A program made the position numbers and the translations under genes. 42,873 bases of DNA from Flavobacteriaceae bacterium (GTDB taxonomy: Bacteria; Bacteroidota; Bacteroidia; Flavobacteriales; Flavobacteriaceae): the NCBI GenBank assembly GCA_016649745.1, contig JAENXD010000002.1, positions 1 to 42,873 of the forward strand. The letters run 5' to 3'. Shown piece by piece: positions 1 through 42,873 of this stretch (position 1 is its first letter; every line of letters starts with the position of its first letter). Below the pieces are notes generated by a model that saw only the letters and a list, made by a program, of their open reading frames with translations, did not search any database and was not told where the DNA came from.

Positions 1-1
1 A

Positions 2-79
2 AGTGATGATGCTTCTTCTTTTGTGACTGGAGTAGTCATCCCTATTGATGGTGGTTTTGCTGCTTACAGTGGTGTTTAA
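2..79 (+). CDS. SDR family oxidoreductase, 3' end only (likely fructuronate/mannonate-type reductase by context)
   Basis: Partial frame ...SDDASSFVTGVVIPIDGGFAAYSGV*, a typical SDR C-terminus (TG..IPIDGG); immediately upstream of uxuA. Confidence 0.8.
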   Translation, partial: SDDASSFVTGVVIPIDGGFAAYSGV

Positions 80-99
80 TTAAGAAATAAATTTGTATT

Positions 100-1278
100 A
101 TGAAACAAACATGGCGTTGGTATGGGCCAAATGATCCCGTATCCTTATCAGATATCAAACAAGCAGGTGCAACAGGAGTTGTTACTGCATTACATCAGGT
201 GCCAAATGGAATGGTATGGTCATTAGATGAAATCAATAAAAGAAAATTGGTAATTGAAAATACTGGGCTTACCTGGAGCGTGGTGGAAAGTATTCCGGTA
301 CACGAAAACATAAAAACACGCTCAGGAAATTTCCAACAGTATATTGAGAATTATAAACAAAGCATTGAGAATTTAGCAAGTTGTGGTATTAACATTGTAT
401 GCTATAACTTTATGCCTGTATTAGACTGGACGCGAACAGATTTAGCATTTGAAGTTGAAGACGGATCAAAAGCCCTACGTTTTGATATGACCGCTTTTGC
501 GGCATTTGAATTATATTTATTGAAACGACCGGGAGCAGAAAATTCTTATTCAGATCAACAGAAATCGGAAGCAAAGGCATATATTGAAAAACTTTCAGAA
601 GAACAAAAACAAAAATTGATAAATAATATTATTGCCGGGTTACCGGGGGCAGAAGAAGGTTATACTTTAGAGCAGTTTCAGTCTATTTTAGATACCTATG
701 CCAATATTGACGCGAAAAAGTTAAGAGAAAACCTTGCGTCTTTTTTAAAGGAAATTATCCCTATAGCATCTCAAAATAATGTCTTGATGTGTATTCATCC
801 AGACGATCCTCCATATCCAATATTGGGATTACCAAGAGTTGTGAGTACCGAAGATGATTATGCATATTTGTTTTCTGAAGTGCCAGACAGAGCTAACGGA
901 ATTACCTTTTGCACGGGTTCCTTAGGGGTTAGAGAGGATAACAATTTGGTGCAAATTTTCAAACGCTTTGCAGATCGAGTTCACTTTTTACATTTAAGAA
1001 GTACACAACGTGATGAGAAAGGTAATTTCTTTGAAGCCAACCATTTGGAGGGCGATGTGGATATGTTTAGTGTGGTAAAGGAAGTGGTTATTGAAGAGCG
1101 CAGAAGAAAATCAAAAGGAATGAAGGATGCTTTGATTCCTGTACGTCCAGACCATGGCCATCAAATGTTAGATGATTTGCATAAAAAAACCAATCCCGGA
1201 TATTCAGGAATTGGACGTTTAAGAGGATTAGCAGAATTAAGAGGACTAGAGTTCGGAATTTCAAAAAGTTTGACATAA
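100..1278 (+). CDS. uxuA: mannonate dehydratase
   Basis: [40 protein letters not shown] start and full-length 392 aa match UxuA. Confidence 0.96.
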
Positions 1279-2687
1279 TGGCATTGATTAAATCAAAAAT
1301 CTTTATAACTGAAAATTTTTTACTACATTCTAAAGTAGCTGAAACACTTTATCATGAGTATGCCAAGGAAATGCCTATTATTGACTATCACAATCATTTA
1401 TCACCAAAGCTGATTGCCGAAAACCGGCCTATAATGAATATTACAGAAGCTTGGTTAAGTGGCGACCATTATAAATGGCGTGGTATGAGAGCTAATGGAA
1501 TTGAAGAGCACTTTATTACAGGTTCAGAGGCATCATTAGAAGAAAGATTTAATAAATGGGCTGAGACGGTTCCGTATACTTTGAGAAATCCTTTGTTTCA
1601 TTGGAATCAATTAGAATTAAAACGCTATTTTGATATTGATGATATTCTTCAGCCAAGTACAGCAAATGCCATTTATAAAAAAGCAAATACTGTTTTAGAA
1701 CACAAAACACCTGCGCAATTGCTCGAAGACATGAAGGTAGAAGTGGCTTGCACCACTGATGACCCTACCGATAATCTTCAATACCACCAACAGATTGCTA
1801 AAAGTAATTTTTACACCAAAGTATTACCCACATTTCGTTCAGATGAACTATTTTTTATTGGAGAAACTAAATTTTTAAAATATTTAGAAAAATTAAGTTG
1901 CGTTGTTGATTTCCCAATTAAGACGTTCTCAGACTTATTAAAAGCAATAGATTCAAGAATCAATTATTTTAATGAAAATGGGTGTAAGCTTTCCGATTTT
2001 GGTGTTGGTGGAGGCCATGTGATAGTTGATTTTACTTTTGATGAGGTTGAAGTCATATTTGCTAACTATTTAAATGGTAAATCCCTTTTACTTCAAGAAA
2101 AAAACATATACAAATCAGCGATATTTATTCACTTAGGTAAAAAATATCATGAGTACAAGTGGGTACAGCAGTTCCATTTAGGACCAATTAGAAATAATAA
2201 TTCAAGTTTGGTAGCGCAAGTTGGCCAAGATGCAGGATGTGACTCTATAGGTGATTATCCTATGGCTGATTTTATGTCTAATCTATTCAATACATTAAAT
2301 TCAACAAATCAATTAGCAAAAACCATTACTTATAATTTAAACCCATCACAAAATGAAGTGTTTGCAACCATGATGGGTAATTTCAATGCCGAGGTTCCGG
2401 GAAAAATGCAGTGGGGTTCTGGCTGGTGGTTTTTAGATCAGAAAGACGGAATGGAAAAACAGTTGAACACTTTATCGAATATGGCATTGTTAAGTCGTTT
2501 TGTGGGGATGTTAACCGATAGTCGTAGTTTTTTATCTTTTCCAAGACATGAATACTTCAGGAGAATTTTATGTGATTTGATAGCGGAAGATTTAAGAAAA
2601 GGATTGGTACCCAATGACATTGATTTTCTTGGAAAAATGATACAGGATATTTGCTACCACAATGCAAAAGAATATTTCAAATTTTAA
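1278..2687 (+). CDS. uxaC: glucuronate isomerase
   Basis: 469 aa with IDYHNHLSP..., [27 protein letters not shown]-like C-terminus; TAATG overlap with uxuA. Confidence 0.96.
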   Translation: [469 protein letters not shown]

Positions 2688-2712
2688 ATCAAACAAATTA
2701 TTTTATCATACA

Positions 2713-3753
2713 ATGAAAAAAGTAGTAACATTTGGAGAAATTATGTTAAGATTATCTCCTCAAGGATTTTTAAGATTTTCACAAGCCGACAATTTTGATG
2801 TAGTTTATGGAGGCGGGGAATCAAATGTAGCTGTATCTTTAGCGAATTATGGAATTCCGGTAGATTTTGTTACGCGTTTGCCTAAAAATGATATTGGTGA
2901 ATGTGCTATGATGGAAATGCGCAAAAGAGGAGTTGGAGTTGATAAAATTGTTTGGGGCGGCGACCGTTTAGGAATTTACTTTTTAGAAACAGGTGCTGTT
3001 AGCAGGGGAAGTAAAGTTGTTTATGACCGGGCAAATTCAGCCATTGCAGAAATTAAATCTGGAATGATTGACTGGTCAACAGTTCTTGAAGGTGTTGAGT
3101 GGTTTCACTGGACGGGTATTACACCTGCTATTTCTCAAGGTGCAGCTGATGTTTGTTTAGAAGCTGTAAAAGCAGCAAGCAACTTAGGAATTACCATTTC
3201 AACAGATTTAAACTACCGTGCTAAATTATGGCAATATGGGGGTGATAGAGAAGCAATTATGACCGAATTAACTTCCTATTGTGATGTTATTCTGGGAAAT
3301 GAAGAGGATGCTGAAAAGCACTTCAATATAAAGCCAGAAGGATTAGATATAACCACACAAGGTCACGATGTAAAAGCGGAAGCTTTCTTATCTGTTTGTA
3401 AACAAATGATGGAAAAATTTCCAAGAGCCAAAAAGGTAATTACTACTTTAAGAGGTTCTATTTCCGCTTCGCACAATACTTGGGCAGGTGTTTTATATGA
3501 CGGAAAAATCATGTTACAATCAACACAATACCAAATTACGGATATTGTTGACAGGGTTGGCGGTGGAGATTCCTTTATGGGAGGTTTAATCTACGGATTG
3601 TTAACATACCCTGAAGATGATCAAAACGCGTTGGATTTTGCCGTGGCAGCATCTTGTTTGAAGCACACCATTAAAGGTGATGCCAACTTGGTGACTGTTG
3701 ATGAAGTTCAAAAATTAATGGGAGGCGATGCCTCTGGAAGAGTAGCAAGATAA
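2713..3753 (+). CDS. kdgK: 2-keto-3-deoxygluconate kinase, PfkB family (start set at the internal ATG rather than the ORF start 2662)
   Basis: MKKVVTFGEIMLRLSPQG and C-terminal GGGDSFMGGLIYG PfkB signature; operon context. Confidence 0.92.
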   Translation: MKKVVTFGEIMLRLSPQGFLRFSQADNFDVVYGGGESNVAVSLANYGIPVDFVTRLPKNDIGECAMMEMRKRGVGVDKIVWGGDRLGIYFLETGAVSRGSKVVYDRANSAIAEIKSGMIDWSTVLEGVEWFHWTGITPAISQGAADVCLEAVKAASNLGITISTDLNYRAKLWQYGGDREAIMTELTSYCDVILGNEEDAEKHFNIKPEGLDITTQGHDVKAEAFLSVCKQMMEKFPRAKKVITTLRGSISASHNTWAGVLYDGKIMLQSTQYQITDIVDRVGGGDSFMGGLIYGLLTYPEDDQNALDFAVAASCLKHTIKGDANLVTVDEVQKLMGGDASGRVAR

Positions 3754-3782
3754 TGTTAGGTTAATTTTAAGTTTATATAACA

Positions 3783-3818
3783 TGTTGGGCCAATTATTTT
3801 TTGGCTCAACATTTATTT
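3783..3818 (+). terminator. Intrinsic terminator/attenuator-like hairpin between kdgK and the PFK gene
   Basis: TGTTGGGCCAA-TTATTTT-TTGGCTCAACA (11-bp stem, one G.T) followed by TTTATTT. Confidence 0.7.
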
Positions 3819-3845
3819 AAAAAATTAAAATTCTATAATAGAAAA

Positions 3846-5069
3846 ATGCCCGATAAAAAAACAATATTAATCATCTGTGGAGGAGGTCCAGCACCCGGAA
3901 TTAATTCAGTAATTAGTACGGTTGCCAAAGCTTTTTTAAAAGATGGCTATAAGGTTTTGGGTTTGCATGAAGGCTTTAAAGGGTTGTTTAGCGAACAGCC
4001 TAGAATAAAAGAGATCGATTTTGATCTTGCTGACACCATTTTTAGCAGAGGAGGTTCCACGCTCATTATGAGCAGGTTTAAACCTGACAATGAAAAACTA
4101 AATACGAAACTCTTTTTAGAAAATAATGTAAAATTACTTGTCAGCATAGGTGGAGATGACACAGCCTCAACGGCCAATAAGATCACGGCTTATTTAGAAA
4201 AAGAACAAATTTTCATTTCCAATATCCATGTTCCTAAAACCATAGACAATGACTTACCCTTACCTGACAGAAACCCAACTTTCGGATTTCATTCCGCCAA
4301 AGATGAAGGCGTACGTATAGGAAATACCGCTTATGAAGATGCCCGAACAAGCCAAAATTGGTTTGTAATGTCGGCCATGGGAAGGTCTGCAGGCCATTTG
4401 GCTTTTGGTATCGCAACAAGCTGTCATTTTCCAATGCTGGTTATTCCTGAAATGTTTGAGAATACCAATATCACCCTTGATAAGGTAGTCCGTTTGGTGA
4501 TATCATCTATTATTAAAAGAAAAGTAGAAAATATCCATTATGGTGTTGCCATGGTAAGTGAAGGCGTTTTTCATAATTTGCCAAAATCTGAATTGGATAA
4601 GATTGGCGTTAATTTCACTTACGATAACCACGGACATCCTGAATTGGGGAATGTGAGCAAATCTCATATTTTGAATATGCTTGTTCAAAATAAATTAAAA
4701 GAGCTGAAAATTGACATCAAAAGCAGGCCAATAGAATTAGGATATGAATTGCGTTGTTGCAGGCCCATAGGTTTTGATTTAACCTTATGCACACTTTTGG
4801 GAATTGGTGTTAAAAAATTATTTGATGAAGGTAAAAGCGGGTGCTTGGTTTCAGCAAATTCAAGAGGTGAAATCACGCCATTATATTTAGCCGATTTACA
4901 GGATGAAAATGGTAAGATACAGCCTCGTTTGGTAGATATCAATTCCGAATTTTCAAAGCTGTGTTTTCAAAATTTACATTATTTAGATGAAAATGATTAT
5001 GAAGCCGCAAAGCGCTATTTGAAAAATCCTGCGGAATATGATTTTAAAAAAATATTAATAGAAATATAG
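3846..5069 (+). CDS. 6-phosphofructokinase, PPi-dependent type by motif (start set at the internal ATG MPDKKTILIICGGG)
   Basis: PFKA-family GGGPAPGINSVI, SIGGDDTAS (GGDD) and PKTIDNDLP (Lys) motifs. Confidence 0.88.
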   Translation: MPDKKTILIICGGGPAPGINSVISTVAKAFLKDGYKVLGLHEGFKGLFSEQPRIKEIDFDLADTIFSRGGSTLIMSRFKPDNEKLNTKLFLENNVKLLVSIGGDDTASTANKITAYLEKEQIFISNIHVPKTIDNDLPLPDRNPTFGFHSAKDEGVRIGNTAYEDARTSQNWFVMSAMGRSAGHLAFGIATSCHFPMLVIPEMFENTNITLDKVVRLVISSIIKRKVENIHYGVAMVSEGVFHNLPKSELDKIGVNFTYDNHGHPELGNVSKSHILNMLVQNKLKELKIDIKSRPIELGYELRCCRPIGFDLTLCTLLGIGVKKLFDEGKSGCLVSANSRGEITPLYLADLQDENGKIQPRLVDINSEFSKLCFQNLHYLDENDYEAAKRYLKNPAEYDFKKILIEI

Positions 5070-5075
5070 AAAAAA

Positions 5076-5744
5076 ATGGCACAATATTCAAGAATTGAAG
5101 TAGCTACAGTTATGAAAGAAACAGGAATGATTCCTTTATTTTTTCATACAGATATTGAATTAAGTAAAAAAGTATTAAAAGCATGTTATGATGGTGGAGC
5201 ACGGTTAATGGAGTTTACGGCGCGCGGAGATTTTGCCCACGAAGTTTTTGGTGAATTAACAAAATACGCTATCAAAGAATTACCAGGAATGATTATGGGA
5301 GTAGGTTCTGTAACTGATGGTGCTGCAGCTTCATTATATATGACCTTAGGGGCAAATTTTATCGTAACGCCGGTTTTAAGAGAAGACATTGCTATTGTAT
5401 GTAACCGAAGAAAGGTATTATGGTCTCCAGGTTGTGGTACCCTAACTGAAATTGCACGTGCAGAAGAATTAGGCTGTGAAATAGTAAAATTATTCCCCGG
5501 GGATATCTACGGACCTCAATTTGTAAAAGGTATCAAAGGTCCTCAACCTTGGACTAGCATTATGCCAACCGGAGGCGTTTCTCCAACAAAAGAAAATTTA
5601 GAAGGTTGGTTTAAAGCAGGTGTAACTTGTGTTGGTATGGGCTCTCAATTAATCAGTAAAAATGACAATGGAACATTTGATTTGGTAAAAATTGAGAAGC
5701 TTGTAAAGGAATCTCTTGAAATAATTAAAAAATTAAGAAACTAA
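5076..5744 (+). CDS. eda: bifunctional 2-keto-3-deoxy-6-phosphogluconate / 4-hydroxy-2-oxoglutarate aldolase
   Basis: 222 aa; FTARG, VGSVTD, WSPGCGT, IVKLFPGD (Schiff-base Lys) and MPTGGV motifs. Confidence 0.93.
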   Translation: MAQYSRIEVATVMKETGMIPLFFHTDIELSKKVLKACYDGGARLMEFTARGDFAHEVFGELTKYAIKELPGMIMGVGSVTDGAAASLYMTLGANFIVTPVLREDIAIVCNRRKVLWSPGCGTLTEIARAEELGCEIVKLFPGDIYGPQFVKGIKGPQPWTSIMPTGGVSPTKENLEGWFKAGVTCVGMGSQLISKNDNGTFDLVKIEKLVKESLEIIKKLRN

Positions 5745-5982
5745 ATTTAACCAATTGGGTGCAATTATATAAGGTTAAAAAAAGAATAATTAGATATTGG
5801 TTAACAAGTTGTAATCTAGAAAATGAATTCAAAAACATATCAATATTAAATTTACCGACAAATTATTTAAGCTTTTACAAACATAACTTCAGAGGAATTT
5901 TCAGAATATTCAGGGATCAACATAAATGTTGTGAATTAATATTTACAAAAAGTATCATAGCATTTGATGAGGTTTAGTCGAA

Positions 5983-6095
5983 TTTAATGATTTAAAATTC
6001 GTATTTTTACATTTAGACAGAAAGTCAAATCTAATCAAAGTAAATCAAAGGTTAGGTCAACAAATCGGTCAACAAAAATAACAAGGAGTAGGAGA
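5983..6095 (+). repeat. Left copy of a ~115-bp imperfect direct repeat (att/arm-like), best conserved at 6042-6095
   Basis: AAATCAAAGGTTAGGTCAACAAATCGGTCAACAAAAATAACAAGGAGTAGGAGA aligns to 26326-26388; similarity continues upstream. Confidence 0.75.
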
Positions 6096-6146
6096 CCCCC
6101 ATTAAACACAGGGTTTTCGTCGAGGGTTCGAATCCCTTCCTCTCTG
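6096..6146 (+). pseudogene. tRNA-Ser 3' fragment (variable-arm region, T arm, 3' acceptor strand)
   Basis: GAGGG-TTCGAAT-CCCTT T-arm followed by CCTCTCT acceptor strand and G discriminator; no matching 5' acceptor, D arm or anticodon arm upstream. Confidence 0.75.
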
Positions 6147-6170
6147 CGATTTTGCAATCAAAATTCAACA

Positions 6171-6206
6171 AAACCCTGTAAATTATATGTTTATAGGGTT
6201 TTTTTT
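6171..6206 (+). terminator. Rho-independent terminator downstream of the tRNA fragment
   Basis: AAACCCTGTAAA...TTTATAGGGTTTTTTTT hairpin plus T-tract. Confidence 0.8.
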
Positions 6207-6531
6207 ATTCCTAAAATTAGCTTAAAATACCCAATAATCGGGAGCTAATACGCGTCTGTTAAAAAATTGTTGATTGGCAGGCAACAGCTAGCAGCTGGAT
6301 GTCATTATACCAAAGTATGCAACGTAATGGGAGGAATTTAGCTTTCTAGTTATGATATTTTCAAAGAAAAAAAGAATAAGACCTGTATTACAAACAACCT
6401 CAACGCCGAAGAATTTGAAACACGATACGCCAGCAGCGTAAGAAGTAGTTTAAAGGAAATCGTTTATCCTTATAAGTTTTGATTGAGCTTCAGGTGATAA
6501 AAAGTAAGTGAGGTTTACCATTTTCGAACAC

Positions 6532-6555
6532 CAAAACAAATAACCAAGGAGTAGC
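6532..6555 (+). repeat. Third short copy of the repeat core
   Basis: AAAACAAATAACCAAGGAGTAG compared with ACAAAAATAACAAGGAGTAG at ~6071-6090. Confidence 0.5.
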
Positions 6556-6694
6556 AATTTTTAATTTAAATAGCTTTAATAAATTTCCCAGTGTATAAAT
6601 TTTGGCAATTGAATATTCTAAACCAATAAAACAAATTTTGAACAGAATTGATTAAAATCGTAATATTGCAAGAGCATCTCTTATCATTAAATTA

Positions 6695-9472
6695 ATGAAA
6701 CACATTAAAATCCCTTTTTTACTTATATCACTATTCATTTCCTGGTTTTTAAAAGCCCAGGAGTTGCAACCAATAGAGAAATATGCTACTGAAGACTATG
6801 GCGGTGGCAATCAGAATTGGATGATTTCCCAAGCGCCCAACAAAATTATTTATGTGGCAAATAATGATGGCCTATTGGAATTTAATGGAGCTAGCTGGAA
6901 AATTTACCCATCACCTAACAATACCATTATAAGAGCCGTAAATGTTATTAATGACAGAATTTATATTGGTTGTTATATGGAATTTGGATATTGGGAAAAG
7001 GATGATTTTGGCATATTAAAATACAATTCGTTGGTTCCTTATCTTGATGTTGACATGATCGATGATGAGCATTTCTGGAACATTATAACATATGATGAAT
7101 TGATAATTTTTCAATCCTTTAATAGAATATATTTTTTTGATACCATTAAAAACAAATTTAACATTATAAGCTCCAACAATCAAATCACAAAAATTTTTAA
7201 AGCTGATAATGTTTTTTATTATTACATACTTAATGAAGGATTATATACTTTTGAAGAAGGTAAATCAAAGTTAATTTCAAATGATTCAACATTTAATAAA
7301 GGTATCATCATTAATATTTTTTCGATAGATGGTGGATTGCTTATTCTAACTCGTAATTCAGGTTTTTTTACTTTTAAAGATAATATAGCCACAGAATGGA
7401 ATGTTGAAGTAAATAAGACTTTAGTTAAAATGAAAGTTTTTAACAGTATTCGGCTGAATGATAAGAGTTTTGTTTTAGGCACAATTTCAAATGGAATTAT
7501 TTATTTAACAGAAGAAGGTGTTATCAACTATCAGATTAACCAAAATAATGGATTAAGCAACAACACGGCTTTATCACTGTTTGAAGATCAAGATGAAAAT
7601 ATATGGATTGGTTTAGACAATGGTATTAATTGTATCAACATAAAATCACCTGTTAGAATTTTTAATGATGATAGAGGTTTTCTTGGTACCGTGTATACAT
7701 CAACCATATTTGATAATTATATTTATTTAGGCACTAATCAAGGTTTATTTTATAAAAAAATTGATGCTGCTGCTGAACCATATAAAATTATTGAGGGTAC
7801 AGCCGGTCAAGTATGGAATTTATTTGTTTTTAATAATGAGTTGTTTTGTGGTCATCATTTAGGCACCTATATAATTAAAATGAATAAAGCCACAAAAATT
7901 TCTAACATTCCCGGTACTTGGGGGTTTAAGGCTATTCCAACCTTAAAAAACGGATTGCTTCAAGGAAATTATAATGGTTTTAATGTATTAATTAAAAATG
8001 ATGGAAAATGGAATTTTAGAAATAAAATAGCTGGATTTGATAATTCTGCAAGGTTCTTTGAATTTTTAAATACGAATGAAATATTTGTAAATCATGAATA
8101 TGAGGGGGTTTTTAAACTTACTGTAAATGATAGTTTTACTTCTTTTTTAAAGGTGTCTAAGCAACTTGAACCTCCAATTGGAAAACATTCGAGTTTAGTA
8201 AAATTTAAAAATAATATATTATATGGGTTTAATGAGGGGGTATTTAAATATGATGCTAAAAAAAATAAGTTTTTAAAGGATTCCATTTTAAGCACTATTG
8301 TTAAAAATGAAACATTTCTGTCAGGAAAATTAGTTGTTGATGAAACTCAAAATTTATGGGGGTTTTCTAAAGAGAACCTTAGCTATGTTTCAATTAATGA
8401 TTTAACAAGTGAATTTAACATTCATACAGTTTCTATTCCTGCAAATTTAAGAAAAGGAATTTTAGGGTACGAAAATATTTCACACATTAAAAATAATGAA
8501 TATCTGTTGGGTACATCTAGCGGCTATATAACGTTAGATCTTGCCGCCTTAAACCAAAGTGATAAGTATATAGTTATTATAGATAAAATTTCAATAAAAA
8601 GCAATAACTTAACAAACATACCTATCAATTTAAAAAATGAAGGTGAATTTAAGTATAAACAAAACTCAATAACTTTCAATTACAGTGTACCTGAGTATGA
8701 TAAATACCAAATCGTAAAATACCAGTATAAACTTAATGGTAATGTTGATAAATGGAGTGAGTGGACAGAAAAAACTGAATTGATATTTGATAACCTCCCT
8801 TTTGGTAATTATAATTTTGAAGTGAGAGCAAAAGTTGGGAACAAACTAACTGAAAATATTGCTAGTTACAATTTTGAAATTTTGAAACCATGGTATTTTT
8901 CTAACTTGACATTTATAGCTTATATCCTTTCATTTTTAGGTATTTTATTAATTATTCATAAAGCAAATAAAAGATATTATAAAAAACAGCTTAGGCATAA
9001 GCAATTGGAAAGTGAGCAATTAATTATCCGTATGAAAAATGAAAAGTTAAATCAAGATATTGAAAATAAAAATAGAGAGTTGGCAATTTCAACAATGAGT
9101 ATTATTAATAAAAATGAATTACTTAGTAGTATAAAGAAAGAATTAAAAATGAACGATATTGAATCAAGTAATTTACAAGTATTGAAATTAATTGATGGAA
9201 ATTTAAATAACACAAAGGATTGGGATGTTTTTAAGGAAGCCTTTAATAATGCAGATAAAGACTTTTTAAAAAAGATAAAATCACTTCATCCTGAACTTAC
9301 TCCAAATGATTTACGTTTTTGTGCCTATTTACGTTTAAATCTTTCTTCAAAAGAAATAGCACCACTATTGAACATGGCCGTTAGAAGTGTTGAGACAAAA
9401 CGTTACAGATTAAGAAAACAAATGGGTTTGCCCCATGATTCTAGCTTGGTAAGCTACATATTGGAAATTTAA
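6695..9472 (+). CDS. Membrane-spanning PUL regulator: signal peptide, beta-propeller repeats, Y_Y_Y-like domain, TM, coiled coil, LuxR-type HTH; no histidine kinase
   Basis: Propeller-like motifs (GLSNNTALSLFEDQDENIWIGLDNGINCI), TM YFSNLTFIAYILSFLGILLIIH, C-terminal LTPNDLRFCAYLRLNLSSKEIAPLLNMAVRSVETKRYRLRKQMGL HTH. Confidence 0.88.
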   Translation: MKHIKIPFLLISLFISWFLKAQELQPIEKYATEDYGGGNQNWMISQAPNKIIYVANNDGLLEFNGASWKIYPSPNNTIIRAVNVINDRIYIGCYMEFGYWEKDDFGILKYNSLVPYLDVDMIDDEHFWNIITYDELIIFQSFNRIYFFDTIKNKFNIISSNNQITKIFKADNVFYYYILNEGLYTFEEGKSKLISNDSTFNKGIIINIFSIDGGLLILTRNSGFFTFKDNIATEWNVEVNKTLVKMKVFNSIRLNDKSFVLGTISNGIIYLTEEGVINYQINQNNGLSNNTALSLFEDQDENIWIGLDNGINCINIKSPVRIFNDDRGFLGTVYTSTIFDNYIYLGTNQGLFYKKIDAAAEPYKIIEGTAGQVWNLFVFNNELFCGHHLGTYIIKMNKATKISNIPGTWGFKAIPTLKNGLLQGNYNGFNVLIKNDGKWNFRNKIAGFDNSARFFEFLNTNEIFVNHEYEGVFKLTVNDSFTSFLKVSKQLEPPIGKHSSLVKFKNNILYGFNEGVFKYDAKKNKFLKDSILSTIVKNETFLSGKLVVDETQNLWGFSKENLSYVSINDLTSEFNIHTVSIPANLRKGILGYENISHIKNNEYLLGTSSGYITLDLAALNQSDKYIVIIDKISIKSNNLTNIPINLKNEGEFKYKQNSITFNYSVPEYDKYQIVKYQYKLNGNVDKWSEWTEKTELIFDNLPFGNYNFEVRAKVGNKLTENIASYNFEILKPWYFSNLTFIAYILSFLGILLIIHKANKRYYKKQLRHKQLESEQLIIRMKNEKLNQDIENKNRELAISTMSIINKNELLSSIKKELKMNDIESSNLQVLKLIDGNLNNTKDWDVFKEAFNNADKDFLKKIKSLHPELTPNDLRFCAYLRLNLSSKEIAPLLNMAVRSVETKRYRLRKQMGLPHDSSLVSYILEI

Positions 9473-9504
9473 TAACACAGCATATGTTAAATTCAATACG
9501 ACAT

Positions 9505-9661
9505 TACCACAACGCAAACCTTGTAGTTGTGTTAAAAAACATGGATTTTTAAATATCCGTAATTTTTTTAGAAGCTTCAAGCCTTATATTATAAAGAAAT
9601 TTTCACCTAAATAATTTAAATTTTAACAATATTTTAAGTTTGTCTGTTTTTTGTTGTGGTA
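9505..9661. promoter_or_regulatory. Candidate operator half-sites upstream of susC (TACCACAAC / GTAGTTGTG / GTTGTGGTA)
   Basis: TACCACAAC 9505-9513 is the exact reverse complement of GTTGTGGTA 9653-9661; an additional GTTGTG lies at 9526-9531. Confidence 0.4.
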
Positions 9662-9690
9662 CACTTTAATATAACAGGGAAAACAATGAT

Positions 9691-9698
9691 TAATTTTG
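9691..9698 (+). promoter_or_regulatory. Bacteroidota-type -7 box for susC
   Basis: TAATTTTG matches TAnnTTTG; the -33 TTTG partner is weak (TTTA). Confidence 0.4.
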
Positions 9699-9766
9699 AG
9701 AATATGCTTTTTGGACTTATCCAAGAGTTTTAATAAAACAAAATTTTAACTTAACTCAATTGATTT

Positions 9767-12700
9767 ATGAAATTTAGATTATTCACCAAAAAAGTCAGAT
9801 TACTATTCTCACTTTTTTTATTCTTGGGTATTTTTGTTGCTTCGGCACAAACCTTTGAGATTAACGGAACCGTTACTGACGTGAATGAATCTCCTTTACC
9901 TGGAGTTTCTATTGTTGTAAAAAACACAACTAAAGGAATAACAACAGATTTTGGAGGTAAATTTACACTGTCTAATATTCAAAATGGAGAAACGTTAGTT
10001 TTTTCTTATCTTGGATATGTAACAAATGAAATTGTAATTAGCAATTCAAATTATTTAAACATAATACTTAATGAAGACACGCAACGGTTGAATGAAGTTG
10101 TTGTTACAGCCTTGGGTATTAAACGTGAGGAAAAAGCGCTTGGTTATGCTGTTCAAAAAGTAGCAGGTGAGTCTCTCCAAACTGTAAGAGGTATAGATGT
10201 TGGAACTTCTCTTACGGGTAAAGTTTCGGGTTTAAAAGTACTTAATAGCACTGAATTTGGTGCTGCCCCAGACATTCAAATTCGTGGAGAAAACCCTCTG
10301 TTGGTTATTGATGGTGTTCCGTATCAAAACATGACCCTTAGAGATATCGCTGCAGATGATATTGAATCTATGAGTGTACTTAAGGGAGCAACTGCTTCTG
10401 CACTTTATGGATTTAGAGGGCAAGGTGGTGCAATTATGATTACTACTAAAAAAAGTGGTAATGGGGGTTTATCGGTTTCTATAAATAGCGGATCTATGTT
10501 TTCTGCGGGTTTTCTGGCCATTCCTGAATTACAATCTACATTTGGACGTACAGTAAGTATAGCTACTAATATTTATGATAGAGGGGCAAATGGTTCATGG
10601 GGAGTGCCTATGGACGGACGTGAAGTTATTCAATGGGATCCTATTTCAAAAACACTAGTACCTATGCCGTATTTACCAATAGGAAAAGATAATTTTAATA
10701 ATTTTCTTGAACAAGGTTATATTTTAAATAATAGCATCAGTATTTTACAACAAGGTGAAAAGGGAAGTTTCCGTGTTTCTGCTACAAAAGTGGACAATGT
10801 AGGTCAATATCCAAATTCTAAATTTAACAAATATACTTTTAGTTTAGGGGGTGAAATGAAGACAGACAAATTTAGTCTATCCTCTACCATGTCTTATAGT
10901 AAGCAAACTTCTCCAAATTTAGGATTTAATGGTTATAGAGCTTATGACCCTATGTACAGCATGCTTATTTGGGGAGCTGGAGATTGGGATGTTAGAGATT
11001 ATAAAGACTATTGGATAGTTAAAAATGAAATACAAAACAGTAGTTACACTGCTGGAGCTAATAATCCTTATTTTGATAGAAACGAAAGAACAAGAAGTGC
11101 AAATAAGGATATTCTAAATGGAATGCTTTCAGTTAATTACGATATTAATTCGTGGTTAAAAGTTACAAATCGTGTTGGGTTAGATACTTATAGTAATGTG
11201 CAGGAAGTAACTGTTTCAGTAGGTTCATTCCAAGGAGCAGGTACCGCCAAAGTTATTGATGGAGGTTCAGAAATTTGGGGGGAATCAAGAAAAGGTTCCT
11301 TTAACAAAGGAATTGCAAGAGGCTACAGTATAAATGAAGATTTAATATTTTTATTTAATAAAAAAATAAATGATTTTGTGGTAGATGGTCTTGTAGGTGG
11401 TTCCATTTCATACAATCAAGATGAAGGTATAGAGGCTTTAACTAAAGGAGGTCTTTCAATACCAGGTTTTTATTCACTTAAGGCATCCATACTTCCAGTT
11501 TCAGTAAATTCAAAAATATATAAAAGACAAGTAAATAGTTTATATGGTCGTATGGGAGTATCATATAAAGGAATTATTTTTGCAGAAACTACTTTGCGTA
11601 ATGACTGGACTTCAACACTTTCAAAAGATAATCGCTCCTACTTATATCCATCTTTTTCAGCAAGTTTTGTAGCTTCAGAACTATTACCTAAAACAGATTG
11701 GTTATCATTCTGGAAAATTCGTGCATCTCAAACAACTGCAAAAAAACCAGCTGACATCTATGATATTAACATGGCTTATACAATTACACCAAATGCTTGG
11801 GGTAATTTAACTTCAGCATCTTATCCTGGAACAATTCGTGGGACAGATCTTAATGCAGAATCTTCATCAACATTTGAGGTGGGAACGGCAATGAAGTTTT
11901 TCAATAAAAGGGCTTCCTTAGACGTATCCTATTACAACAAAAGAATGTATGATTTTTTAAAACCAAACACAATTAGTCAGGCATCTGGTTATGACAAAAA
12001 CTATATAAATATAGACGAAGAAATTACTAGAAAAGGAATTGAAATTTCTGCAGATGTAACACCATTTAAAACAGCAGATTGGCAATGGGATCTAAATTTA
12101 AACTGGTCTAAATATGCACGTTATTATACAAAATTAGATGATGATTTTTCTACTGACCAACCTTGGGTAAAAGTTGGAGAGAGAGTTGATTATTATATAA
12201 TTAATGACTATTTAAAAGATCCAAGTGGAAACATAATTCACAGTAACGGTTTGCCTGAATATTCAAAATTTGGTTCAAAATTTGGAAACTATGATCCAGA
12301 TTGGATTTGGGGGCTGAGTTCAAGTTTAAAATATAAAAATTGGGCGTTACAGGTCTCGTTTGATGGACGTGTAGGGGGATTAGCTCAAACAAGTACTGAA
12401 ATGTATATGTGGATTTCAGGTTCTCATCCAGATTCAGTTGTACCCGAAAGAATGCTAGACGCCACACTACCTGGTACGAGCAACTACACGGGTCAAGGTG
12501 TTAAAGTAGTTTCAGGAGATGTGAGTTTTGATACTTATGGTAATATAGTTACTGATACACGTATGTATGCACCAAATGATATCCCTGTAACTTATAAGAC
12601 TTACATTAGTAAATATCACAAAGGTACAGCATGGGGCGGATCTCCTTCTCCGGTAGATACTTACAGTACTACATTTTTTAAAATGAGAGAAATGTCAATT

Positions 12701-12886
12701 ACTTATATTGTATCTAAAGAGTTTTCAAATAAGTTAAATGCCAAAAATATTTCAGTTTCTGCAATAGGGCAAAACCTATTATTATGGACAAAAGATTTTA
12801 AATACTCTGATCCCGATGGTGGAAGTGATGACTTTAGTGATCCATCTCAAAGATATATAGGGTTTAATTTAAAACTCGATTTCTAA
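9767..12886 (+). CDS. susC: SusC-like TonB-dependent outer-membrane receptor
   Basis: 1039 aa; CarboxypepD_reg-like domain (GTVTDVNESPLPGVSIVVKNTTKG), plug (LNEVVVTALGIKREEKALGYAVQKV; IRGENPLLVIDGVP), beta-barrel C-terminus. Confidence 0.96.
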   Translation: MKFRLFTKKVRLLFSLFLFLGIFVASAQTFEINGTVTDVNESPLPGVSIVVKNTTKGITTDFGGKFTLSNIQNGETLVFSYLGYVTNEIVISNSNYLNIILNEDTQRLNEVVVTALGIKREEKALGYAVQKVAGESLQTVRGIDVGTSLTGKVSGLKVLNSTEFGAAPDIQIRGENPLLVIDGVPYQNMTLRDIAADDIESMSVLKGATASALYGFRGQGGAIMITTKKSGNGGLSVSINSGSMFSAGFLAIPELQSTFGRTVSIATNIYDRGANGSWGVPMDGREVIQWDPISKTLVPMPYLPIGKDNFNNFLEQGYILNNSISILQQGEKGSFRVSATKVDNVGQYPNSKFNKYTFSLGGEMKTDKFSLSSTMSYSKQTSPNLGFNGYRAYDPMYSMLIWGAGDWDVRDYKDYWIVKNEIQNSSYTAGANNPYFDRNERTRSANKDILNGMLSVNYDINSWLKVTNRVGLDTYSNVQEVTVSVGSFQGAGTAKVIDGGSEIWGESRKGSFNKGIARGYSINEDLIFLFNKKINDFVVDGLVGGSISYNQDEGIEALTKGGLSIPGFYSLKASILPVSVNSKIYKRQVNSLYGRMGVSYKGIIFAETTLRNDWTSTLSKDNRSYLYPSFSASFVASELLPKTDWLSFWKIRASQTTAKKPADIYDINMAYTITPNAWGNLTSASYPGTIRGTDLNAESSSTFEVGTAMKFFNKRASLDVSYYNKRMYDFLKPNTISQASGYDKNYINIDEEITRKGIEISADVTPFKTADWQWDLNLNWSKYARYYTKLDDDFSTDQPWVKVGERVDYYIINDYLKDPSGNIIHSNGLPEYSKFGSKFGNYDPDWIWGLSSSLKYKNWALQVSFDGRVGGLAQTSTEMYMWISGSHPDSVVPERMLDATLPGTSNYTGQGVKVVSGDVSFDTYGNIVTDTRMYAPNDIPVTYKTYISKYHKGTAWGGSPSPVDTYSTTFFKMREMSITYIVSKEFSNKLNAKNISVSAIGQNLLLWTKDFKYSDPDGGSDDFSDPSQRYIGFNLKLDF

Positions 12887-12912
12887 TTTATTAACTAAGA
12901 AATTTAAAAAAA

Positions 12913-14442
12913 ATGAAAACAATAAAAAAACTTGTAACAACAGGAACCATTCTAATCTTGTTATTGGTAGTTGGCAGTTGCAGCAACTTTGATGATTTGA
13001 ATGATAATCCGGATGCAACTACAGAAGGAAATGCAGCAATGCTATGTACTAATGTCGTATTACGAATTACAGAATTTGGAGGAAAAGATTCAAAAGCAAT
13101 GATTTCAGATAATGCCCTCCCTAAATACGTAGGTTATGCAAATGAAGGACAATTAGCTTCCCAATATAATTTAATAGGAGGCAGTAGTTTTGGTGCAATG
13201 ACAATACTTCCGAATATTGATAAAATGATTGAGTATGCAACAGGGAGCACTATGGAGAATTCCTATAGAGGAGTTGGAAAATTTGCAACAGCTTTGATGT
13301 TCTATAATCTTACGATGGAAATGGGAGATATTCCTTATTCTGAAGCTAACCTTGGTCAAAATGGTGTTTATAAGCCAAAATATGATTCTCAAGAAACTGT
13401 TTTGATTGGTGTATTAAATGATTTAGTTGAAGCTGATCAATTTTTTGCAACAGGAATAACATTTACAGGTGATCCAACGCCATATAATGGAAATCCTGAA
13501 AAATGGCGTAAAGCAACTAATGCATTGGCTTTGAAAGTATTAATGAGTTTAAGTAAAAAAGAAACAGTTGCTTCATTAGATGTAAAAAATCGATTTGCAA
13601 CGATTGTAGCTGCTGGTAATTTAATGGATGCGTCAACAGGTTTTTATGGGCTAAACTATTCAGCTACTAATAAGCATCCAATTTCTGGAACAAATGATTT
13701 GTTTACATCAAAAACTATTTTAAGTTCTTTACTTGTTGAAAATTTAAAATTACTAAATGACAATCGTTTGTTTTATTTTGGTGAACCAGCAGTAGCTGAA
13801 ATAACTGCAGGAAAATTAATGTCAGATCCTGCAGCCTATATAGGCGTTGATGTTGAAATGAACTATTCTCAAATGAATTTAAACCATAGTGCTGGTTTAT
13901 ACTCCTTACTCAATAAACGTTATTTATCTCAAGAAGCTACTGAGCCTTTGAGAAAAATTACTTATGCAGAACAAGAACTAATTCTTTCTGAAGCTGTAAT
14001 TCGTGGTTGGATTACAGGTTCAGCTCAAACACATTACGAAAACGGTGTTAAAGCTGCTTTGACTGATGTTATGGAAGTTACATCAAGTTTTGCACACGAG
14101 AAAGCGATTACTTCGACCTATATTAACACTTATTTTGTTGGAGAAGCTGCATTTAAAGCTACTACTAGTGACCAATTGAAGCAAATTTGGATGCAACGTT
14201 ATATTCTTAACTTTATGCAAGAAGCACAATCAAGCTTTTTTGAATACCGCAGAAATACGTATCCAATTTTTCCAATTAATGTCGCTACGAGTTTAAATAC
14301 TGAAAATTTATCAGGGATACCAATGCGTTGGACTTACCCTAGTTCTGAAAATTCGGTTAATCGAGAAAATTTAATAATCGCATTAGATCGTCAATATGAA
14401 GGTTATGATGAGATTAATAAAATAATGTGGGTGCTTAAATAA
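12913..14442 (+). CDS. susD: SusD/RagB-like glycan-binding lipoprotein (SusD-like_2 type)
   Basis: Lipobox LLVVGSC; FDDLNDNPDATTE; directly downstream of susC. Confidence 0.93.
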   Translation: MKTIKKLVTTGTILILLLVVGSCSNFDDLNDNPDATTEGNAAMLCTNVVLRITEFGGKDSKAMISDNALPKYVGYANEGQLASQYNLIGGSSFGAMTILPNIDKMIEYATGSTMENSYRGVGKFATALMFYNLTMEMGDIPYSEANLGQNGVYKPKYDSQETVLIGVLNDLVEADQFFATGITFTGDPTPYNGNPEKWRKATNALALKVLMSLSKKETVASLDVKNRFATIVAAGNLMDASTGFYGLNYSATNKHPISGTNDLFTSKTILSSLLVENLKLLNDNRLFYFGEPAVAEITAGKLMSDPAAYIGVDVEMNYSQMNLNHSAGLYSLLNKRYLSQEATEPLRKITYAEQELILSEAVIRGWITGSAQTHYENGVKAALTDVMEVTSSFAHEKAITSTYINTYFVGEAAFKATTSDQLKQIWMQRYILNFMQEAQSSFFEYRRNTYPIFPINVATSLNTENLSGIPMRWTYPSSENSVNRENLIIALDRQYEGYDEINKIMWVLK

Positions 14443-14458
14443 TTAATGAATTTAAAAT

Positions 14459-14493
14459 AATTGTCTAGGAGAATTTCTCCTAGACAATTATTT
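14459..14493 (+). terminator. Strong hairpin directly after susD
   Basis: AATTGTCTAGGAGA-ATT-TCTCCTAGACAATT perfect 14-bp stem, then ATTTT. Confidence 0.8.
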
Positions 14494-14717
14494 TCAAAAA
14501 ATATTTCAGAAAAGGATACTTTTTATTTTAATTGTCATTTATATTTAAATAACCAATAGGGTGTAATTTAATATGCCTTAGGATAACAAGCAATATTATT
14601 AGATTTTTTATGTTTGTTGTCTTGAAAAATATTTTCAATATTATTTGACTTAATTTTTTATCAGTTGCATCTGTTATTCATAAATGCAGAAGCAACTTTA
14701 AAACAAGCCGTTACTAA

Positions 14718-16292
14718 ATGAACAAATTTAAATTAACATACTTTTTCCTATTGATTACAGTTTTTACACTTTTTTCAGGATGTAATTCAAATAAATCAGT
14801 TACACAAAGTAAAATTGTATTTGCTGATAATAAAGTTATAGCTCACAGAGGTGCTTGGAAAAAACATAATCTTCCGCAAAACTCAATAGCATCCCTAAAA
14901 CAAGCTATTAAATTAAATTGTACAGGTTCTGAATTTGATGTTAGAATGACTTTAGATGGGATTCTAATTATTAATCATGACCCACGTTACAATAATTTAG
15001 AAATTGAAAAGACCAACTACTCAAAGTTAGTAGCTTTTAAATTATCCAATGGAGAAAAACTCCCTACTTTAAAAGAATATTTATTGGCAGGTATTGAAAA
15101 TAATACAGCTACTAGGTTAGTTTGTGAAATAAAACCTTCAAAAATAAGCAAAGAAAGAGGACAGTTAATTGCTGCTAAAGTGGTTCAACTAGTTGAAAAG
15201 CTAAAAGCAAAGGACCTGATTATATATGTAAGTTTTGATTATGAAATTTTAAAAAAAATTAGAAAAATAGACCCAACAGCTTCAACACAATATTTAGAAA
15301 GTGATAAATCTATAGTTCAATTAAAAGAAGATGGTATTAGCGGTGCAGATTACTATTATGCTGATTACAAAAACCATGTTGAATGGATTGAAAGCGCGAA
15401 AAAAAACAACATAACATTAAATGCTTGGACCGTAAATAAAGTTGCTGATATGGATTGGTTTTTAGCAAATAATTTTGATTTTATGACCACAGACGAACCA
15501 GAATTATTATTGGAAACAGCAAAAAAATGGTCTGCTATTTATAAAGATTATAATCTGGTTTGGTCCGACGAATTTGAATATTCAGGGTTGCCAGATGATA
15601 CAAAATGGAATTATGAAGTTGGTGGCAGTGGTTGGGGAAATAATGAAAAACAGTTTTATTTAGAAAAATCACTCGAAAATTCATTTGTAAAAGATGGCAA
15701 ACTTCATATTGTGGCTTTAAAAAAAGATTTTGAAAATAATAATTATACTTCTGCGCGACTAGCCACTTATAAGAAATTTTTATTACAATATGGTAAAGTT
15801 GAAGTGATGGCAAAATTGCCAGAAGGAAAAGGAACTTGGCCGGCAATATGGATGTTACCCGAAAGTCTTCGAGAGAAAAAAGAAGTTTGGCCACTTTGTG
15901 GAGAAATAGATATCTTGGAACATGTGGGTAAAGATCCAAATGTAGTGCACACATCGCTTCATACTGAATTGTACAATTTTTGGAAAAAAAATCAATATAC
16001 CCATTTTGAAAAATTACCTGATGTCTTTAATGACTTTCACTTATATGGAATTGAGTGGACACCAGAGAGCATTCAGTTTTTTATAGATAATAAGTTGTTT
16101 TATGAAGCTATAAAAGGGGAAAATGGAAAGGTAACTACCAACGAAGGATGGCCTTTTGATAAACCGTATTTTTTAATTTTAAATCTTGCCATTGGCGGAA
16201 ATTGGGGAGGCAACATAGATGATGCAATTTTTCCTTCCGAAATGTTAATAGATTATGTTAGAATATACCAGAAACCAATATCCAACAATTAG
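14718..16292 (+). CDS. Fusion lipoprotein: N-terminal glycerophosphodiester phosphodiesterase (GDPD) domain + C-terminal GH16 beta-glucanase
   Basis: Lipobox LFSGC; GDPD residues HRGAWKKHNLPQNS, EFDVRMTLDG, NHDP, CEIKP; GH16 WSDEFEY, GKGTWPAIWMLP, GEIDILEHVG, DYVRIYQ. Confidence 0.92.
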   Translation: MNKFKLTYFFLLITVFTLFSGCNSNKSVTQSKIVFADNKVIAHRGAWKKHNLPQNSIASLKQAIKLNCTGSEFDVRMTLDGILIINHDPRYNNLEIEKTNYSKLVAFKLSNGEKLPTLKEYLLAGIENNTATRLVCEIKPSKISKERGQLIAAKVVQLVEKLKAKDLIIYVSFDYEILKKIRKIDPTASTQYLESDKSIVQLKEDGISGADYYYADYKNHVEWIESAKKNNITLNAWTVNKVADMDWFLANNFDFMTTDEPELLLETAKKWSAIYKDYNLVWSDEFEYSGLPDDTKWNYEVGGSGWGNNEKQFYLEKSLENSFVKDGKLHIVALKKDFENNNYTSARLATYKKFLLQYGKVEVMAKLPEGKGTWPAIWMLPESLREKKEVWPLCGEIDILEHVGKDPNVVHTSLHTELYNFWKKNQYTHFEKLPDVFNDFHLYGIEWTPESIQFFIDNKLFYEAIKGENGKVTTNEGWPFDKPYFLILNLAIGGNWGGNIDDAIFPSEMLIDYVRIYQKPISNN

Positions 16293-16293
16293 T

Positions 16294-17130
16294 ATGAAAA
16301 AATTAGTTATTTTATTAATATTTATTGGATTGAGTTCAAACTCATATACCCAAACTTTTACTGCAATGACTTACAACATTCGTTTGGATGTTGCTGTTGA
16401 TGGAGAAAATGCTTGGCCTCTTCGTAAGGAATATTTGACTTCTCAAATACGATTTTACGAACCAGATATTTTTGGAGTTCAAGAAGCAACTCCTAATCAG
16501 GTTGTTGAAATGTCAGCATTACTTCCTCAATACAATCAGGTTGGCGTTGGAAGAGATGGCGAAGGTAAAGGTGAATCTTCAAATATTTATTATAAAAAAG
16601 ACCGATTTATTGTAAAAGAAACAAATACTTTTTGGCTTTCGGAAACACCGAATGAAATTTCAAAGGGTTGGGATGCAGCCTTTAATAGAGTTTGTACTTA
16701 TGCTTTGTTGAAAGACAAAAAAACAAAAAATAAAATTTGGGTTTTTAATACCCATTTAGACCATATAGGAGAAGAAGCTCGAACAAATGGAATTCAATTA
16801 ATTCTTTCTAAAATAGCAACTCTAAACACTAAAAATTGTCCGGTGGTATTCATGGGTGATTTCAATTCTGAACCATCTACTGAAAGAATTATAAATCTAA
16901 AAAAAGAAATGAATGATTGCAGGGATGTATCCAAAGAAAAACCTTTCGGTCCTATTGGAACATTCAATGGATTTCAGCATAATGAGCCTGTAACTCTTTT
17001 AATTGACTATATTTTTGTGTCTAAAAACAACAAATTAAAAGTCAAAAAATATGCTATTTTAAGTGATTCAAAAGATTTAAAATATCCATCAGATCATTTA
17101 CCTGTTTATGTAAAATTGAGTTATAAATAA
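16294..17130 (+). CDS. Endonuclease/exonuclease/phosphatase (EEP) superfamily secreted phosphodiesterase
   Basis: MTYNIRLD, FGVQEA, NTHLDHIG, VFMGDFNSEP, DYIFVS, SDHLPVYV motifs; N-terminal signal peptide from the internal ATG. Confidence 0.9.
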   Translation: MKKLVILLIFIGLSSNSYTQTFTAMTYNIRLDVAVDGENAWPLRKEYLTSQIRFYEPDIFGVQEATPNQVVEMSALLPQYNQVGVGRDGEGKGESSNIYYKKDRFIVKETNTFWLSETPNEISKGWDAAFNRVCTYALLKDKKTKNKIWVFNTHLDHIGEEARTNGIQLILSKIATLNTKNCPVVFMGDFNSEPSTERIINLKKEMNDCRDVSKEKPFGPIGTFNGFQHNEPVTLLIDYIFVSKNNKLKVKKYAILSDSKDLKYPSDHLPVYVKLSYK

Positions 17131-17153
17131 TGAAGCTGTAAAGCATTAGAAAC

Positions 17154-17246
17154 ATGAAAAATAGAACAATAGCCCTACTTTTTATAGGTACTATTTTTGG
17201 ATGTACTCAAAAAAAAATGAGATTAAATCAGAACTATACTAACTGA
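17154..17246 (+). pseudogene. Orphan lipoprotein signal-peptide stub (30 aa), remnant of a deleted lipoprotein gene
   Basis: MKNRTIALLFIGTIFGCTQKKMRLNQNYTN*: complete signal peptide and lipobox (IFGC), then premature stop. Confidence 0.55.
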
Positions 17247-17275
17247 AGATAAATAAACCAAAACCAACTTTAATT

Positions 17276-18814
17276 ATGTCAAAAAAAGTAGTATTTATAG
17301 CATTTGTAGTCTCTTTAGGTGGATTTTTATTTGGTTTTGATGCCGGAATTATTTCAGGAGTCATGTCTTATGCAGGACCAGAATTTAATTTAAACGATGC
17401 CCAGACAGGATGGGTTGTAAGCTCACCATCTTTCTCAGCCATGATAGCAATGCTAGTTGCGGGCAGATTGAGTGATGTTATTGGGCGAAAAAAAATATTG
17501 ATTGTAGTGGCATTTTTATATGCAGTTTCAGCCTTGGCTTCAGCCTATGCAACTACCTATGAAATGTTGTACATAGCAAGAATGATTGGAGGATTGGCTT
17601 TTGGAGCTGCTTTAATTTTAGCACCAACTTATATTGCTGAAATATCTTCCGCAGAAAACAGAGGAAAATTAGTTTCCATTCAACAATTGAATATCGTACT
17701 TGGTTTTTTTGCTGCTTTTTTAAGCAATTATTATTTTAATAGATTAAACTCTTCAGGAAATTCATTTTTAACCGATGAAAATGTTTGGAGATGGATGTTA
17801 GGAGTTGAATTTATCCCAGCCGTTTTGTACTTTATTTTTATGTTTTTTGTTCCAAGAAGTCCACGTTGGCTATATACCAAAGGTAAAGTTGATGAAGCAC
17901 AAATGGTTTTGCATAGTCTGCACGATGAACAAACAGCAAAAATTGAAATTGAATCTATTGAAAAGAATATTGGCGAACACAAAAAAGATGAGAAAGTTTC
18001 AATGGTGGAACTTTTAAAACCATCATTACGTTTTATATTAATTGTTGGTCTGGTATTGGGTGTACTTCAACAAATTACAGGTATAAATGCAGTTTATTTT
18101 TATGCAACCTCCATTTTTAAACAAACAGGTATTGGAACAGATGCTTCTTTTGCATCTGGAATATTATTGAGTTTAACAACGGTATTTTTTACAATAATCG
18201 CAATATTCTTGATTGATAAAATGGGAAGAAGACCTTTATTATTAGTTGGAATTGCTGGAATAGCGATCAGTTTATTAGTATGTGCTTACGGATTCAATCA
18301 GGCTACATATGAACTTACTTCAGAAGAAATTGCACAGTTTGAAGATATTGATAACAGTAAATTAAAAGTTTTCGTCAATAAGCAATACGACAATGATATC
18401 GATTTTAAAAACGATATGAAATTGGCTTTAGGCAACCAAGTATATGCAAAAAATGAAGGGACTATTTTAGAAGCGGCAACAAACATTAATGCCACCTTAG
18501 TGCTAATTGGTATTTTAGGCTTTATAGCTTGTTTTGCTTTTTCATTAGGACCAGTAATGTGGGTAATGTTATCAGAATTATTTCCAAATAAATATAGAGG
18601 ATTGGCCATTGGTGTTATTGGTTTTGTGAATTCATTTATTAGCTGGGTAGTTCAACAGGTATTTCCTTGGGAATTATCAAACTTTGGAAATGCAATGAGT
18701 TTCTTAATATTTGGAGTCATAGCCTTATTCGGCTTCTTTATTTTACTAAAAATATTACCGGAAACCAAAGGAAAATCATTAGAACAAATTGAATTCGATT
18801 TAGTAAAAGATTAA
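17276..18814 (+). CDS. MFS sugar-porter family transporter
   Basis: GGFLFGFDAGIISGV, GRLSDVIGRKKILI, QQITGINAVYFYA, DKMGRRPLLLVG, PETKGKSLEQIE signatures. Confidence 0.93.
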   Translation: MSKKVVFIAFVVSLGGFLFGFDAGIISGVMSYAGPEFNLNDAQTGWVVSSPSFSAMIAMLVAGRLSDVIGRKKILIVVAFLYAVSALASAYATTYEMLYIARMIGGLAFGAALILAPTYIAEISSAENRGKLVSIQQLNIVLGFFAAFLSNYYFNRLNSSGNSFLTDENVWRWMLGVEFIPAVLYFIFMFFVPRSPRWLYTKGKVDEAQMVLHSLHDEQTAKIEIESIEKNIGEHKKDEKVSMVELLKPSLRFILIVGLVLGVLQQITGINAVYFYATSIFKQTGIGTDASFASGILLSLTTVFFTIIAIFLIDKMGRRPLLLVGIAGIAISLLVCAYGFNQATYELTSEEIAQFEDIDNSKLKVFVNKQYDNDIDFKNDMKLALGNQVYAKNEGTILEAATNINATLVLIGILGFIACFAFSLGPVMWVMLSELFPNKYRGLAIGVIGFVNSFISWVVQQVFPWELSNFGNAMSFLIFGVIALFGFFILLKILPETKGKSLEQIEFDLVKD

Positions 18815-18876
18815 TGTGTATAAAAAAATAGTTATACAATATTGAATAAATTATAAACCAACATAAACCAAAAAAA

Positions 18877-20187
18877 ATGAAGAATTTAGTCACAATTTTT
18901 TTGTGCATTACCTTATTTGGGTGCAACACAAAACAACCAAATCCAGCATCAACGGGTAACGAAAACAACCCAGCCAAAGTTGAATTAAAGAAGACCAATG
19001 GAAAATTTGAATTGTATGTAAACAATTCACCTTTTTATATAAAAGGTGCAGGTTTAGAATTTGGCAATATAGCAGCGGTTGCAAAACACAATGGAAATTC
19101 CTTTAGAACTTGGAGAACCGAGAACGGACAGAAAACGGGCAGAGAAATATTAGATGAAGCTAAAAAAAATGGTTTAATGGTAACCATGGGCATTGAAGTT
19201 GCGAGAGAGCGTCATGGATTTGATTACAATGATTCCATTGCTGTAAAAGAACAATTTGAACGCATCAAAAAAGAAGTAGTAGCCTTAAAAGACCACCCTG
19301 CATTGTTAATTTGGGCAATAGGGAATGAACTGAATTTACGTTACACCAACCCGAAAGTTTGGGATGCCGTAAATGACATTTCAAAAATGATACACGAAGT
19401 AGATAAAAATCATTTAACAACCACAACATTAGCAGGTATATCAAAAAAGGAGATTGCTCAGATTAATGAACGTTGCTCAGATTTAGATTTGCTATCCATT
19501 CAAATGTATGGCAACTTACCTGATTTGCCTAAACTGGTTAGAGAGTATGGTTGGGAAGGTGCTTATATGGTTACGGAATGGGGTGCAACCGGGCATTGGG
19601 AAGTTCCAAAAACAAAATGGGGCGCTCCTATAGAGGAAACCAGCACGTTAAAAGCCGCTAATTATTTAAAAAGATATAAAGGAGGAATTGAAGCTGATTC
19701 ACTACAATGTATAGGTTCTTATGTTTTTCTTTGGGGCAATAAACAAGAGCGAACACCAACATGGTACGGCATTTATTTAGAGGACGGAAAAGAAACTGAA
19801 TCGGTTGATGTGATGCATTATATTTGGAACGGAACATGGCCAGAAAACGGGGCACCTCAAATTAAAACATACACTTTAGATGGAAAAACGGCTTATGAGA
19901 GTGTAACACTTAAAGCTGGAAAATCATATTTAGCATCCTTAAAAGTTACAGATACTGAAAATGACTCAATCAACTATTCTTGGGAAATATTACCAGAAAG
20001 TGTTGTTTTACAAGACGGTGGAGATGTTGAAAAGCAACCAGAAAGTCTTGAATTTGAAACTATCAACCAAAATAATGGAGACCTTACTTTTATGACCCCA
20101 ACAAGTGGAGTGTATCGCTTATTTGTATATGCAGAGGATGGAAATGGTCATGCAGCAACAGCAAATATTCCGTTCAAAGTAAATTAA
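18877..20187 (+). CDS. Clan GH-A TIM-barrel glycoside hydrolase lipoprotein with C-terminal Ig-like domain (tentatively a GH158-like endo-beta-1,3-glucanase; family not certain)
   Basis: Lipobox TLFGC; GNSFRTWRT, LIWAIGNELN (acid/base NE), MVTEWGATGHWE (nucleophile region). Confidence 0.75.
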   Translation: MKNLVTIFLCITLFGCNTKQPNPASTGNENNPAKVELKKTNGKFELYVNNSPFYIKGAGLEFGNIAAVAKHNGNSFRTWRTENGQKTGREILDEAKKNGLMVTMGIEVARERHGFDYNDSIAVKEQFERIKKEVVALKDHPALLIWAIGNELNLRYTNPKVWDAVNDISKMIHEVDKNHLTTTTLAGISKKEIAQINERCSDLDLLSIQMYGNLPDLPKLVREYGWEGAYMVTEWGATGHWEVPKTKWGAPIEETSTLKAANYLKRYKGGIEADSLQCIGSYVFLWGNKQERTPTWYGIYLEDGKETESVDVMHYIWNGTWPENGAPQIKTYTLDGKTAYESVTLKAGKSYLASLKVTDTENDSINYSWEILPESVVLQDGGDVEKQPESLEFETINQNNGDLTFMTPTSGVYRLFVYAEDGNGHAATANIPFKVN

Positions 20188-20273
20188 ATATACTAAGAAA
20201 GCCTTTTATAAGTAGTATTAAATAGGTGAATGAATAGGTTAATATGCAGTAATTAGTTTAGTAATAAATAAAT

Positions 20274-22571
20274 ATGAAAAAAGTTTTACAAATAGTTTTT
20301 TTGATTGTAATTGTTTTGAGTTGTTCAACAATGGAGCAACCCAGAAACAATTCTCAAAAAATTAGCAGTTTAAAAACGAATGAAACCGAGCAAAAAATTT
20401 CAGCCCTTTTAGCCCAAATGACACTTAAAGAAAAAGCTGGGCAAATGTTAAATATTGGTTTGCCAGCTATTTTAGAAGGAGGATATTGGGATGCAAAAGA
20501 GCGTGCTGTTTTTAGTCAGGAAAAATTTAAAAAGCTACTTATTGATTATGCTGTTGGTTCAATTCATAATACACCTGGTTATCCTGCAGAAAGGGAAGAT
20601 TGGTATCAAATAGTTAAAAAAATTCAGGATTCAGCAATGCAAAAAACACGTTTGGGAATTCCTGTTTTATATGGAATTGATAATATTCACGGTGCTAATT
20701 ATGTAAATGGCTCTGTGATGTTTCCACATCAAATTGGGATTGCAGCAACTTGGAATACCGAACTTTCAAAAAAAAATGCCGAAATTACTTCATATGAATC
20801 AAGAGCTGCATCACTTCCTTGGAATTTCAACCCAAATGCCGATGTTGCAATGAGTCCGCTTTGGGGGCGAATTGGTGAAAGTTTTGGAGAAGATCCATAT
20901 TTAGTTTCAGAAATGACAGCTGCTTATATTCAGGGTTCGCAACAAAAAGGATTGCAAGATTCAACGAGTACAGCTGTTTGTATAAAGCATTACATTGGTT
21001 ATGGCGCTGGAAGAAATGGAAAAGACAGAGCCAATGCTCTAATACCCGAAAACAGCTTACGCCAGTATTTTTTACCTCCATTTGAAAAAGCTATTAAAAA
21101 TGGAGCTATGGGTGTAATGATTAGCTCAAATGCTGTTAATGGAATACCTTGTCATATCAACAAATATTACATAACTGATATTTTAAAAGGTGAATTAGGT
21201 TTTAAAGGTGTAGTAATTTCAGATTTTAGCGATATTGATTATTTAATAAGTGCACATCAATCCGCAAAAAATAAGCGAGAAGCTACAAAAATGGCTGTGA
21301 ATGCAGGATTGGATTTATTGATGAATCCTTTTGATGCTGATGTGGTGGATTACATTGTTGATTTGGTTGAAAAAGGAGAAATTTCAATAGCAAGAATTGA
21401 CGATGCCGTTACCAGAGTGCTGCGACTCAAATTTTACTTGAATCTTTTTGAAGTCCCTTATAACAATCCGAAAGATTACCCTGATTTTGCAAGTGAAGCA
21501 CATACTGAAGCAAATTACCAAACTGCAAGTGAAGCAATAACGTTATTAAAAAATAATGAAAATATGTTGCCTCTTGCTAAAAACAAAAAAGTATTGGTTA
21601 CAGGTTATACAGCTAATTCAATAAATATATTAAACGGTGCTTGGTCAAGGTCTTTTTTAGGCAGAGAAACAAAATTTAACGACCCTAGTAAATTAACAAT
21701 TCTAGATGCCATAAAAAAGCAAGTTGGTTCGACAAATGTTGAATTTGTGGAAGGTACCGATTATTTGGATGACATTAATTCAGAAGAAGCAGTTTCAAAA
21801 GCTAAAAATGCAGATTATATAATTGTTTGTGTTGGTGAAATTCCTGCAAGTGAAAAACCTTCGGATATTAATGAGTTGGAATTGCCAAAAGTTCAACAAG
21901 AATTAGTTAATAAACTATCTAAATCGGGTAAGCCAATTATTTTAGTAATGGTTCAAGGGCGACCAAGAATAATAAGAGAAATAGAGCCTTTGGTTGATGC
22001 AATTGTAATGGCTTACTTACCAGGTGATGAAGGCGGACGTGCAATTTCAGATGTTTTGTATGGCAACACAAACCCAAGCGGAAAACTGCCATACACGTAC
22101 CCAAAATATTCCGGAAATCACTTGACGTATTATCATAAAAAAACGGACATTAGAGATGCAGATTGGGGTTATAATGGCTTTTATCCTCAATTTGAATTTG
22201 GTTTCGGACTGTCTTACACAACTTTTGAGTATTCGAATTTAACAATTAGTACTGATACTTTAGTAGGTTCAGAAGAACTTAAAATTGCTGTTGATGTTAA
22301 AAATACAGGTACTCATGAAGGAAAAGAAGTGGCACAAGTTTATTTAAAAGATTTAGTGGCTACAGTTTCTCCAGATTCAAAAAAATTAGTGAGGTTTTCT
22401 AAAATCAATTTAAAAGTAGGAGAACAAAAAACAATTTATTTTAGCTTAACTTCAGAAGACTTAAAATCTATTGGATTGGATAATAGATGGATAATTGAAG
22501 AAGGAGAATTTGAAGTTCAAGTTGGAGGAAGCCCGAAAGAGTTACTTAAAAAAATATTTTATTACAAATAA
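20274..22571 (+). CDS. GH3 beta-glucosidase lipoprotein
   Basis: Lipobox VLSC; MTLKEKAGQM, GIPVLYGIDNIHG, KGVVISDFSDIDYL, LPYTYPKYSGN, C-terminal FnIII-like domain. Confidence 0.93.
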   Translation: MKKVLQIVFLIVIVLSCSTMEQPRNNSQKISSLKTNETEQKISALLAQMTLKEKAGQMLNIGLPAILEGGYWDAKERAVFSQEKFKKLLIDYAVGSIHNTPGYPAEREDWYQIVKKIQDSAMQKTRLGIPVLYGIDNIHGANYVNGSVMFPHQIGIAATWNTELSKKNAEITSYESRAASLPWNFNPNADVAMSPLWGRIGESFGEDPYLVSEMTAAYIQGSQQKGLQDSTSTAVCIKHYIGYGAGRNGKDRANALIPENSLRQYFLPPFEKAIKNGAMGVMISSNAVNGIPCHINKYYITDILKGELGFKGVVISDFSDIDYLISAHQSAKNKREATKMAVNAGLDLLMNPFDADVVDYIVDLVEKGEISIARIDDAVTRVLRLKFYLNLFEVPYNNPKDYPDFASEAHTEANYQTASEAITLLKNNENMLPLAKNKKVLVTGYTANSINILNGAWSRSFLGRETKFNDPSKLTILDAIKKQVGSTNVEFVEGTDYLDDINSEEAVSKAKNADYIIVCVGEIPASEKPSDINELELPKVQQELVNKLSKSGKPIILVMVQGRPRIIREIEPLVDAIVMAYLPGDEGGRAISDVLYGNTNPSGKLPYTYPKYSGNHLTYYHKKTDIRDADWGYNGFYPQFEFGFGLSYTTFEYSNLTISTDTLVGSEELKIAVDVKNTGTHEGKEVAQVYLKDLVATVSPDSKKLVRFSKINLKVGEQKTIYFSLTSEDLKSIGLDNRWIIEEGEFEVQVGGSPKELLKKIFYYK

Positions 22572-22594
22572 AAAAATATAAATTATTAAATTAC

Positions 22595-22744
22595 AAACAA
22601 AATACAGCTTTTGAAGATGTATTTTCTCCAATGATAGGATTATCAGGAAAACCTAAAAAATGGTTTATTGAAGATGATTTGCGCATGACAGATGAAGGAT
22701 GTGAATTATGGACCAAAATTTTAGCACCATACATTAAGGATTAA
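22595..22744 (+). pseudogene. C-terminal fragment resembling an SGNH/GDSL hydrolase
   Basis: Reading frame KQNTAFEDVFSPMIGLSGKPKKWFIEDDLRMTDEGCELWTKILAPYIKD* resembles the SGNH C-terminal D..H-x-N/T-x-x-G block, with H->R. Confidence 0.5.
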
Positions 22745-22773
22745 TAAGTCTATTTTAAATTTAATAACTAATT

Positions 22774-24591
22774 ATGATGAGGCATTTAATCATAAAAATT
22801 TTACTTTTTATTCCGTTTATTGCAATTTCACAAGAGTTGTTAATCAACACTTCAAACAGAAACACAACTTCGTTAAACGGAACGTGGAATTATATTGTAG
22901 ATCCTTACGAAACAGGATATTATAATTACAGGTATGAACCTTACGATCAATTACCTGAAAAAAATAATTCCGCATTTTATAATAATTATCACGCCTCTAA
23001 TAAATTAGAATTGGTAGAATATGATTTTGATAAATCACCCACATTAACAGTGCCTGGCGATTGGAATTCTCAATACGAAAAACTGTTTTACTATGAAGGA
23101 ACTATTTGGTATAAACGCTCTTTTGATTATTCATTTTTAAATGAAAATAATAGATTGTTTGTATATTTTGGAGCCATAAATTACAAAGCTGAAGTTTATT
23201 TAAATGGGAAAAAATTAGGCATACATGAAGGTGGATTTACACCTTTTAATTTTGAAGTAACAGATATTGTAAAACCAAAAGGCAATTATTTAGTCGTTAA
23301 AGTTGATAATAAACGTTTTAAAGAAGCAATCCCAACAATAAATACTGATTGGTGGAATTATGGCGGAATTACCAGAGATGTTAAACTAATTGAAGAGCCA
23401 AAAACATTTATTCATGATTATAAAGTCCAACTTAAAAAAGGAAATGCAAATATAGTAAGTGGTTATGTTAAATTAAACAATAGTTTAGGCAATGAAGCAG
23501 TTACTATTTCTATTCCAGAATTAAAAATCAACAAAACTTATACTGCAAAAAATGGAGCTATTGAATTTGAAATAAACACAAAAAAGATAAGTTACTGGTC
23601 GCCAGAATCACCTAAGCTATATGATGTTTTCATAAAAACAGCTCAGCAATCCTTAAAAGATGAAATAGGTTTTAGAACTATTGAAACAGTTGGTCCAGAT
23701 ATTTTATTAAACGGAAAATCTATTTTTTTAAGAGGAATTTGTATTCACGAAGAAAATGCGATGCGTGGGGCAAGAGCCTATAATAATGCTGATGCATTGG
23801 TAGCACTTAATTGGGCAAAAGAATTGGGTTGTAATTATGTAAGGTTAGCGCATTACCCACATAATGAATATATTGTAAAATTAGCAGACAAAATGGGAAT
23901 GATGGTTTGGGAGGAAATTCCGGTATATTGGACAGTAGATTTCACCAATAAAAAAACATTGAATATTGCTAAAAACCAACTAACTGAAGCCATTACTAGA
24001 GATAAAAACCGTGCTGCAATTATCATTTGGTCAATGGCAAATGAAACTCCACCTTCTGAGGCCAGAAATACATTTTTGAAAAATCTTATCAATCATTCCA
24101 AATCGTTGGATGATACCAGATTGGTAAGTGCAGCTCTTGAAAAACATTATAAAGATGGATTTAATGTTGTTGATGATGAAATTGGAAACTATTTAGACAT
24201 TGTTGCTTTTAATCAATATACAGGATGGTATGGTGGCTCATTGGAAGACGCCCCAAATGCAAAATGGAATATTAAATTTAACAAACCAGTTGTAATTTCA
24301 GAATTTGGTGGTGGTGCATTACAAGGTTTTCACGGAACAATACAAGAACGTTGGACAGAAGAATATCAAGAATATTTGTATGAACAAAACCTGAAAATGA
24401 TTGAAAAAATTCCAAACATTAGAGGTACAAGCCCTTGGATTTTAAATGATTTTAGATCACCTAAAAGAGTACTTCCAGACATTCAAGATGGCTGGAATAG
24501 AAAAGGCTTAATATCAAACCACGGTATAAAAAAGAAAGCCTTTTTTACAATGCAAAACTTCTATAAAAAAATGAAACTTCAATATCAATAA
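22774..24591 (+). CDS. GH2-family glycoside hydrolase (beta-glucuronidase/beta-galactosidase-like)
   Basis: SLNGTWNYIVDPYETGYY, YEGTIWYKRSF, WWNYGGITRDV, RGICIHEENAMRGARAYN, IIIWSMANETPP, VVISEFGGGA. Confidence 0.9.
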   Translation: MMRHLIIKILLFIPFIAISQELLINTSNRNTTSLNGTWNYIVDPYETGYYNYRYEPYDQLPEKNNSAFYNNYHASNKLELVEYDFDKSPTLTVPGDWNSQYEKLFYYEGTIWYKRSFDYSFLNENNRLFVYFGAINYKAEVYLNGKKLGIHEGGFTPFNFEVTDIVKPKGNYLVVKVDNKRFKEAIPTINTDWWNYGGITRDVKLIEEPKTFIHDYKVQLKKGNANIVSGYVKLNNSLGNEAVTISIPELKINKTYTAKNGAIEFEINTKKISYWSPESPKLYDVFIKTAQQSLKDEIGFRTIETVGPDILLNGKSIFLRGICIHEENAMRGARAYNNADALVALNWAKELGCNYVRLAHYPHNEYIVKLADKMGMMVWEEIPVYWTVDFTNKKTLNIAKNQLTEAITRDKNRAAIIIWSMANETPPSEARNTFLKNLINHSKSLDDTRLVSAALEKHYKDGFNVVDDEIGNYLDIVAFNQYTGWYGGSLEDAPNAKWNIKFNKPVVISEFGGGALQGFHGTIQERWTEEYQEYLYEQNLKMIEKIPNIRGTSPWILNDFRSPKRVLPDIQDGWNRKGLISNHGIKKKAFFTMQNFYKKMKLQYQ

Positions 24592-24593
24592 AA

Positions 24594-25409
24594 ATGTCAA
24601 AAAAAATAATTTTACTCGCAAGTGTAATAGGCTTAATAGCATTTGAATCTTGTTCAAATAAGAAGAAAATAGTAGAAATTTCCTCACCAAAATATGAGTT
24701 GGTTTGGGCTGATGAGTTTGAAGGTAATAATGTCAATTTAGATAACTGGACTTTCGAAATATGGGATGCAGGAAAAGTAAATAACGAATGGCAAAAATAT
24801 GTTGAGGACACAGATAATTATAAGGTACAAAATGGGATACTAGCTATTACTGCAACCAAAACAGGCGAAAATAAAAAAGGAGGCTATACATCTACCCGTT
24901 TATCAAGTCTAAATAAAAAAGAATTTAAATATGGTCGCATTGAATTTAGAGCAAAAATGCCAAATGGAAAAGGGACTTGGCCTGCTTTATGGATGTTAGG
25001 TTCGAATCGTAAAGAAGTTGGCTGGCCAAAGTGTGGAGAAATTGACATTATGGAATATGTTGGCTACCAACCCAATACAATACATACAAATATTCATACC
25101 CAAAATGATTATGGCGTTACAAATAATAAAGTAGCCATAAACACAAAAACTGCTGAAGAGGAGTTCCATATTTATGGTATTATTTGGACAGCCGAAGCAA
25201 TTAGTTTTTATATAGATTCACCACACAATATAAAAAATACCTATGCTCCAATAGAAAAAAATGCTGATAACTGGGCGTATAGCCAACCATTTTATTTGAT
25301 TATGAATTTTGCTGTTGGCGGGGCTTGGGGAGGAGTACAAGGTGTAGACGAAACAATATGGCCACAAACTATGGAAGTGGATTATGTTAGAGTTTATCAA
25401 TTAAAATAA
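24594..25409 (+). CDS. GH16 beta-glucanase (laminarinase-type) lipoprotein
   Basis: Lipobox FESC; WADEFEG, GKGTWPALWMLGSN, GEIDIMEYVGYQP, DYVRVYQLK. Confidence 0.93.
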   Translation: MSKKIILLASVIGLIAFESCSNKKKIVEISSPKYELVWADEFEGNNVNLDNWTFEIWDAGKVNNEWQKYVEDTDNYKVQNGILAITATKTGENKKGGYTSTRLSSLNKKEFKYGRIEFRAKMPNGKGTWPALWMLGSNRKEVGWPKCGEIDIMEYVGYQPNTIHTNIHTQNDYGVTNNKVAINTKTAEEEFHIYGIIWTAEAISFYIDSPHNIKNTYAPIEKNADNWAYSQPFYLIMNFAVGGAWGGVQGVDETIWPQTMEVDYVRVYQLK

Positions 25410-25602
25410 AAGTAAGACCGTTGCACGGTAAATTTTTACAAAAAAATGGTAAAAAATTCATTCAACTATTTGAATATCAGAATATTAATTTGTATATTAG
25501 TGGTATGAAACTAGTAAAAAATCCTACTTTAGCTGACAGCATTTGTGATTTACGTTCACGAATTGCATAGCACATCACGAATACCAAAATTGAAATAAAA
25601 AT

Positions 25603-26219
25603 AATGAATAAAGATCAAAACGGTATTTTTTAACCAAATCAATACACTTTTAGATTGGGAAAAAATAAGTCGTATTATAGACAAGCACTACACAAAAGGA
25701 AAAAGCGCCACAGGAACCCCAAGTTACGATGGCCTACTTTTATTCAAAATGTGTTTATTGCAAACTTGGTATGGATTAAGCGATTATGAAGTGGAAGACA
25801 GAGTTAATGACAGCATATCTTTTGGGTATTTCTGCGGATTGACAATCGACCAAATAGCACCTGACCACAGTACCGTAAGCCGGTTTAGAACAGCAATGAC
25901 CCAAGCGGGTGCCTATGAAAAATTATTCAAGGAAATAAACAGCCAACTGGAACAAGGTAAAATCATTGTAAAAACGGGGGCTATTGTAGATGCCAGCGTG
26001 ATTGACACTCCATTAAAACCTAAAGGAAAAACGACGCATAAAGTGACCCAAGACAGAGAAGATGAGCAAGAAGTAGAAGTAACCAAAGAATATGCAGAAA
26101 GTGTGGACACAGATGCCAGTTGGTTAAAGAAGGGCGGGAAATATTATTTTGGCTACAAAAAACACCACGTTACTGATAATGAAGGTTTAAAATTTACAAG
26201 TAAATTTTCAAATTTCTGA
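25603..26219 (+). pseudogene. IS5-like transposase, frameshifted at the start and truncated at the C-terminus
   Basis: FFNQINTLLDWEKISRIIDKHYTKGKSATGTPSYDGLLLFKMCLLQTWYGLSDYEVEDRVNDSISFGYFCGL...DHSTVSRFR...IVDASVIDTP...KKGGKYYFGYKKHHVTDNEGL then out-of-family tail; the ATG 25603 frame stops at 25630-25632. Confidence 0.85.
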
Positions 26220-26266
26220 AGGGGGCAATCTGAAAGACCGTTTCTATTTGTGAGCATTTGCAAGTT

Positions 26267-26388
26267 TTTAATGACTTATAAATTGTATATTTGATTTAAA
26301 ATTGAAAGTTAAAACCAATTAATGGAAATCAAAGGTTGAGTCAAAAAATCGATCACAAAAATAACCAAAAATAACATGGAGTAAGAGA
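26267..26388 (+). repeat. Right copy of the ~115-bp imperfect direct repeat flanking the PUL
   Basis: AAATCAAAGGTTGAGTCAAAAAATCGATCACAAAAATAACCAAAAATAACATGGAGTAAGAGA compared with 6042-6095; contains TATATTTG (-7-like). Confidence 0.75.
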
Positions 26389-26479
26389 AATCACTTTATT
26401 TCTGCATTAAATGTTTAATCAAAGTGTTTATTAAATGTTTTTAACTTTCAAAATTTCCAATTTTCCAACTTCCGGCCAA

Positions 26480-27190
26480 ATGAAACCTTTTCAATTCAAA
26501 CAATTTACTGTTCAACAAGATAAAACAGCCATGAAAGTGGGTACTGATGGTGTTTTATTGGGTGCTTGGGCGAATTTGGATTTTAATCCGGACAGTATTT
26601 TAGACATTGGTGCCGGAACGGGTTTAATAGCTTTAATGATGGCGCAAAGAAGCAATGCTGAAACCATTGATGCCATTGAATTGAATGATGCCGCTTATGA
26701 ACAAACGGTTGAAAATTTTGAAAACAGCGACTGGGGAGATCGGTTGTTTTGTTACCACGCCTCATTACAGGAATTTAGGGATGAAATTGAGGATAAATAT
26801 GATTTCATTATTTCAAATCCTCCTTTTTATACGTCTACCTACAAAGAACTTTCAGAAGAACGCGCCATGGCACGGCACTCAGAGAGTTTAACCTATTCTG
26901 ATTTATTGGAATCTGCTTCAAAATTATTGTCAAAAAGGGGAAATTGTGCATTTATCATTCCATTTGAGGAAGCCGAAAACTTTATTAAAATTGCTAAAGA
27001 GAACAAGCTTTTTCCAAACAGAATTACGAGCGTTAAAGGTGCGGTAAATTCTGCGGTTAAAAGAAGTTTGCTTCAGTTTTCATTTACAAAAACGGAGACA
27101 ATTTCAAATGAATTAACCTTGGAATTATCCAGGCATAATTACACTTCTGAATATAAAATTTTAGTTAAGGATTTTTACCTGAAATTGTAG
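26480..27190 (+). CDS. tRNA1(Val) (adenine-N6)-methyltransferase-like SAM-dependent methyltransferase
   Basis: MKPFQFKQFTVQQDKTAMKVGTDGVLLGAW, DIGAGTGLIALMMAQR, IISNPPFY (NPPF motif). Confidence 0.88.
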   Translation: MKPFQFKQFTVQQDKTAMKVGTDGVLLGAWANLDFNPDSILDIGAGTGLIALMMAQRSNAETIDAIELNDAAYEQTVENFENSDWGDRLFCYHASLQEFRDEIEDKYDFIISNPPFYTSTYKELSEERAMARHSESLTYSDLLESASKLLSKRGNCAFIIPFEEAENFIKIAKENKLFPNRITSVKGAVNSAVKRSLLQFSFTKTETISNELTLELSRHNYTSEYKILVKDFYLKL

Positions 27191-27193
27191 CAA

Positions 27194-28564
27194 TTATCCA
27201 GTTACACGTTCTGGATTGTAACCCAAATAAGGTCCTTTTTTTTCGTGAAACACAATGCCGTTTTCTTCCAGCTCTTTTAAGATTGGTTCATAAACTTCTT
27301 TGCTGATTGGCATTTGAACGCCAGGCGTAGTAATTTCTCCATTTAATATTTTTAAAGTGGCTATGGCAACAGGCAATCCAACGGTTTTTGCCATTGCGGT
27401 ATAAGTTTGATTGTCTCCAATGCAAACCATACTACTTTCAATTTGCTGTTTTTCACCATTTAATTCATAGCCAAAAAGATGCTGCATTACAATCATATCT
27501 TTGTCATTTTCTTTTAATGACCAGCTGTCTCTTAAAATCTTTTCGAGAATTTGGGCAGGCGTCGCATTTTTCAATCTAACCATTTTAGTCCCGTTAAAAA
27601 TATCCAATTCGGTTAATTTGTCCCAAACAATATCATCCTGATCAATTTTCAAGTAATAGCCCAATTTCAACTCAACAGAATCATAAGGGTTGTAAGCTAA
27701 AAAGGAGTTTGTAAAATCCCTATAACTCATGTGTTCAGAATTTTCGATGGTGTAACTGTCATCGGTCATTCCCAATTGAATAAAAACATTCCAGGCTCTG
27801 GAAAAACCAACACGTCTAATGGTTCCTCTATATAAAGTCAAGATATTGTCTAAGCCATAAATGCTTTTATATTTCAGGGAATCTCTGTTGGCGTAGGCTT
27901 CAAATTTCCCATAGCCGTCTATTTTTAAAATTTCTGTTCGCCTAAATAATTTATGATAAGGAATGTATTTGTAGGTTCCTTCCTGCAAAAATTTAGCGGC
28001 ACCGCCTTGTCCGGCCAAAACCACATTTCTTGGATTCCAGGTAAACTTGTAATTCCATAAATTGTCATCACTTTCCGGAGCTACCAAACCACCGCAAAAC
28101 GACTCAAAAAGAAGCATTTTACCGCCCTTTTCGCGAATCTCATCAATTATCTTCATAGCGCTCATATGGTCAACACCGGGATCCAAACCAATTTCATTCA
28201 TTAAAACCAGATTTTTTTCGACTGCTTCCACATGAAGTGCTTTCATTTCATTTGAAATATAGGAGGCTGTTACCATACTTTTTCCAAATTCTACGCAATC
28301 TTTCGCCACATTTATATGCAAATGTGCCGGAAGCATAGAAACAACAATGTCGGCATTTTTTATGGTTTCTTTTCTTTCGGTTTCGTTTAAAATGTCAAGC
28401 GATCTGGCAGTGCCGTTTTCATGATTTCCGACTTTGCTTTTGGCAAGTTCTAAAGAGACATCGGCAACGGTGATATGAAGATTTTCGCTAATTGATTTGT
28501 TTAATAAATAAGTTATTAAAGAAGAAGATGATTGGCCTGAACCAATAACCAGAATATTTCTCAT
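27194..28564 (-). CDS. saccharopine dehydrogenase-family protein
   Basis: MRNILVIGSGQSSSSLITYLL Rossmann start; MLPAHLHINVAKDC, NEIGLDPGVDHMSAM. Confidence 0.88.
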   Translation of the reverse strand: MRNILVIGSGQSSSSLITYLLNKSISENLHITVADVSLELAKSKVGNHENGTARSLDILNETERKETIKNADIVVSMLPAHLHINVAKDCVEFGKSMVTASYISNEMKALHVEAVEKNLVLMNEIGLDPGVDHMSAMKIIDEIREKGGKMLLFESFCGGLVAPESDDNLWNYKFTWNPRNVVLAGQGGAAKFLQEGTYKYIPYHKLFRRTEILKIDGYGKFEAYANRDSLKYKSIYGLDNILTLYRGTIRRVGFSRAWNVFIQLGMTDDSYTIENSEHMSYRDFTNSFLAYNPYDSVELKLGYYLKIDQDDIVWDKLTELDIFNGTKMVRLKNATPAQILEKILRDSWSLKENDKDMIVMQHLFGYELNGEKQQIESSMVCIGDNQTYTAMAKTVGLPVAIATLKILNGEITTPGVQMPISKEVYEPILKELEENGIVFHEKKGPYLGYNPERVTG

Positions 28565-28637
28565 TCTCGTATTTTTAAAGATTTAATAAGAATACGAAAA
28601 TACAAATTTTAAGGCAAAAATTAAACTTTCCCGATAA

Positions 28638-28871
28638 TTAATAACTGTCGTCTTCTATAGTTGATAAAATCTCTTTTGCTTTTTCAAAATCGGCACTGTT
28701 CACTTTAAGTTTATAACCTTCAACATAAGCCGTTCCAATAGTAGTCATCAAATTTTCATCAAAAATAAAACTATTAATTCCATAACTGGACAATAAGGTT
28801 TTAGCAATGTGAATTTCATGGATTAAACTGGCGACTAAAACGGTGACTAAGGAGTCTGAATTGCTTTGCAT
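28638..28871 (-). CDS. DUF2007-type putative signal-transducing protein (start trimmed to the internal Met)
   Basis: MQSNSDSLVTVLVASLIHEIHIAKTLLSSYGINSFIFDENLMTT...LKVNSADFEKAKEIL. Confidence 0.7.
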   Translation of the reverse strand: MQSNSDSLVTVLVASLIHEIHIAKTLLSSYGINSFIFDENLMTTIGTAYVEGYKLKVNSADFEKAKEILSTIEDDSY

Positions 28872-28957
28872 AATTTTTAATTTTAACCTAAATATACAAA
28901 ATGTTGCTTTTATAAAATGATAAATTTTATCTTTAGAGCTTAATTTTATAATTACCA

Positions 28958-29326
28958 ATGAAAAAAAATTTAGTAATTGCTTCTTTAATAGGTGCTTTAA
29001 CCATAGTACTGGGTGCTTTTGGTGCCCATGCATTACAAGAAACTTTAAGCGTAAATGAATTAAAAAGTTTTGAAACAGCAGTTCGTTACCAAATGTATCA
29101 TGCTATTGTGTTGCTGTTTGTAAATTCATTTTCAGGTTTTATTTTGAAAGATAAAAATACCATCAGCTATTTGTTTTTTGCGGGAATCCTGTTTTTTTCA
29201 GGGTCAATTTATGCAATTACATTAGGCGTAAATCCCAAAAGTATTTGGTTTATAACACCGTTGGGAGGTTTATTTTTTATTTTAGGATGGTTAAAAATGG
29301 GAATTTCCTATTTTAAGAAGGAATAA
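28958..29326 (+). CDS. DUF423 family membrane protein
   Basis: GALTIVLGAFGAHAL...TAVRYQMYHAIVLL...PLGGLFFILGW. Confidence 0.88.
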   Translation: MKKNLVIASLIGALTIVLGAFGAHALQETLSVNELKSFETAVRYQMYHAIVLLFVNSFSGFILKDKNTISYLFFAGILFFSGSIYAITLGVNPKSIWFITPLGGLFFILGWLKMGISYFKKE

Positions 29327-29452
29327 TTGGTTGATTTGACAATTAATTTAAAATCCTTTTGAAATGTTTGTCGACCTAAACAAATAAATCTACTTTTGCC
29401 AAATATTTTTTCAAGAAAAATATTCAAAAAAAAGACTATTTTTGACAAATAA

Positions 29453-29538
29453 CGAAAACGTTTTCGCAAAAAATAAACGATTTTCAAAATATGTAAAACG
29501 TTGCATTAAAGTATTTTATAATGTAGAAAACGTTATCG
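29453..29538. promoter_or_regulatory. Three LacI-family-type operator-like palindromes upstream of pckA
   Basis: CGAAAACGTTTTCG (perfect, 29453-29466); GTAAAACGTTGCAT (~29493-29506); GAAAACGTTATCG (29526-29538). Confidence 0.6.
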
Positions 29539-29641
29539 TAGATAGTCCGTTTTTACTGATAAATGTCATAAAAGCAACCCCGAGTTAGTGCGAAATTTGT
29601 TATATAAATAAAGAGTAATCAAAACATATAAAACACAGATT

Positions 29642-31264
29642 ATGAAAAATATGAAAGATGTAATTGCTAATTCCTTGAGAAAATTAGGATTTAAAGATGT
29701 CAAAGAAATAATTTATAATCCATCATTCGATGAATTATATAATGACGAATTAGACCCTTCCTTGGAAGGTTTTGAAAAAGGATATTTGACCGAACTTGGG
29801 GCGATTAATGTAATGACCGGTAAATTTACTGGCCGTTCTCCTAAAGACAAATATATTGTAAAAGATAATGTAACTGAAGATACAGTTTGGTGGACCTCTG
29901 AAAAAGTAAAAAATGATAATAAACCAATCTCTCAACATGTTTGGTCTGATTTAAAAAAAACAGTTTTAGAAGAACTTTCTCATAAAAAAATATTTGTTAT
30001 AGATGCATTTTGTGGTGCTAATGAAGATACCCGATTAAAAGTTCGTTTTATTGTTGAAGTTGCCTGGCAAGCACATTTTGTGAAAAATATGTTTATCCGC
30101 CCAACAGAAGAAGAACTTGAGAATTTTGGAGAACCTGATTTTGTAGTATTAAATGGATCTAAAACTTCAAACCCAAATTGGAAGGAACAAGGACTAAATT
30201 CTGAAAATTTTGTTGTTTTTAACTTAACAGAAAAAATGCAAATTATTGGTGGCACTTGGTATGGTGGCGAAATGAAAAAAGGAATGTTCTCAATGATGAA
30301 CTACTATTTGCCATTAAGAGGAATTGCCTCAATGCACTGCTCGGCTAATGTTGGTAAAGATGGTGATACCGCTATTTTCTTTGGACTTTCCGGAACAGGG
30401 AAAACAACACTTTCAACAGATGCCAACCGTCAGCTAATTGGTGATGATGAGCACGGATGGGATAATGAAGGGGTTTTTAATTTTGAAGGCGGATGTTATG
30501 CAAAAACAATTAACCTTGATAAAGATTCTGAACCAGAAATTTATGCAGCCATTAAAAAGGATGCGCTATTAGAAAATGTAACTGTTGATGCCAATGGTAA
30601 AATTGATTTCAGTGATAATTCAGTAACTGAAAATACGCGTGTTTCTTATCCTATTTACCACATTAAAAATATAGTGAAACCAGTTTCTAAAGCTGGACCA
30701 GCCAAAAAAGTTATTTTCCTCTCTGCTGATGCATTTGGGGTATTACCTCCAGTTTCAAAATTAACGCATGAGCAAACTAAATATCACTTTTTGTCAGGTT
30801 TTACTGCAAAATTAGCAGGTACAGAACGTGGAATTACTGAGCCAACTCCTACTTTCTCATCTTGTTTTGGAGCCGCTTTTTTATCTTTGCACCCTACTAA
30901 ATATGGTGAAGAACTCGTAAAAAAAATGGATGCCAATTGTGCAGAAGCATACTTGGTAAATACGGGTTGGAATGGAACAGGAAAACGTATTTCTATTAAA
31001 GATACGCGTGGAATTATCAATGCAATTCTAAATGGATCTATTGAAAAAGCGGAAACTAAAGTTATTCCTATTTTTAACTTAGAAGTGCCAACTTCTCTAC
31101 CAGGAGTAGATACTAGTATTTTAGATCCAAGAGATACATATGCCGATGCATCAGAATGGACAAAAAAAGCAACAAAATTAGCTGGTTTGTTTATTAAAAA
31201 CTTTGATAAATATACAGACAATGAAGAAGGTAAAGCTTTAGTGGATGCAGGGCCGCAACTGTAA
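29642..31264 (+). CDS. pckA: phosphoenolpyruvate carboxykinase (ATP)
   Basis: [61 protein letters not shown]. Confidence 0.97.
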
Positions 31265-31291
31265 GTGAAAATAAAATTAAAAATAAAGAAA

Positions 31292-31318
31292 AGTCTTCCA
31301 AACAGAAGGCTTTTTTTT
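31292..31318 (+). terminator. pckA intrinsic terminator
   Basis: AGTCTTC-caaaca-GAAGGCT followed by T8. Confidence 0.85.
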
Positions 31319-31350
31319 ATTTTTAAAAATTACATATCTTGCGAGAACTT

Positions 31351-32667
31351 ATGATGAAGAAAAAAATAAAAGCGGTTAGCGGTTCCTTAAATCAATTTAT
31401 GCATTTAGAAACAACAGCAAGTTTGCTTCTTTTTGCGTTTTCGATTTTTGCCGTAATTTGGGCAAATTCGCCCTTTAGCAGTACCTACGAGGAACTTTGG
31501 CATTACAAGTTTACAATCGGATTTGCAAACACGAATTTTCATTTGGAAAAATCGCTGATTTTATGGATTAATGATGGCTTAATGGCCATTTTCTTTTTCG
31601 TAATTGGTTTGGAGGTTAAACGTGAAATTTTAGCGGGCGAACTAACTACTTTGAGAAAAGCATCACTTCCTATTTTTGCTGCTATTGGTGGGATGTTATT
31701 TCCAGTATTGATATTTTTATTTTTCAATCAAGGAAAAGCAGGTATAAATGGATGGGGAATTCCAATGGCAACGGATATTGCTTTTACCTTAGGAATTTTA
31801 AAATTATTGGGAAATCGAGTGCCATTGGGATTGAAAATATTTTTAACGGCCTTCGCCATTGTTGATGATATTGGGGCAGTTATTGTTATCGCTGTTTTTT
31901 ACAGCGCCAATATTCAATGGGATTTAATTGTTTATGCTTTGCTAATTGTTAGTACACTTGGCTTTTTAAGTTATAAGCATCTTTACTCCAAATACCTTTA
32001 TTTTGTTTTTGGATTTGTGGTTTGGTTATTATTCTTAAAATCGGGAATTCACCCAACAATTGCAGGGATATTAATGGCATTTACCATACCTATGTACCGA
32101 GAAATTAATTTGAGTGACTATGTGCAGGAATTAACGGCACAGCTTCAAATTTTTAAAGGCTATAAATATAAAAACCCACAATTACTCAACAAAAAACAAA
32201 TGGGTATTGTCGATGAAATAGACACGATTACCGATCAGGTGCAATCTCCGCTTCAACATTTGGAGCATTCACTTCATGGTTGGGTTTCTTATGTCATCAT
32301 GCCAATTTTTGCTTTGGCAAATGCTGGTGTGGCATTAAGTTTTAGCGGATTGGAGAATACTGGCCACATTTCTCTAAATATTGCTATGGCATTGGTTTTT
32401 GGAAATACCTTCGGAATAATGCTGCTCTCCTTTTTAGCCATTAAATTGAAGCTGGCCGATTTGCCTGAAGGCGTGGAATTTAAGCAATTATTGGGAGTGA
32501 GTATTTTGGGCGGACTCGGTTTTACCATGTCCTTGTTTATTACCAACCTTGCCTACAACGATGAAATTTTTATTTCAGCCGCAAAAATGGGCGTTATTTT
32601 AGGTTCCCTAATCGCAGGATTTTTAGGATATATGGTTTTAAGAGTGCAACTGAAACCCAACAAATAA
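31351..32667 (+). CDS. nhaA: Na+/H+ antiporter NhaA
   Basis: TTASLLLFAFSIFAVIWANSP, MAIFFFVIGLEVKREIL, ATDIAFTLGIL, AFAIVDDIGAV, HPTIAGILMAFTIP. Confidence 0.96.
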   Translation: MMKKKIKAVSGSLNQFMHLETTASLLLFAFSIFAVIWANSPFSSTYEELWHYKFTIGFANTNFHLEKSLILWINDGLMAIFFFVIGLEVKREILAGELTTLRKASLPIFAAIGGMLFPVLIFLFFNQGKAGINGWGIPMATDIAFTLGILKLLGNRVPLGLKIFLTAFAIVDDIGAVIVIAVFYSANIQWDLIVYALLIVSTLGFLSYKHLYSKYLYFVFGFVVWLLFLKSGIHPTIAGILMAFTIPMYREINLSDYVQELTAQLQIFKGYKYKNPQLLNKKQMGIVDEIDTITDQVQSPLQHLEHSLHGWVSYVIMPIFALANAGVALSFSGLENTGHISLNIAMALVFGNTFGIMLLSFLAIKLKLADLPEGVEFKQLLGVSILGGLGFTMSLFITNLAYNDEIFISAAKMGVILGSLIAGFLGYMVLRVQLKPNK

Positions 32668-32671
32668 AGGA

Positions 32672-32858
32672 CTAATACCAATTGAATTTTTAAATGTTGT
32701 ATTAAAAATTTGAATTATTTTTAGTTCAGTTTAGAAATAAAACCTGCCGGTCGGCAGGCTGGTATAAGCATAGCCATTGCTACGATTCCATTTTATGACG
32801 ACAAATGAGCTAAAAAGAAACGAATTTTATACGACATTTGAATGTTTAATTGGTATAG
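32672..32858. repeat. Large imperfect palindromic (MITE/foldback-like) element with central GC hairpin
   Basis: CTAATACCAATTGAATTTTTAAATGTTGTATTAAAAATTTG pairs with GAATTTTATACGACATTTGAATGTTTAATTGGTATAG; inner arms also complementary; CCTGCCG-GT-CGGCAGG at 32743-32758. Confidence 0.8.
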
Positions 32859-33268
32859 AGTAACCGTTGTTTGTATTTATATTCCACAAATTTAAAGTAG
32901 TTGTAAAGCTTGTAATTTACTTCTAAACCATAATCAACATTAAAATCATAGTCTATATGGTTTTCATAAATATCGCTTCGGTATCTTAATGGATTTGAGG
33001 CTCTAATATTCCATTCAGAAACATAAAACCGATTTTTTGTTTCATAAAATTCCTGTGAATAAAACCACATTGGTTTGGCAATCGTATTTAAATAGGTTTC
33101 GAATCCAATATCTGTAATAATGATTTCATATTCCAAACTGTCATTGGCAATTCTAACCGATTCTTTGGAAAGGTTAGCATCGCTTGTTTTTGCAGTTTTT
33201 GTTGTTGAAGAGCATCCAGCGATAAATAAACCAATGGCAACATAATAAAATAAAGTTTTCATAATCAA
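32846..33268 (-). CDS. hypothetical lipoprotein
   Basis: MIMKTLFYYVAIGLFIAGCSSTTKT lipobox; 140 aa. Confidence 0.75.
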   Translation of the reverse strand: MIMKTLFYYVAIGLFIAGCSSTTKTAKTSDANLSKESVRIANDSLEYEIIITDIGFETYLNTIAKPMWFYSQEFYETKNRFYVSEWNIRASNPLRYRSDIYENHIDYDFNVDYGLEVNYKLYNYFKFVEYKYKQRLLYTN

Positions 33269-33356
33269 TTGGTTTTAATTCAGTTAAAATTACAAAAAAA
33301 ATATTAGGTTTTATGTTAAAATTTTTAATTTAGCTTTTCATTTAAATTGAACTGAA

Positions 33357-33920
33357 ATGAACAAAACGCGTTGTGGATGGTGTAAAAACGATCCGCTTTA
33401 TATGGCATATCACGATACAGAATGGGGTGTGCCCGTTTTCGCGGACGACAAATTATTCGAGTTTTTAATTTTAGAAACTTTTCAGGCGGGTTTAAGCTGG
33501 ATTACTATTCTTCGGAAGCGAGAAAATTTCAGAAGTGCTTTTGATGATTTTGATTATAAAAAAATCGCAAATTATACCGAAGCAAAATTTGAGGAACTTT
33601 TGTTGGATGCCGGAATTATCAGAAACAGATTGAAAATTAAAGCAACCATTTCAAATGCAGTTGCTTTTATGGAAGTTCAACAGGAATTTGGTTCGTTTTC
33701 AACCTATATTTGGAGTTTTACCAATGGAAAACCCATTAAAAATAAATGGAAAACATTGAGTGAACTTCCTGCAACCACCGAATTATCAGATATTATTTCA
33801 AAAGATTTAAAAAAACGCGGATTTAAATTTGTGGGTTCAACAGTGATTTATGCACATCTGCAGGCTACCGGAATGATTAACGATCACATAATAGATTGCT
33901 TCAGGCATCAAGAAGTTTGA
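33357..33920 (+). CDS. tag: DNA-3-methyladenine glycosylase I
   Basis: RCGWCKNDPLYMAYHDTEWGVPV; FQAGLSWITILRKRENFR; ATGMINDH. Confidence 0.97.
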   Translation: MNKTRCGWCKNDPLYMAYHDTEWGVPVFADDKLFEFLILETFQAGLSWITILRKRENFRSAFDDFDYKKIANYTEAKFEELLLDAGIIRNRLKIKATISNAVAFMEVQQEFGSFSTYIWSFTNGKPIKNKWKTLSELPATTELSDIISKDLKKRGFKFVGSTVIYAHLQATGMINDHIIDCFRHQEV

Positions 33921-34001
33921 TTTTGATTTAAGATTTTAGGTGTACGATTTTATGTCTTTTTAATTTTAACCTTTTTACGGTCCAACAATAATTCCCCCTT
34001 T

Positions 34002-34034
34002 GGGGGTTAGGGGGCTTTTTCGGGGGTTAGGGGG
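34002..34034 (+). repeat. G-rich tandem motif, G-quadruplex-capable
   Basis: GGGGG-TTA-GGGGG-CTTTTTC-GGGGG-TTA-GGGGG, preceded by CCCCC-TTT. Confidence 0.85.
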
Positions 34035-35040
34035 CTACCGGAATATAAATTTCCGTTACCCATTTTGCCGGATTTGCAGTTTCTTTTGGACCAACAGAAT
34101 AAACCTCAAAGGGTTCAGCATCTTCAATTTCTGAAAAACCTTGAGCAGTGAGTCCATTATAAGCGGCTTCCCAAGCATCATTAGAAAACTTATAATCGCC
34201 TTTAAAAATCATTTTAAAGACTTTTTGAGGTTTTAAATAGCCTGTTAATACGTCTCCCGTTGTTATTACCCTTTCTTTTACAGGAATACAGGCAGAAAAC
34301 ATGACCGTATTATTTTCTTCATCCCATTTATGATTTAGTGTAAAGGGTTTTCCGGAAGGCTCAATATTATTATCTGCCATAAATTTTATAACAACAGGAA
34401 ACATTCCACCCATTTTTTTCTCAAGATCATCTATTTTACAAGAAGTAGTTTGGTATAAATAATAACCGCCGCCGTAATCAACCATTCCTTTTAATTCAAA
34501 GGAATGTTTTTCCATTTCTTTCAAAATGTATTGCTCAAGCAATTCCAAACCTCTGTCATAAGTTGGAATCATGTTTTTTTCAAGACCTCCTTTAAAGAGC
34601 CAGTAAAATTTTTCACCAAATGAAATTTTGCCCCTCATTCCCCATGTAACTTCGGTGCCGAGATCAATTTCTGTAAAATTCCAATAAACTTCAGCAATAT
34701 GACCTTTTCCAAAATCAATTTGTTGAATAATTTCTTTATTTGGAATGATGGATATGGTTTTCATAAATCCGACACCCTCTTTTCCTTTCCAGCTATAGGT
34801 AGCTCCAACACCTGAAGTTGTATCTTTAAATGAAGTTACCATAGTCGGATCCTTTTCAAGCCACGGACTCCAGTTTTCCCAATTTTTAAAATCATTAACA
34901 TCGTCAAAAATTACTTCCGCAGGGGAATTTATAATTCTGGAACGGTGAAAGTCGTAATTACTTTTAAGAAGAGCACCATAAATGGATATTCCAATCACTG
35001 CGGCTAAAAGCAAAAAAATGAAGTATTTTAAATATTTCAA
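34027..35040 (-). CDS. SRPBCC (polyketide cyclase-like) + GyrI-like effector-binding domain protein
   Basis: N-terminal SRIINSPAEVIFDDVNDFKNWENWSPW; C-terminal GyrI-like AYNGLTAQGFSEIEDAEPFEVYSVGP...EIYIPV. Confidence 0.8.
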   Translation of the reverse strand: MKYLKYFIFLLLAAVIGISIYGALLKSNYDFHRSRIINSPAEVIFDDVNDFKNWENWSPWLEKDPTMVTSFKDTTSGVGATYSWKGKEGVGFMKTISIIPNKEIIQQIDFGKGHIAEVYWNFTEIDLGTEVTWGMRGKISFGEKFYWLFKGGLEKNMIPTYDRGLELLEQYILKEMEKHSFELKGMVDYGGGYYLYQTTSCKIDDLEKKMGGMFPVVIKFMADNNIEPSGKPFTLNHKWDEENNTVMFSACIPVKERVITTGDVLTGYLKPQKVFKMIFKGDYKFSNDAWEAAYNGLTAQGFSEIEDAEPFEVYSVGPKETANPAKWVTEIYIPVAP

Positions 35041-35131
35041 AATTGAAAATTTAGAATTAGTATCACTAAATTACTGAATTATTCTGTTATAAATTAGTAA
35101 ATTTGTCGATAAATTTTAAATTATCCATCAG

Positions 35132-37165
35132 ATGAAAATTAAATATTTTTTACCGGTGCTGTTAATGGCATCACTCTTGTTTTCTTGTGCCGATAAAAAG
35201 AAGGAAGAAAACACAAAAAAGGTAGCCTCAACAGAATTTAAAACTGAAGTTGAGCAATTTGCCGATATTAAAATATTGCGTTATCAAATTCCGGGTTTTG
35301 AAAACCTAACATTGAATCAAAAAAAATTAGTGTATTATTTATCTCAGGCCGGTATGGAGGGCCGTGATATGATGTATGATCAAAACTATCGTTATAACTT
35401 AAAAATTAGACGTGCTTTAGAAAATATTTACCAAAACTATGCCGGGGATAAAACCGTTGAAGACTGGAAAAATTTTGAAATCTACTTAAAAAGAGTCTGG
35501 TTTTCCAATGGCATTCATCATCATTATTCAAATGATAAATTTAAGCCAGAATTTTCAGCAGCATATTTCGACACTTTATTAAAAGAAACCAAAACCAATC
35601 TTACGGGAGAGGCTTATGAAGTTATTTTTAATGATAAAGATGCCAAAAAAGTAAATCTTGACGAAAGTAAAGGATTGTTGGAAGGCTCAGCCATTAATTT
35701 TTATTCACCCGATGTTACGGCAGCTGATGTAGATAAATTTTACGCTTCAAAAATTGATAAAAACGACAAAACACCTATTGAATACGGGTTAAATTCAAAA
35801 CTGGTTAAAAATGTCGACGGCTCTTTGGAAGAAAAAGTTTGGAAAGTGGGAGGGATGTACAGCGCATCTATTGAAAAGATTGTGGGCTGGTTAGAAAAAG
35901 CGGTTGAGGTTGCGGAAAATGCAAAACAAGCAGAAGCCTTAAAATTACTGATCGAATATTACAAAACAGGTGATTTAAAAACTTGGGACTCCTACAATAT
36001 TGCCTGGGCAACAAGTACCGATGGCGATATTGACTATATCAATGGATTTATTGAAGTATATAATGATCCAAAAGCGTTTAGAGGTTCTTATGAGTCAACC
36101 GTACAGATAAAAGATTTTGACATGTCTAAAAAAATGGCTGTTTTGGCGGAGAATGCCCAGTGGTTTGAGGATAATTCAACATTGCAGGAATCACATAAAA
36201 AGAAAGATGTGGTAGGTGTTTCTTATAAAACAGTGAATGTGGCTTCAGAATCTGGAGATTCATCACCGTCAACGCCAATTGGCATCAACTTGCCAAATAA
36301 CAACTGGATTCGTGAACAACATGGCTCAAAATCTGTTTCTCTTGGAAATATTATTGAAGCATACAACAATGCCGGCGGTACAGATCGATTAAAGGAATTT
36401 GCGTTTGATGAAGCTGAAGTTGAAAATGAAATAAAATATGGCCAAGATGCCGATAAATTGCATACAGCTTTACATGAAGTTATTGGTCACGCCAGCGGAC
36501 AAATAAATGACGGCATTGGACAACCAAAAGAAACCTTAAAAAATTATTCTTCAACCTTGGAAGAAGCGAGAGCTGATTTGGTTGGACTTTATTATTTGCC
36601 TGATGAAAAATTGGTGGAAATGAATATTTCACCAAATGCGCAAGGAATTGGAAAAGCAGCTTTTGACAGCTACATCAGAAATGGTTTAATGACGCAATTG
36701 ATTCGTTTAAATTTAGGGGATGACATTGAAGAAGCACATATGAGAAACCGACAATTGGTGGCTGCCTGGGCTTTTGAAAAAGGTAAAAAAGACAACGTAA
36801 TCGAAAAAGTTGTAAAAGACAATAAAACATATTTTGTAATTAGGGATTACGCCAAATTAAGAGTTTTGTTCGGTGAATTGTTAAGCGAAATACAACGCAT
36901 TAAATCGGAAGGGGATTTTAAAGCCGGAAAAGCTTTGGTTGAAACGTACGGCGTTAAAGTTGACCAAGCCCTTCATAAAGAAGTTTTGGAGCGTAACAGC
37001 AAATTTAAATCAGCTCCTTATAGCGGTTTTGTTAATCCGGTATTGACTGCCGAATTAGATGCTGAAGGAAATATTATGGATGTAAAAGTTGTTCAACCTG
37101 CAAGTTTTACGGAGCAAATGTTGGATTATGCAAAAAGATACACCACTTTGCCTGATGTAAATTAA
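35132..37165 (+). CDS. dipeptidyl-peptidase III-like M49 zinc peptidase, lipoprotein
   Basis: Lipobox LLFSC; HTALHEVIGHASGQI (HExxGH) and LEEARADLVGLY. Confidence 0.93.
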   Translation: MKIKYFLPVLLMASLLFSCADKKKEENTKKVASTEFKTEVEQFADIKILRYQIPGFENLTLNQKKLVYYLSQAGMEGRDMMYDQNYRYNLKIRRALENIYQNYAGDKTVEDWKNFEIYLKRVWFSNGIHHHYSNDKFKPEFSAAYFDTLLKETKTNLTGEAYEVIFNDKDAKKVNLDESKGLLEGSAINFYSPDVTAADVDKFYASKIDKNDKTPIEYGLNSKLVKNVDGSLEEKVWKVGGMYSASIEKIVGWLEKAVEVAENAKQAEALKLLIEYYKTGDLKTWDSYNIAWATSTDGDIDYINGFIEVYNDPKAFRGSYESTVQIKDFDMSKKMAVLAENAQWFEDNSTLQESHKKKDVVGVSYKTVNVASESGDSSPSTPIGINLPNNNWIREQHGSKSVSLGNIIEAYNNAGGTDRLKEFAFDEAEVENEIKYGQDADKLHTALHEVIGHASGQINDGIGQPKETLKNYSSTLEEARADLVGLYYLPDEKLVEMNISPNAQGIGKAAFDSYIRNGLMTQLIRLNLGDDIEEAHMRNRQLVAAWAFEKGKKDNVIEKVVKDNKTYFVIRDYAKLRVLFGELLSEIQRIKSEGDFKAGKALVETYGVKVDQALHKEVLERNSKFKSAPYSGFVNPVLTAELDAEGNIMDVKVVQPASFTEQMLDYAKRYTTLPDVN

Positions 37166-37189
37166 ATATATTAAGAATTTTTATAAAAG

Positions 37190-37220
37190 TCCGTTTCAAT
37201 TTATTGAAGCGGATTTTTTT
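37190..37220 (+). terminator. Intrinsic terminator after the M49 peptidase gene
   Basis: TCCGTTTCAA-TTTA-TTGAAGCGGA then T7. Confidence 0.85.
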
Positions 37221-37321
37221 AAAGAACTGGTTTAAACTTTTTTGATTGAAGCGAAAAATAGGAATTTTTTGCTCAATTGAAGGTTTTTTTAACTGCATAG
37301 CATCGCTACGGAGTTCAAAGT

Positions 37322-37507
37322 TCAATGTAAAGAGAAGGTAATTAAGGTAAAAATAATAATGACTAAAATAATTGAAATAAGCACAATAAAGGAGTTTTTA
37401 TAATACTTTTTATGAATTTTAATGTCCTTTTTATAACTCCAAAACATGGCAATTATAAATGCAATTACAAAAATTGCCGCAAAAATTAATTGTCCTTTAC
37501 TAAACAT
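37322..37507 (-). CDS. small two-TM membrane protein, hypothetical
   Basis: 61 aa; two hydrophobic segments flanking KKDIKIHKKYYK. Confidence 0.55.
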   Translation of the reverse strand: MFSKGQLIFAAIFVIAFIIAMFWSYKKDIKIHKKYYKNSFIVLISIILVIIIFTLITFSLH

Positions 37508-37551
37508 ATTAAATGTGTATATTTAGCGTCAAAAGTACATAAATTTTCAAT

Positions 37552-38268
37552 ATGAAGAATGCATTAATTATTGGCGCATCATCTGGAATAGGAAGAGAAT
37601 TGGCAAAATTATTGGCTGAAGATGGCTACAAAGCCATCATTACAGGCAGAAGGGAACAATTGCTTGAAGAAATTAAAGCAACCAATCCCGAAAAATTTGT
37701 GGTTAAAATTCATGATGTAAACGATTTGGATTCCAGTGATATTTTATTCGAAAGCCTTAAAAATGAATTTAAAAACATTGATTTAATTGTTTACAGTTCG
37801 GGTGTTGGCGATCCAAATTATGAATTGGAATGGGAAAAGGAACTGCCAACATTACAAACCAACATTATTGCGGCAACCAAAATTTATGGACTCGCGTATA
37901 ATTTTTTCAGAAAACAAGGTTATGGGCATTTGGTTGGAATTTCTTCCATCGCGTCTATTCGCGGAAACCGTCACGTACCGGCATATTTTGCATCAAAAGC
38001 ATTTCAGGCAAACTATTTGGAGTCACTTTGGATGAAAGGAAAAAGAAGTAAAGCCGAAATTTACGTAACTGATATTCAGCCCGGATTTGTGGATACTCCA
38101 ATGGCAATTGGCAAAACCTTTTGGATGGCATCAACAGAAAAAGCAACCAAACAAATTTATACGGCAATTAAACAGAAACGAAAAAAAGCGTATATTACAA
38201 AACGTTGGCGATTGGTGGCATTTGTATTGAAAAATGTGCCGTCTTCATTATTGTTTAAGTTTACCTAA
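37552..38268 (+). CDS. SDR family oxidoreductase
   Basis: ALIIGASSGIGRELAKLL, YSSGVG, SSIAS, YFASKAF. Confidence 0.92.
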   Translation: MKNALIIGASSGIGRELAKLLAEDGYKAIITGRREQLLEEIKATNPEKFVVKIHDVNDLDSSDILFESLKNEFKNIDLIVYSSGVGDPNYELEWEKELPTLQTNIIAATKIYGLAYNFFRKQGYGHLVGISSIASIRGNRHVPAYFASKAFQANYLESLWMKGKRSKAEIYVTDIQPGFVDTPMAIGKTFWMASTEKATKQIYTAIKQKRKKAYITKRWRLVAFVLKNVPSSLLFKFT

Positions 38269-38299
38269 ATTATTAAATGACTAAAATGAAATTACTTCA

Positions 38300-38686
38300 A
38301 TGAAAAACAAAATTAAAGCTGTTCAGGATTTTCATGCAGCCTTTGGTTTGGGAATTCAACATAAACCAATCGCAAAATTGGATGAAAATAAATTAAAATT
38401 ACGTTTCGATTTAATGGCTGAAGAAAATGAAGAATATTTGGAAGCTGCTAAAAATAATGATTTAATAGAAGTGGCTGATGCCTTGGGCGATATGCTCTAT
38501 ATTTTGTGCGGAACTATTTTAGAGCATGGCTTGCAATATAAAATTGAGGAAGTTTTTAATGAAATTCAACGCAGCAATATGAGTAAACTGGGTGGAGACG
38601 GCAACCCTATTTATAGAGAAGACGGCAAAGTAATGAAAGGCCCGAATTATTTTAAACCCAATATTTTAAAAATTTTAGAAAAATAA
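38300..38686 (+). CDS. MazG-like / phosphoribosyl-ATP pyrophosphohydrolase-like protein
   Basis: RFDLMAEENEEYLEAAKNNDLIEVADALGDMLYIL (EExxE...ExxD motif). Confidence 0.8.
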   Translation: MKNKIKAVQDFHAAFGLGIQHKPIAKLDENKLKLRFDLMAEENEEYLEAAKNNDLIEVADALGDMLYILCGTILEHGLQYKIEEVFNEIQRSNMSKLGGDGNPIYREDGKVMKGPNYFKPNILKILEK

Positions 38687-38710
38687 TACCTTAACTTAAT
38701 AATTAAAAAT

Positions 38711-40798
38711 ATGAATGCAAATAAATTGGTTTTACTGTTAATTGCAGCAGTATCAATAAACTATTCTTCTAGCGCACAAGAAAAGATGAAAGAAACACAC
38801 ACTCCTGGATTAGAAATTAAAAATATGGACACCAGTGTAAGTCCGGTCGATGATTTTTTTAGATATGTAAATGGAACTTGGCTCGATAACGCTGAAATTC
38901 CTGCGGACAGAACTTCTTGGGGAAGTTTTAATGAACTCAGAAAAAAAACAGATGCAGATGTTTTGGAAATTTTAAATGAAGCGATCAAACAACAAAATTC
39001 TCCAAAATTAAAAGATACACAAGGAAAATTAACTGCAATGTCCGATCAGGAAAAAGCTGTGAATTATTATGAATCCATTATGGATTCTGTTTCAAGAAAC
39101 AGTCAGGGAATCAATCCGGTTCTTCCTTTTTTGGCTAAAATTGACGCCGTAAATAATTTGGAAGATTTGAATCATCTTTTGATTGAAAGCGCGCCTTATG
39201 GCGGCGTTGGGTTTTATAATTTTTATATTTATAACGATTTAAAAAACAGCAACAGATATGTGGGTTATGTGTCGCCGGCAGGATTGGGTTTGTCGCGTGA
39301 TTATTATGTGGATCAAGATGAGAACACAAAATTAAAAAGAGAAAAATATATTGCGCATATTTCTAAAATGCTTCAATTTTATGGCGATTCCCAAGAAATT
39401 GCAAGTAAAAACGCACAACGAATCTTTAAGTATGAATATAATTTAGCAAAACCGAGGATGACCAAAGAAGAATCCAGAGATCGCCGAAAATCTTACAATC
39501 CAAAAAGTATCGAAGAATTAACCGCGCTGACTTCTTCCATAAATTGGACTAATTATTTTACGGGAATTGGTATTTCTAAAATGGATACCGTTGTTGTAAG
39601 GGAACCAAAATATATGGCAGCAATGGATTCAATACTGAAATCGAGTTCAATTGAAGACGTTAAATTATATTTAAAATGGACTGCAATAGATCGTGCTGCA
39701 GGGATGTTAAGTGATGACATTGAAGTTGCAAATTGGGAATTTTACGGTAAGGAATTAACAGGTGCCGTTCAACAGCTTCCTCGAGATGAAAGAGCTTTAA
39801 GTTCCATAAATGGTGTCATTGGTGAAGCATTGGGAAAATTATATGTCGATAAAAAATTTCCGCCGGAAGCCAAAGCCAAAGCCTTGGAAATGATTAAAAA
39901 CGTCATGGCCGGTTATGAAATCAGAATTCAAAAATTGCCTTGGATGAGCGATGCCACAAAACAAAAAGCATTGGAAAAACTTCATAAATTAACCATTAAA
40001 ATCGCCTATCCCGATAAATGGAAAGATTATTCTGCGCTTGAAGTTGTTGGCGTAAAAGAGGGAGGTTCTTATTTTCAAAATTCAATGAATGCCAGAAAAT
40101 GGAATTTCGATAAAAATATTGCAAAATTGGGAAATCCTGTAGACAGAACAGAATGGGGAATGTCACCGCAAACAGTGAATGCCTATTTTAATCCCACAAA
40201 TAATGAAATCGTATTTCCGGCAGCTATTTTACAACCGCCCTTTTACAATTATTTAGCCGATGAAGCCGTTAATTATGGCGGGATAGGAGCAGTTATTGGT
40301 CACGAAATTTCACATAGTTTCGACGATTCAGGTTCGAGATTTGATGGTGATGGAAATTTGGTTGATTGGTGGACTGCTGAAGATTTGGAAAAATTTACAG
40401 TGCTTGGAAAAAAATTGGACGATCAATATAGTGCAGTGGAAGCATTGCCCGAAGTATACTTAAACGGCACTTACAATTTAGGGGAAAATATTGGCGATTT
40501 AGGTGGTGTGAACGCTGCTTTAGAAGGACTGGAATTGTTTTATAAAACAAATGGCAGACCTGAAAAAATAGACGGATTTACAGCAGAACAACGCTTTTTT
40601 ATATCTTGGGCAACAGTTTGGCGCACTAAAATGCGTGAGGATGCGTTGCGTAATTTAATAAAAACCGATCCACATGCTCCAGGAATGTTTAGGGCTTATA
40701 TGCCTTTAACAAATATTGATGCGTTTTATGATGCATTTAATATCAAAGCAGAAGACAATATGTATTTAGAAGCAGATGAAAGGGTTAAAATATGGTAA
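38711..40798 (+). CDS. M13 family metallopeptidase (PepO/neprilysin-like)
   Basis: VIGHEISHSFDDSGSRFDGDGNL (HExxH), NIGDLGGVNAALEG, C-terminal YLEADERVKIW. Confidence 0.94.
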   Translation: MNANKLVLLLIAAVSINYSSSAQEKMKETHTPGLEIKNMDTSVSPVDDFFRYVNGTWLDNAEIPADRTSWGSFNELRKKTDADVLEILNEAIKQQNSPKLKDTQGKLTAMSDQEKAVNYYESIMDSVSRNSQGINPVLPFLAKIDAVNNLEDLNHLLIESAPYGGVGFYNFYIYNDLKNSNRYVGYVSPAGLGLSRDYYVDQDENTKLKREKYIAHISKMLQFYGDSQEIASKNAQRIFKYEYNLAKPRMTKEESRDRRKSYNPKSIEELTALTSSINWTNYFTGIGISKMDTVVVREPKYMAAMDSILKSSSIEDVKLYLKWTAIDRAAGMLSDDIEVANWEFYGKELTGAVQQLPRDERALSSINGVIGEALGKLYVDKKFPPEAKAKALEMIKNVMAGYEIRIQKLPWMSDATKQKALEKLHKLTIKIAYPDKWKDYSALEVVGVKEGGSYFQNSMNARKWNFDKNIAKLGNPVDRTEWGMSPQTVNAYFNPTNNEIVFPAAILQPPFYNYLADEAVNYGGIGAVIGHEISHSFDDSGSRFDGDGNLVDWWTAEDLEKFTVLGKKLDDQYSAVEALPEVYLNGTYNLGENIGDLGGVNAALEGLELFYKTNGRPEKIDGFTAEQRFFISWATVWRTKMREDALRNLIKTDPHAPGMFRAYMPLTNIDAFYDAFNIKAEDNMYLEADERVKIW

Positions 40799-40811
40799 TT
40801 GAAAGGTAGAT

Positions 40812-40840
40812 AAAAAGGAGCTGTTACAGCTCCTTTTTTA
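40812..40840. terminator. Bidirectional terminator between M13 peptidase gene and nadB; loop is the nadB stop codon
   Basis: AAAAAGGAGCTG-TTA-CAGCTCCTTTTTT. Confidence 0.85.
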
Positions 40841-42419
40841 TTAAATCAACATTGTAAAATCCGCCCCGATTTTCTTTTCTTTCTTTAGAAAATCGTGTAA
40901 TTAAAAAAGCAGTTGTAATTAGGTTTCTGAGTTCACACAAATCCACTGAAAGTTCAGAATGCTCGTAAAGACGCTTATTGTCTTCAAACAATACATGAAG
41001 CTTTCTTTCAGCGCGCAATAAACGTTCGTTGGAGCGAACAATACCAACATAATTGCTCATAATGGTTTTCACTTCATTTCTGTCATGAGTAATTAAAATT
41101 TTCTCCATATTTTTTACCACGCCACTGTCATTCCAGTCGGGAATATTTTTTGGGGTTTTAATTTTTTCAAATCGTTGCGTTAAATTTTCAAAGGCCCTGT
41201 GGGCAAAAACAATGCCTTCCAACAAAGAATTTGAAGCCAGTCTGTTTGCGCCATGAAGACCGGTTCTGGTAACTTCACCGGCACTATATAAATTTTTAAT
41301 GGAAGTTTTTGCTTTTTTATTCACATTTACGCCACCACAAATATAATGTGCCGCAGGGGAGACAGGAATAAAATCCTTACGAACATCTATGCCTAAAGTC
41401 ATACATTTTTCGGTAATGTTTGGAAAGTGTTTTTTAAAAGATTCAAACTCTAAATGCGTGCAATCAAGATAAACATTGGGCATTCCACTTTTTTTAAGCT
41501 CATGATCAATGGCTCTCGCCACAATATCCCGTGAAGCCAATTCTTCACGCTCATCATATTTATGCATAAATTGGTTGCCGTAATAATCCCTTAAAATAGC
41601 ACCGGCCCCACGAACAGCTTCTGAAATTAAAAAAGCCGGGTATTCGCCGGGGTTGTATAAAGCGGTTGGGTGGAACTGAATAAACTCAACATCAGAAACT
41701 TCAGCCATCGCCCTATAGGCCATCGCAATTCCGTCACCGGTCGCAACTACCGGATTTGTGGTGGTAAAATAAACCTGCCCGTTTCCCCCTGAAGCCAACA
41801 TAGTTACTTTTGCCGCAAATGTTTTTACCACATTTTTTTTCTCGTCCAGTACATAAGCGCCATAACAGGTAATTTTTTCCGATACAGAGGTTTGTCTTTT
41901 TTTAACCTGATGTTCCGTAATCAAATCAATGGCGAAATGGTGCGATAAAAATTGAATATTTTTGGTGTTTTCGACTTGTGCAATTAGTGCTCTTTCAATT
42001 TCTGCACCTGTAAGATCTTCGTGATGTAAAATTCGATCTTGAGAATGTCCGCCTTCTCTTCCCAAAGAAAAGTTTCCTTCGGAAGTTTTATCAAATATAG
42101 CACCCCAATCCATCAATTCTTTGAGTCGGGCAGGAGCGTCTTCCACCACCATTCTCACCACTTCTTCATCACACAAACCATCGCCGGCAATTAAGGTGTC
42201 TTCTATATGTTGTTCAAATGAATCTACGGTTTTGTTCCAAACAGAAGCAATTCCACCTTGGGCATATTTGGTGTTGCTTTCGCTCTTTTCGCTTTTTGTG
42301 ATAATAGTAACTGTTGCATCTTTAAAGTGATTTGCAACTTTTAAGGCAAAACTTAACCCGGCGATTCCCGAACCGATAATTAGAAAATCGGAGTTGTATG
42401 ATTTTTTTTCAGCATTCAT
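40824..42419 (-). CDS. nadB: L-aspartate oxidase
   Basis: DFLIIGSGIAGLSFALK, TKYAQGGIASV, REGGHSQDRILHHEDLTG, AAHYICGGVNVN, GLHGANRLASNSLLEG. Confidence 0.97.
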   Translation of the reverse strand: MNAEKKSYNSDFLIIGSGIAGLSFALKVANHFKDATVTIITKSEKSESNTKYAQGGIASVWNKTVDSFEQHIEDTLIAGDGLCDEEVVRMVVEDAPARLKELMDWGAIFDKTSEGNFSLGREGGHSQDRILHHEDLTGAEIERALIAQVENTKNIQFLSHHFAIDLITEHQVKKRQTSVSEKITCYGAYVLDEKKNVVKTFAAKVTMLASGGNGQVYFTTTNPVVATGDGIAMAYRAMAEVSDVEFIQFHPTALYNPGEYPAFLISEAVRGAGAILRDYYGNQFMHKYDEREELASRDIVARAIDHELKKSGMPNVYLDCTHLEFESFKKHFPNITEKCMTLGIDVRKDFIPVSPAAHYICGGVNVNKKAKTSIKNLYSAGEVTRTGLHGANRLASNSLLEGIVFAHRAFENLTQRFEKIKTPKNIPDWNDSGVVKNMEKILITHDRNEVKTIMSNYVGIVRSNERLLRAERKLHVLFEDNKRLYEHSELSVDLCELRNLITTAFLITRFSKERKENRGGFYNVDLIKKEL

Positions 42420-42430
42420 TTGATTTATTG

Positions 42431-42873
42431 TTATTTAGAAAGTTCCAACATGCGTTCAATAGAAACCAATGCTTTTTTCCTTAATTCTTCCTCAACATTA
42501 ACCTCGGGTAATTCATATTTTAAGCATAAATACAATTTTTGCATGGTATTCATTTTCATATAAAAACATTCGCTACAATTGCAATTGTCATCGTCAACTG
42601 GGGCAGGAATTAAAATTTTATCGGGAGCTATTTCACGCATTTTGTGTAAAATTCCAACTTCAGTCGCGACAATAAATTTTTTCGCTTTGCTTGTTTTTAT
42701 ATAATTTAACAATCCGGAAGTAGAACCAACATATTTGGCAACTTTCAATAAATGTTCTTTAGATTCAGGATGTGCAATAATTTCAGCACCTGGATTTTCA
42801 GCGTATAATTTCAATATTTTATCTATTGAAAAAGCTTCATGAACCATACAGGCACCATCCCAAAGCACCATAT
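42431..42873 (-). CDS. nadA: quinolinate synthase, C-terminal portion (5' end outside window)
   Basis: AHPESKEHLLKVAKYVGSTSGLLNYI, FIVATEVGILHKM, CNCSECFYMKMNTMQKLY; adjacent to nadB. Confidence 0.96.
   Translation of the reverse strand, partial: MVLWDGACMVHEAFSIDKILKLYAENPGAEIIAHPESKEHLLKVAKYVGSTSGLLNYIKTSKAKKFIVATEVGILHKMREIAPDKILIPAPVDDDNCNCSECFYMKMNTMQKLYLCLKYELPEVNVEEELRKKALVSIERMLELSK

Follow-up and report, generated by a model that had tools for sequence, protein, structure and literature searches.

The window, by which we mean the whole stretch of 42,873 nucleotides from the Flavobacteriaceae contig, contains a set of co-oriented genes in the order regulator, SusC, SusD-like_2, GDPD-GH16 fusion, EEP-fold protein, MFS transporter, GH2-like protein, GH3, GH2, and GH16 (Table 1). 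Judged from the open reading frame list and Pfam, they constitute a PUL, with a SusC/SusD pair, a regulator, and co-oriented glycoside hydrolases. No NCBIfam model matched the 925-aa regulator-type protein; its homologues (44 to 60%) are the first gene in most related PULs. A fragment of an IS5-family transposase lies directly after the last PUL gene, and a glucuronate catabolism cluster lies directly upstream of the PUL. The GH2 enzyme resembles β-glucuronidases, with a score below the cut-off. The glucuronate genes (uxuA-uxaC-kdgK-like-kdgA) were rejected as part of the system because the fusion is present and UxuA is absent in three relatives (G047, G182, and UBA6231); uxuA is found near the G133 locus, and in G323 UxuA is encoded on a different contig. 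The genome of the window also has a second β-glucan PUL (L150, contig C41), which consists of a regulator, SusC, SusD, GH16, and GH30. Because this GH16 and GH30 PUL is separate, the fusion PUL may serve a different glucan.

Table 1. Features of the GDPD-GH16 locus and its flanks (positions in the window)
Feature	Positions	Strand	Evidence
Glucuronate catabolism cluster (UxuA, glucuronate isomerase, KdgK-like kinase, PFK-like protein, KDPG aldolase)	100..5744	+	Mannonate dehydratase UxuA 607 bits (cut-off 200); glucuronate isomerase 556 (387); KDPG aldolase 378 (275)
Y_Y_Y regulator-type protein, 925 aa	6695..9472	+	Y_Y_Y E 2.8e-7; LuxR-like C-terminus by eye
SusC-type TonB-dependent receptor	9767..12886	+	Plug, CarbopepD_reg_2
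SusD-like lipoprotein, SusD-like_2 (PF12771) type	12913..14442	+	E 7e-57
GDPD-GH16 fusion lipoprotein, 524 aa	14718..16292	+	Pfam; full-length match to 7WW4/7WWC
Lipobox cysteine C22 of fusion	14781..14783	+	Sequence; invariant in 14 fusions
GDPD domain, residues 43-262	14844..15503	+	Pfam; H43, R44, E72, D74, H87, E137, K139
GH16 domain, residues 279-519	15552..16274	+	Pfam and structure match; GEIDILEH at 395-402
Secreted EEP-fold (Exo_endo_phos) protein, 278 aa	16294..17130	+	Pfam; probable phosphomonoesterase
Sugar porter MFS transporter	17276..18814	+	TIGR00879 334 bits, cut-off 238
GH2-C-like lipoprotein, 436 aa	18877..20187	+	E 1.8e-6; 65% homologue in G182 locus
GH3 β-glucosidase-type lipoprotein	20274..22571	+	BglX 473 bits, below 666 cut-off
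GH2 enzyme	22774..24591	+	71-81% homologues in other GDPD loci
Second GH16 lipoprotein	24594..25409	+	GH16 lineage differs from that of the fused domain
IS5-family transposase fragment	25749..26219	+	127 bits, cut-off 140

The fusion gene is a single open frame without internal stops, and Pfam and alignment confirm in its product all of the motifs that an earlier note had read from the DNA: HRG (H43, R44), ExD (E72, D74), NHD (H87), and EIK (E137, K139) in an intact-looking GDPD domain, followed by GEIDILEH in the GH16 domain. The Pfam GDPD profile is matched over positions 1 to 243 of 244 (E 1e-22, 81.8 bits against a cut-off of 23.6), and Pfam GH16 is matched at residues 312 to 499 (E 3e-23, 82.6 bits against a cut-off of 22). 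The GDPD motifs line up with their counterparts in the GDPD structure 2PZ0 and contain the catalytic His pair (H43 and H87) and the metal ligands (E72, D74, and E137) of the family. All seven motif residues, which we take from the GDPD family to have catalytic or metal-binding roles, are identical in 31 of 31 homologues, fused and free. Thus, a degenerate GDPD site, against which the earlier note had guarded, is ruled out. The PENT motif reads PQNS in the window protein, and PEN, PQN, and PKN occur among its relatives. E396, D398, and E401 of the GH16 motif are invariant in all 14 fusions, as is C22, the last residue of the N-terminal lipobox (LFSGC). An assembly artefact, another concern of that note, is excluded as well, since homologues at 82% (G047, same genus), 73% (UBA6231), and 71% (G182) carry the same pair of fusion and EEP genes.

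A sequence search of solved structures returned full-length matches (residues 36 to 519, E 7e-158) with 7WW4 and 7WWC, both named “beta-1,3(4)-glucanase”; 7WWC was solved with laminaritriose. An AlphaFold model (mean pLDDT, 81.8), built on the alignment of the fusions, matches 7WW4 in both domains, with a TM-score of 0.87 by query length and 51% identity. Together with laminarinase homologues, these structures suggest that the GH16 domain has β-1,3(4)-glucanase activity, and the conserved motifs predict that the GDPD half is active, too. The title of 7WW4 is only “multidomain beta-1,3(4)-glucanase,” and one might regard the enzyme as an ordinary laminarinase in which the GDPD barrel serves for binding or as a spacer and not for catalysis; however, with every canonical catalytic and metal position invariant in fused and free proteins alike, this is extremely unlikely.

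A single base separates the stop codon of the fusion (TAG, 16290 to 16292) from the start codon of the EEP gene (ATG, 16294), in agreement with the earlier reading. The EEP protein matches Pfam Exo_endo_phos (E 1.5e-15), and its residues E64, D189, N191, D267, and H268 are invariant in 18 homologues. Among solved structures, it is related to 3MPR (unassigned) and 4C1R (“mannosyl-6-phosphatase”). Thus, of the secreted EEP-fold phosphodiesterase that had been proposed, the secretion and the fold stand, whereas nothing in the sequence marks the protein as a phosphodiesterase, and its named relative is a sugar phosphatase. The EEP fold by itself does not separate phosphomonoesterases from phosphodiesterases or nucleases; the relatives point to a probable sugar- or glycerol-phosphate monoesterase. 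The EEP gene directly follows the fusion in 14 of 14 Flavobacteriaceae fusion loci, which is more than chance would give, and also in a locus of another family (L220). The window-type GH16 and the EEP gene are retained, without any GDPD of the fusion's family, in two loci, one in genome G376 (76% complete) and one in a Chitinophagaceae MAG (L070). This retention suggests that the EEP protein may serve the glucan and might act on phosphate remaining on the sugar instead of on glycerol-3-phosphate.

The same retention of EEP with GH16, the match with 4C1R, and the exolytic degradation of glycerolphosphate wall teichoic acid by GlpQ (PMC7086022) would also agree with glycerol-phosphate or sugar-phosphate in the backbone of the polymer, that is, with a teichoic-acid-like glycan containing β-glucosyl parts, on which GDPD and GH16 would both be depolymerases while the EEP protein clears sugar phosphate. 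We consider this unlikely, because the GH3, GH16, and GH30 companions (the last as two enzymes in G182) fit a β-1,3/1,6-glucan and because we saw in the window none of the enzymes that typify teichoic acids with amino sugars.

The earlier note had found no gene for glycerol-3-phosphate nearby. This is true of the window, which has no glp genes (the glpDKF genes of the same genome are on contig C45), but relatives carry glpK-glpF beside the locus, which answers the objection. In 7 of the 14 fusion loci (G125, G070, G210, G134, G245, G119, and G315), glpK-glpF are found no more than about 9 kb from the fusion, with GlpD beside them where read; in Gelidibacter (L068), GlpK-GlpF are at the border of the region that was read. 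The linked GlpK scores 757 bits with TIGR01311 (equivalog cut-off, 590), and GlpF is an MIP protein. There are at least three layouts: in G125, G134, G210, G245, and G119 the glp genes are upstream of the regulator, in G070 they lie downstream of GH3, and in G315 they immediately precede SusC. Three loci with an unfused GDPD also have glpK-glpF: G133 (downstream of GH31), G226 (GlpK-GlpF-GDPD-GH16), and G158 (GlpD-GlpK-GlpF-regulator-SusC-SusD-GDPD-EEP, with no GH16 nearby). A sulfatase with a CSPSR motif is part of several of these loci. Two loci from one genus, L045 (G119) and L046 (G315), share the fusion, EEP, and glp genes and differ in SusC/SusD (PF12771-like and PF07980-like, respectively), so that the transporter module has been swapped.

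Among the nine fusion genomes with a placeable GlpK, seven are glp-linked, against about 0.8% each at random; this comparison is uncorrected for shared ancestry and is to be read beside the differing layouts and the two unrelated SusC/SusD types of the linked loci. Twenty control loci from other genomes, all of which have this type of GlpK, lacked the fusion-type GDPD, the GH16 fusion, and EEP. Likewise, this GlpK type is commoner in genomes with the GDPD clade (11/25 versus 43/374; Fisher P = 1e-4, uncorrected for ancestry). No GlpK was found at E ≤ 1e-120 in the fusion genomes G182, G174, and G154 (99% complete); glycerol use is therefore not obligatory, and in these organisms the benefit may be phosphate, or only access to the glucan.

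Two other arrangements of glp genes were encountered. A recurrent Flavobacteriaceae housekeeping layout (L195, L197, L199, L202, L203, and L204) has glpK-glpF beside a distant GDPD (25 to 26%), together with genes that by eye are of the mevalonate-pathway and sugar-phosphorylase types. A different SusC/SusD locus in G374 (L063/L178) and G337 (L179) has a more distant GDPD (44 to 46%) beside glpDKF and is perhaps another glycerophosphodiester uptake system.

The fusion was found in 14 of 399 sampled Flavobacteriaceae genomes, belonging to 10 genera in the grouping of the genome-search tool, and more fusions were found in three other families among 395 genomes across the class. Carriers include Tamlana sedimentorum, Gelidibacter salicanalis, Niabella aurantiaca, Runella, and a UBA6231 MAG. 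Runella and three genomes of one other genus have the fusion alone, without EEP or glp genes and outside such a PUL. Separate GDPD and GH16 genes adjoin or neighbor each other in G144, G226, G133, G323, G001, and Larkinella, and free GDPDs of the fusion's clade also exist outside PULs. In a Lake Pavin MAG (L069, positions 10777 to 13499), the GH16 part of a GDPD-GH16 gene is broken up over several frames, so that the gene is a pseudogene or was misassembled, and this fusion was set aside as a lineage.

In the GDPD phylogeny, fused and free domains are intermingled within a single narrow family, whose well-supported branches need at least four changes of state. The fused GH16 domains, on the other hand, fall in at least three separated lineages: (i) the window type (the window, G047, UBA6231, and G182), (ii) the main flavobacterial type together with Runella, and (iii) the type of 7WW4 together with Niabella. 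The AU test rejects placing all fused GH16 domains in one clade (P = 1.95e-5) and also joining the window and main types alone (P = 3.2e-4). Thus, a single origin of the fusion is ruled out on the GH16 side, with GH16 exchange inside an existing fusion as the alternative to refusion. The trees point to several independent fusions or to swapped GH16 halves and, either way, to selection for the GDPD-GH16 pairing.

Fusion might merely combine two surface activities. GH16 would then act on an ordinary laminarin-like glucan and GDPD on unrelated soluble glycerophosphodiesters, such as head groups from lysed phytoplankton, with EEP and glp recovering phosphate and glycerol. The GDPD family does act on small glycerophosphodiesters (PMC7086022), the fusion and free GDPDs of its clade occur outside PULs as well, and GlpKF stand beside the distant GDPD in some control loci, too. 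However, the pairing recurs specifically with GH16, and in PULs the GDPD gene comes right behind SusC-SusD, with EEP next. Both suggest a shared polymer, and we therefore regard independent scavenging as possible but rather unlikely.

We put at about an even chance the proposal that the PUL targets a β-1,3-type glucan bearing phosphodiester-linked glycerol, with a bifunctional fusion and a phosphomonoesterase EEP protein. The GH16 half would cleave the β-1,3(4) backbone, while the GDPD half would hydrolyze the glycerophosphodiester and open the glucan to the exo-enzymes GH3 and GH2; a GlpQ-type reaction yields glycerol-3-phosphate (PMC7086022). The secreted EEP protein would convert glycerol-3-phosphate to glycerol or remove leftover phosphate from the sugar. 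Since GlpF conducts glycerol and not glycerol phosphate, the pathway requires a phosphatase that acts outside the inner membrane, and the secreted EEP protein, with its sugar-phosphatase relative, is the natural candidate. Glycerol could then enter via GlpF and be used by GlpK and GlpD, which are encoded beside the PUL in many relatives and elsewhere in the present genome.

The core idea of the earlier note, that in the fusion stripping of the substituent and cutting of the backbone may be coupled, is strengthened by the conserved GDPD site, the recurrent pairing with GH16, and the glp linkage. The same results favor glycerophosphate as the substituent of the suspected phospho-substituted β-glucan, whereas no gene supporting phosphocholine, its other candidate, was seen. 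The osmoregulated periplasmic or cyclic β-glucans of Proteobacteria, which that note had in mind, do carry phosphoglycerol (PMC3818809) but would be a poor substrate in both linkage and stereochemistry: the Escherichia coli backbone is β-1,2 with β-1,6 branches, and phosphatidylglycerol is the source of its phosphoglycerol (PMC3818809), which is hence sn-1, the opposite of the sn-3 form that alone is accepted by the tested GlpQ enzymes (PMC7086022). Furthermore, the locus proteins scanned with Pfam and NCBIfam gave no match suggestive of a β-1,2-glucanase, and these glucans are a very unlikely target. Bis(p-nitrophenyl)phosphate, suggested as a test substrate, is not cleaved by GlpQ (PMC7086022), so that a negative result would refute nothing.

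The glpK-glpF linkage in relatives suggests that some natural β-glucans bear glycerol-phosphate that is stripped off and eaten. Our tentative wider proposal is that an undescribed natural β-1,3-glucan carries sn-glycero-3-phosphate (perhaps with sulfate in some loci) and is so common that Flavobacteriaceae maintain a dedicated PUL for it, with a fusion that evolved repeatedly, a phosphatase, and a glycerol operon. In the literature searched, no natural glycerophosphate-substituted β-1,3-glucan was found. If the proposal is true, the PUL links the turnover of glucan, glycerol, and phosphorus, and a phosphodiester-substituted β-glucan is a source of carbon and phosphorus untracked by glycan surveys, with GDPD-GH16 genes as its marker.

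The GDPD-GH16 architecture itself is already known and solved. The multidomain β-1,3(4)-glucanase 7WW4/7WWC (released 2023-02-15) has the same two domains with conserved GDPD residues, but the GH16 domain of 7WW4 and that of the window fusion come from different lineages. We found no open-access paper on the GDPD domain or locus of 7WW4, which its own publication may cover, nor one joining GDPD, GH16, and PULs, in a search that left subscription journals mostly outside. Within this literature, the PUL context, the repeated fusion, and the glp linkage appear to be new, and a testable function is offered for the extra domain of a PDB enzyme named only as a glucanase. The GlpQ/UgpQ-type phosphodiesterases (PF03009; 3NO3 and 2PZ0) have the fold and catalytic positions in common with the fusion GDPD, which, unlike them, is joined to GH16 in a lipoprotein within a PUL and scores 49 bits with the NCBIfam equivalog PRK09454, far under the cut-off of 264. 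The EEP protein matches the fold of 4C1R over residues 23 to 259 (E 6e-44); in contrast to 4C1R, its gene adjoins GDPD and GH16. Finally, flavobacterial laminarin-type PULs (GH16, GH30, and GH3) share with the present locus SusC/SusD, the regulator, GH16, and GH3 (as well as GH30 in G182), whereas GDPD and EEP are added here, and a sulfatase and glpDKF are added in relatives.
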